Source: Methanolobus tindarius DSM 2278
Lineage (GTDB): Archaea > Halobacteriota > Methanosarcinia > Methanosarcinales > Methanosarcinaceae
Reading direction: 5' to 3'
Length of the DNA stretch: 64,000 nucleotides
Assembly (NCBI RefSeq): GCF_000504205.1
Contig: NZ_AZAJ01000001.1
Coordinates: 62,001-126,000 of the forward strand
This document shows positions 1 to 64,000 of this stretch, piece after piece (the first letter of the stretch is position 1; the number at the start of each line of letters is the position of its first letter). The notes under the pieces were generated by a model. It was not told the origin of the DNA. It searched no databases and worked only from the letters and a program-made list of their open reading frames with translations. The position numbers were made by a program, and so were the translations under genes.

Positions 1-1
1 T

Positions 2-526
2 ATTAATGACAAAGTCGAAAGTATTCCGGACGATGAAAAGGTCCGTGTATACTATGCAGAAGGATCTACCGGTCTAAAAACAGATCCATCAGGTTCATTG
101 CATTCTGAAGTAATCGATATATGCGGCGGTATTAATGTTGCTGATTGCCAGGTAACACCAGGAATGGGAATGACACCGGTTTCCATAGAACAGGTTGCTG
201 AATGGAACCCTGAAGTAATACTGACAACAGATTCCGAGTTCTACAATTCTATTTATTCAGATCCATTATGGGCAAATATTGATGCTGTGCAGAATGGACG
301 TGTATATCTGGCGCCACAAAACCCTTTCTGCTGGATAGACAGACCATATGGTGTACATCGCGTGATAGGAGCTGCATGGACAGCTAATGTACTCTACCCG
401 GAACTGTTTCCGGATACTGAACTAGAAGAATTAACAACTGAGTTCTATTCACAATTCTTCCATTACGACCTCAATAATGAAGAACTGAAGAATTTGCTCT
501 ACCCCGAAGAGGAGGCATTGGCATGA
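2..526 (+). CDS. ABC transporter substrate-binding protein, iron-chelate/cobalamin type (5' truncated by window edge)
   Basis: The reading frame is open from the first bases of the window, so the N-terminus (lipobox or signal and lobe 1) lies outside. What remains is the second lobe of a helical-backbone (TroA/BtuF/FepB-like) binding protein: a VYYAEGS strand, a Ser-Leu-His helix, an ICGGINVAD loop, WNPEVILTTDSEFY, AVQNGRVYLAP and a C-terminal helical part ending near a YPELFPDTELEE stretch. By family knowledge it captures a metal chelate, corrinoid or haem-like ligand outside the cell and delivers it to the FecCD permease encoded at 2925-3944. It overlaps the next gene by an ATGA junction, so it belongs to the same operon. 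The ligand cannot be read from the sequence. Confidence 0.9.
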   Translation: MNDKVESIPDDEKVRVYYAEGSTGLKTDPSGSLHSEVIDICGGINVADCQVTPGMGMTPVSIEQVAEWNPEVILTTDSEFYNSIYSDPLWANIDAVQNGRVYLAPQNPFCWIDRPYGVHRVIGAAWTANVLYPELFPDTELEELTTEFYSQFFHYDLNNEELKNLLYPEEEALA

Positions 527-1140
527 AGCAGGATGATAAGTTGCATAATTTCCCGGATATAGCAGAGAATGTGTTTGCACCAATTTATCCTGTGATAGCA
601 TCCGACATAATTGCTTCCAGTGGCATAAAAGAAGGAATATGCATTGACCTTGGGTGCGGGCTTGCATCACTTGGAATTGCTCTGGCAGAACAGACATCTC
701 TTACGGTTTATGCTGTGGACATCTCAGAGAAAATGTACGAACTGGCAACGGAAAAAGCTTCCAGACACGATGTTTCTGACAGATTAAAACCAACATTGGC
801 AGATGTGCATAAACTCCCATTTAATGATGATTTTGCAAATCTCATAGTGAGCCGCGGCTCTGTATTCTTCTGGAATGATCTACCTGTTGCCTTCAGTGAA
901 ATTGCCAGAATACTTGCCCCCGGAGGTGAAGCCTGGATAGGTGGTGGTTTTGGTACCGCCGAACTTCGCCAGCAGATAGCAAAAACAATGGAAGAACGTG
1001 ATCCTGGCTGGCAGGAAGGTTCTAAAAAAAGGCTCAGCCCGGAGAACAAGCAGGCAATGAAGAATGCCTGTGTCAGTACAGGGCTGCTATTCAGGGTTGT
1101 AGATGATGGTGCTGGATTCTGGGTGGTTCTGAATAAGTAA
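523..1140 (+). CDS. class I SAM-dependent methyltransferase (UbiE/MenG-like) in importer operon
   Basis: This is a 205-residue Rossmann-type methyltransferase. It shows the SAM-binding glycine-rich motif I (CIDLGCGLASLG, about residues 46-57), the acidic end of beta2 (YAVDIS), a DVHKLPF motif II-like segment and a SRGSVFFW motif III region followed by EIARILAPGGEAWIGGG. The start ATG overlaps the TGA of the binding-protein gene (ATGA), so translation is coupled. No fused substrate domain is present. Its place between a chelate-binding protein and a radical SAM protein suggests it methylates the imported molecule or a derivative; that is inference. Generic members of this fold also act on quinones, tetrapyrroles and small acids. 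Confidence 0.85.
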   Translation: MKQDDKLHNFPDIAENVFAPIYPVIASDIIASSGIKEGICIDLGCGLASLGIALAEQTSLTVYAVDISEKMYELATEKASRHDVSDRLKPTLADVHKLPFNDDFANLIVSRGSVFFWNDLPVAFSEIARILAPGGEAWIGGGFGTAELRQQIAKTMEERDPGWQEGSKKRLSPENKQAMKNACVSTGLLFRVVDDGAGFWVVLNK

Positions 1141-1159
1141 TATTGAAAGGAGGCAAAAA

Positions 1160-2932
1160 ATGAAGTGCAAGATATGTGAAATGGCTTGTGATATCAACGA
1201 GCACAGTACCGGCAGATGCAAAACCTACCAGCTTGATGGTGACAAAATAATTCAGGATCCAGAACTTGGGTATCTGGGAGCGTTTCCTGTTTCAATAGAG
1301 ACTATACCCATGCTCCACTATTATCCTGCAGGAAAATTCCTCCAGGTATTCAGCACAGGTTGTAACTTCAAATGTCCGGGATGCATTGCAAGACTTTTGG
1401 CTTCAAGAAGGTCGCTTGGATGGCCAACACTGAACCCTGACCAGGTTATTGAAACTGCACTGAAACTTGGGTGCATTGGAATAGTTTCCACACTTAACGA
1501 ACCGGCTGCGAATTTCTATATGTTCCACGAACTGGCACTTAAAGCAAAAGAAAAAGGTCTCCTCGTTGGTTGTTCTTCTAATTGCTACTTTACGGAAGAA
1601 ACTATTGAGGAGCTTTCAGGTTTTGTCAATTTCATGAATGTAGGCATAAAGGGACATTCTGATGACTCTTACAGGAATTGTGGAGTCCTGTCCTCAAAAC
1701 CAGTATTTCGTAATATCGAAAAACTACACAGGATGGGCGTACACGTTGAAGTCTCAGCAGTCTACATGAAAGGAAAGGAAGAAGACGTTATTCAGGTTGC
1801 CAGAACCCTTGCAAACATATCAACCTCAATTCCTCTGCAACTCATGAGATTCATCCCATTCGGCGATGCACCAATAGCACTTGAACCGTCCATAGGCGCA
1901 TCTGAAAGACTGTGCAACAGCCTGCATGATCACCTTCAGCATGTTTACCTCTTTAATTCCCCGGGCACAGGACTAATGGATACATTCTGTCCTGAATGTG
2001 GGGAAGTAATAATAGAAAGAGAGTTCTACGGCCCCATGGGTTCCAGACTCCTGAAACCATGGAGCAATTACAGCTGTGAATGTGGCCACAGTATTCCAGT
2101 TACCGGCACAGGTGCCATCGAAAGTTTCAGTGAATCCGGATTTATGGGTGGATACAGGATAAGCCGTGCTTTTGGAATGGTTCATGCGGTCCTTACATGC
2201 CTGGGAATTCCCGAAGAAGAAAGGATGCTTGAAGTATGGAAAAAGATTTCCAGCTCAGAAGCTCTCATGGATATCCATCATATGATACAGAATCCGACAT
2301 CATATCTGGAATATATCAGGTTGATTGCTGACAAGGCGGGCGTACAGGAAAAGGGTGAAGACCTTGTCTCATTCATCGGCAAGCGTCTTGAGCTTATTGA
2401 ACGGGTCGCCTCTGAAAATGATGGCGGAAGCGCATACTATTGCATGGGTTCACCGCTTTTTGCACTGAACGCCGGAAGAATGGAAAACAATCTTGTTAAT
2501 TTTGCCGGAGGGCAAAGTATCAACAAATTACTTCAGAAAGAAGGTAAGCCTGGTTTCAATGTTGAACCGGGATTTATCAACGATAATAACCCCAAAACGA
2601 TATTCATCTCCGGTTTTCTTTCCCGCCCACTTTATGAGTTCTACGGCCTCTGCAAGTATTATGGAATAGAAGCAGATGCAGTAAAGCAGCAGAGAATCTA
2701 TGCACTTCCACCTTCATGGGATTTTGGAAGCCCACGCTGGATACTCGGATTACTTTATATAGCAGATAAGCTGCATCCTGGTAAACTTGAAATAGACATT
2801 GAACAGGAAGCAAATACATTCTACAGGCGTTACTACGGCATATATTATAGCGAAGCAAAGCCTAACAGGTCTTTCCACAGACCATCTTCAGGAATCTGGC
2901 CAGGGGAACTCACGGGGTGTACTCATGCCTGA
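1160..2932 (+). CDS. radical SAM protein with a periplasmic-binding-protein-like C-terminal lobe
   Basis: The protein has 590 residues with an RBS (aaaggagg) before ATG. The N-terminus has a small Cys cluster (CKICEMACD...GRC, residues 3-19). The radical SAM core starts near residue 70 with CNFKCPGC, the CxxxCxxC ligands of the [4Fe-4S] cluster, followed by TLNEPAANF and VGIKGHSDDSY. Around residues 275-312 a CPEC...CEC pair looks like a zinc ribbon or auxiliary site. From about residue 380 the chain matches the backbone helix and second lobe of BtuF/FepB-type binding proteins: AYYCMGS, NFAGGQSIN, NPKTIFISGF, QQRIYALPP, SPRWILGLLYIADKLHPGK and EANTFYRRYYGI, in the same order as in the binding protein at 2-526. 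No signal peptide is present, so the lobe should be cytoplasmic. It may bind the imported ligand during radical chemistry (inference). The last 8 bases overlap the permease gene. Confidence 0.85.
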   Translation: MKCKICEMACDINEHSTGRCKTYQLDGDKIIQDPELGYLGAFPVSIETIPMLHYYPAGKFLQVFSTGCNFKCPGCIARLLASRRSLGWPTLNPDQVIETALKLGCIGIVSTLNEPAANFYMFHELALKAKEKGLLVGCSSNCYFTEETIEELSGFVNFMNVGIKGHSDDSYRNCGVLSSKPVFRNIEKLHRMGVHVEVSAVYMKGKEEDVIQVARTLANISTSIPLQLMRFIPFGDAPIALEPSIGASERLCNSLHDHLQHVYLFNSPGTGLMDTFCPECGEVIIEREFYGPMGSRLLKPWSNYSCECGHSIPVTGTGAIESFSESGFMGGYRISRAFGMVHAVLTCLGIPEEERMLEVWKKISSSEALMDIHHMIQNPTSYLEYIRLIADKAGVQEKGEDLVSFIGKRLELIERVASENDGGSAYYCMGSPLFALNAGRMENNLVNFAGGQSINKLLQKEGKPGFNVEPGFINDNNPKTIFISGFLSRPLYEFYGLCKYYGIEADAVKQQRIYALPPSWDFGSPRWILGLLYIADKLHPGKLEIDIEQEANTFYRRYYGIYYSEAKPNRSFHRPSSGIWPGELTGCTHA

Positions 2933-3944
2933 TTACAGGCGATGTGCCACCATTTCAATTTATTTGCTTCCAATATTGTTATTAGTTGCTTCACTCTTTG
3001 TTGGCAGGTACCAGATGCCAGCATCACTTGTAATTGCTGATATCGTGAATACAGTAATTTCCTTTATATCAGGAACTGCAAGCCCGGTATCCACACAACA
3101 TACTGTGCTTTTCAGTGTAAGGTTACCAAGAATTCTAGCATCCTTGCTCGTTGGTTCATCACTTTCGCTTGCAGGAGTATCTTTCCAGGGAGTATTCCGA
3201 AATCCACTGGTATCACCTTATATTCTTGGCGTGGGAGCCGGCGCAGGTTTTGGTGCATGTGCAGGTATTTTACTCTGGGACAGCCAGCTCGCAATACAAC
3301 TGCTGTCATTTGCCTGTGGACTGATAGCAATGTTTGGAGCCATCAGTATGGGAAAGGTCAGCAAAGGAACAGGAACTCTTGTATTCGTTCTTTCAGGAAT
3401 AATCGTAGGTTCGATATTCACAGCCCTTATCTCACTTGCAAAATACGTGGCTGACCCTTATGATGACCTGCCGGAAATTGTGTTCTGGCTCATGGGAAGC
3501 CTGTCTTCAATAAGATATAACGATCTGCTCTGGATTATTGCACCAATGCTCCTGGGAACATTGGTGCTTTTCCTCCTGAGATGGAGAATCAATATCCTGT
3601 CACTGGGGGATGAAGAAGCACGCTCTCTTGGAGTAAATGTTGACCAGATACGCCTGATAATTATTATCTGTGCCACTCTTATCACATCGGCTGCTGTGAG
3701 TATCAGCGGTGTTATCGGATGGGTGGGACTTGTGGTACCACATATTGCAAGGATGATCGTAGGTCCGAATTACAACCGGCTTCTGCCAATGAGCATGGTG
3801 ATCGGTGCATCCTTCATGCTTCTGGTAGATGACCTTGCAAGAACTGTAACTGCAACAGAAATACCGCTGGGAATAATCACTTCCCTGCTTGGTGCACCGT
3901 TATTTGCATACCTTCTGAAAAGGGGGCGTATGGGATGGAATTAG
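2925..3944 (+). CDS. FecCD/BtuC-family ABC transporter permease
   Basis: The product of about 339 residues has roughly nine or ten hydrophobic helices. Family signatures are visible: RLPRILASLLVGSSLSLAGVSFQGVFRNPLVSPYILGVGAGAGFGA near the N-terminal third (quoted in parts; key residues RLPR, GxxFQGxxRNPLxxPxxLG), and SISGVIGWVGLVVPHIAR with GPNYNRLLP toward the C-terminus, which is the coupling region for the ATPase. I start it at ATG 2925, which has ggggtg six bases upstream and overlaps the radical SAM gene by 8 bases. The frame is open further upstream, but that part is antisensible junk inside the previous gene. It forms the membrane channel of the importer together with the ATPase at 3935. 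Confidence 0.92.
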   Translation: MPDYRRCATISIYLLPILLLVASLFVGRYQMPASLVIADIVNTVISFISGTASPVSTQHTVLFSVRLPRILASLLVGSSLSLAGVSFQGVFRNPLVSPYILGVGAGAGFGACAGILLWDSQLAIQLLSFACGLIAMFGAISMGKVSKGTGTLVFVLSGIIVGSIFTALISLAKYVADPYDDLPEIVFWLMGSLSSIRYNDLLWIIAPMLLGTLVLFLLRWRINILSLGDEEARSLGVNVDQIRLIIIICATLITSAAVSISGVIGWVGLVVPHIARMIVGPNYNRLLPMSMVIGASFMLLVDDLARTVTATEIPLGIITSLLGAPLFAYLLKRGRMGWN

Positions 3945-4729
3945 AATTAATCTTAGAAGTAGATTCACTGGCATATTCGTATGGTAAAGGACCGGTCTTT
4001 GAGGATGTATCATTTTCAATGAAAGGTGGGGAAGTAATGTGTGTACTTGGACCCAACGGAGTTGGTAAATCCACACTTATCAAATGCATTGCAGGTATTT
4101 TCAAACCTGCTGCAGGTTCTGTCCGTATACAGGGCGAAGATACTCAAACAATGACTTCAGGGTCTATTGCAAAGAAAGTCGGATATGTGCCTCAACAGAA
4201 CGAGACCGTTTTCCCATTCGACGTACTGGATTTTGTGGTGATGGGAAGAACACCTCATCTTTCACTCTTCGGTTCGCCGGGAGAAGGTGATATGGAAATT
4301 GCATGGAAGTCCCTTGAAACAGTCGGTGTTGAGCACCTTTCTGACAGGACATTGAATAGTCTCAGTGGAGGACAACGGCAGATGGTGCTTATTGCCCGTG
4401 CTCTTGCACAGGAACCAGCACTTTTATTATTGGATGAACCTACTGCGCATCTTGATTTTGGAAACCAGGTGTTGGTTCTTGAAACCGTAAAGAAACTTTC
4501 AGCATCAGGAATGTCGATTGTTATGAACACTCACATGCCTGACCATGCTTTCCTTGTAGGCAGCAATGCAGTTGCTCTGACAGGTGGTAAACTACTTGCC
4601 TGCGGACCGGTTCCATCGGTTGTGAACAGTCAGACAATGTCATCTGTTTATGGTATAGATGTCACTGTAAGAGACATATCTGATATTAACAGAAAAGTCT
4701 GTGTCCCGTGTGGAAGTGGAAAGTGCTGA
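3935..4729 (+). CDS. ABC transporter ATP-binding protein, FepC/BtuD type
   Basis: This 264-residue nucleotide-binding subunit has all motifs present: Walker A GPNGVGKST (about residues 40-48), Q-loop VPQQNE, signature LSGGQRQ, Walker B LLLLDEPTAHLD, and the switch His in MNTHMPDH. The start overlaps the permease stop by 10 bases, with agggggc as RBS. The extreme C-terminus is unusual, ending in VCVPCGSGKC with three cysteines, which might bind a metal; that is only a visual impression. It is the last gene of the operon; no clear hairpin terminator follows before the promoter of the next gene. Confidence 0.93.
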   Translation: MELELILEVDSLAYSYGKGPVFEDVSFSMKGGEVMCVLGPNGVGKSTLIKCIAGIFKPAAGSVRIQGEDTQTMTSGSIAKKVGYVPQQNETVFPFDVLDFVVMGRTPHLSLFGSPGEGDMEIAWKSLETVGVEHLSDRTLNSLSGGQRQMVLIARALAQEPALLLLDEPTAHLDFGNQVLVLETVKKLSASGMSIVMNTHMPDHAFLVGSNAVALTGGKLLACGPVPSVVNSQTMSSVYGIDVTVRDISDINRKVCVPCGSGKC

Positions 4730-4828
4730 ACCTTTCCGCTTATAACAGTGGCAGAAATGCATTGTTATTTTGTGAAGTAAATAATTCATAATTTTTTCAT
4801 TAATATTACAGATTTTGAATTCAGATAA

Positions 4829-4838
4829 ACTATAAATA
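4829..4838 (+). promoter_or_regulatory. archaeal TATA box of the S-layer-like gene
   Basis: The sequence actataaata lies about 80 bases before the chosen ATG at 4916 and is surrounded by AT-rich DNA. The predicted start of transcription is near 4860, giving a leader of about 55 bases that ends in a good RBS (ggagg at 4905-4909). Confidence 0.5.
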
Positions 4839-4915
4839 CCATTATGTTTGTTAGAACATAACGCTAAAAATAACAATTGTTGTTATGGATGGACGAACTT
4901 ACTCGGAGGCTAAAA

Positions 4916-6163
4916 ATGATACAACAATTTGGAAAAACAATAATATTGAGTATAATACTACTTTTTGTTCTTGCAACGGCCTCTCCCTGTCTGGCCACAA
5001 ATGTGGATATAAGGGGGGCTCCTATAGATACCGGTTCTACGGATTCTGGAAATATTTCCTGGGATTATTCTACTTTTCCCGGAATGTTTTTTGCTGCAAA
5101 TAAGTACACTCAACTCGTCAAAGGTGCCGGGGAACACCTGTACTATCAAGATGACGGAAGAAATCCTGCAATAGGTTCAGCCAATCCAACAGCAAATGTA
5201 ATCGATGAAGGTGAACTTATATACACAACAAGTCAGCTTGCTTCAAAATACAGTGTCTATTCTGAAGAGCAGAACGTAACAAAGGTGACAAAATTCTATA
5301 CAATCTCCATATTTGGAACTTCATACTGTGCAGTTGACAACGATGCTACTACGCTTGCAAAGATATTGATGAAACAGGATAGTTCCGATAAGAAGACACT
5401 TAAAAGTGGTGATAAGTGGGAGATGAAGAATGGATATTCTCTTGTGATGAATGCTGTGGACATTGAAGGTTCAAAATGTTATGTTACCCTTTACAAGGGC
5501 GATGAAGAGCTTGACACCGGCGTGATTTCAACAGAAGCTACAACAGATGACAGGATATACACTGTTGAACAAGAATGTGCAGATGGTTCGGAACATATAT
5601 ATTTCCTGACATATGTAGATTCCATATTCGCAGGCCAGGAGGATAATTTTGCAGTTCTCAAATATACGTGGCTTGCAGACAAGGACAGTTATACAGAAAT
5701 AGAAAACGGTGATGAGTTCGGTAATTTTGAAGTCGATGAAGCTACGGAATCCGGACTTGTACTATCCAACAGTAATACTATTACTATGACTGTAAGTGCC
5801 GGATCTTCTACAGCAATTACAGGTGACTGGTTCTTTATGTCCTCTGACAAGGAAAAAGGCAGTAACGGAGGATATGTATTCTATCCTGTAAAAAGAGTTG
5901 TTATAGAGGATACACCTACAGAAAATGCAGTTACAGAGGAAACAATCGAAGCTTCGGAAGAAGACGATGAGGATACTGTAATAGTAGATATGTCTGAATC
6001 AGAGGAGGATGTTGATGCTTCAACTAGTAACACGGATCAGCCCTCACCAGATGATTCAGTTCCAGATGATTCTGCTGTAGAGAATTCCATTCCTGGATTT
6101 GAGGGTTACATAGCCATTCTTGCAATTTCTATGTTGCTCTTCTTCCGCAGAAATAAATTATAA
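4916..6163 (+). CDS. Methanosarcina-type S-layer domain protein with PGF-type C-terminal anchor
   Basis: The protein has 415 residues. I start at ATG 4916 because ggagg sits seven bases upstream and the N-terminus is then a clean signal peptide (MIQQFGKTII...ATASPCLA). The mature part begins VDIRGAPIDTG and contains ISWDYSTFPGMFFAANKY, KKTLKSGDKWEMKNGYSLVMNAVDIEG-like and AVLKYTWLADKDSYTEIENGDEFGNFEV-like segments (key blocks only), the pattern of the DUF1608/S-layer family (PF07752). Only one such domain is visible, whereas the main Methanosarcina S-layer proteins carry two. An acidic Ser/Thr/Asp linker (about residues 335-385) leads to IPGFEGY, a hydrophobic stretch and FRRNKL, a PGF-CTERM-like sorting tail. 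It may be a minor tile or accessory envelope protein. Confidence 0.82.
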   Translation: MIQQFGKTIILSIILLFVLATASPCLATNVDIRGAPIDTGSTDSGNISWDYSTFPGMFFAANKYTQLVKGAGEHLYYQDDGRNPAIGSANPTANVIDEGELIYTTSQLASKYSVYSEEQNVTKVTKFYTISIFGTSYCAVDNDATTLAKILMKQDSSDKKTLKSGDKWEMKNGYSLVMNAVDIEGSKCYVTLYKGDEELDTGVISTEATTDDRIYTVEQECADGSEHIYFLTYVDSIFAGQEDNFAVLKYTWLADKDSYTEIENGDEFGNFEVDEATESGLVLSNSNTITMTVSAGSSTAITGDWFFMSSDKEKGSNGGYVFYPVKRVVIEDTPTENAVTEETIEASEEDDEDTVIVDMSESEEDVDASTSNTDQPSPDDSVPDDSAVENSIPGFEGYIAILAISMLLFFRRNKL

Positions 6164-6182
6164 ATTATAAAATAAGAACAAG

Positions 6183-6207
6183 AACACTCTGTATAAGAGT
6201 GTTTTTT
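6183..6207. terminator. intrinsic-type hairpin between convergent genes
   Basis: AACACTCT and AGAGTGTT form a perfect 8-bp stem with the loop GTATA and are followed by a T-run on the plus strand and preceded by an A-rich stretch. It lies just after the S-layer-like gene and faces the end of pheT, so it can serve both strands. Confidence 0.65.
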
Positions 6208-6284
6208 CTCTTTCTTACTGCTGGTGTAATGTATGTATCTCACCATTCTGTGAGAAGTAAACACATCAACTGAAATGATGAAGA

Positions 6285-7904
6285 TCAATCAAGAAGATCG
6301 ATCTCAAATCCTACAACTGGCTGACCAAGGCCGAAATTAACTATAACCTGAGGGAACAGTTCTCCCATGACACCTATTTTTTTGCCATTTACAAGAATGT
6401 CAGCCCTTCTGCCTTCCATGAAAGCCGGATCTTCTGATTCCACGACCTCGTATTCCACAAGTCTTTCACGCATAAGAGCATCCACAAGTTCCCTTACTTC
6501 TGTGAAATTTGCCTGTGGGCTTATGGAAACAGCTGCAAGGTGCAGGCCGTTCTTACCGTTGATAACAACATCACCAGCTTCAAAAATCTTCTGTGGAAGC
6601 TCCCTGTGCTGGTTCATGGAAAGTATCTCAATGAGATTCGGCAGGATAGTTGTCCTGACCATTGTCTGGTCTTCGCTTATCGGATGCATTACATAGGTGA
6701 CATCATCGGTCTTTTCCCTGCACATCCAGTCAAAGTGAACCCTGTCACTTGTAAGTGTGAACGGCATGACCTGAAGATATCCAAGTCCAGTCATGATCTC
6801 ACGCATATCAGTGCTTATGTCTGAAAGCATGTGAGACTTGCCTACTGTTGCATTCATCGGAAATACTGCAGGAATCTTGTCAAAGCCGTATCCAACTGCG
6901 ATATCTTCAATGATGTCAGAGTTATCAAGAATATCTGCACGGTAGCGTGGTATCTGAACTTCAATACGTCCGTCCTCAAGTTCTTTTGCACCAAAGCCCA
7001 TTCTTCCAAGCTGGTTAATTATCTCGTCAGCCGGAAGTTCCATACCAATAAGACCATCGATCTCTGCTCTTTCAAGCACCTTTACTCTTGGGCCCAGGTC
7101 TAGAGGAATATCCTCGGTTCCGTCTGCATTGATAACCTTAACATACTCTATTTCTCCGCCACGTTCTGCAAGAGCTGTTGTGACTATGTTGAGTGCAGTG
7201 TACACTTCATTGCTAAGTCCTGTGACATCCACCAGAAGATCGGTTGTATCTTCAGTTACCATTGTGAGTGTACCGTTAATTATTGGCGGGAATGAGAGCA
7301 CATTGTCGTTTGCATCAAGGATAAGTGGATACATGTCAAAACCATCAAGGATATGTGCGAAGCGTGTTCCTTTTGGATGCTTCTCAAGTATTTCCCTCAT
7401 GGTCATTGGTTCTGTAAAATCAAGAGGAACAAAACTGAAATCCGGGTCTGCTGCAATATACCTGAAAGGAGGCTGAACCTTTGAGAGATCGTGCACACCT
7501 ATTGAGACTTTTTTACGGTCACGTCCAAGTCCCCAGTGGAGTGATTCCTGAAGGTCCATCAGCGTCTTGATAGCACTTGAACTGAAATTTACACCACGGA
7601 CGATTGCACAGCCAAAAACCGGACGAACTGAATCTATATTCTCGTCTTTTCTAATCTCAACTGTGTAAGGCTTGACCTCATATTCCCTGAAACCGGGTTC
7701 TATATCAAGAAAACCACGCAATGCACGTGCAACGCCCTCTACACTGTAAAGGTCCGGGCGGTCAGGGAAGAATTCGATATCAATTGACTCCTCTTCTATA
7801 CGCTCGATATCTGCGCCTATCATCGGCACGCGCTCAATAATTGTATCCTTGTCTGTTCCGGTTAATTGTTCAAGGTCATCATATGGTAAGGTTATAATAG
7901 GCAT
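6285..7904 (-). CDS. pheT: phenylalanine--tRNA ligase beta subunit
   Basis: The 539-residue archaeal/eukaryal-type PheRS beta chain charges tRNA-Phe together with PheS, which is not in this window. Visible features are the N-terminal [16 protein letters not shown], a B3/B4 editing region ([21 protein letters not shown]), the B5 domain ([22 protein letters not shown] onward, key residues only) and the catalytic-like core with [32 protein letters not shown] and [12 protein letters not shown]. Length agrees with archaeal homologues. It stands alone on the minus strand with an upstream gap of 220 bases before the prenyltransferase gene. Nothing is odd about it. Confidence 0.96.
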
Positions 7905-8128
7905 AGGGTTTTCCTCAGTTCCTTCCCTGTTTTGTTCTAGCTATAATCTAGCAGAACATATCCACCTTTACATTTAATATTTGTGTTTAAATGTGACTAA
8001 ATGGGGTTTTCAGGGAGACATGCAGTTAGTTTGGAGAGTTCTTGTTCGTTTTTTAAGAGGAATTAGAACCCTATGCCTGAAACATAATAAATACTAAATT
8101 AATCCTAGCCAAATGTTGAATTAAATGC

Positions 8129-9037
8129 TTAGAAAACACTGAGCATTGTAACGTACTTTCCAGCAAAGATGAAAATCGACCACATAATTGGTTCAAATGC
8201 TGCAAAGATATAAGATGTGTATTCTTTTCTGGACTTTACAACCCTGTTAATGTAACTTACAGCGTAATAGAACATTGGAATTACTGCAAGTGTGAAAACC
8301 GGCAGAAGACCGATTAAAACACATCCCAGTATGAATACAACTGACACGATGTTAATAAGTCTGAGAATGAAAGGATATTTCTTGTCTCCAAGAATTGCAG
8401 GAACTGTCAGAAGGCCATCTTTACGGTCACCTTCCAAATCTCTTACATCAAAGAGAATCTGTATATTCATCATGCGAATGAAGACGAACAGTGCAAGCAT
8501 AATTGCACCGTATGTTATTGGCACTGAATAATAGATGAATGCGAAAATTGCCATGAATGCCCAGACGATAGAAACAAAGACATTCTTAAATGCCGGGATC
8601 TTTTTTGTGAGTTTCTTAAAATGACTTCCATAGAGAAGACCAAGAATAAGGATTGACATTCCAATTATAGTTATAATAACTGATGTGAAGACCATCATTA
8701 TGGTGAGAAGTACCAGAGAAGTGATAATGACTGTACACTTGCTCTTGTTCTTACATAACAGATACTTTGCACGACTGCTGTTTGTAGTTTCATCAGAGCT
8801 TGCACCCTGAGTATAATCGTAAAGGTAGATTGCGTAGAACAGAAGATATGTCACAAAAAGAATATCCCAGCTTACAGGAATCATAAACACAATTGAACAA
8901 GCCATTACAACAGAAACTGACCCTAAAGCAAAGAGATGGCCACCAAATACCAGTTCTCTCCAGAGAATACTCATAAGCATTACGATATCATTTCTAAATC
9001 CGAATCCGGAACTGACTGCATGTACATTAGAACTCAT
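8129..9037 (-). CDS. UbiA-family prenyltransferase
   Basis: The integral membrane protein has 302 residues and about eight or nine helices. The second Asp-rich motif is clear (DVRDLEGDRKDG, about residues 196-207), followed by the typical TVPAILG. The first motif is altered: YDYTQGASSDE takes the place of the usual NDxxDxxxD, so one magnesium-diphosphate site may be modified. Family members attach isoprenoid chains to aromatic rings, haem or glycerol phosphate. In a methanogen, candidates include methanophenazine or archaeal lipid synthesis; this cannot be decided here. No good RBS precedes the ATG, so the transcript may be leaderless. Confidence 0.82.
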   Translation of the reverse strand: MSSNVHAVSSGFGFRNDIVMLMSILWRELVFGGHLFALGSVSVVMACSIVFMIPVSWDILFVTYLLFYAIYLYDYTQGASSDETTNSSRAKYLLCKNKSKCTVIITSLVLLTIMMVFTSVIITIIGMSILILGLLYGSHFKKLTKKIPAFKNVFVSIVWAFMAIFAFIYYSVPITYGAIMLALFVFIRMMNIQILFDVRDLEGDRKDGLLTVPAILGDKKYPFILRLINIVSVVFILGCVLIGLLPVFTLAVIPMFYYAVSYINRVVKSRKEYTSYIFAAFEPIMWSIFIFAGKYVTMLSVF

Positions 9038-9408
9038 AAAAGTTGATTACTTTGGACACGCATGTCAATATAATGAATATAATTATAGTTTTATATTAAA
9101 ATTTATGAACATTCAGTATATACCAATGAACATACCCTTCCTTAATTAGTATCTACGAAAATGCAAGGAATGAAAATAAAAAGTTACGTTCAGTTTTGCA
9201 ATTAAATTTGTTAGATATTGCAAAAAAAAACAGAAACTGTACAGCATTGTAAGACAGGAAATTTACATTCTTACAATACCTTTAATTACCAGTATAGTAT
9301 AATTATAATAAGTATATAATATAATCAATCATGCTTCTGGCACCTTCAACATTACGAATTAATTAACAATTATTTATAACATCAAATTATCCATCCAGCG
9401 GTGAAACA
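9038..9408. other. AT-rich intergenic region between divergent genes
   Basis: About 370 bases lie between the prenyltransferase (minus) and the pilus ATPase (plus). They are strongly AT-rich and hold several TATA-like stretches (e.g. 9371-9379). I see no coding frame, tRNA or strong hairpin. Confidence 0.6.
9371..9379 (+). promoter_or_regulatory. TATA box before pilus ATPase gene
   Basis: The sequence tatttataa lies about 32 bases before ATG 9409, predicting a very short leader that still contains the cggtga RBS just before the start. Confidence 0.45.
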
Positions 9409-11499
9409 ATGGCCGATGACCAATCTAATGTTTCTGAGGAAGAATCTTCCATTCATAATAAAAAAGAAAATACTGAAGAAGTTTCCAGTGATCAGGAAAC
9501 TGATGATGAAATCCTTAACACTGATATAATGAAGGAAATGTCGGAAATAGAAAAAGACAGAGAGAAATTTGAAAAGGATTTTGCTCAACTGCTCAGTACT
9601 ACTGAGGAAAACACCGCAGAGGATGAAGAAGAGCAAGAGGCAGATGAAGAAGAAAGTGATGAGAATTTTGGAATTTTGCTCCCAAGATCGCCTAATTTCG
9701 GCCCTTCAAAACCATTAATAACTGGAACTGTTGATGAGGAAAAAACTCCGGAACCTCTGCCAGAAGAAGATGAAATAATTGAGAAGGAAGATTCTATAGA
9801 TACACAAACAGAAGAAATTGAAATCATTGCACCGGAAGAAGAACTAATTTCCCCGGAAAGCCCCGAATCAGAATCGGAGGATAAAACAGAGGATGCACAG
9901 GAACAGTCTGATGAAAAGAAAGTGAAGCCTGGATTTGTTGACAAAATAAAAAATATCTTCAAACAAACCGAGATGGAACTCGATCCATATGATCCTGAAA
10001 TACATGGACCTATTACGGAATTTAAAGGCGAGGAAGGATATGAAGAGATTGAGCGTTACTGGGTAAATGAACCATACGCATTCATCGTTATCTTATTCAA
10101 TGAAGACCGCAACAGTCATCTTTACTATATTGTCGAACCTGAACTTACTGATTTTGAACATACTTTCCTCCTTGAAATTAAAGACCGGTTAAGAGACGTG
10201 CTTCTTGTGGAAGAAATCAACGAGGAAGAAGACGATAAGGAAGCAGTACTTGAGTCTAAAATACGTTCCATAATTAAAGATTACACCATTGAAATAACTC
10301 CTCCAATGCTGGAAAAAATATCATATTACATCAAGAGGGACTTTGTCAGGTTCGGAAAGATTGATGCCCTGATGATGGATGACTCCATTGAAGATGTGTC
10401 CGGCAATGGCCATGACGTACCAATTTTCCTTTATCACAGGGCGCACCAGAATATCGCTACCAATGTAGTCTATGAAGAAGATGAACTAAACTCTTTTATT
10501 ATCCAGATGGCCCAGAGAAGTGGTAAACACATTTCGGTTGCAGAACCTATGGTTGATGCGACCATGCCGGATGGTTCCAGGATCCAGATGACTCTGGGTA
10601 CAAGTGTTACCGCACACGGCAGTACATTTACCATCCGTAAGTTCAGTGATACACCAATAACACCTGTAGACCTTATAAAATGGGGAACTTTCTCCTCAGA
10701 ATCCATGGCATATCTCTGGCTCTGCATTGAAAACAACAAGAGTTTGATCTATGCAGGTGGTACTGCATCAGGTAAGACCTCTTCACTTAACGCAGTTTCA
10801 CTCTTTATTCCAGAAAAAGCCAAGGTCATCACACTTGAAGATACAAGAGAACTCAAACTACCTCATCCAAACTGGATCCCAAGTATCACCAGGGATTCGT
10901 TCACCGCAGATGAAAGAGGAGCCGTCGACATGTACGACCTGCTAAAGGCAGCTCTGAGGCAAAGACCTGAATTCCTGCTTGTGGGTGAGGTAAGAGGTAA
11001 GGAAGCACTCACTCTTTTCCAGGCAATGTCAACAGGACACACTACATTCTCAACAATGCACGCTGACTCTGTTGCATCTGCCATTCACAGACTTGAAAAT
11101 CCGCCTATCAGTGTTCCACGTACAATGATCCAGGCACTGGATATCATGAGCATCCAGTCACAGACGTACACCAAGGGCAAGCGTGTAAGAAGGAACATCA
11201 AACTGGTAGAGATTGTTGACATCGATCCGAATACAAGGAACATAAGGACAAACGATATCTTTGTCTGGGATTCAGAGGCAGACGTGTTCGTCCGCACAGG
11301 TGAATCGAAAGCCCTTTTTGACATCAAGATGAGACGTGGTTGGGCACAGGGTAAGGTAGATCAGGAATTGTACTATCGCCAGAAGATCCTGGAATACATG
11401 GTAAAGAATGGAATCAATGATTTCCAGGAAATTTCGGACATTATCAATGCTTACCAGTCCACACCGGAAAAGGTCCTGAAAAAATTACAACTTGAATAA
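9409..11499 (+). CDS. type II/IV secretion or archaeal type IV pilus ATPase (FlaI/PilB3/TadA family)
   Basis: The protein has 696 residues. Residues 1 to about 175 are an unusually long acidic, low-complexity Glu/Asp/Ser tail with no recognised fold. A domain containing YWVNEPYAFIVILF then leads into the hexameric ATPase: Walker A GGTASGKTSS near residue 450, Asp box VITLEDTREL, Walker B-like LLVGEVRG near residue 522 and the His box ATGHTTFSTMHADS-type segment. It powers pilus or archaellum-like fibre assembly together with the membrane platform encoded next (8-base overlap, so translation is coupled). No pilins or prepilin peptidase are visible in the window. Confidence 0.9.
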   Translation: MADDQSNVSEEESSIHNKKENTEEVSSDQETDDEILNTDIMKEMSEIEKDREKFEKDFAQLLSTTEENTAEDEEEQEADEEESDENFGILLPRSPNFGPSKPLITGTVDEEKTPEPLPEEDEIIEKEDSIDTQTEEIEIIAPEEELISPESPESESEDKTEDAQEQSDEKKVKPGFVDKIKNIFKQTEMELDPYDPEIHGPITEFKGEEGYEEIERYWVNEPYAFIVILFNEDRNSHLYYIVEPELTDFEHTFLLEIKDRLRDVLLVEEINEEEDDKEAVLESKIRSIIKDYTIEITPPMLEKISYYIKRDFVRFGKIDALMMDDSIEDVSGNGHDVPIFLYHRAHQNIATNVVYEEDELNSFIIQMAQRSGKHISVAEPMVDATMPDGSRIQMTLGTSVTAHGSTFTIRKFSDTPITPVDLIKWGTFSSESMAYLWLCIENNKSLIYAGGTASGKTSSLNAVSLFIPEKAKVITLEDTRELKLPHPNWIPSITRDSFTADERGAVDMYDLLKAALRQRPEFLLVGEVRGKEALTLFQAMSTGHTTFSTMHADSVASAIHRLENPPISVPRTMIQALDIMSIQSQTYTKGKRVRRNIKLVEIVDIDPNTRNIRTNDIFVWDSEADVFVRTGESKALFDIKMRRGWAQGKVDQELYYRQKILEYMVKNGINDFQEISDIINAYQSTPEKVLKKLQLE

Positions 11500-13729
11500 T
11501 GCTGGTGTGAAAAGTGGTTGTGATATTGTGACTGAGATTAAAGAAAGTTCTGAGATGCAGGCAGAAGATATCCCTGAAGAGATTATTGGTGAAGTAGGGG
11601 AAGACATATCTGCTGAAAACCAGACAACTCAGGAACCGCTAAGTGATGGTAAAAAGGGAAAAAAGAAGAAATCCAAAAAATCAAAGAGCAGTTTTGATTT
11701 TGACCATTACGTGAAAAAGATCTTAATTTACGTAGAGATATTTAAAAAAATACCTTATGTACTTATTGGAGATAAGATTAAAGCCAGAAAGGAAAGCTAT
11801 GAAAACCTGCAAACGCAGCTTAACCAGGCACGTATACCCATCTCTCATGAGATGTACATATCAAATGCTATCTTCTATTCCCTTGTTGCGGGAATTGTAG
11901 GTGCTCTTGTCGGGTTATTCCTCACATACACTGTTGTTGTACTTGTAGGATTACCTGAGCAACTGACAAACCTGACATTCAGTCCGAGATTTGCATGGTT
12001 GCTGTCCTTTAAAGAAATATTTGTCGGTTTTTTCATTACTGGCATTTTTATAGTAGGAATGGGGGGAGTAGTTTATGCCTTGTTCATGCTTTTACCTGGA
12101 TTCCAGGCAAGTGAAAGAAAGGCCAAGATAGACATGCAGCTTCCTTATGCTGTTACATTCATGTACGCCCTCAGTAAAGGCGGAATGAATATTATTGATG
12201 TTTTCAGAGCGATTGCAAGGTCAGAGGATACATACGGAGAAGTATCCAAGGAGATAGATGCCATTGTAAGGGATATGGACTATTTCGGACATGACCTGAG
12301 AACTGCACTTTCAAATGCTTCGGATACAACACCTTCTGACAGGTTCCAGGATCTGATGTATAACCTTCTTACTGTTATTGACAGTGGAGGTAATATTCCA
12401 AACTATTTCCGTGACAAATCAGAACAATATCTTATAAAGGCGGAAGTTGACCAGAAAGGATTCCTTGAAACACTGGGACTTCTGGCAGAATCATACGTCA
12501 CTGCCTTTGTAGCTGGCCCGCTGTTTATTATCATCATGGGTGTCATGATGGCTGTCATGGGTTCAGGAACCACCACCATGGTATATGCTATCATTTACGC
12601 TGTACTGCCTATTGGTTCTGTAATGTTTGTTGTGATGATCAGTATTATCACACCTACTGAACTTGGAGAACCAAAACTGCTGCCTACCACTGAAACTCTT
12701 GACCATGGAATACCTGATGTTCCGGCAAACCTTAAACAGGTTTATGATGAAGAGGGTGAACTTGTAGATGAAACTGATGAAAAAGTCCGCAACAGAGGCT
12801 ATTTCACAGATTTTATCAAGTCTAAGAAATCTCTTGCTTTAAAGAGTATTGCATTAAACCCTCTAAAACCAATGTTAAAGGAGCCACTTACAACACTTGT
12901 TATTACAATTCCACTGGCTTTGTTCGTTGTTCTTATGCCAATGCTAATGAACATGAACAGGATAAGAAATCCTGCATTCTTTGTGGATTTTATCGATGAC
13001 AAGATTGTACTGGCACTGTTTATAATCATTATTCCACTTTCCATATTCCATGAAATAAAATCCAGAAGAAAGAGAAAACTTGAGAACAGCTTCCCGGATT
13101 TTATGAAGAAACTTGCCAGTACTAATGAAACCGGTATGACTCTAAGGGATTCAATCAGACTTATGGCAAAGTCAGATACCGATACACTGAGCAAGGAAAT
13201 AAGGAAAATATGGCATGACATCTTCTGGGGACTTGAAATAAATGACGCACTGATACGATTTGCAAATCGTCTGAGAACCCAGGTTGTAACCAGGTCACTC
13301 TCACTTATCACAAAGGCAAATGAGTCAAGCGGAGATATCGGCGAGGTTCTGCTGGTAGCTGCGAGGGATGCAGCGTCAGAGCAGGGCATGAAAAGAGAAC
13401 GTGCAATGAGTATGATGATCTACATTGTCATCATCTACATATCGTTCTTCGTCTTTGTCGGCGTTATATTTGTCATTTCAACAACATTCCTTACCGAGAT
13501 GGCAGAAGCAGGACAGCAAATGGCAGAATCGGGATCATCAAGCGGAGGATTCCTCGGAAGCTTTGACCTTGAAGCATATACACGCCTTTTCAAGCATGCA
13601 TCCATTATCCAGGGAATGAGTTCAGGACTCATGGCAGGTGCCATGGGAGAAGGAAATGTTATGTCCGGCCTGAAACACTCTGTTATCATGGTGGCAATAG
13701 GATATGCGATATTCACACTCTTTGTCTGA
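11492..13729 (+). CDS. double-domain TadC/FlaJ-type membrane platform protein
   Basis: About 745 residues from a TTG at 11492; GTG 11528 is an equally plausible start, since neither has a strong RBS. After a charged, lysine-rich N-terminus come two copies of the type II secretion F domain, each next to membrane helices: LPYAVTFMYALSKGGMNI near residue 215, with TALSNASDTTPSDRF, and FPDFMKKLASTNETGMT near residue 533, with ALIRFANRL and ITKANESSGDIGEVL. Such tandem-domain platforms are known for archaeal type IV pilus systems. It pairs with the ATPase just upstream. The end contains helices and a glycine/methionine-rich segment. Confidence 0.87.
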   Translation: MNNAGVKSGCDIVTEIKESSEMQAEDIPEEIIGEVGEDISAENQTTQEPLSDGKKGKKKKSKKSKSSFDFDHYVKKILIYVEIFKKIPYVLIGDKIKARKESYENLQTQLNQARIPISHEMYISNAIFYSLVAGIVGALVGLFLTYTVVVLVGLPEQLTNLTFSPRFAWLLSFKEIFVGFFITGIFIVGMGGVVYALFMLLPGFQASERKAKIDMQLPYAVTFMYALSKGGMNIIDVFRAIARSEDTYGEVSKEIDAIVRDMDYFGHDLRTALSNASDTTPSDRFQDLMYNLLTVIDSGGNIPNYFRDKSEQYLIKAEVDQKGFLETLGLLAESYVTAFVAGPLFIIIMGVMMAVMGSGTTTMVYAIIYAVLPIGSVMFVVMISIITPTELGEPKLLPTTETLDHGIPDVPANLKQVYDEEGELVDETDEKVRNRGYFTDFIKSKKSLALKSIALNPLKPMLKEPLTTLVITIPLALFVVLMPMLMNMNRIRNPAFFVDFIDDKIVLALFIIIIPLSIFHEIKSRRKRKLENSFPDFMKKLASTNETGMTLRDSIRLMAKSDTDTLSKEIRKIWHDIFWGLEINDALIRFANRLRTQVVTRSLSLITKANESSGDIGEVLLVAARDAASEQGMKRERAMSMMIYIVIIYISFFVFVGVIFVISTTFLTEMAEAGQQMAESGSSSGGFLGSFDLEAYTRLFKHASIIQGMSSGLMAGAMGEGNVMSGLKHSVIMVAIGYAIFTLFV

Positions 13730-13867
13730 ACAGGCAATTTTACAAAATAAATGCCAGGTAAAATATCAGGAACTTAAAACAGAAACTAACAGCAGAAACT
13801 AAACTGCCCTGGCAAATACTTTTTTAAAATCAGAATCCTTTGTACTGTTAGCAGAGAGGATTTGTTC

Positions 13868-14539
13868 ATGAAAATAGCCGGATTAGACGAAGCTGGAAAA
13901 GGGCCGGTAATAGGACCAATGTGTATCGGCGGTGTTATGCTTGACGATGCAAAGGAAAGTACACTAAGGAATCTTGGAGTTGCCGATTCAAAGAAAATCA
14001 GTCCTAAGAAAAGAGTACAACTTGCAGGCCAGATAGAAAAATATTCTGAGAAGGTTTTTGTTCTGGAAGTATCCGCTGAGCAAATAGATGAGCTCAGGAC
14101 TCTTATGAGCATGAACGATATTATGGTGGTTGCATTCTCAAAAGTGCTTGAACAGCTTCATCCAGAAACAGCCTATGCCGATGCTGCCGATGTTAACGAA
14201 GAAAGGTTTGGCTTCAGACTTCTGGAAGAATACCGTAAGAACAATCCTGAAAAAGCTGATAATCTTACAATAATTTCTAAGCACAAAGCTGATGCAAGTT
14301 ATCCGATAGTTTCTGCTGCATCTATCGTTGCCAAGGTACGCAGAGACCAGCTTATAGAAGATTTAAAAGCTGAACATGACGTAGATTTTGGAAGCGGTTA
14401 TCCATCAGACCCTAAAACTAAGAAGTTCCTAGCCGAATGGTATGGAGAGAATGGAGAATTGCCTGATTTTGTGAGACATTCCTGGAAGACGGTGGAGAAT
14501 GTTATTAAGAATGCTGAAGCTGAAAATCAGCAGGAATAA
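13868..14539 (+). CDS. rnhB: ribonuclease HII
   Basis: The 223-residue RNase HII removes RNA from RNA-DNA hybrids and misincorporated ribonucleotides. Motifs visible: the catalytic GLDEAGKGPVIGPM at the N-terminus (Asp-Glu pair), ADSKKISPKKR, YADAADVNEERFG (Asp), the KHKADASYPIVSAASIVAKV region, and GSGYPSDPKTKKFL near the C-terminus. I choose ATG 13868, nine bases after gagagg, over a TTG six bases earlier. It stands alone and is followed by a dispersed repeat. Confidence 0.96.
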   Translation: MKIAGLDEAGKGPVIGPMCIGGVMLDDAKESTLRNLGVADSKKISPKKRVQLAGQIEKYSEKVFVLEVSAEQIDELRTLMSMNDIMVVAFSKVLEQLHPETAYADAADVNEERFGFRLLEEYRKNNPEKADNLTIISKHKADASYPIVSAASIVAKVRRDQLIEDLKAEHDVDFGSGYPSDPKTKKFLAEWYGENGELPDFVRHSWKTVENVIKNAEAENQQE

Positions 14540-14552
14540 TCAAGAGTGGTTC

Positions 14553-14785
14553 ACAAAAACAACCTTTAATCTAAAAACAAAATAACCATACGCCGAAGGC
14601 GGCACATTACGATGCTTCTATACAGAAGATTGTGCCAAAGATTTATGATTTTATACAAATGCCTTACAGACTTTTTGGTAAATAGGAAGTTCAGAGTAGC
14701 AAACAAAGTACTTTGTTTCATCTTATGGTAAAGTGCCGGCTTCGCCTGAGTCTTCGTGTTCGCTTTAGTTATTCGTGACCCGGAA
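14553..14785. repeat. dispersed intergenic repeat, copy A
   Basis: One of three related copies in this window (also 30268-30494 and 35831-36018). The left end shares acaaaaacaacc...ctaaaaacaaa and then GCCGAAGGCGGCACATT (14592-14608). The right end holds AAAGTGCCGGCTTCGCC (14730-14746), an imperfect inverted copy of the left motif. The core differs in length between copies. This copy also has a perfect 18-bp palindrome AAACAAAGTACTTTGTTT at 14701-14718. An 82-codon frame on the minus strand inside it is not conserved among the copies, so I treat it as non-coding. It lies between the convergent rnhB and purQ genes. Confidence 0.75.
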
Positions 14786-14838
14786 TAAAGAGTTAAAAAT
14801 GAAAAATAAATCAAAGTTAATTGAAAAAAAGAGTAGAA

Positions 14839-15534
14839 TCAATTTTTGGAAATAAATTCCATCATTGATTCGAATATCTTTATACCGTCTTTTGAGCCGA
14901 GTATTTCCTCTGAAGCTCTCTCAGGGTGTGGCATCATACCGAGTACATTCTTCTTTGCACTTACAATACCTGCAATGTTTTCCTGTGAGCCGTTAGGATT
15001 TGCCTCGTCTGTTACTTTGCCTTCCTTGTCCACGTATCTGAATACAACCTGATCGTTGTTTTCAAGTTTTGAAAGGGTTTCTTCATCTGCGTAGAAATTA
15101 CCTTCCATGTGAGCGATAGGAATGCTGACTACCTCACCTTTCTTGAATTTTGAAGTGAAAGGAGTGTCAGTTGTCTCAACTCTCAGAAGTGTAGATTCAC
15201 ATTTGAATTTTGGATAGTTGTTAGTTGTAAGAGCTCCGTCAAGAAGACCTGATTCGGTCAGTATCTGGAAACCGTTGCATATACCTATTACAGGTTTGCC
15301 TGCTTCTGCAAGTTTCTTGATTGAAGCCATGATAGGAGTACGTGCTGCAATGGCACCGGCTCTGAGGTAATCTCCGTATGAGAATCCTCCGGGAACAACT
15401 ATACCGTCAAAACGAGAAAGGTCTTCTTCCTTGTACCATACGAGTTCAGCGTCTGCTCCGATTACATCTTTAAGGACATGCAACACGTCAAGGTCACAAT
15501 TGCTGCCACCAAACTGTACAATACCTATACTCAT
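14839..15534 (-). CDS. purQ: phosphoribosylformylglycinamidine synthase glutaminase subunit
   Basis: The 231-residue class I glutaminase supplies ammonia to PurL in the fourth step of purine synthesis. It shows VPGGFSYGDYLRAGAIAA, the nucleophile elbow GICNGFQ (Cys), SIPIAHMEGNFYAD and the His-Glu region MMPHPERASE. It overlaps purS by an ATGA junction. PurL is not encoded nearby. The gene ends in front of a T-rich stretch on the minus strand that may stop transcription. Confidence 0.97.
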   Translation of the reverse strand: MSIGIVQFGGSNCDLDVLHVLKDVIGADAELVWYKEEDLSRFDGIVVPGGFSYGDYLRAGAIAARTPIMASIKKLAEAGKPVIGICNGFQILTESGLLDGALTTNNYPKFKCESTLLRVETTDTPFTSKFKKGEVVSIPIAHMEGNFYADEETLSKLENNDQVVFRYVDKEGKVTDEANPNGSQENIAGIVSAKKNVLGMMPHPERASEEILGSKDGIKIFESMMEFISKN

Positions 15535-15782
15535 TGCAGTTCCCTCAGGGAGATTTCATAATTATGGATTATCGGGTTTGCGATGAGCTTCTGGCACATC
15601 TGCTCGACTGTCTCTCTGGCATCATGGATGTTCTCTGCCTGAAGATCAATTGTGTATTTCTTAGCTGTTTTCACACTCTCGGTTTCATATCCAAGGTGTT
15701 CAAGTGCCCTTTTGATGGTTGTGCCTTCAGGGTCAAGCATACCGCTTTTAAGTTCAATGGTTACATCTGCCTGATATTGCAT
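15531..15782 (-). CDS. purS: phosphoribosylformylglycinamidine synthase subunit PurS
   Basis: An 83-residue PurS subunit that bridges PurQ and the small-type PurL. It has the family pattern: VTIELKSGMLDPEGTTIKRALEHLGYE in parts (key residues LDPEGTTIxRAL), then ARETVEQMCQKLIANPIIHNYEISL. Length is normal. It is the first gene of the purSQ pair. Confidence 0.95.
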   Translation of the reverse strand: MQYQADVTIELKSGMLDPEGTTIKRALEHLGYETESVKTAKKYTIDLQAENIHDARETVEQMCQKLIANPIIHNYEISLRELQ

Positions 15783-15952
15783 TTGGAATCCTCATTTGAT
15801 GATGTATATTGATAATAATATAACAGTTAACTAGGCAATTAATAATAACGCCTTATATTATAAGCTTTGCATTGGAAGACATCATTCCCAGTTCCTGAAT
15901 ACAAAAATAAAAACAACAATAATAAACAATAATAAAATCATCACAAAAAAAA

Positions 15953-16540
15953 TCATGAAAGCTCTTTTTTTGCATAGAGCAAACGCTGCACCATTGTTAT
16001 GTGTGTAAGAATAACTATCAGGACAATGGATTCGACAAGATATCCACTAAGTGAACCTAATACAAGGATAATCATGCGTTCAGGTCTTTCGGCTATACCG
16101 ATATTCATTGAACTTACACCTGCGCTTTCTGCTCTGGAACGCACGTAACTCACCATGTATGATCCAATGACGGCAAAAATAACCCAGAACCACATTGGCA
16201 CTGAGAACAAGCTGGGTTGGACGATAGTGCCGGTAACGGAACCATAAATGATTCCTGCAAATACAATTGCATCTGCATACCTGTCACAAACGGAATCCAG
16301 AACCGCTCCGAATACTGACATACGATTCTTTGCCCTGGCAACGGCACCGTCTATCATGTCAAAGAAACCGCTGAAGAGTATTAGTAAAGCTCCTGCTATC
16401 ATGTTGCCTGTGGCAAAAACAACAGCCGCCCAGATGCTTATAAGAAGACCAATGATGGTGAGAGAGTTTGGAGATAGCGGTATCCATTTCACTAGCGGTA
16501 ATATCGATGACCTGATAGTATCTTTGAGTTCACTGAACAT
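15953..16540 (-). CDS. CDP-alcohol phosphatidyltransferase (possible archaetidylinositol-phosphate synthase)
   Basis: The membrane enzyme has 195 residues. The complete family motif DG-x2-AR-x8-G-x3-D-x3-D is present (DGAVAR at about residues 64-69, then G, D and D in FGAVLDSVCDRYAD). The N-terminus LSPNSLTIIGL is the usual start of the first helix. Enzymes of this family join a CDP-activated lipid to an alcohol phosphate. In methanogens, close relatives make archaetidylinositol phosphate; this assignment is inference from lineage and size. Confidence 0.88.
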   Translation of the reverse strand: MFSELKDTIRSSILPLVKWIPLSPNSLTIIGLLISIWAAVVFATGNMIAGALLILFSGFFDMIDGAVARAKNRMSVFGAVLDSVCDRYADAIVFAGIIYGSVTGTIVQPSLFSVPMWFWVIFAVIGSYMVSYVRSRAESAGVSSMNIGIAERPERMIILVLGSLSGYLVESIVLIVILTHITMVQRLLYAKKELS

Positions 16541-16805
16541 TATATGCCTCTGTCCTGCAACTGTTGTAACTATTTACAATCTCATTCTATTTTATCTGTT
16601 GCATTTTATGTAACTAATGCCAACATTCCAAATATGGCATATCATAATAATGATGCTCATTAGACAGAATAGTAGAGAAAACGTTAAATATCAAATTGAG
16701 AAAGCATCAATTGCAGTTAGTAATTTCGCAGGATAGGAAATATCAATTTGTGAAAATACCTGGGGTTTTGTACCCGTTCTGCTAAAAACAAAACGAGGAA
16801 AATAA

Positions 16806-17192
16806 ATGAAGACCGAACGCAAGATTCTGGTATGCGAGAACGGAAAGCTGGTACTTAGGAATATATCACTTGCCTACACGGACTCTAATGGAGAAACAGC
16901 ATATCTGTTCGAGCCTGAAAAGAAGGCAGAAAACCAGACAGAGAGCTATTACGACCGTATAGAAAACAATTTCCTGCTCATAGGTCTTCTCAGGAAAGTT
17001 GACATGTCAAAGCTCAGCAACGAAGAGGTTCAGGATCTAATGCTCAGAAAGCATGAAAAAGAAGAAACCTTCCTCAGGGCCGGAAGAGCCAACGGATACA
17101 ACCTTGGACTTGACATGAACCCTGATGATATTCTGAGATTCTATATCTCACTTTCACCCGAAGAACGTGTTGCTCTGGAATGTAAGCCCTGA
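16806..17192 (+). CDS. hypothetical protein, unknown function
   Basis: A soluble 128-residue protein with aacgagg as RBS. I recognise no family. It begins with a beta-rich stretch (KILVCENGKLVLRNISLAY), then a polar loop, a helical segment (YDRIENNFLLIGLLRKVDMS) and DLMLRKHEKEETFLRAGRANG, with MNPDDILRFYISLSPEERVAL near the end. There is no signal, membrane segment or metal motif. It stands alone between the lipid enzyme and the asparagine-synthetase fusion, with its own upstream space. Confidence 0.7.
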   Translation: MKTERKILVCENGKLVLRNISLAYTDSNGETAYLFEPEKKAENQTESYYDRIENNFLLIGLLRKVDMSKLSNEEVQDLMLRKHEKEETFLRAGRANGYNLGLDMNPDDILRFYISLSPEERVALECKP

Positions 17193-17290
17193 ACACATCT
17201 TCCTTTATCCTTCCATTTTTAATTTCAAATCAATTCGATTCATTTTGTCAAATGGTCCTCTCTTTTCATTTTTTATGATTTTTATCTTTA

Positions 17291-17298
17291 TTTATAAT
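17291..17298 (+). promoter_or_regulatory. TATA box before the asparagine synthetase fusion
   Basis: The sequence tttataat lies about 80 bases before ATG 17373, with a predicted transcript start near 17320. The 180-base gap holds nothing else obvious. Confidence 0.35.
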
Positions 17299-17372
17299 TC
17301 AAACCACTGTACTCAAAGCATTTATCAGACTTCAACGCTTCTTTGAACTAAAAACAGGTCACCGATCAGAAT

Positions 17373-19538
17373 ATGTGCTCAATTACAGGCTTTTTTAATA
17401 ATGATAATTCACTGGAACATGCTCTGAGTTCCCTTGAAATTACAAAGAACAGAGGACTTGACGGAATTGGAATCTGCACCAATGAAAACGTTTTCCGTGC
17501 AGAGGATGTCGATTCACTTAGTATAGATAGTGAAATCCCTGAGAGAAACGTAATGGGACACAGACTGCACTCCATGGTTAACTTTGTTCTGCAGCCTCTT
17601 GTTTATAAGGGAAAAATAGCTGCCAACTGTGAGATATACAACTGGAAAGAGCTCGCAGAGAAATATGATATCAAAGCCAAAAATGACACTGACCTGCTGA
17701 TCCAGCTTATCGAGAAGAAAGCCGAAAACCGTGAAACCGAAATGATGCAGCTCATAGACGATGTGCTCCGTGAGGTAATTGGTGTCTATGCAATCGCCTA
17801 CTGGCTGGATGATACAGTTTACATTGCAAGGGACATTGTTGGCCTTAAGCCACTCTGGTACAGTAATTCTGATGGCTTTGCATTTTGCTCTGAGAAAAAA
17901 GCACTTGCAAGAAATGGATTTGCCGATATCAAGGAACTAAATCCAAGAGAGATACTGGCTTACAACATCAAAACCGGAAGCCTTGAAAAATTCAACAGGG
18001 AATTCTTCTCTATTATACCTGAGCACGAAGGCAGCATGGCAGAACTTGAAAAAGTAATGCTTGAGAAACTGGAAGATTCAATATCCATACGGATGCCCGA
18101 AGAGAAATTCGGAATCCTGTTCTCAGGAGGACTTGACTCCACAATAATCGCCTGTCTGTGCAAACTTATGGGTAAAAATCCGGGAATTGATTTTACATGC
18201 TACACTGCAGGTCTTGCAGGAGTACAGCTTCCACCGGATGTAGAATACGCAAAGAAGATGGCTTATGAACTGGGACTTGACCTGAAAATCAAAATTATTG
18301 ATCTTGATGAAGTTGAGGAATATCTCAAAGATGTTGTCCCTCTTGTTGAAGATAGTAACGTCCCAAAAGTTGGCGTTGCTCTCACAATGTATGCAGCATG
18401 TGTAGCTGCAAGGGAAGATGGCATCCGTGTAATGTTCTCTGGTTCAGGAGCCGATGAGATATTCGCAGGTTATGACCGCCATAAGCGTTCTACGGACATA
18501 AGCAGGGACTGCTATGCTGATGTGCTGAAAATCTACGAAAAAAACACCTATCGGGATGATGTCGTTTCAATGAACAACAATATCGAGCTGCGTGTTCCTT
18601 ATCTTGACAAAAGGTTTGTGGCCTATTGCCTGAAAATCCCACCTGAATATAAAATAAATGAAGAACAGAATAAACTCATACTGCGCATGCTTGCTGAGGA
18701 GATTGGTATTCCTGCCGAGGTCAGCCAGCGCAGGAAACAGGCAGCTCAGTATGGAAGTCGCTTTGACAAGGCCATCGGGAAACTTGCAAAGAAAGCAGGA
18801 TGCAAAACAAAGACTGAATACCTGAAGCAGTTCTACGGACAGCCAAACCTCAAACTTGGTGTGCTTTTCAGCTCAGGTAAGGACAGCAACTATGCTATGC
18901 ATGTGATGCAACAGCAAAACTACTCAATTGAGTGCCTTATTACAATCAAGAGCCAGAACCTTGATTCATACATGTTCCACACTCCTAATATTGACCTTGT
19001 ACGCCTTCAGGCAGAAGCAATGGAACTCCCACTCATCGAAGAACTCACAAAGGGAGAAAAAGAGAAAGAACTCGATGACATGAAAAATGCCATTATCCGT
19101 GCAAAGGATGAGTACGGTATTGAAGGAGTTATCACAGGAGCTCTTTATTCAAATTACCAGCGTGAGAGGATCGAGAAGGTTTGCGATGAACTAGGACTCA
19201 AAGCTTTTTCACCACTGTGGCACATTGATCAGGAAAAAGAGATGTACCAACTCCTTGACCTTGGATTCGAATTCATATTCAGCAGCGTAGCTGCGTATGG
19301 CCTTAACAAAAGCTGGGTCGGGCGTATAATCAGTGAAAAAGACATCGAGAAACTTGTCAGGCTCAACGAGAAGATAGGACTCAATGTTGCCGGTGAAGGC
19401 GGCGAGTTTGAGAGCTTTGTAACTGACGGACCGATGTATCACAAAAAAATAGAGATTCGTGAAATGGAAGTCATCGAGAGGGATGAGTACACTGCAAAGG
19501 TGGTTATCACCAATGCAGTGCTTGTGGATAAAGAGTGA
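17373..19538 (+). CDS. asparagine synthase-like GATase/PP-loop fused to a diphthine--ammonia ligase (Dph6) domain
   Basis: The 721-residue protein has three domains. (1) A class II glutaminase with Cys2 right after Met (MCSITGF), LQPLVYKGKIAANCEIYN and YWLDDTVYIARD. (2) An AsnB-type PP-loop ATP domain, GILFSGGLDSTI near residue 247 and SGSGADEIFAGYDRH near 360, with RVPYLDKRFVAYCL. (3) From about residue 494, a second PP-loop, LGVLFSSGKDSNYAMHV, with GVITGALYSNYQRER and SPLWHID, the signature of DUF71/Dph6 proteins that amidate diphthine on elongation factor 2. The glutaminase could feed ammonia to either ligase. Whether domain 2 still makes asparagine is open; its catalytic motifs look intact. 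Confidence 0.9.
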   Translation: MCSITGFFNNDNSLEHALSSLEITKNRGLDGIGICTNENVFRAEDVDSLSIDSEIPERNVMGHRLHSMVNFVLQPLVYKGKIAANCEIYNWKELAEKYDIKAKNDTDLLIQLIEKKAENRETEMMQLIDDVLREVIGVYAIAYWLDDTVYIARDIVGLKPLWYSNSDGFAFCSEKKALARNGFADIKELNPREILAYNIKTGSLEKFNREFFSIIPEHEGSMAELEKVMLEKLEDSISIRMPEEKFGILFSGGLDSTIIACLCKLMGKNPGIDFTCYTAGLAGVQLPPDVEYAKKMAYELGLDLKIKIIDLDEVEEYLKDVVPLVEDSNVPKVGVALTMYAACVAAREDGIRVMFSGSGADEIFAGYDRHKRSTDISRDCYADVLKIYEKNTYRDDVVSMNNNIELRVPYLDKRFVAYCLKIPPEYKINEEQNKLILRMLAEEIGIPAEVSQRRKQAAQYGSRFDKAIGKLAKKAGCKTKTEYLKQFYGQPNLKLGVLFSSGKDSNYAMHVMQQQNYSIECLITIKSQNLDSYMFHTPNIDLVRLQAEAMELPLIEELTKGEKEKELDDMKNAIIRAKDEYGIEGVITGALYSNYQRERIEKVCDELGLKAFSPLWHIDQEKEMYQLLDLGFEFIFSSVAAYGLNKSWVGRIISEKDIEKLVRLNEKIGLNVAGEGGEFESFVTDGPMYHKKIEIREMEVIERDEYTAKVVITNAVLVDKE

Positions 19539-19621
19539 TGTAGCTAATACCACTATTTTATCTTTTGTTTTTTAGCCTCATATAGATTTACCAGGCTATC
19601 AGTCTAATTTGCAATTCATTG

Positions 19622-20323
19622 TTATGAATTTAATAAAATAACAAAGCATAAGCACAATATTAAAAGAAATAAGGTGAATCCAGGCGTAGTTTTTGAAGAA
19701 ATATCATCAATTCCTGTTTCATTTGTTATATTCTCATCTCCACCTAACAAATTAGTATTGTTAGTTTGATTGATCTCTTCCCCTACTATCATTCCAGAAT
19801 CAACAGGGTCTAATTCAATACTATCATCTACCGCATCATCATTTTTTGTTATACTCCACCTAAAAACAACAGGAACATTAGATACACTTTGATTTATCCA
19901 ATTAGTATTAACCATCATATACAAATCATTGATAACATCATCATCAACTCTTTCTTTTTGATCACTATCTATATCTATGACAATATATCCATAGATATGA
20001 TATCCATAACCAAGAAGTAGACCACCATTTTCTTTCATTTGAAGATGGAGTTCATTTGATGACTGATTTATACATCTATCAAGTTGCTGTAACCATTCTT
20101 CTTTTTTCTCATCTTGTTTAATCTCAGGAATTTCTCCCATTACAGCAATAACAGAGGAATCATTCTCCAGATCATTCAAAATATATTGACCATAATCAGG
20201 AATTTGAAGTTGTTCAGGAGGATTATCTGAAGTAGAATTCATAGTATATCCACTGCTAAAACCAGATAACTGTACTAATAAAAATAGAACCATGGCCAAA
20301 AAAATGGTTTTTCTTTTTTTCAT
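19622..20323 (-). CDS. exported protein with PGF-type tail, unknown domain
   Basis: The protein has 233 residues. An N-terminal signal (MKKRKTIFLAMVLFLLVQL) is followed by a 110-residue region with VIAVMGEIPEIKQDEKKEEW, QLDRCINQSS, GLLLGYGYHIYGYIVIDI and SNVPVVFRWSI. The same order of blocks appears in the C-terminal part of the HEAT-repeat protein at 41862-43109, so this is a shared, unrecognised domain. The end has TPGFTLFLLILCLCFVILL, a PGF-CTERM-like tail, but with no basic residues after the hydrophobic stretch (ends LNS). It is probably located on the outer face of the membrane. Confidence 0.7.
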   Translation of the reverse strand: MKKRKTIFLAMVLFLLVQLSGFSSGYTMNSTSDNPPEQLQIPDYGQYILNDLENDSSVIAVMGEIPEIKQDEKKEEWLQQLDRCINQSSNELHLQMKENGGLLLGYGYHIYGYIVIDIDSDQKERVDDDVINDLYMMVNTNWINQSVSNVPVVFRWSITKNDDAVDDSIELDPVDSGMIVGEEINQTNNTNLLGGDENITNETGIDDISSKTTPGFTLFLLILCLCFVILLNS

Positions 20324-20521
20324 GCTACATGCCTTATATATTCTAATTTGAAATTATTTTTTTGATTAGTTAATGAGTAATACATCAGATATAAACACAT
20401 ATTATAGCATAATTATTTTTGTATGTGTGCAGAACTGTGTTCATGAAACTCAGTGGAAAAACTAACAGAAGAAAAATTAAAGATTAAGGTAAGAACTGTG
20501 TTAATAAAGAGTGATGTGATT

Positions 20522-21856
20522 TCACATCTCCCTATTATCAATAACTCTCTTACTCTTCTTTTCACTACGTGGCAATGCTCCTATCGGAACACATTCCACA
20601 TCAACGCTTACACCGATGAAATCATGGAAAGCCTTGTTCATCTGTTTTGATCTTTGTTTATTGACCTCAGGATCATCAGCATTCTCTATCTCAACCCTGA
20701 AGAGCATACTGTCCCTTCCACCTTCTCTTTCAAGGATAATCTGGTATTCACTGCTCACACCTTCCACCCTCATGATTACATCCTCTATCTGTCCGGGGTA
20801 GACATTCACAGCCTTGATCTTGATGCGGTCATCAGTACGACCAAGAAGGCGGTCAATACGCGGGAAAGGACATCCGCATTTGCAAGGTTCCGGATAGATA
20901 CGAGTCAGATCTCTTGTCCTGTAACGTATGAGCGGTGCACCTTCCTTTGTAAGCGTGGTGATAACCAGCTCACCAAGAGTTCCATCCGGCAGAGTTTCCC
21001 CGGTTACAGGGTCTATGATCTCAAAGAGCAGATGGTCAGACCAATAATGAAGACCATCATGTAGTGAGCAATCAAGAGCAATTCCGGGACCGTATATCTC
21101 GGTGAGGCCGAAGATATCATATGTATCAATTCCCAGTTCATTCTCAATACGGGCCCTCATCTTAGGACTCCAGCGTTCTGAACCTATAATACCTGTGGTC
21201 AGGTGAATCTTATCTTTCAGCCCTCTTTTTGTAATCTCTTCAGCAAGCAGGAGAGCATAGGATGAAGTGCTTGCAAGAGCTGTGGATTTGAGGTCCTGCA
21301 TCATCTGGAGTTGCTTTTCAGTGTTTCCCGGACCCATAGGTACAGCCATTGCACCCAGAAGTTCCGCACCTGCCTGAAATCCGATTCCTGCAGTCCATAA
21401 TCCATAACCAGGAGTTATCTGTATCCTGTCCATATTTGTGAGCCCTGCCATCTTATAGCAGCGCATCATCATGTCAGCCCAGACTTCTACATCCCCTTTT
21501 GTGTAAGGAATAATTACCGGGCTTCCGGTTGTCCCTGAAGATGAATGTATCCTCACGACTTCCTCATCTGGAACAGCTTGTAATCCCAATGGATAGGCAT
21601 CCCTGAGTTCTTCTTTTGTGGTGAAAGGAAGCTTGCTGATATCTTCAAGCGAGTTAATCTCGCTAATATCAACACCGGCTTCTGCAAACTTTTTCTTGTA
21701 AAATGGACTGCCTTCGATTACTCTTTTCAGAAGGTCCATGAGACTGGCAGTTCTTGTTTCCACGGATGTATCATAGTCACAGAGATTGCGGTAATCAGCA
21801 TCATCGTTCTCTTTATCTGCAAGCTTCTTGCTGTTGTTATCGTGACAGTTACACAT
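20522..21856 (-). CDS. paaK: phenylacetate--CoA ligase family (aryl-acid activating) enzyme
   Basis: The adenylate-forming ligase has 444 residues. The phosphate-binding loop is HSSSGTTGSPVIIPYTKGD near residue 103, GLTEIYGPG gives the aryl/AMP site, and RTRDLTRIYPEPCKCG leads to a C-terminal domain with GRTDDRIKIKAVNVYPGQIED. It converts an aryl acetate to its CoA ester. It lies 16 bases downstream of iorB in one transcription unit, so it fits the IOR-linked route in which methanogens turn aryl acids into aryl pyruvates for aromatic amino acids. The N-terminal 25 residues are a Cys/His/Asn/Asp-rich polar extension (MCNCHDNNSKK) not typical of the family. Confidence 0.92.
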   Translation of the reverse strand: MCNCHDNNSKKLADKENDDADYRNLCDYDTSVETRTASLMDLLKRVIEGSPFYKKKFAEAGVDISEINSLEDISKLPFTTKEELRDAYPLGLQAVPDEEVVRIHSSSGTTGSPVIIPYTKGDVEVWADMMMRCYKMAGLTNMDRIQITPGYGLWTAGIGFQAGAELLGAMAVPMGPGNTEKQLQMMQDLKSTALASTSSYALLLAEEITKRGLKDKIHLTTGIIGSERWSPKMRARIENELGIDTYDIFGLTEIYGPGIALDCSLHDGLHYWSDHLLFEIIDPVTGETLPDGTLGELVITTLTKEGAPLIRYRTRDLTRIYPEPCKCGCPFPRIDRLLGRTDDRIKIKAVNVYPGQIEDVIMRVEGVSSEYQIILEREGGRDSMLFRVEIENADDPEVNKQRSKQMNKAFHDFIGVSVDVECVPIGALPRSEKKSKRVIDNREM

Positions 21857-21872
21857 TCAACTCACCCTGTGA

Positions 21873-22493
21873 TCATTTGTCCTTATTTGCTTCTTTGGAG
21901 GATTTCTCTGATTTTCCTGAAACACTTTCAATAGCCTTATCAAAAACCCTGCGGTTAACTTCCCTGTACTTCTCAGGGATCATCTTCTCAAGCACACCCC
22001 ACAGATATTCTTCGGAGAATGGTAAAAGACCAGCACCTGCAGATGCTGCTATCATGGCAACATTAGCAGCCTTGTATGTTCCAGCATCCTTTGCAAGTCC
22101 AGTGAAATCAGCAGTAATTGTTTGTGGACAACTCTTTTTCAGGAACTCCAGTATTTTCTCCGGGTCATATTCATCGCAACCCTGTGTTGAAGGCATTATA
22201 GCATGCTCATTGACAACCATATTACCATCTTTGCCGAGGAAAATACTGTTCCTTGCAGCCTCTGCAGGTTCAAGACCAATAAGCAGGTCTGCTTTTCCCT
22301 GTGGTATCAGTGAACCAGAAACATCCTCGCCAATTCTTACATGGCTGGTAACAGACCCTTCTCTCTGTGCCATTCCTATGGTCTCAGCAGTAGCAACATG
22401 GAAACCTGCATCCATGGCAGCGGTAGCAAGCAAACGGGAAGCCAATACAACACCCTGGCCACCAACACCTGCAATAAGAATATCGAATTTCAT
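21873..22493 (-). CDS. iorB: indolepyruvate:ferredoxin oxidoreductase beta subunit
   Basis: A 206-residue subunit that starts at MKFDILIAGVGGQGVVLASR, the family's GVGGQG cofactor-binding start. A longer frame upstream lies inside iorA and is ignored. It also has GMAQREGSVTSHVRIGEDV and VNEHAIMPS. It partners with IorA in the CoA-dependent reversible conversion of aryl pyruvates to aryl-acyl-CoA. The gap to iorA is two bases. Confidence 0.95.
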   Translation of the reverse strand: MKFDILIAGVGGQGVVLASRLLATAAMDAGFHVATAETIGMAQREGSVTSHVRIGEDVSGSLIPQGKADLLIGLEPAEAARNSIFLGKDGNMVVNEHAIMPSTQGCDEYDPEKILEFLKKSCPQTITADFTGLAKDAGTYKAANVAMIAASAGAGLLPFSEEYLWGVLEKMIPEKYREVNRRVFDKAIESVSGKSEKSSKEANKDK

Positions 22494-22495
22494 TT

Positions 22496-24400
22496 TCAGG
22501 CCTCCTTCAATACAATTGCACCAGACGGACAAATCTGTGCACACAGACCACAGCCACTGCATGTGTCCTGTATTACCGGTATGCCTGAGGATATTGAGAA
22601 TATTGCAGGACAACCAAGCTGGTTTATGCACAACTTACAGTTGGTACATTTTTCCTCATCAACAACATACTGTCCTGTTGCTTTGCAAATTGCAACGCAT
22701 TTACCTTTGAACACCACAGCAGACGGACCTTCGAATTCCATCGCCTCGGCGGCTATATCCATACACTTATCGAGGTCATCAGTTTCAATTGTTTTGACCA
22801 TCCCTACCCCGCAGCTTTTGAGAACTTCTGCAATATCAATCATCTGTGCAGGTGAGCCCATGGCCGTTAAACCTATACCGGGATGGGGCTGGTGTCCTGT
22901 CATGGCAGTTGTTCGATTGTCAAGAACTGCAATTGTAATATCAGCATTGTTATAGACAGCACTTACAACAGCAGCGATACCGGAGTGGAAGAATGTGGAA
23001 TCACCTATGAATGCAACCTGTTTTGCTTTCTCACCCTGCATGAATTCAGGAGTATGGGAAAGACCTGCTGCCACACTTATACCTGCACCCATACAGAGGC
23101 AGGTGTCCACCATATTAAGAGGAAGTGCATTTCCAAGTGTGTAACATCCGATGTCACCGGAAAATACTGAATCAATACCCACCTGTTTTTTCAGTTTAGC
23201 AGCGGTTTTCTTAAAAGCGTAAAATACTGTGCGGTGCATGCAACCTGCACATAATGTAGGAGCACGGATAGGAAGAGCTGGAATATCCTCTGGTTTTACA
23301 GCTGCTACAGAATGAGAAAGCCTGATGCTCGCAGCAGCACTTTCAGCATCTTCAGAACCTATATTTTCAAGTGCACGATTAATGCTGTCTGTAACAACAT
23401 CAACATCATACTCGCCGCTTACAGGGAAAGAGCCGTTCTTCTTTCCGTGGATATTGATATTAAGATGATATTTTCCTGCTATCTGCAGAAACTGTTCTTC
23501 CATATAAGGGTCAAGTTCCTCAACAACTATCAGGTCGTTTAAACCTTTCATGAATTTCAGGGCTGCTTTTTCAGGAAAAGGATAAGCTGTACCTGATTTA
23601 AAAAAGGAGAAAACATCAGAATGCTCTTTTATTGCTTCCTTTGCATAAAGAGCGGAAACACCAGAAGCTGCAATTCCTATCCTGCTGCTTCCTTTTGTGA
23701 TCGAGTTGAATGTATTATCGTTAAAGTACTCTGAAAAGTGGTCAGACATTTTTACCTGAAGTTCTTCCAGAAGAGGATGGCGCTGGGCTGTCAGTTTGGG
23801 GAATATGGTCCATCGTGTATCCTTTACAAAACCTTCAATGTCCCTTGTTACCGGATCAATATCCTCAATGAGAACATCCTCACAGCCGTGGGAAACCCTT
23901 GTTGTAGTTCTTAAAATTACCGGAGTTTCAAGCTCATGTGAAAGCTTAAAGGCCAGTTTTGTCATGTCATAGGCTTCCTGTGGGGTTGATGGATCAAGAA
24001 CAGGAATGTTGGAAAAGTGACCGAATGCTCTTGTGTCCTGCTCTGTCTGGGATGAATGTGGTCCCGGGTCATCGGAAACAAGAATTACAAGTGAACCTTT
24101 GATGCCTATGTAGGAAAGACTCATGAGAGGGTCGGAAGCTACATTCAGACCGACCTGTTTCATTGTTACAATAGTGTTGGCACCGGAATATGCAGCACCG
24201 ACTGCAGTTTCAAGCGCTACTTTCTCATTGGTTGCCCACTCGGCATAAATGCCGTACTTTTTTGCATGTGAAATAATTGTTTCCATGACCTCACTGGATG
24301 GTGTGCCAGGATAACCGCTTGCAATCTGGAGGCCAGCTTTCATGGCTCCAAAAGCAATGGCTTCGTTGCCCATTAGTATACGTTTACCGGTCAATGTCAT
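22496..24400 (-). CDS. iorA: indolepyruvate:ferredoxin oxidoreductase alpha subunit
   Basis: The 634-residue thiamine-diphosphate enzyme starts MTLTGKRILMGNEAIAFGA with ASGYPGTPSSE. The TPP site is seen in GDIGCYTLG and VAFIGDSTFFHSG with NADITIAVLDN. Two C-terminal [4Fe-4S] motifs, CTNCKLCINQLGC and CSGCGLCAQICPSG, pass electrons to ferredoxin. It is the first gene of the iorA-iorB-paaK unit. The complete set of motifs suggests a working enzyme. Confidence 0.97.
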   Translation of the reverse strand: MTLTGKRILMGNEAIAFGAMKAGLQIASGYPGTPSSEVMETIISHAKKYGIYAEWATNEKVALETAVGAAYSGANTIVTMKQVGLNVASDPLMSLSYIGIKGSLVILVSDDPGPHSSQTEQDTRAFGHFSNIPVLDPSTPQEAYDMTKLAFKLSHELETPVILRTTTRVSHGCEDVLIEDIDPVTRDIEGFVKDTRWTIFPKLTAQRHPLLEELQVKMSDHFSEYFNDNTFNSITKGSSRIGIAASGVSALYAKEAIKEHSDVFSFFKSGTAYPFPEKAALKFMKGLNDLIVVEELDPYMEEQFLQIAGKYHLNINIHGKKNGSFPVSGEYDVDVVTDSINRALENIGSEDAESAAASIRLSHSVAAVKPEDIPALPIRAPTLCAGCMHRTVFYAFKKTAAKLKKQVGIDSVFSGDIGCYTLGNALPLNMVDTCLCMGAGISVAAGLSHTPEFMQGEKAKQVAFIGDSTFFHSGIAAVVSAVYNNADITIAVLDNRTTAMTGHQPHPGIGLTAMGSPAQMIDIAEVLKSCGVGMVKTIETDDLDKCMDIAAEAMEFEGPSAVVFKGKCVAICKATGQYVVDEEKCTNCKLCINQLGCPAIFSISSGIPVIQDTCSGCGLCAQICPSGAIVLKEA

Positions 24401-24578
24401 TCCTCTCGAATGAAGATAATTAGAAGATTAGAAAATGAATTTACGGATATTCATATAGGAATATGAATTGCATAAATCAATTAATGTTGACCTATGCACT
24501 TATTTGATGAAATATAAATGTTTTGACGGTGGGTTTTTGGAGTTTAGAGAACTAATCAAAAAATCAAAAAAGATTAAG

Positions 24579-24603
24579 AATGCCACCATGAACAGATGGC
24601 ATT
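24579..24603 (-). terminator. hairpin terminator after cysN
   Basis: AATGCCA and TGGCATT pair across a short loop. On the minus strand the stem is followed by a T-rich run, directly after the cysN stop codon. Confidence 0.5.
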
Positions 24604-24612
24604 TAGCTTAAT

Positions 24613-26157
24613 TTAACTTTTAAAGTGGTCCGAGCATATTACAACAGATACACCTGATTTTGTAACAATCTTACACAGGTTCTCTATCATTTCAGAATAC
24701 TGCCCTACATCAACTGGTTTTCCCTTACAGAGAGTTTCCTTCAGTAGATCGTCATCCACATAGATGCAATGTGTACCATGCATGGAAAGACGGTCATACT
24801 TAGCCTTTGCCTCTTCTTTTTTATCAGCAGGATATGAAATTACCCTTGCCTTTACAGACTTGCATCCTTTATCAGGTGATACCTGCTTGTATTTTGTTAC
24901 CATACCCGCTGCAGCAGTTTGATTCGTATGCGGGTCAATTACTATGAACGAACCCGTAGCCCTGTTCTCTGAATAGATATCTGCAAACACCGGACTCTTC
25001 AATTCAACCTTAACCTTACCGATGCTGTTAAGTCCCAGGGATTGCGATGACTTCATACTGATATCATCCGGGTCGAACTCGTGGATAACTTCTTCGAAAT
25101 TGCCTTTTACCATGCTGGTTGTATGCTTGATAAGATAGTCCTTACCAATCTCCATGGGAGTGTTATCCATCCAGACAATATTTGCCTCAAAACTGCCTGC
25201 AATGGCTGGTAGGTCGTCCACTTTTGCGATCATATCACTGCGGCTTATATCGATGTCATCTTCTAGACAAAGAGTCACTGCCATAGGAGAGAAGGCATAA
25301 TCGAGGTCTCCATCATACGTGACAATCCTTGAAACCGTACTTGTCTTACCGGATGGAAGAACCCTTATTTTATCGCCCTTGTGAACCACACCTGAAGCTA
25401 TTGTACCGCAATATCCTCTGAAATCATCGCCTCCTCCCCAGTTCACATACTGGACAGGGAACCTGAAATCGTTCAGGTTACGTCCACAGGAGACATTCAC
25501 ATTCTCCAGATAATCAAGCAATGTGGAACCCTTATACCAGGGCATATTCTCGCTTCGTTCAATGACATTATCGCCCTCAAGCGCGCTTATTGGAATATAA
25601 TAAACAGATTCATCAGATAATTTATCGGCAAATGCATTGAATTCATTCACAATATTCTCAAACACTTCTTCCGAATAGTCTACCAGATCCATCTTGTTGA
25701 CAGCAATTACAAAATTACGGATACCCAGCAGGGATGAGATAAATGAGTGCCTTTTAGTCTGTGTAACAACTCCGTTCCTTGCATCAATGAGAATCAGGGC
25801 AAGGGATGCATTGGATGCACCTGTAGCCATGTTCCTTGTATACTGCTCATGACCCGGAGTGTCAGCTATAATGAAACGTCTCTTTGGAGTGGAAAAGAAC
25901 CTGTAAGCAACATCTATAGTAATTCCCTGCTCTCTTTCCGACTTCAGACCATCGGTGACCAGTGAATAATCTATTTCCTGATTCCTGTGGGTTCTTGAGA
26001 AAGTCTTAATAGTGTGTAACTGGTCCTCGAATATTGATTTTGAATCATGTAATAATCTGCCAATGAGAGTGGATTTACCATCATCGACACTACCTGCAGT
26101 AGCAAAGCGCAGAAGATCGATGTTCTGACTCTGCTCGATGAGAGATTCGGAACTCAA
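24613..26157 (-). CDS. cysN: sulfate adenylyltransferase subunit 1 (GTPase)
   Basis: The 514-residue EF-Tu-like GTPase drives APS formation by CysD. G1 is [13 protein letters not shown]3 is [13 protein letters not shown]4 is NKMD, and [17 protein letters not shown] follows G3. Translation-factor barrels follow. The coding region overlaps cysD by 4 bases. The C-terminus (about the last 90 residues) reads like a small alpha/beta extension and not like the APS kinase domain seen in fused CysNC proteins; I see no second P-loop. The family is bacterial in distribution, so lateral transfer is likely. Confidence 0.95.
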
Positions 26158-27062
26158 AAGTATCCCTCCCTCTTCTTTTGCTCCATGGAGCTATCCTGAT
26201 CGTGATCAATCACCCTTGTAATACGTTCGGAGTGACGTGCAACCATCATCTCCTCAATGATCCTCTCCAGAGTGTCAGCCTCTGATCTCACTGCGCCTGT
26301 ACAATAATGGCATCCAAGCGTCCTGAAGCGACACATAACATCCCTGACCTCGTCCTCATACTCGTCCGTATAAACTGGAATCAACTGACCGTTCTTTTCG
26401 ATAACAGGTCTTTCCTTCGCAAAATAGAGGGGAACAATATCGATCTTCTCATGATAAATATAGGTCCAGATATCAAGCTCTGTCCAGTTAGAAAGTGGGA
26501 ACACCCTTATGGATTCTCCCTGGTCTATCTTTGAATTGAAGAGATTCCAGAGTTCAGGCTTCTGGTTTTTCGGATTCCACTGACCATGTTTGTCACGGAA
26601 AGAATATATCCTCTCCTTTGCCCTTGATTTCTCCTCATCCCTTCTTGCACCTCCGAATGCAGCATCATAGCCGCCTTCTTTTAATGCATCAAGAAGAGCT
26701 TTTGTCTTAAGCTCGGCACAACACTTAACAGTTCCAACTGATAGGGGATTCACTCCTCTTTCAAGGGCTCCCTCGTTCCTGTGAACTCTCAGTTCAAGAC
26801 CATTTTTCCTTGTATATTCGTCCCTGAACTCATACATTTCAGGAAACTTGTATCCGGTATCGATATGCAACAACGGAAAAGGTACTTTTTTCGGGTAAAA
26901 AGCTTTGATGGCAAGATGGGTCATTACCGATGAATCCTTTCCCACGGAATACAGCATCACAGGGTTATCGAATTCCGCAGCTACTTCCCTGATGATACCA
27001 ATACTTTCAGCTTCAAGTGTTTTCAGATTTGAAAGATGGTATGATTCTTCCGTAGTTATCAT
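26154..27062 (-). CDS. cysD: sulfate adenylyltransferase subunit 2
   Basis: The 302-residue ATP pyrophosphatase-fold enzyme transfers AMP to sulfate. The PP-loop is [14 protein letters not shown], with [46 protein letters not shown] and [15 protein letters not shown]. All are normal for CysD, and the length is standard. It overlaps cysN (start of cysN inside its end), so both subunits are co-translated. Confidence 0.97.
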
Positions 27063-27171
27063 TCAGACCCTCCGTTAATTTGTAAAAATAATTTTATATG
27101 TAATTTCAGTGACATTTTTAATTTTCCCTGGAATCTTCCTTTAATATGATATTCCGGTCTTCTGTCTTCTT

Positions 27172-27900
27172 TCAATTTTGAGGCTTTATGTTTCCTGAAT
27201 GCAGACCACATTCTTTCTTTGTAGCCTCTTCCCACCACCAGCGTCCTTCACGCTCATGCTGTCCCGGCAGGACAGGTCTTGTACATGGTTCACAGCCGAT
27301 ACTGACATAACCTTTCTCATGAAGCTCATTATAAGGGACATTGTTCTCTCTGATATAGTCCCATACCTGTTTTGAGCTCCAGTTTGCCAGAGGATTGAAC
27401 TTTATGAGATTGCCATCCCCAAACGCAGGATCTAACTCTACCACAGGAATAGTTGAACGTGTGTTAGGACTCTGATCCTTACGCTGGCCTGTAATCCATG
27501 CAGCCCTTGTGCTTAGTGAACGCCTGAGAGGATCCACCTTTCTGACAGAACAACACTCAGCATGTCCGTCTTTGTAGAATGAGAACATACCTTTTTTCAG
27601 GACAAGTTCCTCGGTCTTCTCCCGATTAGCGAAGAAAATCTCAAGCTGGAGGTTATAGTGTTCTCTTACAACATCGAAAAATCGATACGTTTCTGGATGC
27701 AGACGACCTGTATCCAGGGAGAAGACACTCACATCAGGCATTATCTTTGTGGCCATGTCGATGAGCACAACATCCTCGGCGCCACTGAATGCAATGGTAA
27801 TATCCTTGCCAAACATGTTTAGGGCATAATCGAGTATCTCCTGCGGAGAACTGTCTTTATACTCATCAGCCAGCTTCTCTAGTTCTGTTTTTTCGGGCAT
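27172..27900 (-). CDS. cysH: adenylylsulfate/phosphoadenylylsulfate reductase (CysH family, Fe-S type)
   Basis: The 242-residue protein has a PP-loop-like [14 protein letters not shown], the cluster cysteines ECCSVRK and GCEPCTRPV (CC...CxxC, the hallmark of [4Fe-4S] APS-preferring reductases), and the C-terminal catalytic KKECGLHSG. It reduces activated sulfate to sulfite using thioredoxin-like donors. With CysDN beside it and no APS kinase seen, APS is the likely substrate. It lies 109 bases upstream of cysD on the same strand. Sulfite reductase is not in the window. Confidence 0.92.
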
Positions 27901-28110
27901 AGTTAAATTCCATATAATGTTGGATTAAAATATAAGATCATAAACAGATACTGTATATACATCTAAAAATGAACTGCATCATAGATATATGCTACCGCCC
28001 ATCTTAATTGCATTTAATTTAGCATAAAGTAATCAAAAGCTTTTTAAATATTAATGTTTTTTATTGCACATTATAGTACATATAAGTTCATTGAAGGAGG
28101 AGAATAATAC

Positions 28111-28185
28111 TTGGTGTTGATACACAACATTTTAACTGAAGTTTACTTCAAACCCCGTTATCTGGATGAACGGAGGAAAAACTAA
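28111..28185 (+). CDS. possible 24-residue leader peptide before the small symporter protein
   Basis: A TTG at 28111 (or GTG 28114) sits about ten bases after a strong ggagg (28097-28101). Its frame ends in TAATG, which overlaps the ATG of the next small gene. The peptide ends in YFKPRYLDERRKN. A strong RBS without any other start to serve is the main support. No similarity is known to me; it may only be a translational leader. Confidence 0.35.
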   Translation: MVLIHNILTEVYFKPRYLDERRKN

Positions 28186-28274
28186 TGCCATTGCCTTATC
28201 TGTATTTAATCGCAGCAGTTATTGTTATGCTTGGAATAACTTTCTTTTTCGTACTGAGGCAGGACCATGATTAA
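28185..28274 (+). CDS. 29-residue single-helix protein preceding a sodium/solute symporter
   Basis: The sequence is MPLPYLYLIAAVIVML, then GITFFFVLRQDHD: one hydrophobic helix and a short polar C-terminus. cggagg precedes the ATG by ten bases. Its last 8 bases overlap the symporter start at 28267. The two other symporters in this window (48903, 55290) also have a tiny one-helix gene in the same position, although their sequences differ from this one. I infer a small accessory subunit of the carrier. Confidence 0.7.
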   Translation: MPLPYLYLIAAVIVMLGITFFFVLRQDHD

Positions 28275-29676
28275 CCATATACTTCTTGTTCTGTATGTTA
28301 TCGGAATTCTGCTGTTGTCAATTAAACTCAAACAGGGAACATTTTCAGGATTCGTGATATCTGACCGTAATATCACACACCCTGCTGTTATCGGTATAGC
28401 ATACATGGCAGCATATTTCAGTGCAGCCTCATTCCTTGGAGGCGGCGGATACGGACTTGTTGCCGGACTTCCCTGGGTAATCTGGGCAGTATTTTTCCAC
28501 GTTGCATTTGCATGCATTGCCTTCCTTGTTGCACCTAAAATATGGGCAGCTTCACAGCAGTACGATGCAAAGACAGTTCCACAACTTCTGGAACGCCGCT
28601 ACAATTCACAGAAAGGAAAGGTGCTTCTTGCAGCAATAATGCTTTTGATGTACACCGTTTATCTGGTTGCAATCTTCAAGGGATGTGCAAATCTTTTCCA
28701 GGGACTTCTCGGAGTAACTTATGTTCAGGGACTAATAATAGCTGTCATAATTGTCGCCCTCTATTATGTGATCGGTGGACTGCCAGCCATTCTATGGATC
28801 AGTTTCCTTCAGGGACTTATCATGCTTGTTGGTGCCGTATTCCTGTACGGAGGACTTCTTTCAAGTGGCGGTGGTGCTGATATTTGGAATGCTATCCCGG
28901 CAGACATACTGAACATGGGTGGAGCTATGGTTCCATGGCAGAAAACGTTTGGAACTGCCTTTGCAATAAGTCTCGGACTGCTGGCACTTCCTGATCTGCT
29001 TATCATGCTGTTCTCAGCAAAGGACAAGAGGGTTGTACGTTTTGCAGGAATCTACGGACCTATTTCCATCACAATTTATGCACTCTGCATTTTCTCACTG
29101 GGAATTCTGGCATACGGAGCTTTCAGTCAGGAACAGCTTGCACCTTACATAGCTAACCCTGACGGACTGGTGCCATTCCTTGCAACATCACTTCTCCCTG
29201 CAGGATTTGACAGTATTGTGCTGCTTGCAGCTATTTCAGCCGCAATGTCCACAATGAGTGCAATTGTACTTGTTACAACAACATCCCTTACTTCAGACAT
29301 ACTGAAGTATTTCAAACCTGAAACAACAGATGATAAGATTCTCAAGATTACAAGGATTGTCGGAGTTATAATCATCATTGTCTCGGCTTTCTTTGCAATT
29401 GACGTACCACAGCTTATCGTGCCGCTGGTGTCCGTAAGCATGGGAGTTATTGCATGCTGTGTTTTCGTACCACTATTCTTTGGACTATACTGGAAACGCG
29501 GTACATCAACTGGATTCATTGCAAGCCTCATTGCAAGTTTCGGCTCAATTGTCCTGTGGCAGCTCTTTGGTAACCCGCTTATTCACCCGGTTTTCATTGG
29601 CCTGATATGCGGAACCGTAGCTTATCTTGGCGGCAGTCTTGCAAGTCCTGCACAGGCAGCCGGAACAGACAATTAA
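28267..29676 (+). CDS. sodium:solute symporter (SSS) family transporter
   Basis: The 469-residue integral membrane protein has about 12-13 helices. Family features: SGFVISDRNITHPAVIGIAYMAAYFSAASFLGG region (key FxxxDRN, AAYFSAASFLGGG), YVIGGLPAILWISFLQGLIM, LLAAISAAMSTMSAIVLVTTTSLTSDI and FFGLYWKRGTSTG. Substrate unknown. It is divergent from the cysH operon, so a sulfur compound is possible, but nothing in the sequence proves it. It is only distantly similar to the two paralogues at 48903 and 55290. Confidence 0.88.
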   Translation: MINHILLVLYVIGILLLSIKLKQGTFSGFVISDRNITHPAVIGIAYMAAYFSAASFLGGGGYGLVAGLPWVIWAVFFHVAFACIAFLVAPKIWAASQQYDAKTVPQLLERRYNSQKGKVLLAAIMLLMYTVYLVAIFKGCANLFQGLLGVTYVQGLIIAVIIVALYYVIGGLPAILWISFLQGLIMLVGAVFLYGGLLSSGGGADIWNAIPADILNMGGAMVPWQKTFGTAFAISLGLLALPDLLIMLFSAKDKRVVRFAGIYGPISITIYALCIFSLGILAYGAFSQEQLAPYIANPDGLVPFLATSLLPAGFDSIVLLAAISAAMSTMSAIVLVTTTSLTSDILKYFKPETTDDKILKITRIVGVIIIIVSAFFAIDVPQLIVPLVSVSMGVIACCVFVPLFFGLYWKRGTSTGFIASLIASFGSIVLWQLFGNPLIHPVFIGLICGTVAYLGGSLASPAQAAGTDN

Positions 29677-29728
29677 AAGAAGAGATGAGAAGATTCCAGA
29701 AGAATTTAGAAAAATCGATTTGAAACAC

Positions 29729-29757
29729 TGCGGAGATTCACTCCGCAACGTTCTTTT
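29729..29757 (+). terminator. hairpin terminator after the symporter
   Basis: TGCGGAG and CTCCGCA form a perfect 7-bp stem with loop ATTCA, followed by acgttctttttt. Confidence 0.65.
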
Positions 29758-29841
29758 TTATACATTATTGTATCTACCTGAAAGTATATCACAAAAAATG
29801 TTTTAAGTCTTTAAATCTATGGAATTGTCAGGTGTTCTGAT

Positions 29842-30198
29842 TTGAAGAATGTAATAAGCAAAAGTTTCGAGATTAAGGACTATATGCTTGATAACACTGT
29901 AATGAATGGTTTCTGGATGAATCTCATAGACCGGGAAAAACTAACTACAGAGGTTGTTTATTCTCCTTCTGGTGTTGAAGGCTTCAGCTCTGAGGATACA
30001 GAAAGACTTGTCACAGAGATTACAAAGAAATGCGATGATTTCAAATCCAAACTTGCTGAAAATATAAACTGCGAAGTTGTTTTCAAGGACTTTGGCGACC
30101 TGAAGTATAAAGCAAATGCTGGTGAACTTCAGTTTAATTCAAAAGAACTGGATGAGATAAGAGTTGTGTATCGCTTTTGTGTCGGATACCATATCTGA
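29842..30198 (+). CDS. hypothetical protein, unknown function
   Basis: A soluble 118-residue protein. I use TTG 29842 with aggtg seven bases upstream; no ATG start fits better. No family recognised. Visible features are a mixed helix/strand pattern: YMLDNTVMNGFWMNLIDREK, a SPSGVEGFSSEDTERLVTEI stretch, and a C-terminal strand region (ELDEIRVVYRFCVGYHI). No metal motif, signal or membrane segment. It is followed by repeat copy B. Confidence 0.6.
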   Translation: MKNVISKSFEIKDYMLDNTVMNGFWMNLIDREKLTTEVVYSPSGVEGFSSEDTERLVTEITKKCDDFKSKLAENINCEVVFKDFGDLKYKANAGELQFNSKELDEIRVVYRFCVGYHI

Positions 30199-30267
30199 TA
30201 TGTGACATTATTTTTGACTCTGTAGAAATCCTGATTGTGATTGATACAGCCTTTATGCTATTTTTCC

Positions 30268-30494
30268 ACAAAAACACTGAGCTAAAACAAAGCAATTATC
30301 CGCTGAAGACGGCATATTTCGATGATTCCATACAGGAAATGTTGACAAACAATGTTGCATATCAACTGAGAATTTTACAGAACTCCTGCAAAAACTATTC
30401 CTGAGTATTACGCAAATCATTTTGTTTATTTTTATGGAAAAGTGCCGACTTTGCCGGACCTTTCGGAACATTCAAATTATTCATGACCTGCGAT
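30268..30494. repeat. dispersed intergenic repeat, copy B
   Basis: Left motif GCTGAAGACGGCATATTT (30302-30319) and right motif AAAAGTGCCGACTTTGCC (30438-30455) are imperfect inverted copies of each other and match those of copies A and C. The flanks acaaaaacactg...ctaaaacaaag and ttcatgacctgcga are also shared. It lies between convergent genes. A 75-codon frame across it is not kept in the other copies. Confidence 0.7.
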
Positions 30495-30599
30495 TAATCA
30501 TATCAATCTAAGAAAAAACATGCACACCTTAAAGTCCAGATGGCAGATTTTTACACGATATAAAATAAGATGTAAAAGAAACTAAAGTAAAAAAAGAAA

Positions 30600-30624
30600 G
30601 TGTAGAGAGCTTAAAGCCCTCTTT
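30600..30624 (-). terminator. hairpin terminator of the cadherin-like surface protein gene
   Basis: On the minus strand GAGGGCTT and AAGCTCTC pair with one G-U, followed by a T-rich tract, 11 bases after the stop codon. Confidence 0.6.
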
Positions 30625-30634
30625 CAACCTTATT

Positions 30635-33358
30635 TTATTTTCTTCTCATCAGGAACGCAAGTGAAACAAACACAATTCCTGCAAAAGCAGTGAATCCTGG
30701 AGTATCCGGCGTTTCTTCTTCTACAGGTTCTTCTGCAAGCTCTTCAACAGAAGGAGCTGATGCAGGTACCTGTTCTGTGGTTTCAGCGACCTCATCTCCT
30801 ACAACTTCAAAGATTGAGAATCCAGGGGTTTCGGCGTAGAAATAGATATACTCACCTTCTTCTCTTTCCTGATGAGTGGGCAGATCATTCCACTGTTCAC
30901 CATGATACCTGCTCATACGTATTGTAGAAACATCAATGTTATTCTCCTCTATCCATTCACGACTGACTTTGAAACGAATCTGGATGTTGTCAGCATTGTG
31001 TGTGGAGATAGTCCCACTGGCACCAACGTCGATACTCATGACAGAATAAGAGCTACCTTGTGGTGCAGGTACATCAGATGGTCGTTCCTTAAAGACCTGA
31101 ACTTTTGAAACTATAAGACCTTCATTATCTTTTGCATCAAAGCTTATAGCCATTACAGGATCGTCTCCACCAGAAAGATCGAATTTTACAGGTGTGCCTC
31201 CCATTACATATTTTACAGATGTATCGGTTGAACTTACTGTTGCAGGATCCAGGCTTGGGCCTGTTGAAACACGATTGTGTGAATCACTTTCTTCAGGAAC
31301 ATTAACTGTTAAAACAGACCTGTTGGTAGAAGTGTTGTAATAATAACTTGTGTTATAGAACATAACTGCAAAATTATAAGTTCCCCCAGCAGACCGTGTC
31401 GTATTAAAACTCACATTACCATCGGTAACAGTTTTTGGATCGCCTATAGCATTACCATTTAGTGTCAAAACTGCATTACCTACAAATGTTTCATTATACT
31501 CACCTTTTGCACTGGCATTAATCCACACAAGGGTTCCCGGATCCACAGAGTATGAAGGCTCAGGGTCTGAAGTGATTATGATATCCCTGTTAGTGATATT
31601 CAGGGTGAAGATATCAGAATCATTAACTGCAGAAGAATCAGTTGAAGTTCCATTCAAGAGAACTGATATTTCCTGAACAGTTGAATTAGAAAGGGTCTGA
31701 TTATGCCACTCAGTGTCGCCTGAATCCACTACGCCCTGATTGCCGTCTGGAATCCATGAAACATTGTAGTTCAGAGATACCCCATTAGCAGGATCTGCTG
31801 TTGCAAGAATCGAATGATTTAAGTTGAAATCCCGGCCCCAGTCACAGGTTATATTATTAACATTTCCAATGGATAAAGTGGAGATAACATCTGTAACATT
31901 AACTGTGATTGTATGAGTTGTGGTACCATTTACAGCCTGTCCGTCATCAGCCTCAATTTCTAATGAATAACTGGTCTTTGCCTCATAATCCAGTGTGTTC
32001 ACACCAACACTGTTCAAACGAACTTCACCGTCATCAGAATCGATGTCAAACAGAGACTGTCCATCTCCACCGGTGATTGAATAAGTGATATCCTGATCAT
32101 CCGAACCACCATCTGAGTTATTCGCCTGTGCATCATAGAATACCATTGTCTGGTTTGTCTCATTCTCTGACAATGTGAAGGTGGTACCTGAATTGAATAC
32201 TGGAGCATCTCCATAAACGAAAAGTGTGGTTGTAGTTGAGGATAACTCACTGTCTGCATCTTCAGCATTTATTGTCAGAGTTCTTCCAGATGTTACTGTT
32301 CCTGAAGGACTGCCGTCGGTATAATTATGAGTGATAGACCGTGCCAGAGAAGTAACAACACTATCTGTTACAAGCATTGCACGAATATTGTCAATACGCA
32401 TAGTAGCTCCAACAGCCTGTCCACCTGAAGCATCATAACTACCAACAATAAACTTGAATTGCAAATCATTACTATTTTGGGTTACAGTTACCTCTTCTGT
32501 CTGCCAGCTGCTGGTTGAACCCTGGTCTGCAAACAAAACGGTACTACCACTATTTTGGTTGTCTATGAGTAATGCGTAAGCCACATACCAATCACCGTCA
32601 TTGGTAGCCATCCAGTCAAATAATATCTTATCTCCGGCATCAGCCGTAAAACTGGAACTTACTGCTGATGGCCCCCAAACATAACCATATGCTTGTGTAC
32701 TATGGGCTCCGGCGTTGCTAAGCTTCAGGGCATATGTTCCTTGATTTGCATTGGTATCTATAGATGCTACCTGGGTTATTGTATCGCCGGTATTATCCAG
32801 ATCATAACCACCAACCGGATCAGGATTACCGTCCACTGTTTGGTACATTATTGCAAGAAGTTCCGAAGTACTTGGAACTGTAGCGATGGATGTGTCTGTG
32901 GTCCATCCGGTCAAATCTCCGGATTCAAAATCATTGTTTGTTGGTACACTACCACTTTCGGTAATAAAGTCAATTCTAAGTTTTTGACCATCCTGACCAT
33001 CATATGTTGAGTTAATAGTACCTATCTGAACAGTACTACTGCCCGTTCCGACATATACATTGCTCCCTGTTACAGAGATTGCACCACTTGTTGTTGGAGA
33101 GCCTGAACTTTGTATGCCCAGGTCATCATAGGAAGTTGAATTCGATAGATTGAATTCGATGTAACCGCTTCCAAATCCAGTACCATCTGAATTAGTAACA
33201 GTAACATCACTATCAATAATCGTGACCGTCTGTTCTGGAATATTGACATTACTTAAACCGGAATAAGAAGGACCTGTTGCCATTGCCGGTGCTAGAGTTG
33301 CCAATACTACTGAAAAAATTGTTAGAAAAAGTACTAATTTATTAAATATACGACCCAT
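30635..33358 (-). CDS. large exported protein: cadherin-like region, PGF-pre-PGF domain, PGF-CTERM tail
   Basis: About 907 residues. The start at MGRIFNKLVLFLTIF has aggagc upstream; seven more codons are open before it. A signal peptide ends near APAMA. Residues 140-330 look like a carbohydrate-binding or jelly-roll region (DFESGDLTGWTTDTS, KILFDWMATNDGDW-like). A cadherin-type repeat lies near 385-490 (YSITGGDGQSLFDIDSDDGE). Ig-like strands follow, then a PGF-pre-PGF domain (about 705-860; EENNIDVSTIRMSRYHGEQW, FYAETPGFSIFEVVG). The tail TPGFTAFAGIVFVSLAFLMRRK (quoted in parts; PGF, helix, RRK) is a classic archaeosortase signal. Many Asn-X-Ser/Thr sites suggest glycosylation. Confidence 0.85.
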   Translation of the reverse strand: MGRIFNKLVLFLTIFSVVLATLAPAMATGPSYSGLSNVNIPEQTVTIIDSDVTVTNSDGTGFGSGYIEFNLSNSTSYDDLGIQSSGSPTTSGAISVTGSNVYVGTGSSTVQIGTINSTYDGQDGQKLRIDFITESGSVPTNNDFESGDLTGWTTDTSIATVPSTSELLAIMYQTVDGNPDPVGGYDLDNTGDTITQVASIDTNANQGTYALKLSNAGAHSTQAYGYVWGPSAVSSSFTADAGDKILFDWMATNDGDWYVAYALLIDNQNSGSTVLFADQGSTSSWQTEEVTVTQNSNDLQFKFIVGSYDASGGQAVGATMRIDNIRAMLVTDSVVTSLARSITHNYTDGSPSGTVTSGRTLTINAEDADSELSSTTTTLFVYGDAPVFNSGTTFTLSENETNQTMVFYDAQANNSDGGSDDQDITYSITGGDGQSLFDIDSDDGEVRLNSVGVNTLDYEAKTSYSLEIEADDGQAVNGTTTHTITVNVTDVISTLSIGNVNNITCDWGRDFNLNHSILATADPANGVSLNYNVSWIPDGNQGVVDSGDTEWHNQTLSNSTVQEISVLLNGTSTDSSAVNDSDIFTLNITNRDIIITSDPEPSYSVDPGTLVWINASAKGEYNETFVGNAVLTLNGNAIGDPKTVTDGNVSFNTTRSAGGTYNFAVMFYNTSYYYNTSTNRSVLTVNVPEESDSHNRVSTGPSLDPATVSSTDTSVKYVMGGTPVKFDLSGGDDPVMAISFDAKDNEGLIVSKVQVFKERPSDVPAPQGSSYSVMSIDVGASGTISTHNADNIQIRFKVSREWIEENNIDVSTIRMSRYHGEQWNDLPTHQEREEGEYIYFYAETPGFSIFEVVGDEVAETTEQVPASAPSVEELAEEPVEEETPDTPGFTAFAGIVFVSLAFLMRRK

Positions 33359-33581
33359 TTTATTGCTCCTTTTAATCACAGTTGCAAGATTAATAAAATA
33401 ATATATGATACAAATATATAAATACTATCTTATCGAAAGTGGAAAAACTAAAAAATGATAGTTAGCAAGACTGTTAAATTTAATTTTATTTAATAAAGAC
33501 TCATCGAAACAAAAAATACATTTAAAAATATGATTGGAAAAATAAGAAAAAAAACATTAAAAATGCTTTTCTCCATTCAAA

Positions 33582-33659
33582 TTACTGCCTTTTGCTCAAA
33601 AAGTAAACAATTGAAACAAATAAGATTCCTGCAAGAACAGTAAATCCTGGAGTATCAGG
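33582..33659 (-). pseudogene. orphan PGF-CTERM tail fragment
   Basis: On the minus strand this reads PDTPGFTVLAGILFV, then SIVYFLSKRQ and a stop: a complete sorting tail with no gene body. It directly follows the stop codon of the HdrD-like gene and is in the same frame with it, separated by one TAA and one AAA codon. Most likely it is the 3' remnant of a lost surface-protein gene. Confidence 0.65.
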
Positions 33660-33662
33660 TTT

Positions 33663-34772
33663 TTATTTTCTAATAAAATCCGCACCCAACACACTTTCCG
33701 CCAGCAGCACCGAAACATCCTTAATTTTCATTTCTTCATCCTTTGACTTGCAGGCCCCTTCCATATGATGCACACAAAATGGACAATATGAAGCCAGCAT
33801 GCCCGCCTTATCCTTATAACCCTGAACCGTCAGCATGGCAATATCGTCCGCAATTTCCGGGAAGTTGGGTTTAAGGCCTCCTGGTCCTCCGCAACACACC
33901 TGTTTGCCATCAAAGAGTTCATTGACCTGGACACCCATGCTTTCAAGAATACTACGTGGAACATCTTTTGAATCTCTCATGGGACATGCATCCCTGACAG
34001 AAACAGTCAGGTCAAGCTTCTCTGGCCTGAGTGTGCCATCAGATATCATGTCCTTAAACACATTAAGGGAATGCTCAACCTCAAAATTCAGTTCACGGTA
34101 GAGTTTGGGGTACTCTTTACCAAGTACCAGATAACAACCAGGACATGAAGCTATTACCTTCTTCACCCCAAGTGATTCTATATAGTCAACAAACTTTTTA
34201 GCATGCTCTGCAAGATCTCCAAGATGACCATTATCAAGAAGGAAAAGTCCGCAGCATTTCTCTTCTTTAAGTATCATTGGTCTTATTCCTGCATGGTTGA
34301 GCAGGCGGATTGTAGCTCTGGCAATGTCCGGCTGGCTGTATGAGACCCAGCAACCTGCCATGTAAGCTATTTCTGAACTTTCTGCAATATCAAGATCTTC
34401 GGTTATCCAGTCAAACCTCTTTTCAGGATCTTTGGCTCCTGGGCTGTTGTGCTCAATTATGTTATTTGAAATTGCCGTGGTCTTTGCAGGCTCCCTGCCC
34501 TGCTCTGCCAGTAGTTGCCTTTCATACTGGATTATGTCTGTGATTGGAATATTCACCGGACACACATCATCACATGCACCACAGCGAGTTGAAAGATAGA
34601 TGTTGTCGTATTCTTCCTGTGTAAGTTCCTCACCTGCAGCAATCTTTGCAAGACTCTCAATTTTGCCCTGCGGAGTGTAAATGTTACCTTCTGTAACTTT
34701 ATTCACAGGACAAACATCCCAGCACTTCTTGCAGTCGATGCAATAACTTACCTCAAGTTCGAATTTGTTCAT
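33663..34772 (-). CDS. HdrD/GlpC-like iron-sulfur protein with two CCG domains
   Basis: About 369 residues. The second of two adjacent ATGs is better spaced from ggtga. Two N-terminal [4Fe-4S] ferredoxin motifs, CIDCKKCWDVCPV and CGACDDVCPV, are followed by two cysteine-rich CCG-type domains: CCGLFLLDNGH with SCPGCYLVLG, and CCGGPGGL with YCPFCVHH. This matches HdrD-type heterodisulfide reductase catalytic subunits and GlpC relatives; no HdrE cytochrome or Flavin partner is adjacent. It probably handles thiol/disulfide or quinone-type electron transfer; the substrate is unknown. Nine bases upstream lies the DUF523/DUF1722 gene, suggesting an operon. Confidence 0.87.
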   Translation of the reverse strand: MNKFELEVSYCIDCKKCWDVCPVNKVTEGNIYTPQGKIESLAKIAAGEELTQEEYDNIYLSTRCGACDDVCPVNIPITDIIQYERQLLAEQGREPAKTTAISNNIIEHNSPGAKDPEKRFDWITEDLDIAESSEIAYMAGCWVSYSQPDIARATIRLLNHAGIRPMILKEEKCCGLFLLDNGHLGDLAEHAKKFVDYIESLGVKKVIASCPGCYLVLGKEYPKLYRELNFEVEHSLNVFKDMISDGTLRPEKLDLTVSVRDACPMRDSKDVPRSILESMGVQVNELFDGKQVCCGGPGGLKPNFPEIADDIAMLTVQGYKDKAGMLASYCPFCVHHMEGACKSKDEEMKIKDVSVLLAESVLGADFIRK

Positions 34773-34783
34773 CATTTCACCCT

Positions 34784-35767
34784 TTACTCTTTATTCCATT
34801 CGTTATCCCAGTAATCTTTTCCCCTGCTTTCATCCACAGGTGCTTTCAGTTCCTCGGGATAAGGATACAGGAACCTGTCCTTATGCGACTCTTCACCAAG
34901 AGTCCTGAAAGAAAACATCCTGAGAACTTCTATAACAGCATCCCAGCTTATTCTGTTTTCACTAAAACGCCTAAGCATATTGTCAAAGAAAAGAATTTCG
35001 TTATTGTCTTTGTCGCCGGAAGTTAAAAGCATCTTCTTTGCAGTTTCAATTTTCAGGACTTCAGAACCTGGTTTTCTCAGCATCTCCTTCAAAAGCGAAG
35101 TATATTCGTCAAAAACCATTTTTTCACTTTCTGTTCCTGAAATAAGTCCTGACATTTTATCTAACAACAGCGGACTGTATGACATGAAAAGAAAAACATT
35201 CTTCCTGTGAAAGTCCATAAGCAAGTCCATAGAACCCTGGTTCTTTATTTGCCTGAAATCTGCAAAGGCGTAGAGACTTGTCAGGAAATGATGCCTGATG
35301 TGCACGTTAAGCAGCCTTTCACTTTCCTCCATAGGATATCCATGATATCTGTCAATAACATGTCCTGCAAAAAATCCTGAAGACCTTTCAACAACCGGGG
35401 ACATTTCAGCCTTGCCATAGACCTTCACATTCCCAAGACCCATGCTAGGGGAAAGTCCTTTGAAAATAAAACCATCAACCTCTCCCAATTCATCAAGGAA
35501 CTTTTCAGCAAAACTATTCATCCTCTCTGTGAAATCGAGGCCTCCCTTTGTCTGGATAAGCCTATGTTCACCGTTTATCCTGACAATCCTCAGTGTTTCC
35601 CTTGGGACACCAAGACCAATTTCAACTTCCGGGCAAACTATTTTCATATCTGCAAATTGCATCAGATCCCGGACAATAGGAGAGCTGACCTTCTGCCCGT
35701 TATACCGCACATTATCAAACTCAAGACACCTGCTTACCAGTAGTACCGGTCTTGGAAAACCTTCCAT
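34784..35767 (-). CDS. DUF523 + DUF1722 (YbgA-like) protein
   Basis: A 327-residue protein. The N-terminal DUF523 half has LLVSRCLEFDNVRYNGQ, CPEVEIGLGVPRETLRI, GFIFKGLSPSMG and the linked C-terminal DUF1722 half has LNVHIRHHFLTSLYAFADF, YSPLLLDKMSGLI and WDAVIEVLRMFSFR. The function of this family is not established; fusions with photolyase-related genes are known in bacteria. No RBS precedes the ATG, while a TATA-like ttataatc lies about 26 bases earlier on the minus strand, so the transcript may be leaderless. It is upstream of, and probably co-transcribed with, the HdrD-like gene. Confidence 0.82.
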   Translation of the reverse strand: MEGFPRPVLLVSRCLEFDNVRYNGQKVSSPIVRDLMQFADMKIVCPEVEIGLGVPRETLRIVRINGEHRLIQTKGGLDFTERMNSFAEKFLDELGEVDGFIFKGLSPSMGLGNVKVYGKAEMSPVVERSSGFFAGHVIDRYHGYPMEESERLLNVHIRHHFLTSLYAFADFRQIKNQGSMDLLMDFHRKNVFLFMSYSPLLLDKMSGLISGTESEKMVFDEYTSLLKEMLRKPGSEVLKIETAKKMLLTSGDKDNNEILFFDNMLRRFSENRISWDAVIEVLRMFSFRTLGEESHKDRFLYPYPEELKAPVDESRGKDYWDNEWNKE

Positions 35768-35830
35768 AAAATAATATTGTAACTGATAGATTATAATAAT
35801 GACCTAAAAGACTATTTAGGATGCCAGTTC

Positions 35831-36018
35831 CAAAAAACAACCTGTAAACTAAAAAACAAAGAAGCATCCGCCGAAGACGGCACATTCCTACGCTTCTATG
35901 CAGAAGATTATTACAAATATTCGGGACATGATGCAGACAATTTAGTTCAGGCTCATGGGAAAACGCCAGCTTCGCCAAACACTTCGGGATAACTCAGGTT
36001 TTCAGGATCTGCGAGATT
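35831..36018. repeat. dispersed intergenic repeat, copy C
   Basis: Left end caaaaaacaacc...ctaaaaaacaaa and GCCGAAGACGGCACATTCC (35870-35888) agree closely with copy A, including the following cttctatgcagaagatt. Right motif GGGAAAACGCCAGCTTCGCC (35957-35976). The core is about 45 bases shorter than in copy A. Confidence 0.75.
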
Positions 36019-36033
36019 CTTATTTCTCAATTC

Positions 36034-37611
36034 TTACTTTCTGCTTGTGCCTTTTTTAGCCTTTCCTTTCTTTTTACCTTTTCCACCTTTTTTCTTTTCC
36101 TCTTTTTCAGTAAAAGATTCCAGTAGCACTACCATGAAATCCCATATTTTCCTGATAGAAGGAATGTAAAGACATTCATCCGGTGAGTGGGGATTTTTAA
36201 TTGTAGGTCCGAAGGATATCATATCTATATTCTCATACTTTGAACCGATAACAGCACACTCAAGACCTGCATGAATCACTTCTATCTTTGCCTTTTCATC
36301 AAAAACAGAGGAATAAACTTCCATGCAGCGTTTCAGTAAAGGTGAAGACATATCTGGCTGCCACGGTGGATAACCGGAATTATGTTCATAAGCTGCACCA
36401 TATTTTTTTGCAGTTTTTTCGATTGATGAAGTAAGAACTGCCAGTCCAGAATCAACGGAACTGCGCTGGCTTGAGACAATTATAAGTTTTCCATCTTCAT
36501 CTTTGCCTGTCTCTTTGTCTCTACCTTTGATATTTACAGTAGCCAGATTGCTTGATGTTTCAACCAGTCCTTCCACATCTTTGGACATTGAAGCAATTCC
36601 ATGTGGAAGATCCTGCAAAAGTCCTATTATCCGGTTTGTTGTTTCAGAATCTGCTCCTTCGTTTTGCAAATCAGAAGAAGGAGAAATAGGAGGAGAAAGA
36701 GAAGATGGAGATTCTTCAATTCTAATGGAAATCCCGGATTCAATCTCTGAATACTCAGACCTCAATTTGCTTTCATATTCGGACACAATTGCAGATAATT
36801 CATCCTGCCTATCAGCTGGAACAGCTACAGTTGCCTGAGCATATCGTGGAATCGCATTATGAGCAGAGCCACCATTTATATCCTGAATTCTGAGATCCAT
36901 TTTGCCAGCAATCAGGCTTAGCGCACCTGCAATTAGTTTATTGGCGTTTGCACGCCCTTCATGAATATCAACACCTGAATGACCGCCTGCAAGACCATCT
37001 ACCATCAGGTTGAAACTCAGCATTTTTTCAGGCAGAGATGAAAAAACGAGTGGCATCTCAATTTTAGTATTAAGACCCCCGGCACATCCTACTGTAAAAA
37101 TACCCTCATCCTCTGAATCTACGTTGAGCAATATTTCACCGGAGATGAAATCAGGCGTAAGAGCATTAGCCCCGGTCAGACCTGTTTCCTCGTCCACTGT
37201 GAATAGAAGCTCAAGTGGGGGATGTCGTAAACTTTTATCTTCTGCAAGTGAAAGTGCAATAACTATTGCTATTCCGTTGTCAGCGCCCAAGGTTGTTCCC
37301 TGTGCCCTGAGCCACTCACCGTCCACATCAGGAATTATCGGATCCTTGCTGAAATCATGTTCACTTTCCTGAGTCTTCTCACAGACCATATCCATGTGAC
37401 CCTGTATCACAATTGAAGGCAGGTATTCGCATCCTTTTGAACCCGGAACTCCGATAACAATATTGTTCACACTATCAAACTTTACACTAAAACCATGATT
37501 CAATGCCCATCCTTTAAGCCACATGGCAATTTTATCCTCATTCTTTGAGCATCGTGGTATGCTGCTGACTTCCCTGAAATGTGAAAGTATGATTTCTGTG
37601 ATTTCATCCAT
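36034..37611 (-). CDS. pepD: aminoacyl-histidine dipeptidase (M20 family, PepD-like)
   Basis: About 525 residues from MDEITEIILSHF; another ATG lies five codons earlier. Zinc-site motifs: VIQGHMDMVCEK (His, Asp), TLGADNGIAIVIAL (Asp), TVDEETGLTGA (Glu-Glu), LNVDSEDEG (Asp) and a late HAGLECAVIG (His). The lid domain includes GGHSGVDIHEGRANANKL. The protein cleaves dipeptides and short peptides in the cytosol. The C-terminus has an added 25-residue Lys/Gly tail (KKKGGKGKKKGKAKKG) not found in bacterial PepD; it could bind nucleic acid or acidic surfaces (speculation). Confidence 0.92.
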   Translation of the reverse strand: MDEITEIILSHFREVSSIPRCSKNEDKIAMWLKGWALNHGFSVKFDSVNNIVIGVPGSKGCEYLPSIVIQGHMDMVCEKTQESEHDFSKDPIIPDVDGEWLRAQGTTLGADNGIAIVIALSLAEDKSLRHPPLELLFTVDEETGLTGANALTPDFISGEILLNVDSEDEGIFTVGCAGGLNTKIEMPLVFSSLPEKMLSFNLMVDGLAGGHSGVDIHEGRANANKLIAGALSLIAGKMDLRIQDINGGSAHNAIPRYAQATVAVPADRQDELSAIVSEYESKLRSEYSEIESGISIRIEESPSSLSPPISPSSDLQNEGADSETTNRIIGLLQDLPHGIASMSKDVEGLVETSSNLATVNIKGRDKETGKDEDGKLIIVSSQRSSVDSGLAVLTSSIEKTAKKYGAAYEHNSGYPPWQPDMSSPLLKRCMEVYSSVFDEKAKIEVIHAGLECAVIGSKYENIDMISFGPTIKNPHSPDECLYIPSIRKIWDFMVVLLESFTEKEEKKKGGKGKKKGKAKKGTSRK

Positions 37612-37837
37612 AGGTCTACCTGCCATTTTCCATTCAACTATTATGCCATCTTACAATACTATTCTGCAATGCAATTCTACAATGCGACTCTGCAACTGAT
37701 AATGAAATAATTCTCCTCGATCTTACAATAAACTGCCTGCTCTGTATAAAATATATCACACAACAAAGATAAGAACTATCTTGATAATCTCATTTTATAG
37801 TAAAATCTGCAAATACATGATAAAATGAGGAACTAGC

Positions 37838-38380
37838 ATGAGCTATCATGATACTATCAGTGTTATTCTGGGTGATATCGTTGAGCAGGAAGTTGATGCA
37901 ATAGTAAACGCAGCCAACAATTCCCTGCTTGGAGGAGGAGGTGTTGACGGTGCCATTCACCATGCAGCAGGAGAAAAACTTCTGGAAGAATGCCGAACCC
38001 TTGGAGGATGTCCTACCGGCGAAGCAAAGATTACCGGAGGCTATCTGCTCCCTGCCAGATGGGTAATACATACGGTTGGACCCATATGGAATGGAGGACA
38101 TCAGAAAGAGGACGAGTTTCTTGTAAGAGCTTACAGGAATTCCCTTCTGCTGGCAGAGGAATATGACATCAAAAGTATCGCATTCCCTGGAATCAGCATT
38201 GGAGCCTATGGTTTTCCTGTTGACAGGGCATCTGTGCTGGCCGTGAAGACTATTCTTGAACATATGAAAAACGGTTGCTTGCTTGATGATATCAGGTTAA
38301 TCTGCTTTAACGATGAAGCCTATCATTTTTATTCGAACGCCCTTGAGCTGGCTGTATCAGAAATATACAGCAATAAATAA
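37838..38380 (+). CDS. macro domain protein, O-acetyl-ADP-ribose deacetylase type
   Basis: A 180-residue single-domain macro protein. ADP-ribose-binding motifs are present: [33 protein letters not shown] and [12 protein letters not shown]; the Asn and Asp of the catalytic site ([17 protein letters not shown]) are kept. It is the MacroD/YmdB type that removes ADP-ribose-linked ester groups. Start ATG 37838 has gaggaa upstream. It stands alone, with the divergent pepD 210 bases away. Confidence 0.94.
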
Positions 38381-38485
38381 GTATAATAAGTACTGCATCA
38401 TCATTATGAGAATTAGCATATCCTGAAAAAACGATATATTTATGTATAATGAATTCAAGGTAAACAGATAATAAGTTTGATTACA

Positions 38486-38493
38486 ATATAAAA
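38486..38493 (+). promoter_or_regulatory. TATA box before a structured intergenic segment
   Basis: tataaaaa lies about 26 bases before 38515, where the G+C-richer, hairpin-filled segment begins. This spacing is what an archaeal promoter for a small RNA or long leader would show. Confidence 0.4.
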
Positions 38494-38514
38494 AAATCAG
38501 ACTTAAAAAGCCGT

Positions 38515-38670
38515 GCAGGCATTACTCTTATCGTATGGTACGATAGATTGGTTGGTTGGTAAAAAGTTGGTTGGTGGTTACCGGAGTTTTCCGGGCATGC
38601 AGACCCGTTGAACGGGATTCCTGGCAAAAAACGAAATATGGAATCCTGTTCAGGGTACTCTTTTATTATT
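38515..38670 (+). ncRNA. candidate structured RNA or long leader
   Basis: The segment has several hairpins in a row: TATCGTA-TGG-TACGATA (38529-38545, perfect 7-bp stem), CCGGA/TCCGG (38581-38594), CCCGT/ACGGG (38604-38616), then GGATTCC (38615-38621) against GGAATCC (38640-38646), and CCTG/CAGG (38645-38654). The last ones overlap and exclude each other, so alternative folds exist. A direct repeat ggttggttggt/gttggttggtgg sits between hairpins. The 3' side is T-rich. No frame is open. It lies 5' of the glutamine amidotransferase gene at 38752, so it may be its leader. Confidence 0.45.
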
Positions 38671-38751
38671 CTGTTTTTACAACTGCTGTGATTTTTCCAT
38701 AGCTGAACTTATTCATAAATCATTTATCCCAATGCTGCATACTAAGTCTTC

Positions 38752-39459
38752 ATGACCCTGCTTATCGTAAAGAACATCACCAGGGAAGGACCCGGGATAC
38801 TGGAAAAAATACTGCATGAGAACAATATTGGTTTCCACATAGTAGATCTGGATGCGGGAGATAATCTTCCTGAACCTGACAATTATTCTGCACTCATTGT
38901 ATTTGGCGGGCCGGACAGTGCCAATGATAAAACTGAAAAAATGCACCAGGAACTTGCAATGATAGAAAAGGCGATTGACCTGGAAATTCCTTATCTTGGA
39001 ATATGTCTTGGAATGCAGACTCTTGCAAAGTCCCGGGGAGCTCTTATTCGCAAAAATGAAGTAAGGGAAATCGGGTTCACATCCGAAGATGGAGAGTATT
39101 ATTCTGTAAACATTCAGGATGAATTTGTAAATGATCCACTGTTTGCAGGGCTTGGAAATCCTTTGAAGATATTCCACCTGCACGGTGAAACAGTAGATCT
39201 CACTGATAACATAGAACTGCTGGGTACCGGAAAATATTGCAAAAACCAGATAATCAAAGCAGGTAAGAATGCCTATGGAATTCAGGGTCATTTTGAGCTT
39301 ACACCTGAAATGTTTGAAGTCTGGCTGGACAACGACCCTGAACTTATGGAGCTTGACAGAAACATGCTTTTGCAGGATTTTTATGAGCTGGACGGGGAAT
39401 ACAGCAACAATGGTTATACACTCTTCAGCAACTTCCTGAAAATTGCCGGCTTACTTTAA
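38752..39459 (+). CDS. class I glutamine amidotransferase (GuaA-N/YfeJ-like)
   Basis: A 235-residue triad glutaminase with FGGPDSAND, the nucleophile elbow GICLGMQTL (Cys), LHGETVDL and the His in YGIQGHFEL. There is no ATP pyrophosphatase domain, so this is not GMP synthase itself but one of the stand-alone relatives that hydrolyse glutamine or gamma-glutamyl compounds. No partner synthetase is near. The upstream 370-base gap holds a structured segment. Confidence 0.88.
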   Translation: MTLLIVKNITREGPGILEKILHENNIGFHIVDLDAGDNLPEPDNYSALIVFGGPDSANDKTEKMHQELAMIEKAIDLEIPYLGICLGMQTLAKSRGALIRKNEVREIGFTSEDGEYYSVNIQDEFVNDPLFAGLGNPLKIFHLHGETVDLTDNIELLGTGKYCKNQIIKAGKNAYGIQGHFELTPEMFEVWLDNDPELMELDRNMLLQDFYELDGEYSNNGYTLFSNFLKIAGLL

Positions 39460-39512
39460 ACCTGCGGGATTTTTTCAAAACTTTTTTGTATAAGTCGGGA
39501 AAATAGCAAAGC

Positions 39513-40052
39513 ATGAGGATTCCCCAAAGGCTGGAAACGGATCGTCTCATTATTAGAAGATATACTGAAGACGATCTTAAACAGTTGCATCAATTCCTGA
39601 ACAATAAAGAGGTTATTGGTTTAACCGATATGCCCTCAAATACGAGTCAGGAAGAAACAGAAGCTTTTCTTCGAATGCTCATAGATTCGTATACAACTGA
39701 AAAACCTGTTGCTGCAATGGCTATCTGCCTGAAGGAAAGTGGGAAAGTTATTGGGTCCTGTGGATTTGCTGCTGTTGATTTCTCAAATGATACACAGATA
39801 TATTATGCCCTTGACCCTGAATACAGGAATAATGGATTTGCAACCGAAGCCATGGACAAATTAATTGAATACATGATACTTGTTCTTGATATTGACAGGA
39901 TCTGCATTTATTGCCATCCTGAAAATATTGCATCCATGAACCTTGCAAAACGAATCGGAATGCAATGGCAGACCGGTGTTCAAAAAAAAGATAGTGACTC
40001 ACATTATTTTCTCCTCACAAGGGAAAACTATCTTTCCGGGAACAAAGTTTAA
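39513..40052 (+). CDS. GNAT N-acetyltransferase, RimJ/RimL type
   Basis: A 179-residue acetyltransferase. N-terminal RLETDRLIIRRYTEDDLKQL, strand SGKVIGSCGFAAVD, the acetyl-CoA site ALDPEYRNNGFATEAMDKLI and the late HPENIASMNLAKRIGMQ are the usual order. The substrate (ribosomal protein N-terminus or small amine) cannot be predicted. The start ATG follows a short 53-base gap after the amidotransferase gene. Confidence 0.9.
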   Translation: MRIPQRLETDRLIIRRYTEDDLKQLHQFLNNKEVIGLTDMPSNTSQEETEAFLRMLIDSYTTEKPVAAMAICLKESGKVIGSCGFAAVDFSNDTQIYYALDPEYRNNGFATEAMDKLIEYMILVLDIDRICIYCHPENIASMNLAKRIGMQWQTGVQKKDSDSHYFLLTRENYLSGNKV

Positions 40053-40086
40053 ATCATACGAACCCATAATTTGCATTGAGAGGAAA

Positions 40087-40227
40087 ATGCACACATGTGA
40101 AATATGTGGAAAAACGGTTAAAAATGCACTTCTTATACGCAGCAAAAGAGTTTGCATGAACTGTATTGCCGATCTGTCTCTGGAAGAGTTATCCGCAGAG
40201 AGATTGGATAATAGTGCCTGCATCTAG
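40087..40227 (+). CDS. small zinc-ribbon-like protein
   Basis: A 46-residue protein with two CxxC pairs, CEIC at residues 4-7 and CMNC at 23-26, a typical treble-clef or rubredoxin-like metal site. gagagg precedes the ATG. It ends in TAG, a rare stop in this window; reading through would add only 12 more residues before TAA. It lies 35 bases after the GNAT gene and may be co-transcribed. No specific function known. Confidence 0.65.
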   Translation: MHTCEICGKTVKNALLIRSKRVCMNCIADLSLEELSAERLDNSACI

Positions 40228-40312
40228 ACCTTTTTTCAAAACGAACTGGCTCCTGAAGAGCAATAATTTAAAATTGTCATCTATACTGCTAAGTATCCAA
40301 CATAAATAATAA

Positions 40313-40327
40313 AATATAAATATATAA
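40313..40327 (+). promoter_or_regulatory. TATA region before the cohesin-domain gene
   Basis: The run aatataaatatataa ends about 34 bases before ATG 40361, in an AT-rich gap of 130 bases. Confidence 0.4.
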
Positions 40328-40360
40328 TAACTAATTTATTTCTCACATAAGGGTGTGAGA

Positions 40361-41680
40361 ATGACCAGGGTACGAAAAGAACGGGAATATAGCAGAAAAA
40401 CAAAGATGCAATTAAAACCACGATTTCTGAATATTCAGATAATAGTTACAACAATTCTTCTAAGTATTCTTATTTTTCCGGCATCTGCATCTTCTGTCGT
40501 AAGTGTTGAACTGGTATCACAGGAAGTACATGCAGGAGATGATTTTGAAATTTATATCAACATAACACCATCTACAGCAATTGCAGGTGCACAGCTTGAT
40601 CTCAAATTTGACAGCAGTGTAATAACAGTAACTAATGTTGAAGAAGGCGATTTCTTTGACAGGAATTCTGTTATGTCTATTTTTATTCCCGGCACATTTG
40701 ATAACCAGCAGGGACTTATCAGCGGACTGTTTGCAGTCACCCTGGGGCAGGCTGTGATAGAATCTCCCGGAAACTTTGCACATATCACTTTTACAGCATG
40801 TGACCAGGCAGGGGAAAGTAGTATCAGCCTGTCAAATGTAATAATAAGTGACGCAAGCGGCAATGAAGTCCCGGTTACCGTGGAAAATTCACAGGTTATT
40901 GTTATCGGAACTTCCACCACAGATACCACAGAAGATGCATCAGCCAGTTCCGGCGGTGGAGGAGGTGGCGGTGGTGGAGACACAGGAGAGAGCACCGACA
41001 ATATTGAACTTAAGGAAGTCAACAAATTGTATATCACAGGAAACAGCGATGTCACTTACAATTTTGATGACAGCAATAATCCTGTAAAAACCATCAGCTA
41101 CACATCACTTAAGAATGCAGGTTTTATCAGCAGCACCATTGAGATCCTTAAAGATGTGTCAACAACAGTTTCATACAAGCCAGAGGGTCTTGTCTACAGA
41201 AATATGAACATCTGGATAGGAAAAGCAGGATACGCAACTGAAAGCAATATGGAAAACATGAAGATCTCCTTTGCTGTACACAAAAAATGGGTGCAGGTTA
41301 ATAATGTTAAAACAACTGACATCCGTCTGAACCGCTACCATGATAATGAGTGGCAGATACTTGAAACCGAAATGACCGGGGAAGACAATGATTTCTACTT
41401 CTTTGAGGCAAAAACTCCTGGATTCTCCCCGTTTGCAATTACGGCAGATGTAGCAAGCAAAAATGTAACAGAAAACGAACAGATCAATGCAGCTTCATCT
41501 TACGATGACAACGACCCTGTAGAGCAAATTGAAGAGAGCGAATTAGAACGGGTTACTGATGTGGCTTCCACATCAATGAGCGATAAAGTAAGTTCTGCAA
41601 AGCTTTCACAAAATAGTGCTTTGGTATTATTTATTTCAATATCTGTTGTTCTATTCCTGCAACATAGAAAATGTATATGA
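40361..41680 (+). CDS. exported cohesin-domain protein with PGF-pre-PGF domain
   Basis: About 439 residues. A positively charged N-terminus and helix (IVTTILLSILIFPASAS) form the signal. A cohesin domain follows (about residues 45-180: EVHAGDDFEIYINITPSTAI, GAQLDLKFDSSVI), then a Ser/Gly linker with nine glycines. A PGF-pre-PGF domain spans about 220-370 (TYNFDDSNNPVKTISY, RLNRYHDNEWQI, FFEAKTPGFSPFAI). The C-terminal helix (ALVLFISISVVLFLQHRK) ends like a sorting tail, but the PGF motif in front of it is replaced by LSQNS, so sorting may be lost or different. Start ATG 40361 over GTG 40355. Cohesin suggests protein-protein docking on the surface. Confidence 0.8.
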   Translation: MTRVRKEREYSRKTKMQLKPRFLNIQIIVTTILLSILIFPASASSVVSVELVSQEVHAGDDFEIYINITPSTAIAGAQLDLKFDSSVITVTNVEEGDFFDRNSVMSIFIPGTFDNQQGLISGLFAVTLGQAVIESPGNFAHITFTACDQAGESSISLSNVIISDASGNEVPVTVENSQVIVIGTSTTDTTEDASASSGGGGGGGGGDTGESTDNIELKEVNKLYITGNSDVTYNFDDSNNPVKTISYTSLKNAGFISSTIEILKDVSTTVSYKPEGLVYRNMNIWIGKAGYATESNMENMKISFAVHKKWVQVNNVKTTDIRLNRYHDNEWQILETEMTGEDNDFYFFEAKTPGFSPFAITADVASKNVTENEQINAASSYDDNDPVEQIEESELERVTDVASTSMSDKVSSAKLSQNSALVLFISISVVLFLQHRKCI

Positions 41681-41861
41681 ATATTAATAAAATAATCAGA
41701 ATGTTGTTTTCAAGTGACTACTAATATTGTAGGTTTTCATGTGGTGGGAAAAGTTAAACAAATGTTTTAAGATAAAATCAATATAAAAGATAACTATCAA
41801 CGCAATTGTGAAAACTATTGGACAATAGAAAAAAGCAAATTCATAAATTATGAAGGTGCTT

Positions 41862-43109
41862 TTATTTTAGTTTTGATATGAGTAAAAGTATCATCAATAG
41901 AGAAAATGATGTAAATCCCGGAGTGGAGGGAGCTTCATCAGTATCCCCATTATCCGTGATTATTATTTCTCCGTATTGGAACACAACAGGAACATCATTG
42001 ATGCCATCCTTTTTAGCCTTTTCATCAAACATCCCGTAAATTTCATCCATTAAAGTAGTATTGACATCAGAGCCGCTCTGAAACTCTACTGAGATATATC
42101 CATCGTAACTATATCCGTAAAAAATTACAGAACCATTTGGACGGATGTATTTTTGCATGTCATCTCTTGCACTATTAGAAATAAGGGCAAGTTCATCAAG
42201 CCAACTTCGTCTCTCATCTTCAATATAGAAATCCCTTTCTTTTCCATAGATGGCAATGATCCCATCATTATTCTGGCTTTCAATCTCTTCAATTGATGAT
42301 CTTGCAATGCTCCGCACTCTCTCATCTTCATCATTCAGAGATTTTGTAAGTGCTTCAACTGCTCTTTCATCTCCAATTTGTCCAAGTGCCATAGCAGCAT
42401 TAGACCGGACATTTGCATCCTTATCTTCAAGTAGGCTGATCAAAGGTTCAACTGCTCTTTCGTCTTTTGTTCCACCCAGTGCCCGAGCAGCATATGCTCT
42501 TACTTTTGGATCATCATCATCCAAAATATTAATTAGAGGCGATACGGCTGGTTCACCAATATTGCCTAAGGAAGCAGCAGCATCAACACCCCCAGTACTT
42601 CCAAGCATTCCAATCAACGGTTGCACTGCCGGTTCACCCATTTCACCCAGAACACGTATTGCAGTCAATCGAGCAGGATAACTTTTGTTTGGATTGCCAA
42701 TGAATTCAACCAGAGATTCTAGTGCAGGTTCACCTATATTTCCAAGAGCTATTGAAGCAGCATATTGTACTTCAGAATCATTGTCTTCTAACAATTTAAT
42801 TAAAGGCTCCACAGCTTTTGGGTCCCCAATTTTTCCAAGTGCATATGCTGAATTTTCACGGATATCTGGATTTGTATTCTTCGTTGCGTTTATCAGAGGC
42901 TCTACGGCAAGTTCACCTATATCAACAAGATTTTTGACAGCATCTACCTTTACTGATATGTTATCATCAGCCATATTCTGTATCAGTGATTCCATCATCA
43001 TTTCATCCACATCATTCTCGGCACCGATACTTACATAGACAGTACTGATTATCACTAGAATAATTGATGCCAAAACAAAAGTATGTTTTATTTTCAATTT
43101 ACTTTTCAT
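41862..43109 (-). CDS. exported HEAT/PBS-lyase repeat protein with PGF-type tail
   Basis: 415 residues from [11 protein letters not shown] (ggaggg upstream; the frame is open 11 codons further). Signal helix, then about seven HEAT-like repeats between residues 50 and 280, each with the pattern AVEPLI-x-LLED-x-VRxxAAxALGxIGD. From about residue 285 a separate domain begins ([58 protein letters not shown]) that matches the protein at 19622-20323. The tail is [20 protein letters not shown] (PGF, helix, basic end). The repeats likely bind proteins at the cell surface. Confidence 0.8.
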
Positions 43110-43155
43110 ATTTTCCCCTCCATAAGTAATAATACTAACCAAAAATAAAAAAATG

Positions 43156-43287
43156 GGCTCTGTAGAAAACCTATTGAAATCACTATCTGTAGCTATAAAT
43201 CAGCAAAATTAATCACGATTAAGGGGAACAGCTATAAGTTTTATAGACTCGCATAATCGCTTGAATTTTGAGGATTTCTACAGAGCC
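43156..43287. mobile_element. 132-bp MITE-like element
   Basis: The ends GGCTCTGTAGAAAACC and GGATTTCTACAGAGCC are inverted repeats matching at 15 of 16 positions. Eight bases, aaaaaatg, stand directly outside both ends, which looks like a target duplication, although the A-run weakens it. No frame is open inside. It lies 46 bases upstream of the HEAT protein start. Confidence 0.7.
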
Positions 43288-43895
43288 AAAAAATGTTATC
43301 TAAATTTAAACAGCATCAAAGCCAACTATAACCTTGCCTTAAGATATTTTTTGGAGTAAAAGTCAACTCTATGCAATTCATTGAACCCCAAATCCCCATT
43401 AATTCAATGGAACAGTGCAATATAATTTACGTCAATATATAGCCATTATGGCCATCAATTGAACTGAGTGTATGAGTACACATACATCACCAGTTTATTT
43501 ATTGATTGAAATTTTTGTAGAACTGTTTTACTTCTAATTAAACTAGAAGAAGATGATTATTCATTTATTATATAACATTTTATCATACATTATATAAAAA
43601 ATTAGAATTAAACAATGTGCTTTCTTTAAGCTGATATGATAATTACACCCAAAAATCAATCTCACAGAATGTTATCAGGAAAGGTCTAGATAAATGTAAT
43701 AGTCCTATAATATTATTAGAACAAAATTAACTACTTTAATAAAACTTCTGGAAAGATTTTAATAATTCATGGTTATTAAGATTTCTGGATCTATACAGTT
43801 GCTTACTTTTACTGTTCTTGACCGGATCATCTGAAAAAGAATAAATCCTCTGCAAACTATTCTAATTAGAGGTAAATGGGAGGAGAGATTAACCA
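43288..43895. other. AT-rich gene-free stretch
   Basis: About 600 bases between the MITE and the phosphoesterase gene. I see only short inverted repeats (e.g. around gtatgagtacacatac near 43472) and many TATA-like runs; no coding frame, tRNA or strong structure. Confidence 0.5.
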
Positions 43896-44384
43896 ATGAT
43901 TGGAATTATGAGTGATTCACATGACAATATGGATGCTATCAAAGATGCTGTGGAATTATTCAATAAGAAGAAAGTAAGAACCGTTCTGCATGCAGGTGAT
44001 ATAATATCACCTTTTACTGCATCTGCTTTCAGCAAACTTGAGGCAGACCTGTACTTTGTATTTGGGAATAATGACGGTGACAGGTTACTCCTAAAACAGA
44101 AATTTGATGAAATTGGTGCGGAATGCTGTGGCGATTTTGGTGATCTTGAGATCGAAGGAATGCGTATCGCACTTATTCACGGAATATATGAAGCACCTGT
44201 TGATTCTCTTGCAGAATCCGGGGATTTCGATGTGGTTGTAAGAGGGCACACCCACCACGCCGGTGTTACTGAAATTAATGACACGCTTCTGATTAACCCT
44301 GGTGAAACAGCCGGAGTACTCACTGGCAAACGTACCGTTGCACTGCTGGATCCTGAACTTGGTGTTGAGATTGTGGAAATCTAA
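43896..44384 (+). CDS. metallophosphoesterase, YfcE/MJ0936-like phosphodiesterase
   Basis: A 162-residue single-domain calcineurin-fold enzyme. The metal ligands are all seen: MSDSHDN, LHAGDI, VFGNNDGD, ALIHG and GHTHH. MJ0936-type enzymes hydrolyse phosphodiesters with Mn or Ni; the natural substrate is not known. ggagg precedes the ATG well. A hairpin follows at 44444-44464. Confidence 0.93.
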   Translation: MIGIMSDSHDNMDAIKDAVELFNKKKVRTVLHAGDIISPFTASAFSKLEADLYFVFGNNDGDRLLLKQKFDEIGAECCGDFGDLEIEGMRIALIHGIYEAPVDSLAESGDFDVVVRGHTHHAGVTEINDTLLINPGETAGVLTGKRTVALLDPELGVEIVEI

Positions 44385-44443
44385 AAAATAATTTGGAAAC
44401 AAATTCAGGTTAACAAAAACTAAACCTATTTGAAAAATATAGA

Positions 44444-44468
44444 GTCTCAGAGAAGTTCTGAGACTTTT
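44444..44468 (+). terminator. hairpin shared by convergent genes
   Basis: GTCTCAGA and TCTGAGAC form a perfect 8-bp stem followed by TTTT on the plus strand. It overlaps the stop codon end of the DGC-domain gene on the minus strand. Confidence 0.5.
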
Positions 44469-44824
44469 GCAAGTACATCCTGAACCTGCTGCGGGTCAAG
44501 ATCAAGATCCTTGTTCTTTTTAATATCAAGTTGTTCTGAAAGCAGAATGTGTCTGTCTATTTCGATACCTGCTTCTTCCATTGTTGCTTTAGCACAATTT
44601 ACAGGGCAACCATCGATGACAATGATACGCTCACAGCCTTCTGCGGATTTGAGCAGACCTGTCTTTTTTCCACCAATGCCAACAGTACACATCATTGTAC
44701 CTGTACCCTGCTTGTGCAATTCCACAGCAACTGCATTGCTTAGCTGGCCAACATTGGAAGCACCTGCACATGGAAAAATTCCTACATGATCAGAACCACA
44801 TGAACATTTTACGCCTTCAGACAT
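44447..44824 (-). CDS. DGC-domain putative zinc-binding protein
   Basis: A 125-residue protein of the DGC family (PF08859), named for Asp-Gly-Cys: IVIDGCPVNCAKATMEEAG is present. The N-terminus has CSCGSDHVGIFPCAGASNVGQLS, with further Cys and His for metal binding, and CTVGIGG in the middle. The family is often next to permeases and small thioredoxins, as it is here (thioredoxin 18 bases upstream). It probably binds a metal or metalloid. Function unproven. Confidence 0.85.
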   Translation of the reverse strand: MSEGVKCSCGSDHVGIFPCAGASNVGQLSNAVAVELHKQGTGTMMCTVGIGGKKTGLLKSAEGCERIIVIDGCPVNCAKATMEEAGIEIDRHILLSEQLDIKKNKDLDLDPQQVQDVLAKVSELL

Positions 44825-44841
44825 GTGAAAACCTCATCACC

Positions 44842-45075
44842 TTAGTTTTTGATCCATTCAAGGACTTCGTCGACTTTTGGTACTCTGCCAACGATCTTAA
44901 CTTCACCGTCAACTACAACAGCAGGAGTTATGAGAACACCGTATGCAATAATATCATCCATATTCTCAACTTTAACTATCTCCGCATCAACGCCAGCCTG
45001 TGCAACTGCTTCTTCAACAAACTTCTTTGTCTTGTTACATTTTGCACAACCTGAACCCAGAATTTCTATTTTCAT
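44842..45075 (-). CDS. small thioredoxin-fold redox protein (MTH895-like)
   Basis: 77 residues from MKIEILGSG, with ggag upstream (the frame is open nine codons earlier). The redox motif CAKC is at residues 10-13, with VLITPAVVVDGEVKIVGRVP, the cis-proline TPAVV segment of the fold. Such small proteins replace thioredoxin in methanogens and often accompany metalloid permeases. It may reduce the DGC protein or a substrate of the permease. Confidence 0.9.
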   Translation of the reverse strand: MKIEILGSGCAKCNKTKKFVEEAVAQAGVDAEIVKVENMDDIIAYGVLITPAVVVDGEVKIVGRVPKVDEVLEWIKN

Positions 45076-45124
45076 ACTTTTATCTCCTTTATTGAATTTC
45101 AAATTTTAACATTTTTCCAGTTAC

Positions 45125-45307
45125 TTAAGGGAATACTTTTATAGCGTCAAAATCACAGGCTGCAACGCAATCCAGGCAATATTTACATGACTTCATCCTT
45201 GCCGGGAAACAGATTCCATCTTTAAGCTCAAGAATATTGTTCTGGCATGCATCCACGCATGAACCACAGCCTGTACATTTTTTATCGTAAACTGCAACAA
45301 ATACCAT
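45125..45307 (-). CDS. 2[4Fe-4S] ferredoxin
   Basis: A 60-residue ferredoxin with CTGCGSCVDAC and CKYCLDCVAAC, eight cysteines for two cubane clusters. The spacing after the first motif is filled by a long loop (NNILELKDGICFPARMKS). It carries electrons, possibly to the neighbouring thioredoxin-like protein. Fifty bases separate it from the thioredoxin gene. Confidence 0.9.
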   Translation of the reverse strand: MVFVAVYDKKCTGCGSCVDACQNNILELKDGICFPARMKSCKYCLDCVAACDFDAIKVFP

Positions 45308-45348
45308 TAGAATACATCCTGTCCTTTAATGAAACTTGTAATGAAATG

Positions 45349-46038
45349 TCAGTACCCTCTCTTTAATATAGCTATCAATTCCTCAGGGTGAGGCATTGAT
45401 TCTTTAATTTTCCGGCATGTTTTGTCAATATCATAATCAAGTCTGATTAACTCAGCTTCACCTGAAACTGTGTCAAAAACCGCACAACTGGCTTTACAGT
45501 TTTCATCTCTTGGCTGGCCTACTGAACCAGGATTTACTATCAGCATATCTTTAAATTTCCTGACAAACGGCTGATGTGAATGTCCTATGAAAAGAACATC
45601 TGTCTCAATTCCACATATCATTTCTTCAAATTCATCATCAGGAGTTTGCGGTCTCATGTACTCATAATTAGACCTCGGGCTTCCGTGTGTGAAATACAGT
45701 TTTAATCCATCAATTTCCTTCTGAATGCTGAATGGAAGATGACGTAAAAAATCCATCTGTTTTTCAGATGTCACTTCCCATGTGTAATCACGGGTTGCAA
45801 CTGAAAGATGTTTATACTTGTATCCACAGCCACATTCTATACGTGAACCTACGGCAGCATCATGGTTTCCAAGAACTGATTCAATTTTGTTCTCCATGAT
45901 AAAATCAATACATTCTGATGGTGATGGACCGTAGTCTGCCAGATCACCAAGACAGACCACCATGTCATGAGAAACTGACATTGCAGCATCAAGAGCTTCC
46001 TTGTTTCCGTGGATGTCGGATATCAATAATATTCTCAT
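45349..46038 (-). CDS. metallophosphoesterase, YfcE-like with extended middle
   Basis: A 229-residue calcineurin-fold enzyme: ISDIHGNKEAL, LGDLADYGPSP, LGNHDAAVGS, FTHGSPRSN, GHSHQPF and NPGSVGQPRDEN. The motifs place it in the MPE family with diadenosine-polyphosphatase or protein-phosphatase-like relatives. It is longer than the enzyme at 43896 and not closely related. It lies between the ferredoxin and the permease in the same direction. Confidence 0.92.
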   Translation of the reverse strand: MRILLISDIHGNKEALDAAMSVSHDMVVCLGDLADYGPSPSECIDFIMENKIESVLGNHDAAVGSRIECGCGYKYKHLSVATRDYTWEVTSEKQMDFLRHLPFSIQKEIDGLKLYFTHGSPRSNYEYMRPQTPDDEFEEMICGIETDVLFIGHSHQPFVRKFKDMLIVNPGSVGQPRDENCKASCAVFDTVSGEAELIRLDYDIDKTCRKIKESMPHPEELIAILKRGY

Positions 46039-46111
46039 CTTAGCACCGGGTCTTTTAGACTTAATCTTTTAGAGTTTTTAATTTCAGTTTTGAACATCTG
46101 GAATTGCCTGC

Positions 46112-47149
46112 TTATAGAATATACATTCCAAACACATATCCTGCCACTGCTGCTACCACGACAACAAGACCTATGTATGTCATTCCTTTCTGGAATCCCA
46201 TTATCCTGTTTATTACTATCATATTCGGAAGACTCAATGCAGGACCTGCAAGCAGCATTGATAGAGCCGGACCTTTTCCCATTCCAAGAATGGTAAGTGC
46301 ACTTATGATAGGGACTTCCGTCAGTGTTGAGAAGTACATAAGAGCGGCAGCAACTGAAGCAATGATATAGGAAGTTACATTGCTGCCACCAACGTATTCC
46401 ACAACGTATTCTGCCGGAAGAAGCTCAACAATGATACCTGCAAAGAAGACACCGATAAGCAGAAGCGGTGTGATTTGTTTTACAAGGAACCAGGTTTCTC
46501 CCATCCAGCTTTCAAGTTCATCCCTGTCAAACCATTTAAGGGATACATATACTGTGATAAGTATCAGTGGAATTTCCACAGCAAGCATTGGATACCAGCT
46601 TGTGAGAATCTCAGGAGTTACAAGGATTGCAAGCAGCAAAAGGAAAAGCCATACAGTGTGAGCGTGCTTTTCATCACCGAATGTCTTTATTCCTTTTTTC
46701 TCAACATCCTTTCTTTCATACACAAAGGACATTACAAGGCCGATGAATATTGATAGCAGGATTGCAATGACAGCTCGTGCAACACCAAGATCATATCCGA
46801 GAATCTTAGCAGTATAAACAATGGCCAGTACATTAATAGCCGGGGCTGAGAACAGGAACGTAGTTGCTGGGCCGATCCCAGCGCCTCTCTTATAGATTCC
46901 TGCAAAAAGCGGCAGGACCGTGCAGCTACACACTGCGAGGAGACAACCGGAAACGGCGGCAACCGAATAGGAAACATATTTTGGTGCGTCAGCCCCGAAA
47001 AATTTCAGTACGGACTCTTTCGAGAAGAGTGAAGCTATTGCCCCTGCCAGGAAAAAGGCAGGAATAAGGCAAAGAAGTACGTGCAATGCAAGGTACTCCC
47101 TGACCGATGCAATGCCAATGTAAGCCAGGTCTATGATGTAAGATGTCAT
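46112..47149 (-). CDS. permease of the DUF318/ArsP family
   Basis: A 345-residue membrane protein with about ten helices. Diagnostic segments: VSGCLLAVCSCTVLPLFAGIYKRGAG (quoted in parts; CSCTVLPLF), FLFSAPAINVLAIVYTAKI, YFSTLTEVPIISALTILGMG and LAGPALSLPNMIVINRIMG. Relatives export trivalent organoarsenicals or are linked to other metalloids and thiols. The conserved Cys pair (CSC) is present. It is the first gene of the minus-strand cluster and is preceded by two ArsR-like operator palindromes and a TATA box that predicts a nearly leaderless transcript. Confidence 0.88.
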   Translation of the reverse strand: MTSYIIDLAYIGIASVREYLALHVLLCLIPAFFLAGAIASLFSKESVLKFFGADAPKYVSYSVAAVSGCLLAVCSCTVLPLFAGIYKRGAGIGPATTFLFSAPAINVLAIVYTAKILGYDLGVARAVIAILLSIFIGLVMSFVYERKDVEKKGIKTFGDEKHAHTVWLFLLLLAILVTPEILTSWYPMLAVEIPLILITVYVSLKWFDRDELESWMGETWFLVKQITPLLLIGVFFAGIIVELLPAEYVVEYVGGSNVTSYIIASVAAALMYFSTLTEVPIISALTILGMGKGPALSMLLAGPALSLPNMIVINRIMGFQKGMTYIGLVVVVAAVAGYVFGMYIL

Positions 47150-47150
47150 T

Positions 47151-47170
47151 ATTTCAAAATATGTTGAAAT
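47151..47170. promoter_or_regulatory. ArsR/SmtB-like operator palindrome
   Basis: ATTTCAA-N6-TTGAAAT, a perfect hyphenated palindrome between the permease ATG (47149) and its TATA box, overlapping the predicted transcript start. A bound repressor would block initiation. Confidence 0.55.
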
Positions 47171-47172
47171 GC

Positions 47173-47180
47173 TATTTATA
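47173..47180 (-). promoter_or_regulatory. TATA box of the permease cluster
   Basis: On the minus strand this reads tataaata; transcription would start about 47150, next to the ATG. It lies between two palindromes. Confidence 0.5.
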
Positions 47181-47188
47181 GGTTATGG

Positions 47189-47206
47189 TTTCAAATGATT
47201 TTGAAA
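47189..47206. promoter_or_regulatory. second ArsR-like operator palindrome
   Basis: TTTCAAA-N4-TTTGAAA, just upstream of the minus-strand TATA box, with half-sites like those of 47151-47170. Confidence 0.45.
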
Positions 47207-47281
47207 TACATTGAATAAAAACTACTTGCTATAATAGTAAGAACCCGGTAACCACTAAAGGTATATCTTAAAAATGCAAAT

Positions 47282-48157
47282 GTGTGCAGTATGTCACTGA
47301 AAGCCATTGGAAAAGTATCAAATTTTGCAGATGAAAAAACAATGCAGCTCCTTGCTCTCTGGAAAGAGAGTGTAAGCATTGTTGAGCTTGAGGACACAGA
47401 TGCAGAAAGTCTGGTTTATGAAGAATACACGCATTACATAGTTGTCCATGCCCCTCTTGATATGAAATTCCCGGAAAAGAGGGATGAATGGAACAAAAGG
47501 TTCTGCAAAACGGCAGGCGTGTCTGTTGTTGAACTTATAAAAATCAATGGCAAGCAGATTTATTTCAAAGGGCTTTTTGCAGCTAACCATGCTCCGGTTT
47601 ATGGTATTGTCCCTTACACATCATTTGACAAACAGGATGCCGACTTTCCGGAAGCAGGCATGGAACTATTGAAGAAACAGACCATGGAAGTTGCACTTCC
47701 GGAAGCTAATGGTAAAACCATACTTGATGTAGGATGTGGAGTTGGCAGCCTGACCTTACAGATGGCAAGGATGAATACTGATTCACAGGTAATGGGAATT
47801 GATCTTCTGGAAAAAACCATGGAGCAGTGCCGTCTGAACGCTTTTGCATATGATATTAAAAATGCGGCATTCAAGGCTGAAAGCGTTTATGAGCTTCCTT
47901 TTGATGATGAAAGCTACGAAACCGTGACATGCTTCTTTATGTTACATCACCTTGATGATATTCCAAAGGCACTCTCTGAGGTAAAGAGAGTAGTTTCAAA
48001 GAACGGTACGGTACTGGCAGTTGAGCCTCTGGACCATCATCATGGAACTGAAAGAGGTATTCAGGACTGGGTAGACCACTTTGAAAAAGCAGGTTTCTCA
48101 GTTGAGACGCAACAGATAAGCAGGGCGGTTTTTGTAAAGGCAAAAGTCAACTGCTGA
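47282..48157 (+). CDS. TsaA/TrmO-like domain fused to a class I methyltransferase
   Basis: 291 residues from GTG 47282 (ATG 47291 is possible). The N-terminal 120 residues follow the TsaA (UPF0066) barrel order: IGKVSNFADE, ESLVYEEYTHYIVVH, VELIKINGKQIYFKGL and APVYGIVPYTSFD, although the usual RPNPIG-type motif is missing. The C-terminal half is a Rossmann methyltransferase: LDVGCGVGSLTLQMA (motif I), MGIDLLE, ELPFDDESYETVTCFFMLHHL and VKRVVSKNGTVLAVEPLDHH. TsaA proteins methylate tRNA or other targets by a different fold, so one polypeptide joins two methyltransferase-related units. Divergent from the permease cluster. Confidence 0.8.
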   Translation: MCSMSLKAIGKVSNFADEKTMQLLALWKESVSIVELEDTDAESLVYEEYTHYIVVHAPLDMKFPEKRDEWNKRFCKTAGVSVVELIKINGKQIYFKGLFAANHAPVYGIVPYTSFDKQDADFPEAGMELLKKQTMEVALPEANGKTILDVGCGVGSLTLQMARMNTDSQVMGIDLLEKTMEQCRLNAFAYDIKNAAFKAESVYELPFDDESYETVTCFFMLHHLDDIPKALSEVKRVVSKNGTVLAVEPLDHHHGTERGIQDWVDHFEKAGFSVETQQISRAVFVKAKVNC

Positions 48158-48195
48158 TGACTTATTAATTGCAAACAATGAATTAAAAGAACAAG

Positions 48196-48324
48196 TATTG
48201 TTGACCACAAAATGGATGTGGATGGTGCTGGAAAGTGTGGCCAACAATAATTGAAGCAGGATTTTAATGGTTTGGGGGGGAAGGGTGGTACACAGTTGGT
48301 TGTGCCTTAAAATTCCTGCCTCAA
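48196..48324 (-). ncRNA. candidate minus-strand small RNA with two long hairpins
   Basis: Two long stems stand side by side. H2 (48251-48324): TTGAGGCAGGAATTTTAA on the minus strand pairs with TTAAAATCCTGCTTCAA, 17 pairs with one bulge. H1 (48196-48249): TATTGTTGGCCACA pairs with TGTGGTCAACAATA, 14 pairs. In each stem one position is A-C on the plus strand but G-U on the minus strand, so only the minus transcript is fully paired. A minus-strand TATA box (48348-48356) is about 26 bp before the first base of H2. No coding frame is convincing. Confidence 0.5.
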
Positions 48325-48347
48325 CTAAGTACCGTTGAGAAGGCATC

Positions 48348-48356
48348 ATATTTAAG
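48348..48356 (-). promoter_or_regulatory. TATA box for the two-hairpin RNA candidate
   Basis: Minus strand cttaaatatg-like element; predicted start near 48326, where the first hairpin strand begins. Confidence 0.4.
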
Positions 48357-48528
48357 CATATTCTATTTTTGCGAAGTTAATAGTGCCTACTGCTCACGAA
48401 ATAAACTCAAAACAACTTATAAATGGTTTATTTTATGCAGTTAATCGTAGAGGGATTACTTAGCTATAAACCCTTTTTTGGTAGAGATTTATCTATCAAA
48501 ATTATTTGATTAGCAATTATAAGGAGGA

Positions 48529-48610
48529 GCGGGCTTATATAGCCCGCAGAAAAAAGACGTGCAATGTCCCCTTTTTAGAGGAAGTGCCTGACATGATTTT
48601 GTCATTGCAC
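48529..48610. ncRNA. structured element upstream of a symporter locus
   Basis: A perfect 7-bp hairpin GCGGGCT-TATAT-AGCCCGC (48529-48547) directly follows aaggaggag and is followed by GTGCAATG (48559-48566) pairing with CATTGCAC (48603-48610). Inside the latter are a TCCcCT/AGaGGA hairpin (48567-48582) and GACA/TGTC (48590-48603), giving a multi-branch fold. Strand and function unknown; may be a leader or separate RNA. Confidence 0.4.
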
Positions 48611-48621
48611 CGTTTTAGGCC

Positions 48622-48664
48622 AGTGTTACAAACACTACTTGTTTTTAACACTAAAATATAGTGT
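48622..48664. promoter_or_regulatory. double inverted repeat and AAATATAGTGT promoter motif
   Basis: AGTGTT-ACA-AACACT (48622-48636) and ACACTA-N5-TAGTGT (48648-48664). The second includes AAATATAGTGT, which recurs at 55088-55098 before the paralogous locus. It may be a TATA box overlapped by a regulator site. Confidence 0.4.
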
Positions 48665-48783
48665 GACTCTTTTTTATTTAAAATTTATGCCATTACAGAT
48701 ATTTTTAATTCCTCAATTATATCGAAAAGTTAAAGTATGTTTCATGGTAACAGTTGACATTATTACTATTGGAGTTGCTAATT

Positions 48784-48903
48784 ATGCTGGGAATAACAGA
48801 CCCACAAATATGGATTGCATATATCTTATGCTTTGTAAGTGCCATCGGATGCATCATCTATGGACTTATACACTGGAACGATGACGACGGGGAGGAAGAC
48901 TGA
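48784..48903 (+). CDS. 39-residue single-helix protein paired with the following symporter
   Basis: MLGITDPQIWIAYILCFV then a helix rest SAIGCIIYGLIHW and an acidic end NDDDGEED. ggag is nine bases before the ATG. The stop codon overlaps the symporter ATG (TGATG). It is about 80 percent like the 41-residue protein at 55165, and both precede paralogous carriers, so selection keeps it as a coding gene. I infer a small accessory subunit of the symporter, comparable in position to small partner proteins of other carriers. Confidence 0.85.
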   Translation: MLGITDPQIWIAYILCFVSAIGCIIYGLIHWNDDDGEED

Positions 48904-50495
48904 TGGCTGTCAGTACTCCTATTCTCGGACTGGCCGTACTAGCCTACATGATGGTGGTTTTCTACCTGGGCTGGGTCGGTTACAAACAAACAAAAGACAA
49001 TGATGACTACATGCTTGCAGGAAGGAAAGTGAATCCTTTCGTACTCGCATTCTCCTATGGTGCTGCATTTATCAGTACATCAGCCATCATAGGATTCGGA
49101 GGTTATGCCGGAGCATTTGGTCTTGGAATACTGTGGCTGGTTTTCATGAACATTTTCGTGGGAATCTTTATCGCCTTTGTAGTATTCGGATCAAGAACCA
49201 GACGTATGGGTGTAAACCTCAAGGCTGTCACCTTCCCTGAACTTATTGGAAGAAGGTTCCAGTCAAGATTCATCCAGGGATTTTCAGGTGCACTCATCAC
49301 CATATTCATGCCACTGTATGCAGGCAGTGTGCTGATTGGTGGTGCACGTTTCATGGAAACCGCCCTGAACATCGATTATAATATCGCGATTTTAATTCTT
49401 GCAATAATAGTTGCAGCATATGTAATCACAGGCGGACTAATTGCTGTTATGTACACAGATGCCCTGCAGGGTGCCCTTATGTTTGTAGGAATGGCAATTT
49501 TGCTCATAATAACCTATTCCAAACTTGGCGGAGTTACCGAAGCCCACCAGGCACTCACAAATATGGCATATCTAGTACCGGATAACTTTGCAGCTATCGG
49601 TCACACCGGCTGGACCACAATGCCGGCATTTGGTTCACCAACATGGTGGACACTTGTATCAACAATTATACTTGGTGTCGGTATCGGTGTACTTGCACAG
49701 CCACAGCTTGCTGTGAGGTTTATGACCGTAAAGAACACACGTTCCCTGAAAAGAGCTGTTCTTTCAGGCGGTCCTTTCATCTTCATGATGGCAGGTGTCG
49801 CATATATTGTCGGTGCACTTTCAAATGTTTACTTCTTCAACACCCAGGGAATGATCTCCCTTGAGGTTGCAGGTGGAAACATCGATAAAATCATGCCTGA
49901 ATATATTAACAGTGCAATGCCTGATTACTTTGTAGTGTTCTTCCTGCTGACCCTTCTGGCAGCAGCAATGTCAACACTGAGTTCACAATTCCATGCAATG
50001 GGAACCGCATTTGGCCATGATTTCTACCGGCAGGGAATTATGAATGGAAAAATTGGGAAAACTATCACTGTAACCAGAGTCGGTATCGCTGTGACGATTT
50101 TCATCAGTGTCATTCTTGCATACATTCTCCCACCGGGAATTATTGCAAGAGCAACAGCAATATTCTTCGGACTCTGTGCAGCAGCATTCCTCCCCATGTA
50201 CTCCGGAGCTATCTTCTGGAAACGCATGACCCGGCAGGGAGCAACTGCAAGCCTTATTATAGGTACTTTTGCAAGTCTTTTCTGGCTGACATTTATTCAT
50301 GCCAAGGAAGCAACTGCACTTGGAATCTGCCAGGCTATTTTTGGACAGGCAACACTTCTTACGGGAACATGGACTCTTGTGGACCCGATACTTGTTGCTA
50401 CACCACTGTCATTTTTGGTTGCAATTGTCGTGAGTCTGATGACAGAACCTATGGCAAAAGAGCATGTTGAAAAATGCTTTAAGCAAAATGAATAA
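48903..50495 (+). CDS. sodium:solute symporter (SSS) family transporter, paralogue 1
   Basis: 530 residues and about 13 helices. YKQTKDNDDYMLAGRKVNPF, SYGAAFISTSAIIGFGGYAG, VTFPELIGRRFQSRFIQG, YVITGGLIAVMYTDALQGALM, LTLLAAAMSTLSSQFHAMGTAFGHD and the late WKRMTRQGA place it in the SSS family. A ggggagg RBS lies within the end of the small upstream gene. It is about three-quarters identical to the carrier at 55290. Substrate unknown; organic acids or compatible solutes such as betaines are possible in a methylotroph. Confidence 0.92.
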   Translation: MAVSTPILGLAVLAYMMVVFYLGWVGYKQTKDNDDYMLAGRKVNPFVLAFSYGAAFISTSAIIGFGGYAGAFGLGILWLVFMNIFVGIFIAFVVFGSRTRRMGVNLKAVTFPELIGRRFQSRFIQGFSGALITIFMPLYAGSVLIGGARFMETALNIDYNIAILILAIIVAAYVITGGLIAVMYTDALQGALMFVGMAILLIITYSKLGGVTEAHQALTNMAYLVPDNFAAIGHTGWTTMPAFGSPTWWTLVSTIILGVGIGVLAQPQLAVRFMTVKNTRSLKRAVLSGGPFIFMMAGVAYIVGALSNVYFFNTQGMISLEVAGGNIDKIMPEYINSAMPDYFVVFFLLTLLAAAMSTLSSQFHAMGTAFGHDFYRQGIMNGKIGKTITVTRVGIAVTIFISVILAYILPPGIIARATAIFFGLCAAAFLPMYSGAIFWKRMTRQGATASLIIGTFASLFWLTFIHAKEATALGICQAIFGQATLLTGTWTLVDPILVATPLSFLVAIVVSLMTEPMAKEHVEKCFKQNE

Positions 50496-50609
50496 GATAA
50501 TTTCCTAAACTGGTCAGTCAGCAGATTTTGCTGATTGATAATTTTTTATTGATTACAGGTTATCGTAATCTTTTGTATTGGAGAAAAGAACAGTAAATAA
50601 TAAAAAAAC

Positions 50610-50628
50610 GAGGACTTTTAAAGTCCTC
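50610..50628 (-). terminator. hairpin terminator of the GLUG/NosD surface protein gene
   Basis: GAGGACTT and AAGTCCTC form a perfect 8-bp stem; on the minus strand seven T residues follow. It is 9 bases after the stop codon. Confidence 0.7.
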
Positions 50629-50636
50629 CTTCAATC

Positions 50637-53600
50637 TTATTTCCTTCTCATCAGAACTACAAGTGAAACGAACACAATTCCTGCAATTGCAGTGAATCCA
50701 GGAGTATTGGCTGTTTTTCCTCCTTCTGCAGGTTCTGCTATGTCACCATTAGCTGATTCTGATGCAGCAATCTGTTCAGATGCTTCGCCAATCTCATCAC
50801 CTACGACTTCAAAGATTGAGAATCCCGGAGTTGCAGAGTAGAAGTAGATATACTCGTCATCTTCACTTTCCTGATATGTTGGAAGATCATTCCACTTCTC
50901 ATCATGATATCTTGTCATGCGTATTGTGGAAACATCAATGTTGTTCTCTTCTATCCACTGTTTGCTTACTTTAAAGTGAATCTGGATATTATCAGCAGAA
51001 TCCGAAGATATCGTTCCTTCACTTCCAACATCAATACTCACCTTCTGATAAGACTTACCTGTTGAATCAGGAACTCCTTCCGGTGAAGTGGAGAGTACCT
51101 GAACCTTTGCAACAACAAGACCTTTGTCTTTCTTTGCTTCAAAACTTACACCAAGGACAGGAGAATCACTGTCAGAGAAATCATAGTTTACATCCGAATC
51201 GCCAGTTACACGCTTTACAGAAGACGCAGAATTAGATACTATTCCCGGATCCTGTCCCTGACTTACAGAGGCACGGACACCATCATCATCTGAACGACTA
51301 TCAGAACTTGGAATACTTCTGAAAAGTCCGTATGTACTGGTGATCTCATCAATAGAGACCCCATCAAAAACATGATCTTGAAGCCTATAGAAAACTACAG
51401 ATACATAATTACCTGAAGTACTGAGTGATGCATTTGGAACTTTAACCCATTCATTACCGTTTAGCTCGAACAAAGATATTGATGATTCAACAGAATTGCT
51501 CATTCCGGAATCATCATAGTAAATTGTCATATTGGGATCATACATGCTAGCGACATCGATGTAGCCATTTACATTTATCATACCAGCAGGAGCTGAAGAA
51601 CTTGATTCATTATTTTTCACTGCAACCTCTGATGTTTCAGTCACAAAAGTAAGTTGCATGGAACGTTCAGCCATTTTTAGTTTATCAACTGTATTATCAT
51701 AGGAATATCTGGAATAGAATGTATAGTCCTCGTTTCCAATTGCAGTATTATCTGCCATAGTCGTGTTGTCTGAACCAGAAAAACTGAAGCCACAGCTATA
51801 ACGGGAAACATCTGTAAGATCAGGCGAGATAACGGTATCAGAAACTGACAGCATATAAGCCTCAAAGCCACCCGTATTGTAATTAGCGGTATTACCAGTC
51901 AGGATATTGTTGTCTGAAGAACTAATATAGAATCCGGTAGGAGATCCACGTATAATACTATCCATAACTTCTACAGGGGAATCTACAGACATTGAAGTCA
52001 AGTCCCTACTGTATGTGTTGTTATTGGCAACATTATCTGTCAGAGTATTATTGTTCGATGAAAGTAGATAAACTCCATACTCATCATTGTAATTTGCAAT
52101 ACTGGATGTGAGGGTATTGTTATCTGATGAACTAAAGTAAATACCATCTTCGTAGTTGTTACTTGCTACATTGCCTGTTACTATATTGTCATTTGAATTA
52201 TCAAGAATAATACCATAGTAATTGGCAGTTGCAATATTGTTTGTTACTTTACTGTTATTTGAATAGCCAAGGTAAATACCAGCCATCTGTGAACTGGTTG
52301 CACCAGTTACATTGAAACCATCTATTGTTACATTGCTCACAGTTACGTTGAACACATGGTCTGATGAATCACTTGCATTTACAATGGTACTTGCTGATCC
52401 TTTCTCAGAGCGAAGTGTAACACTCTTATCAACAACAACATTCTCGTTGTAAGTACCCTCAGTTACAATGATGGTGTCACCGTCAATAGAATTATCTACA
52501 GCTGCCTGAATGGTCGTATAATTACAATCAACTCCACTGCCAACATACAAGGTTATTGTTTCAGTTCTACTTACAGTATTCCAGTTCTGGAAATACGGAA
52601 GACTGGAGCCATCATCTATTCTCCATATAAAACTTGAATTATCTTCCGTTGTGATAATGTCATCACTTGCATTCCAATTCAGACCGGAACTTCCTGAAAC
52701 GAATGCGAAACTTGTGAAGTTGTCATAGGAAGTAGAAGTACCATTACCTGTAGTCGGAGTGCCGGAATAATAACTGTTGGTCACAGTACCACTATCCGTT
52801 CCCATAAGACCACCAACATCACCACTGCTAGTAGTAGCAGTACCTGTGGCAAAACTATTTGTTACTACACCAGTGCTATAACCTACAAGACCTCCAATTG
52901 ATCCAGCACCATTAACATTACCAGTAGCATAACCATTGTTAACAGTGCCAGCATTATTATAGCCGACAAGACCGCCAACATTGCTACCAGAACCAGTAAC
53001 ATTACCGATGGCATAACTATTGTTCATAATACCAGAATTATAGCCAGCAAGACCACCGACATAGCTACCAGAACCAGTAACATTACCAGCTGCATAGCTA
53101 TTAATCACAGTGCCAGAACCAAAAGCATATCCAATAAGACCACCGACATAGCTCACACCAGTGACATTACCAGTAGCAGAACTATTAACCACATTACCGG
53201 AATTGATTCCCACCAGAATACCTACATAATGTGTTGTTGAAAAAACACCATCAGGACTCGTCTCCACTCCAAGGTCATGGATGTTAGCGCTGGAACCAGT
53301 CTGTCCAAAAAATCCAGCAGAAGTAGCAGTATAATAGATAGTAAGATTCTTTATTGCAAACCCACTTCCATTGAAGTCACCTGTAAACGGAGTAGCGTAG
53401 TCAATGCCAATAGGAGTATGATTACCTACTAGAGTGATATCATTTGTTAGTGTGAAGTTCATTCCCCAATCATCAGAACTTACTGACAGGTTGTCAATGT
53501 CACTGTCAGATGAAAGTTGATATGGGTTGTCTACTGTACCGCTACCGCCTGAGTAGGTGGCAGCCGAAGCTATTCCTGTGCATAAAAATATTATGCAGAT

Positions 53601-53639
53601 AAATGATGTTATGATAATACTGTTCTTATCTAATGTCAT
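50637..53639 (-). CDS. large exported protein: GLUG repeats, NosD-like beta-helix, PGF-pre-PGF, PGF-CTERM
   Basis: 1000 residues with an N-terminal signal (IIITSFICIIFLCTGIASA). Residues about 120-290 carry GLUG-type repeats (VGGLIGYAFGSG, VGGLAGYNSG, VGGLVGYNNAG, IGGLVGYSTG with NSYA/TGNV between). Residues about 365-700 form a right-handed beta-helix of NosD/CASH type (TIQAAVDNSIDGDTIIVTEG, SSDNNTLT-like turns). A PGF-pre-PGF domain (about 820-970; EENNIDVSTIRMTRYHDEKW, FYSATPGFSIFEVVG) and the tail TPGFTAIAGIVFVSLVVLMRR follow. The last 180 residues are close to those of the protein at 30635, while the front parts differ: a modular surface family. Confidence 0.87.
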   Translation of the reverse strand: MTLDKNSIIITSFICIIFLCTGIASAATYSGGSGTVDNPYQLSSDSDIDNLSVSSDDWGMNFTLTNDITLVGNHTPIGIDYATPFTGDFNGSGFAIKNLTIYYTATSAGFFGQTGSSANIHDLGVETSPDGVFSTTHYVGILVGINSGNVVNSSATGNVTGVSYVGGLIGYAFGSGTVINSYAAGNVTGSGSYVGGLAGYNSGIMNNSYAIGNVTGSGSNVGGLVGYNNAGTVNNGYATGNVNGAGSIGGLVGYSTGVVTNSFATGTATTSSGDVGGLMGTDSGTVTNSYYSGTPTTGNGTSTSYDNFTSFAFVSGSSGLNWNASDDIITTEDNSSFIWRIDDGSSLPYFQNWNTVSRTETITLYVGSGVDCNYTTIQAAVDNSIDGDTIIVTEGTYNENVVVDKSVTLRSEKGSASTIVNASDSSDHVFNVTVSNVTIDGFNVTGATSSQMAGIYLGYSNNSKVTNNIATANYYGIILDNSNDNIVTGNVASNNYEDGIYFSSSDNNTLTSSIANYNDEYGVYLLSSNNNTLTDNVANNNTYSRDLTSMSVDSPVEVMDSIIRGSPTGFYISSSDNNILTGNTANYNTGGFEAYMLSVSDTVISPDLTDVSRYSCGFSFSGSDNTTMADNTAIGNEDYTFYSRYSYDNTVDKLKMAERSMQLTFVTETSEVAVKNNESSSSAPAGMINVNGYIDVASMYDPNMTIYYDDSGMSNSVESSISLFELNGNEWVKVPNASLSTSGNYVSVVFYRLQDHVFDGVSIDEITSTYGLFRSIPSSDSRSDDDGVRASVSQGQDPGIVSNSASSVKRVTGDSDVNYDFSDSDSPVLGVSFEAKKDKGLVVAKVQVLSTSPEGVPDSTGKSYQKVSIDVGSEGTISSDSADNIQIHFKVSKQWIEENNIDVSTIRMTRYHDEKWNDLPTYQESEDDEYIYFYSATPGFSIFEVVGDEIGEASEQIAASESANGDIAEPAEGGKTANTPGFTAIAGIVFVSLVVLMRRK

Positions 53640-53848
53640 TATGAGTCACACCCTACATGACCCTTCCAACCCTTCAATAAAAATAATAAATATAATTATT
53701 GATGAATTAATATAAGATGTTATAAATAGCTATTGGGACTGTTGTGCTAGTGTTTAGCATGGAAAGTAGGACTTTGTATTGCTTAAAATAATGTATGAAA
53801 CAATTTATAAAAATAAAATGAAGAGGGCTTATTGCTCTCCTTGCTACT

Positions 53849-53914
53849 TTATTCTCTTCTAATCAGGAACGCAAGTGAAACAAATACGATTCCTGCAAGG
53901 GCATTGAATTAAGG
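53849..53914 (-). pseudogene. decayed orphan PGF-CTERM tail
   Basis: Minus strand reads DP, stop, FNALAGIVFVSLAFLIRRE, stop. Compared with DPGFTALAG-type tails, the Gly codon of PGF has become TAA. No gene body remains upstream, but a worn hairpin like that of the intact genes (53822-53842) still follows. It is the relic of a lost surface-protein gene. Confidence 0.6.
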
Positions 53915-54000
53915 ATCACCATTACTTTCACCCTGCAAACCATGAACATTTATACTACGCTTTACAGAAAGAAATCTGACAATATGGATTGGTGATAAGT

Positions 54001-54495
54001 TTGGAAATCTTAAAGGAACCAGCTATAACAGATTTAGAAGAACGTACAGTTGCTTATGTATCGTTTATGGGGAACTACCTTGGAAATGCCGAAGTGTTTG
54101 CAGGCTTATTTGCTAAACTCTTCAAATGGGCTGCTCCTAAACAGGAACAACTTGTGGGACCAGATACCGTAATGCTTTCTGCTTACTATGATGACCCTGA
54201 AGTAACTCCACCTGATGAGCTTAAACTGGAAGTCTGCATAAGTATTCCTGAAGAGACAGAAGTTGAGAGAGAAATCAAGAAGAAAAAGCTTCCTGGTGGG
54301 AAATATGTTGTTTTAGGCGTGGAACTTACAGGATCAGAAGAATATGGACCAGCATGGGAAGAAGTTGTTAAATGGCTTATGCGCAATGAGCTTGAAATTG
54401 ACATGTCAAGAGCAAGCTATGAAGTTTACCTGAACTCACCGGAAGAGCATCCGCAAGGTCATCATATTGTGGATATCTGCATGCCGGTCAAGTGA
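54001..54495 (+). CDS. GyrI-like effector-binding domain protein
   Basis: 164 residues. I choose TTG 54001 because ggtgat is five bases upstream; the frame is open four codons earlier. EPAITDLEERTVAYVSFMGNYLG is the usual start of the SOUL/GyrI-like fold, with SAYYDDPEVTPPDELKLEVCI and GGKYVVLGVELTG in the middle and YEVYLNSPEEHPQGHHIVDICMPV at the end. There is no DNA-binding domain, so it probably binds or hydrolyses a small hydrophobic molecule. It stands alone. Confidence 0.88.
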   Translation: MEILKEPAITDLEERTVAYVSFMGNYLGNAEVFAGLFAKLFKWAAPKQEQLVGPDTVMLSAYYDDPEVTPPDELKLEVCISIPEETEVEREIKKKKLPGGKYVVLGVELTGSEEYGPAWEEVVKWLMRNELEIDMSRASYEVYLNSPEEHPQGHHIVDICMPVK

Positions 54496-54552
54496 AAAAG
54501 CTAATCGAGTCAAGCAATGATCATTTTTACCTGAAGAAAACATAGAATAGTG

Positions 54553-54585
54553 AAGGTTTTACAGCCCTTCATATTTTTCATTTTC
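54553..54585 (+). terminator. hairpin terminator after the GyrI-like gene
   Basis: GAAGG and CCTTC pair across a nine-base loop and are followed by atatttttcatttt. Confidence 0.5.
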
Positions 54586-54883
54586 ATAAATTAGAAGAAA
54601 GATCCGGCATAATTAATCAGGACTAGGCGACTCATTTCAGAAATTAAATGAACATCATATTCCAGAATTGAGTACATATAGTATATATTCATGTACATTA
54701 TTTGGTATAAAATTGCAGACTTTTTTTATATTGGTTCATATATCGTATAAATTGCAATCAACTACACGGATGAAAGAAAGTAGTTGAATAAATCATCACT
54801 AAAAGACACTTTCTCGTTGAGAAATAATGATATGAAGTATACATTTCCCACAGAGAAACAGTGGCCTGATCATGTTAATATAG

Positions 54884-54965
54884 ATGCTGGCACCAGATTC
54901 CCTCTCTAAAAACCATCATACAACCCTCTCAAACAAATTATGGTTTGCTTTCAACACGCCAGCAT
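54884..54965. ncRNA. nested long-range stem upstream of the second symporter locus
   Basis: ATGCTGGC (54884-54891) pairs with GCCAGCAT (54958-54965), and inside it AAACCAT (54910-54916) pairs with ATGGTTT (54940-54946). CCCTCTC occurs twice in the loops. No coding frame. It lies about 200 bases before the small gene at 55165, in the same relative place as the element at 48529-48610. The rest of 54496-55164 shows only AT-rich DNA. Confidence 0.35.
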
Positions 54966-55087
54966 TTATATCTTTTATATGGACTTTGCAATAGAAGTAA
55001 GCATATAAATTTACAATGAGTTAAAATATCCTTCCATTCAAACTTTTTTATTCAGCCACAGGCATGCAATTTGATTTACTAACCTTT

Positions 55088-55120
55088 AAATATAGTGTCA
55101 TGTTAACAAATGACATGTTA
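55088..55120 (+). promoter_or_regulatory. AAATATAGTGT promoter motif with repeated CATGTTAACAA
   Basis: The motif at 55088-55098 equals that at 48654-48664. Directly after it, catgttaacaa occurs twice in tandem with inverted TGTCAT/ATGACA, a possible regulator site. Confidence 0.4.
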
Positions 55121-55164
55121 ACAACTATCATTATTATTACTACAAAATATATGGAAGGAGAAAA

Positions 55165-55290
55165 ATGCTTGGAATAGATGACCCACAGATATGGCTGGCT
55201 TACATACTCTGCTTTATAAGCGCCATCGGCTGCATTATCTATGGAGCCCTTAAATGGAACGATGATTCCGATGACGGAGAGGTGAACTAA
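55165..55290 (+). CDS. 41-residue single-helix protein paired with the following symporter
   Basis: MLGIDDPQIWLAYILCFI then SAIGCIIYGALKW and an acidic end NDDSDDGEVN. aaggag precedes the ATG. The stop overlaps the carrier ATG (TAATG). Close paralogue of the protein at 48784, which supports real translation. Likely partner subunit of the symporter. Confidence 0.85.
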   Translation: MLGIDDPQIWLAYILCFISAIGCIIYGALKWNDDSDDGEVN

Positions 55291-56876
55291 TGGTACTCAG
55301 TACACCGGTTCTCGGAGTAATTATACTAATATACCTCATGGTGATATTTTACCTGGGGTGGCTTGGATACAAGAAGACAAAACAGACTGAAGATTACATG
55401 GTAGCCGGAAGGCAGATTCATCCTTATATTCTTGCACTGTCATATGGTGCTACATTTATTAGTACTTCAGCCATCATCGGTTTTGGTGGAGCCGCCGGTG
55501 CCCTTGGAATGGGACTTTTATGGCTTGCATTTATGAACATTTTTGTAGGTATCTTTATAGCATTCGTATTATTTGGTTCCAGAACCCGCCGTATGGGACT
55601 TAACCTTGGTGCAGTAACATTCCCGGAACTTCTCGGAAGGCGTTTCCAGTCAAGGTTCATCCAGGGATTCTCAGGAGCACTAATAGGTATATTCATGCCG
55701 CTTTACGCAGGTATTGTGCTTATCGGAGGAGCAAGATTCCTCGAATCAACCCTCAATATAAATTATGACATTGCAGTCCTTATTCTCACAGTTATCGTAG
55801 CAGCTTACGTTATCACCGGCGGACTTATTGCTGTCATGTATACCGATGCCCTTCAGGGAACTCTCATGTTCATTGGAATGGCATTCCTGTTGGTATTCAC
55901 TTATATTAAAATGGGAGGAGTCACTGCTGCCCACTCTGCACTTACAGCTATGAACGACCTTGTCCCTGAAAGTCTTGCAGCCGGAGGGCATCTCGGATGG
56001 ACTTCCATGCCGGCATTTGGCTCGCCAATATGGTGGACACTTGTCTCAACACTGGTACTTGGTGTGGGAATTGGTGTGGTAGCACAGCCTCAGCTTGCAG
56101 TAAGATTCATGACTGTAAAGAACGACACAGCACTAAACAGGGCTGTACTTGTAGGAGGACCTTTCATCCTCATGATGACCGGAGTAGCTTTCACAGTCGG
56201 TGCACTCTCAAACGCATACTTCTATGAGACACTTGGACAGATATCAGTCGTAGTTGCAGGTGGAAATACAGACCTTATCATGCCGGAATTCATCAACAGT
56301 GCAATGCCAGGTACTTTTGTGGTTTTGTTCATGCTGACACTTCTGGCCGCAGCGATGTCAACTCTCAGTTCACAGTTCCACACAATGGGAACCTCAATAG
56401 GACATGACCTTTACCGTGAATTCATTAAAAAGGGAGAGCTTGGACAGACCATCAACATAACAAGAGCAGCAATTGCATTCACCATCCTTGCAAGTGTCGT
56501 ACTGGCATACATACTTCCAATTAGTATCATCGCCCGTGCAACTGCAATCTTCTTCGGACTCTGTGCAGCAGCATTCCTGCCAATGTACACAGGCGCTTTG
56601 TTCTGGAAACGTATGACAAAAGAAGGGGCAATCGCAAGTCTTCTTGTAGGAACCTTCAGTAGTCTTTTCTGGCTGGCTTTTGTGCACAAATCAGAAGCTG
56701 CCCCACTTGGAATCAGTAAAGCCCTTTTTGGTGTTGACACCATACTCACAGGAACCTGGACAGTCGTAGACCCGATACTTGTAGCTACCCCAATTGCATT
56801 TATAGTAGCTATTGTTGTCAGTCTTATGACAAAACCAACACCACAGGAACACCTTGATGTCTGCTACAAGAAATAG
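55290..56876 (+). CDS. sodium:solute symporter (SSS) family transporter, paralogue 2
   Basis: 528 residues with the same motif order as the carrier at 48903: YKKTKQTEDYMVAGRQIHP, SYGATFISTSAIIGFGGAAG, VTFPELLGRRFQSRFIQG, YVITGGLIAVMYTDALQG and LTLLAAAMSTLSSQFHTMG. It came from a duplication of the two-gene unit (small protein plus carrier). It ends with TAG, rare here; a second stop follows five codons later. The histidine kinase on the opposite strand is convergent. Confidence 0.92.
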   Translation: MVLSTPVLGVIILIYLMVIFYLGWLGYKKTKQTEDYMVAGRQIHPYILALSYGATFISTSAIIGFGGAAGALGMGLLWLAFMNIFVGIFIAFVLFGSRTRRMGLNLGAVTFPELLGRRFQSRFIQGFSGALIGIFMPLYAGIVLIGGARFLESTLNINYDIAVLILTVIVAAYVITGGLIAVMYTDALQGTLMFIGMAFLLVFTYIKMGGVTAAHSALTAMNDLVPESLAAGGHLGWTSMPAFGSPIWWTLVSTLVLGVGIGVVAQPQLAVRFMTVKNDTALNRAVLVGGPFILMMTGVAFTVGALSNAYFYETLGQISVVVAGGNTDLIMPEFINSAMPGTFVVLFMLTLLAAAMSTLSSQFHTMGTSIGHDLYREFIKKGELGQTINITRAAIAFTILASVVLAYILPISIIARATAIFFGLCAAAFLPMYTGALFWKRMTKEGAIASLLVGTFSSLFWLAFVHKSEAAPLGISKALFGVDTILTGTWTVVDPILVATPIAFIVAIVVSLMTKPTPQEHLDVCYKK

Positions 56877-56902
56877 AAATTAAAGAGTTAACTTAAAATT
56901 CG

Positions 56903-56928
56903 GGCATTAATTGCCCACACCTATTTTT
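56903..56928. terminator. hairpin terminator between convergent symporter and kinase genes
   Basis: GGGCA and TGCCC pair over a short AT loop and are followed by acacctatttttt. Confidence 0.5.
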
Positions 56929-56959
56929 TGTCTGTCATTTTTTAGTCAACTAAACTGAT

Positions 56960-58237
56960 TCATTCAGCCTGATAAAAGACATTGTCTTCCGAAACAATCA
57001 AAGGCAGATCAATGTGGAAAGTTGAGCCTTCATTAATTCTGCTCTCAACACGGATATTGCCTTTATGACAATTGATTATCCTCTGGCAGATATTAAGTCC
57101 AAGTCCCATACCTGAATACTTTCTTGTCAGGGAACTGTCATTCTGGTAGAATTCCTCAAATATCCGGGGAATATTCTCTTCAGCAATACCGACTCCATTA
57201 TCCCTGATGCTCAAATACAGGCGGTCTTCTTCCTGTTTTGCAGATATGGATATTGTACTGCCTTGTGGAGAGAATTTTATTGCATTATCCAGAAGATAAC
57301 TCAATGCATGGAATAGTTTTTTGCTGTCACCATGAATTACAGGCATCTCATCAGGAAATTCCGTATGCAATTGCAGGTTCTTTTCTTTTAGTGCACGTGC
57401 AGAATGCACCAGAGTAGTTTCTACAAGATCAGAAAGGTTCAACGGAAGGAAATCATATATGTGCATATCTGAGTGGTCATTTCCCATATATTGCAGAGAA
57501 TCGACTATCCTTTCAAGTTTGTTAATATTAAGAAGGGATTTATCAAGGGCTTCGGCCTGTTCATTGCAAACCGGTCCCAGGATACCATCATAGAGAAGTT
57601 CATTATAGCCTTTAATAATTGACAGGGGTGTTCTCATTTCATGACTGAAAATTGATATAAGTTCTTTTTTCATCTTATCTAAAGAACTTAGTTTATCGCT
57701 GTTTGAAGAAAGCTCTTTTTCATATTCGATAAAACGTGCCTCATAATTTTTGAGTTTCAAATTGAGCTTTCCGGCATTTACAAGTAAATCCAGGAATTTG
57801 TATGAACGTGATATAAACATCTCCAGGTCTAAATTGGAAAGAACCGGCACATCACAGACAACTCCCTTACAACCTATTTCATGCTCCTGAAGGAAAGGAC
57901 CAATATAAATCGAGGCAATGTGCCTGTTCTCAAAAACAAATGGAAACATGGCATGCATCAGATCATGGTCACATCGGCATAAATTATAGGTTTTTCTGTT
58001 ATTTTTAGCATCTGATAAAGCATCTGAGTTCTCTTTTGTATAATGCAGAGCGCCGGACATTGAACATTGAATTGTGTTTTCCCTGTTGCAAGGTACAAAT
58101 TGACTTCCAGGCAAGAACAGAACAGTGTTGTTAAGTGTATCAAGTACGGTGTAGGATATACTATAATCCTTACAGAACCCATCCATAAGTTCACGTAGTT
58201 CTGCTACATTTACAAGGTCCGTAAATCCATAATCCAT
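56960..58237 (-). CDS. cytoplasmic sensor histidine kinase with PocR-type sensory domain
   Basis: About 425 residues from MDYGFTDLV (the frame is open 18 codons earlier). The N-terminal 160 residues match PocR ligand-sensing domains (GSQFVPCNRENTIQCS, YNLCRCDHDLMHAMFPFVF, IASIYIGPFL) with several conserved cysteines. A coiled linker leads to the H-box FSHEMRTPLSIIKGYNEL, N-box YLLDNAIKFSP, G1 RDNGVGIAEENIP, F-box IFEEFYQND and G2 GMGLGLNICQ. No membrane segment and no response regulator nearby. PocR domains sense small organic molecules, so it might respond to the solute of the adjacent transporters (inference). Confidence 0.9.
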   Translation of the reverse strand: MDYGFTDLVNVAELRELMDGFCKDYSISYTVLDTLNNTVLFLPGSQFVPCNRENTIQCSMSGALHYTKENSDALSDAKNNRKTYNLCRCDHDLMHAMFPFVFENRHIASIYIGPFLQEHEIGCKGVVCDVPVLSNLDLEMFISRSYKFLDLLVNAGKLNLKLKNYEARFIEYEKELSSNSDKLSSLDKMKKELISIFSHEMRTPLSIIKGYNELLYDGILGPVCNEQAEALDKSLLNINKLERIVDSLQYMGNDHSDMHIYDFLPLNLSDLVETTLVHSARALKEKNLQLHTEFPDEMPVIHGDSKKLFHALSYLLDNAIKFSPQGSTISISAKQEEDRLYLSIRDNGVGIAEENIPRIFEEFYQNDSSLTRKYSGMGLGLNICQRIINCHKGNIRVESRINEGSTFHIDLPLIVSEDNVFYQAE

Positions 58238-58505
58238 AGTTACCACTACTCGATAGCTCTCACTGTTACATAAAAAGCAACATTGTTGCATTTTGTTGTC
58301 TTAATTACTCGATTCCATATATAATAATAGGAAACATAGTTACATTTCTAAAAAATATATTAATAATGATTGATAAAGACTAATTGAGTCGAATAATAAA
58401 CGCAAACCCTTAAATAATAGATAATAGTACAGTTTATTCCGAGTACCCATAAATCATGCGGCACATAAATTAAAGAACAAAATATCAACAGAACCTAATT
58501 ATAGT

Positions 58506-58572
58506 GGCAAAAGCCGTATGACGAGAACTAGAGGGGATATATGTTATAAATAAATGTAACTCGACTTTTGCC
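58506..58572 (-). ncRNA. candidate structured 5' leader or small RNA
   Basis: GGCAAAAG (58506-58513) pairs with CTTTTGCC (58565-58572), and inside it CGAG (58522-58525) with CTCG (58560-58563). On the minus strand a TATA-like tttatattt (about 58593-58604) is 26 bp before the first base of the stem. It could be the 5' end of the kinase leader (starts at 58237) or a separate RNA. The remaining part of 58238-58651 shows no frame. Confidence 0.4.
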
Positions 58573-58651
58573 TAATCATCCTTCGACATAATGAAATATA
58601 AAGCTATCCGTAGTATATAAATGAATAATTAATTATTTTATAGCGGATACA

Positions 58652-59347
58652 TTATAAAATAATTGGAGAGTCAATTTCCATAATTAATACATCCGCATTG
58701 GACACTGTTTTTACAAGACTTGCAAAATACTGTGAATCCTGTAAAATAGCTTCATAGGTATTGTAATGCATTGGTACAACTATTTCCGGACGCAACATCT
58801 CCACTGCCAGTGCGGCATCTTCAGGCCCCATGGTATAACGCCCACCTATAGGAAGAAGTGCAATTTCCGGATTGTACAATCTGGATATAAGTGCCATATC
58901 GCCAAATAGTCCGGTGTCTCCTGCATGATAGATTGACCTTTCACCTGCTTTTATAACAAAACCTGCGGCTTTGCCACCATCTATCTCCCTTCCGGCTTCA
59001 TCAATAGAAGAAGAATGCATGGCATTGGTCATTGTAAAACTTATATTCCCAATGACAATTGTCCCACCAATATTCATACCTTCGGTTTTTATATCCTTAG
59101 ACTTCAGGTACTGGGACAACTCATGTATGCAAACAACTGTGCATCCTGTTCTTTTAGCAATTTGCACAGTATCTCCAAGATGATCCCAGTGTCCGTGAGT
59201 AACTGCAATAATATCCGGACAGAGGTCATTCACATTGACCTTTGCCGAAGGATTTCCTGTTATAAATGGATCGATAAGGATCATGATGTCATCCACATCT
59301 ATCCTGAAACATGAATGTCCAATCCAGGTAAGTACAACATTGTTCAT
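58652..59347 (-). CDS. UPF0173 metal-dependent hydrolase (metallo-beta-lactamase fold)
   Basis: A 231-residue member of the UPF0173 family. WIGHSCFRI, ILIDPFITGNP and the metal motif THGHWDHLGD are near the N-terminus; HAGDTGLFGDM and VPMHYNTYEAI provide the other ligands. The natural substrate is unknown. It starts MNNVVLTW; the gene at 59488 is divergent. Confidence 0.95.
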   Translation of the reverse strand: MNNVVLTWIGHSCFRIDVDDIMILIDPFITGNPSAKVNVNDLCPDIIAVTHGHWDHLGDTVQIAKRTGCTVVCIHELSQYLKSKDIKTEGMNIGGTIVIGNISFTMTNAMHSSSIDEAGREIDGGKAAGFVIKAGERSIYHAGDTGLFGDMALISRLYNPEIALLPIGGRYTMGPEDAALAVEMLRPEIVVPMHYNTYEAILQDSQYFASLVKTVSNADVLIMEIDSPIIL

Positions 59348-59487
59348 GTAGCAAAAACAGTACAGCGGAATAAGAGTTTATCGACAGGAACAACAATGAA
59401 TTCAATATTAGATATAGTCTCAGATACTACAATGTGAGCAATAATAGACGTAATAATTAATTTAAGTTGGGAGACTGAATACCTATC

Positions 59488-60672
59488 ATGGAAATAGGCA
59501 TTGTCGTGCACGGACCCGATGTAGTAGATTCCGGAATGGCTGCAAAACTTATTAGCAGGATAAAGAAGCTTGGAGACATTTCTGTTGTTATGGCAGGAAC
59601 CATCGGGAAAACTGCAGTTCTTGATGCACACCTTGAGAACATAATAGATATAAGTAAAAGTCTCAAACCCAGCAGGTGCATAGAAGAATTCTTCCTGACA
59701 AAGGATCTGGTCATACTACTAAACCATGGCAAGACAACTGAGAATGGTCTTCTTTTTGCAAATATTGTCATTTCAAGAATTAAAGACAGAAATGTAAAGC
59801 CACTCATCCAGATTGAACGTCCTGGTTTGGCAGATGGCAAAGTGGTTCCCTGGAACTTTAAATCCACGGATGAAGCTGAAAGGTTTTCTAAAATGTTTGG
59901 CATGGAACTTGAAGACGTCCCTAAACTTGTCACACCAATCAGTATAGAAGACCACGGACATCGAATCATAAGAAACGTGTACGGCGTCCACGTAGGTGAA
60001 AAGATCATGGTCAACGGAATAATCGTAGGATTTGCAGAGTCCGAATATATCCGTATCATCAGTGAGAATGGCTTTATCCGCGAAATTGAAGGTGCCAGAA
60101 TAAAGGAACATGGCCTTGAAAAACTTCATGGTTACAATAACAGAATTCCAATAGACTTACGTACATGCTGGGTCAAGAGCGGACCTCTAAGAAGTGGTAA
60201 GTTCTCTGTTCGCAGGAGAGAAAAAACTCCGGAAAAATCACACGAAGCTTCCGAAAAAATTGTACATTTCCTACCCAGCACCAATAAAAGAAACCAGCGC
60301 TTAAGAAAGATAAAAGCCGTTATCATCGACCATGAGGCAGAAAGGACATTTGAACTAATAGGTGATGCAGATATTGCAGTAACTATAGGTGATGATACAA
60401 CAGACATTGCTGCTGACATTCTCTACAGACTAAGGATTCCGATTATAGGAATTACAGATGGGGATATTGACGGATTCTCACACATGAAGCATATATATCC
60501 CGGTTCCGTAGTGATACGCCTTGAACCAGGAAACGATGACATTATAGGGAAAAAGATTCGAGAGACTATTTTCAATGGGAAGCCTGTTGCTGAATTCGAC
60601 TCGATAATATTATTAAAGAACAATATATTCACATTGTCGAATAAATTAATCATATTTAGAAAAGATTATTAA
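59488..60672 (+). CDS. DUF2117 archaeal conserved protein
   Basis: A 394-residue soluble protein of the archaeal DUF2117 family. Segments: MEIGIVVHGPDVVDSGMA, SVVMAGTIGKTAVLDA, LLNHGKTTENGLLFAN, the SKMFGMELEDVPKLVTPI middle, and a C-terminal Rossmann-like region VTIGDDTTDIAADIL with GITDGDIDGFSH. Family function unknown; the C-terminal part looks like a nucleotide or sugar-binding fold. It is kept mostly in methanogens. Its own promoter lies in the 140-base gap. Confidence 0.85.
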   Translation: MEIGIVVHGPDVVDSGMAAKLISRIKKLGDISVVMAGTIGKTAVLDAHLENIIDISKSLKPSRCIEEFFLTKDLVILLNHGKTTENGLLFANIVISRIKDRNVKPLIQIERPGLADGKVVPWNFKSTDEAERFSKMFGMELEDVPKLVTPISIEDHGHRIIRNVYGVHVGEKIMVNGIIVGFAESEYIRIISENGFIREIEGARIKEHGLEKLHGYNNRIPIDLRTCWVKSGPLRSGKFSVRRREKTPEKSHEASEKIVHFLPSTNKRNQRLRKIKAVIIDHEAERTFELIGDADIAVTIGDDTTDIAADILYRLRIPIIGITDGDIDGFSHMKHIYPGSVVIRLEPGNDDIIGKKIRETIFNGKPVAEFDSIILLKNNIFTLSNKLIIFRKDY

Positions 60673-60738
60673 TTATTATCTGCTTTAATTTTGCGCATAT
60701 ATAACTTTAAATATAATAATGTCATATTAGGTGGTAGA

Positions 60739-60750
60739 GCTCATTAGAGC
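60739..60750. promoter_or_regulatory. operator-like palindrome before the winged-helix regulator
   Basis: GCTC-ATTA-GAGC between a TATA-like ttaaatata (about 60706-60714) and ATG 60772. It is a candidate autoregulatory site. Confidence 0.35.
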
Positions 60751-60771
60751 ATAACGTAATAAGGGGTTATT

Positions 60772-61152
60772 ATGAAAGATTTTGAAGTAAAGATACTTGA
60801 TGACACAGACTACAAGTTCATTGAAGCACTGAAAAGCCTGGGAATGTCCAGGAATGTAGCAACCACACTTACCTACCTTTCAAATGTGGAAGAAGCATCT
60901 TCTCAGGAGATTGAGATGAGCACCGGTCTGAGACAGCCAGAAGTAAGCGTTGCCATGAGGCATATGCGTGAAAGAAATTGGATTGATATCCACAACAAGA
61001 AAGCAGTTGGAAAAGGCAGACCTACTAAGATCTACAGACTTTCCGCTCCAGTTGAAGATATCATCAAACACTATGAACAGAAGATCATAGAAGACACAAA
61101 GACAACGATGGACGCCATCACCAAGCTTAAAGATATTACAAAAAGAATGTAA
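60772..61152 (+). CDS. winged-helix transcriptional regulator (archaeal, TrmB/MarR-like)
   Basis: 126 residues. MSRNVATTLTYLSNVEEASS and EIEMSTGLRQPEVSVAMRHM form the helix-turn-helix, RNWIDIHNKKAVGKGRPTKIYRL is the wing with a GRP motif, and a C-terminal helix (EDIIKHYEQKIIEDTKTTMD) probably dimerises. No sensor domain. It is likely an archaeal single-domain regulator; target genes unknown. aagggg is the RBS. Confidence 0.88.
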   Translation: MKDFEVKILDDTDYKFIEALKSLGMSRNVATTLTYLSNVEEASSQEIEMSTGLRQPEVSVAMRHMRERNWIDIHNKKAVGKGRPTKIYRLSAPVEDIIKHYEQKIIEDTKTTMDAITKLKDITKRM

Positions 61153-61176
61153 GTTTTTGAGTGTGTCCGGTCAGGA

Positions 61177-61389
61177 TCATCCCTGTGAAGCAATACACAT
61201 AATGGTCAGATTACCGGGCACAGCAATTCCATCTATTGGAACAGCTTTTTTATCTTTTAAAAGAAGGACAGTTTCCTGGTTTATACCAAGAATGTCCAGA
61301 ACGTTTTCATAAGTAGTATCAACCGGAACAGTCAGTTTTTTATTTGAAAGGTCCGAATTGATCAGTTCAATATCAAGTGTTATTGTCAC
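61177..61389 (-). CDS. ubiquitin-like (MoaD/ThiS/SAMP-type) beta-grasp protein
   Basis: A 70-residue protein starting at GTG, which overlaps the stop of the upstream small gene (GTGA). The pattern DIELINSDLSNKKLTVPVDT, VLDILGINQETVLLLKDKKAV (parts) and PIDGIAVPGNLTIMCIASQG is that of small beta-grasp sulfur carriers. The C-terminus ends in SQG instead of the usual Gly-Gly, so it may not be activated normally, or it may act by binding only. Partner E1 enzyme not in the window. Confidence 0.75.
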   Translation of the reverse strand: MTITLDIELINSDLSNKKLTVPVDTTYENVLDILGINQETVLLLKDKKAVPIDGIAVPGNLTIMCIASQG

Positions 61390-61511
61390 TCTACGATCTC
61401 ACCATCCGGGGATTTCAAATCTTCGAGGTTTTCCTGTATAAGCTTTGCATCTAGTTCTTCGTACTTCTTTTCACCTTTACGCTCATAGTCTCTTTTATGG
61501 AACTTTGACAT
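61386..61511 (-). CDS. 41-residue charged protein in operon with the ubiquitin-like gene
   Basis: MSKFHKRDYERKGEKKYEEL then a Glu/Lys-rich helix LIQENLEDLKSPDGEIVE. aggtg precedes the ATG; the frame continues 24 codons upstream without good signals. The 4-base overlap with the ubiquitin-like gene supports coupled translation. No family recognised; too short for a fold assignment. Confidence 0.6.
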   Translation of the reverse strand: MSKFHKRDYERKGEKKYEELDAKLIQENLEDLKSPDGEIVE

Positions 61512-61694
61512 ACGAAAACACCTCGAATAAAATCTGCTGCAATAGGTATTAACCCTTTCGGAAAAAAGGAATACTTTATGCAAAAATATCAGATGAACTT
61601 TTGTTAAAAATCAAAAACCATCGAGAGTTCAGTATCAATTAGAAAGGTATAAATGCTCGCCGGTACAGTATAATTATACATCACATATAATAAA

Positions 61695-62393
61695 ATGGCA
61701 GTGGTAGCGATAGAGATGGGTATTAGTACGCATGAGAGAACACTTGTAGATTTTCTTGCTGTGCTCAGGGGAAAAAGTTCAGTTTTTTGTTATAAGGATA
61801 ATTTGCAGGCACCAGAACTTGTGACAATTATCACACAGGAAATAGAAAATGAGGAAAAAATTCCCGTAATCAGAATCTGCTGGAATGAAAATGAATTGGA
61901 TAATAAGGATTTTTCAGACAATGCTACTTCATTCTATATTTTCAAAAATTTTACTACGGCACTTATCAAAATTGAAAAGATGCTTACCCAGGGAAAACAC
62001 CTGATACTCGTATCAGACATAAGCAACCTTGAAAAAGAGCAGAATTCACGTCCATATATTCGTTTCCTGTCAATTCTTTTGCGTAAAAGTGAAGAATATG
62101 ATAGCACCATGATAGCCATGGTTGGTGAAAAATGCAGCAATCCACTGGTTAAGGCTGAACTGATACCTCATTTTAAAAAAGTATTCCTGCTAACAGAAAG
62201 CAAGACAATTAAAAGCATAGATGGATCCCCTGAAATGAGATATTCCATAGAAAATGGCAAACTCTATCTTGAAACACAGCTTCAGGACGATATGAACAAA
62301 ATAAAAGAGATTTTCAGTCTTACACCCGAAGAAAAGAAAGAACTTGACAGGATAGTCGGAGAAAGTCTTGAGGAATACAGGACATCCCTATAA
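61695..62393 (+). CDS. hypothetical protein, possibly a P-loop-less RecA/KaiC-like domain
   Basis: A soluble 232-residue protein without Walker A. LILVSDISNLEKEQN looks like a Walker-B-type strand, and YIRFLSILLRKSEEYDSTMIAMVGEKCSN plus FKKVFLLTESK recall the later strands of KaiC-like ATPases (my impression). The end (FSLTPEEKKELDRIVGES) is a helix. A TATA-like box is about 20-40 bases upstream. It neighbours ParA and KaiC-like genes. Confidence 0.55.
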   Translation: MAVVAIEMGISTHERTLVDFLAVLRGKSSVFCYKDNLQAPELVTIITQEIENEEKIPVIRICWNENELDNKDFSDNATSFYIFKNFTTALIKIEKMLTQGKHLILVSDISNLEKEQNSRPYIRFLSILLRKSEEYDSTMIAMVGEKCSNPLVKAELIPHFKKVFLLTESKTIKSIDGSPEMRYSIENGKLYLETQLQDDMNKIKEIFSLTPEEKKELDRIVGESLEEYRTSL

Positions 62394-62419
62394 CATATCC
62401 TATCCAGATTTTTAATTAT

Positions 62420-63154
62420 TTAGTCAACAAGCTTTTCTGCTATCTTTTTTAACTCAGTGCAATATTCACATTCAGGATCATCCTGCATTGCTATTTTTCT
62501 GGACCATGATTTAGCAACATAGTCATCATAAGCAATAAGTCCTAAAAGCTCTGTTCCAAGCTTATTACTGAAGTCAGAAACAATAGACATTATATCATCT
62601 CTTTTTTCAGCTGGTATTCTGTTAAACAGAAGAGCTGCATGTGTTTCCAGTTTTGCAGACATACTGGAAAGTACGTATGTTCCCCGGATATCCTGAATAT
62701 CAATTGTTGACACAATTACAGCCTTGTCAACTATATTCATGGTTAAAAGACTTGACTTATTGATACCGGGACTACAATCGAAAAGAAAATGATCGATATC
62801 CAGTTTTTCTCCAAGTTTCTTTACCAGGGCAAGTAATTTATCCCTGGCTTCACCCGGCGTGTTAAACATTGCAGATATGTCTTCTTCACATGCTTTGGAA
62901 GGAACTACGTAAACATCAGTTTCCCCGTATTTATAAACGATATCATCTGCACTGCAAACACCCTGCAGATAATCTATGAGTGTCATATCATACCTTATAT
63001 CAAACAAAGAATGCAGACCCGGACCATTTACGTCAGTATCGATTATGCAAACTTTGCTGCCCTTTTGAGAGAGCATGACCCCCAGATTTCCCACAAATGT
63101 CGTTTTACCCGTACCACCCTTATAAGAATGAAAACTCAAAAGCATTTTACTCAC
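62420..63154 (-). CDS. ParA/MinD-family ATPase
   Basis: A 244-residue deviant-Walker ATPase: HSYKGGTGKTTFVGNLGVML (KGGTGKTT), switch I region IIDTDVNGPGLHSL, switch II-like FDCSPGINKSSLLTMN and LLFNRIPAEKRD. It positions or counts cellular cargo in the ParA family. The C-terminus has CEYCTEL. It overlaps the winged-helix gene by 4 bases, so they form an operon. Partner ParB not seen. Confidence 0.92.
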   Translation of the reverse strand: MSKMLLSFHSYKGGTGKTTFVGNLGVMLSQKGSKVCIIDTDVNGPGLHSLFDIRYDMTLIDYLQGVCSADDIVYKYGETDVYVVPSKACEEDISAMFNTPGEARDKLLALVKKLGEKLDIDHFLFDCSPGINKSSLLTMNIVDKAVIVSTIDIQDIRGTYVLSSMSAKLETHAALLFNRIPAEKRDDIMSIVSDFSNKLGTELLGLIAYDDYVAKSWSRKIAMQDDPECEYCTELKKIAEKLVD

Positions 63155-63558
63155 CCAAGTAACTGGTCAAGTTTGTTCTCAACCTCTTCAACCGCAGACC
63201 AATGTTCATTGTTCTTACTTTCAACTTTCTTACTCAAAGAATAATAGATCTTTTTACCTTTTCTTTCCCTTTCAAGCCATCCGGCCCTATAAAGCTCATT
63301 AAGGTATTTGTTTTCTATTGAGCGATGTCTTCCAGTAATTTCGCTCACTTCATCTGCTGTGCATGAAGTTAATTTTGAAACTGCAAACAATGATTTACGG
63401 ATAGAATCAGGAACTGTTAGGAAAACAGCCATTTTATCATTGATTGCCGGGGAATTACGGGCTTCAAGATCTGCAATGCGTAATTCCAGTAATTTCAAAC
63501 GCTCGTTTATATCATTAAGATATTCCAAAATCCCGTTGTTGTTTTGAAGGTCAGCCAT
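63151..63558 (-). CDS. winged-helix DNA-binding protein with N-terminal coiled coil
   Basis: 135 residues from MADLQNNNG (a second ATG lies four codons earlier). LNDINERLKLLELRIADLEA is a coiled coil, and KLTSCTADEVSEITGRHRSIENKYLNELYRAGWLERERKGKKIYYSL (quoted in parts: TADEVSEITGRHRSIENKYL) a winged helix. No RBS is visible, so a leaderless start is possible. It may serve as the DNA-binding partner of the ParA protein, or as a regulator of the divergent KaiC-like gene. Confidence 0.8.
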   Translation of the reverse strand: MADLQNNNGILEYLNDINERLKLLELRIADLEARNSPAINDKMAVFLTVPDSIRKSLFAVSKLTSCTADEVSEITGRHRSIENKYLNELYRAGWLERERKGKKIYYSLSKKVESKNNEHWSAVEEVENKLDQLLG

Positions 63559-63729
63559 GATAATCAACATGAAGAAGAATTATTTGATTGTAATATCCAA
63601 TTTAATAGGGCTGATAATATATAAGCTTGCTTAAATACATTTGATATTAAATGAGAAACTGACGTTAATCTTTTTAATATTACGACAACCTTATAAAATA
63701 GCAGTACATATATAAAAAAAGTGGATGAA

Positions 63730-64000
63730 ATGAGAAGCCCATCATATATCGCAAAGCTGGATGATCTTCTTTACGGGGGACTGATTAAGCCATCATCCAT
63801 TTTAATTGCAGGTTCTTGCGGGACTGGGAAGACAAATCTGTGTATGCAATCACTTTTCAATGCTGCCAGAAAAGGTGAAAAGTGTGCATATGTCTCACTA
63901 TTATCGGAGTCAAATGAAAAGATAGTCAGAGCCATGTCTTCGTTCTCATTCTATGATGAAAAACTTGTAGGCGACAAACTAAAAATCTTCTCAATTAGTT
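63730..64000 (+). CDS. KaiC/RadA-like ATPase, partial at window end
   Basis: The frame starts at ATG 63730 (GTG 63721 possible) and is open to the window edge. MRSPSYIAKLDDLLYGGLIK is the usual KaiC-like lead, followed by Walker A AGSCGTGKTNLCMQ, then KCAYVSLLSESNEKIVRAM. Such ATPases act in signalling, archaellum or chromosome functions. Divergent from the ParA operon, sharing a 170-base AT-rich promoter region. Confidence 0.85.
   Translation, partial: MRSPSYIAKLDDLLYGGLIKPSSILIAGSCGTGKTNLCMQSLFNAARKGEKCAYVSLLSESNEKIVRAMSSFSFYDEKLVGDKLKIFSIS

Follow-up and report, generated by a model that had tools for sequence, protein, structure and literature searches.

The window analysed here is a 64,000-nucleotide stretch of the Methanolobus tindarius DSM 2278 genome, in which a SAM-methyltransferase gene (47294-48157, plus strand; Pfam Methyltransf_11) and a sodium:solute symporter gene (48903-50495, plus strand; Pfam SSF) flank an intergenic region that a preliminary description had predicted to encode a small RNA on the minus strand. 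The locus raises the questions of whether the element at 48181-48331 is a gene, on which strand it is read, and what its product might do. We conclude from comparative sequence analysis that this ~150-base intergenic stretch is very probably a gene, with a promoter of its own, for a small regulatory RNA that folds into two long hairpins, and the earlier prediction is supported by syntenic orthologs, by compensatory stems in distant members, and by a conserved promoter box.

The predicted RNA is ~145-150 nt long with approximate ends (48181-48331, minus strand), as delimited by its fold, the seven orthologs, and covariance models R1 and R2. In hairpin 1 the 5' arm (48307-48325) pairs with the 3' arm (48250-48267) through about 17-18 pairs with one bulge, and the arms enclose the C-rich loop 1 (48268-48306), with the motif UACCACCCUUCC. 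Hairpin 2 is directly adjacent on the minus strand, back to back with hairpin 1, and has 14 pairs between UAUUGUUGGCCACA (48236-48249) and UGUGGUCAACAAUA (48196-48209), both arms placed by the fold and alignment A4; these enclose the C-rich loop 2 (48210-48235), with the motif AUCCACAUCC. In alignment A2 the orthologs keep the loop 1 motif with slight differences, pairwise identity being 0.74 over 48278-48292, and most of them keep the loop 2 motif; these two are the conserved single-stranded motifs of the RNA. The 3' end (48181-48195) reads as T-rich, as it does in most orthologs, and is probably a transcription terminator. The arrangement agrees with the two back-to-back stems of 17 and 14 pairs described previously, and the one imperfect pair in each stem does read as G-U on the minus strand but as A-C on the plus.

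The claim that the minus strand folds better also holds. Its fold has a free energy of -42.5 kcal/mol and a z-score of -4.75, with none of 200 shuffled sequences folding as well, whereas the plus-strand fold has a z-score of only -1.66. Across 16 members plus candidates the RNA-strand z-scores range from -3.3 to -6.8, and on that strand every member is rich in C and poor in G (22-30% C, 10-17% G). A double-hairpin finder run on shuffled sequences gave some double hairpin in 24 of 600 cases, none of them equal to that of the window; because the finder missed four members, in which outer pairs overlap, we relied on the covariance results.

A DNA search followed by model R1 identifies the element in six other Methanolobus genomes (E 1e-34 to 1e-39), and with the window included it occupies one syntenic locus in seven genomes. 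The flanks align to the window in the five ortholog genomes examined by BLAST, and at loci L009-L011 the element adjoins the methyltransferase gene. M. vulcani, M. bombayensis and M. profundi are close relatives as judged by the protein adjacent to the RNA; in M. profundi and other relatives that lack the element at the methyltransferase locus, the stop codon is followed almost immediately by the next conserved block. M. vulcani B1d retains the RNA with no symporter gene seen downstream within its 6.9-kb locus. A second conserved non-coding block (48515-48680, plus strand) lies upstream of the symporter gene and its apparent TATA box; it contains a GGAGGAGCGGG hairpin and the inverted repeats GTGCAAT/ATTGCAC and GTGTTAC/TAACAC, has no match in Rfam, and is kept in Methanolobus genomes whether or not they have the small RNA (L009, L010, L012-L016, L018-L020).

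The TATA box proposed earlier (48348-48356, minus strand; TATA-like TTAAATAT at 48348-48355) is correctly spaced, with its end ~24 nt ahead of the first base of the stem, and the orthologs retain it as TTTAAATA or a similar sequence. Farther upstream is a 20 bp box, AGTTGTTTTGAGTTTATTTC (48398-48417, minus strand). Mean pairwise identity in the seven-way alignment is 0.94 in this box (48398-48412), 0.74-0.76 in the TATA region and 0.84-0.90 in most stem blocks, compared with 0.35-0.54 in the spacer adjoining the TATA box, 0.38-0.43 in the spacer between the RNA and the methyltransferase stop codon, and 0.35-0.50 beyond the box. Because the high identity of box, TATA and RNA drops to background on both sides, the profile argues for a discrete gene with its own promoter.

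Searching the 186 genomes of the order for the box as AGTTGTTTTRAGTTYATTTC with no more than one mismatch yields nine matches, once each in nine Methanolobus genomes. Box and RNA were located by separate searches, and all nine matches lie 56-71 bp upstream of an RNA member at syntenic and non-syntenic loci alike, including the non-syntenic copies of M. profundi (G017) and G008. A tenth genome, G014, was left out of the model training set, and its contig 67 has an R2 match (E 6e-7) with a two-mismatch box ~70 bp upstream; type B members have a shortened box, AGTTGTTTTRAGTCGAA, nearer their TATA. Judged by this co-occurrence, the box is a dedicated promoter element of the RNA, and it gives a starting point in the search for a regulator that controls small RNA genes in archaea.

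Further members are present at other loci, having first appeared as weak R1 matches: G010 contig 2 and G022 contig 19 (type B), M. profundi, G008 and G024. With R2, members are identified in 11 of 27 Methanolobus genomes, and there are no matches in the other 159 of the 186 genomes of the order. Other weak R1 matches (L058, L059, L061, L062 and L073) were not supported, as none is recovered by R2 at E <= 0.1, and a search with the pattern TTGACCAN{18,48}TGGTCAA returned only the known members and scattered chance matches. Two observations concern the surroundings of distant members. An ORF downstream of the G008 member (L060, 1909-2265) resembles by eye the C-terminal part of a tyrosine recombinase, which might bear on movement of the RNA gene. 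Near the type B RNA of G010, a CRISPR-DR7-type repeat and a near copy (L065, 609-645 and 1265-1290), 643 bp apart, flank an ORF, with no array.

The preliminary description had proposed looking for compensatory changes in related genomes, and the refuting outcome that it named, stems not kept by such changes, is not what these genomes show. The stems are nearly invariant among the syntenic orthologs, with no double changes in the six compared, and because of this the covariation rests on the distant members. In these, stem 1 has almost completely changed its sequence with pairing retained: the hairpin 1 arms are UUGARGCAGGA/UCCUGCUUCAA in the window type, GUAGGAUGC/GCAUCCUAC in G008 and GAGUUGGG/CCCAACUC in M. 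profundi, stem 1 being taken as homologous across the distant members. In alignment A4, which was fitted to the covariance model and structure, 97.9% of cells are paired versus 26-55% in slid controls, and double-sided changes occur in 18 of 25 pairs. The non-Watson-Crick cells of the divergent alignment comprise 14 G-U on the RNA strand versus 3 A-C, and the strand argument therefore holds beyond the window genome.

We interpret 48181-48331 of the minus strand, from these comparisons, as a conserved structured RNA gene with its own TATA and dedicated upstream box. Three features expected of a trans-acting archaeal intergenic sRNA are seen here: a promoter of its own, in that TATA and box are conserved and the spacer is not; no conserved coding frame, the ORF being interrupted in five of the seven orthologs; and a secondary structure that is both stable and conserved. 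Members of the class are further expected to appear as discrete transcripts and to pair with trans-encoded mRNAs. Searches of Rfam 15 with the element, at the gathering score and at a relaxed E-value, match no family, and a tRNA scan of the element finds none. The product is very likely a trans-acting small RNA; that general class in archaea is already known, and the RNA family itself is absent from Rfam. What the locus provides is a family with clear limits, whose stems covary and whose promoter box matches the RNA one to one, in the culturable M. vulcani, M. bombayensis and M. profundi.

As to function, on which the preliminary description made no proposal, we consider it reasonably probable that this is a stand-alone RNA with a factor-bound box, whose rigid stems show C-rich loops that pair with the G-rich Shine-Dalgarno regions of mRNAs. 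On binding of a factor to the upstream box, the RNA would be transcribed alone as a molecule of ~145-150 nt. The two rigid stems would protect it and display the two C-rich, G-poor unpaired loops. These would anneal to G-rich parts of mRNAs encoded in trans, chiefly their Shine-Dalgarno regions, and so block or otherwise alter translation. That the stem letters vary while pairing stays fits a scaffold role, with the loops holding the conserved single-stranded motifs, and the C-rich, G-poor composition of the members together with those motifs fits pairing with G-rich ribosome-binding sites. Exact matches to the loop 2 complement (GGAYGTGGATA) in the seven genomes are scattered, mostly in coding regions, with no start-codon enrichment, and those to the loop 1 complement GGAAGGGTGGT in the same genomes give no convincing target. 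Outside the RNA gene, the conserved occurrences of the loop 1 complement are for the most part a coding motif for a Walker-A sequence that lies ~30 nt inside a MinD-like gene in five genomes, a match that protein conservation can explain. When the starts of 72 ORFs in the window were scanned for duplexes, the best one was with the start region of a gene for a NosD-type surface protein at 53639 (-27.4 kcal/mol), only modestly stronger than shuffled controls (best control -23.7 kcal/mol). The leader of this gene (53594-53684, minus strand) holds GGUUGGAAGGGU, the best partner of loop 1 in the window.

The same RNA could instead titrate a protein, its C-rich loops on stems acting as a sponge for an RNA-binding or translation protein. 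That the loop motifs are short and variable in their exact letters would suit such a role, as would the C-rich loops common to several related double-hairpin RNAs, and the loop-complement and duplex searches did not find a conserved mRNA partner; we nonetheless regard titration as unlikely, since it comes without a known protein candidate and the known methanogen RNAs built in a similar way act by pairing with mRNAs (PMC5867862, PMC3510493). An RNA acting mainly in cis on its neighbours, through convergent transcription or as antisense on the methyltransferase or symporter, is suggested by its position, convergent with the methyltransferase gene and ~30 bp from its stop codon, with the symporter start ~570 bp away. 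The RNA overlaps neither coding region, however, the M. vulcani B1d copy persists with no symporter seen in its locus, and other members adjoin unrelated genes, all of which make a mainly local role very improbable.

The remaining alternatives dispense with a minus-strand RNA gene. Any inverted repeat folds on either strand, and some plus-strand z-scores are negative too, as would be expected if the element were a 3' untranslated region or terminator of the plus-strand methyltransferase gene, or an inverted repeat acting at the DNA level. Against this, the 14 to 3 ratio of G-U to A-C favours the minus strand, the TATA and box are on the far side and read in the minus direction, copies with the same box adjoin other genes in M. 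profundi and G008, and the spacer from the methyltransferase stop to the RNA is unconserved, leaving such readings with a slightly smaller chance still. We give almost no credence to a small protein on the minus strand: an 83-aa ORF (48098-48349) is open in the window genome, and G001 has an open version of 60 codons, but the coding reading is rejected because in the remaining five of the seven orthologs the frame meets a stop within 5-12 codons. Its ATG moreover follows the TATA box but precedes the expected start site, and orthologs differ in loop length by amounts that are not always divisible by three.

The regulatory RNA that we favour may have siblings within the genome. A hairpin 2 pattern search reveals a second double-hairpin candidate in the window genome at C1:349216-349377 (L165, L126), with counterparts in seven other Methanolobus genomes, two of them in G007, and a hairpin 2 consensus of AUUGGCCAAU...GUACCAAGACCUUCC...AAUUGGCCAAU followed by CCUCCUAU. 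A third candidate at C1:826413-826549 (L072), with a look-alike at G007:C2:32014-32161 (L164), has weak model scores and a C-rich second loop, CACCCCACUCCC or similar. Both are probably siblings of the same build, and they are not proven homologs because their R2 scores in the window genome are weak (E 0.05-0.08). We tentatively raise the possibility that Methanolobus has a multi-member set of sibling RNAs, including that of the window, those at ~349.2 kb and ~826.4 kb, and more types in relatives, in which adjacent stems show swappable C-rich loops and part of which is driven by the dedicated upstream box. If so, one archaeal regulator would command a battery of translation-blocking RNAs through the box.

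Within the genus, a genome of 3,072,769 bp (G040) that we take to be that of Methanolobus psychrophilus R15 has no R2 member and no box at one mismatch or fewer, and in this the RNA described here differs from the cold-box sRNAs of that strain. M. psychrophilus R15 is reported to have nine conserved cold-induced sRNAs with a shared 'cold box' upstream of their promoters (Li et al. 2015, PMC5378194); the likeness lies in the genus and in the presence of a conserved motif upstream of the promoter.

Archaeal regulatory RNAs with known targets are, to our knowledge, very few, and the methanogen ones are all from one genus; the Methanolobus family would represent a second, independently evolved methanogen case. 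Model R2 detects no homology to Methanosarcina sRNA154, sRNA41 or sRNA162 among the 186 genomes of the order, and we know of no such upstream box at sRNA154. The stand-alone sRNA162 of Methanosarcina mazei is 191 nt long, with conserved stem-loops and an unpaired region that masks a ribosome-binding site, and is found in close relatives only (PMC3510493). The Methanolobus RNA is of similar size, with conserved stem-loops and presence in close relatives only, but sRNA162 uses a single-stranded linker between its hairpins, whereas the Methanolobus hairpins are adjacent and the loops are free. M. mazei sRNA154 is intergenic and genus-restricted and has two predicted stem-loops that pair with mRNAs through their loops, of which loop 2 is an anti-RBS (PMC5867862). 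The RNA described here is likewise intergenic and genus-restricted with two stem-loops, although its family has no detected member elsewhere in the order (186 genomes). The intergenic M. mazei sRNA41 represses translation by masking ribosome-binding sites (PMC5867862), the mode that we propose for the Methanolobus RNA, which is also intergenic but without homology to sRNA41 detectable by R2. The best reading of these comparisons is that the Methanolobus RNA, although lacking detectable homology to any Methanosarcina sequence, would work in the manner of sRNA154 and sRNA41.
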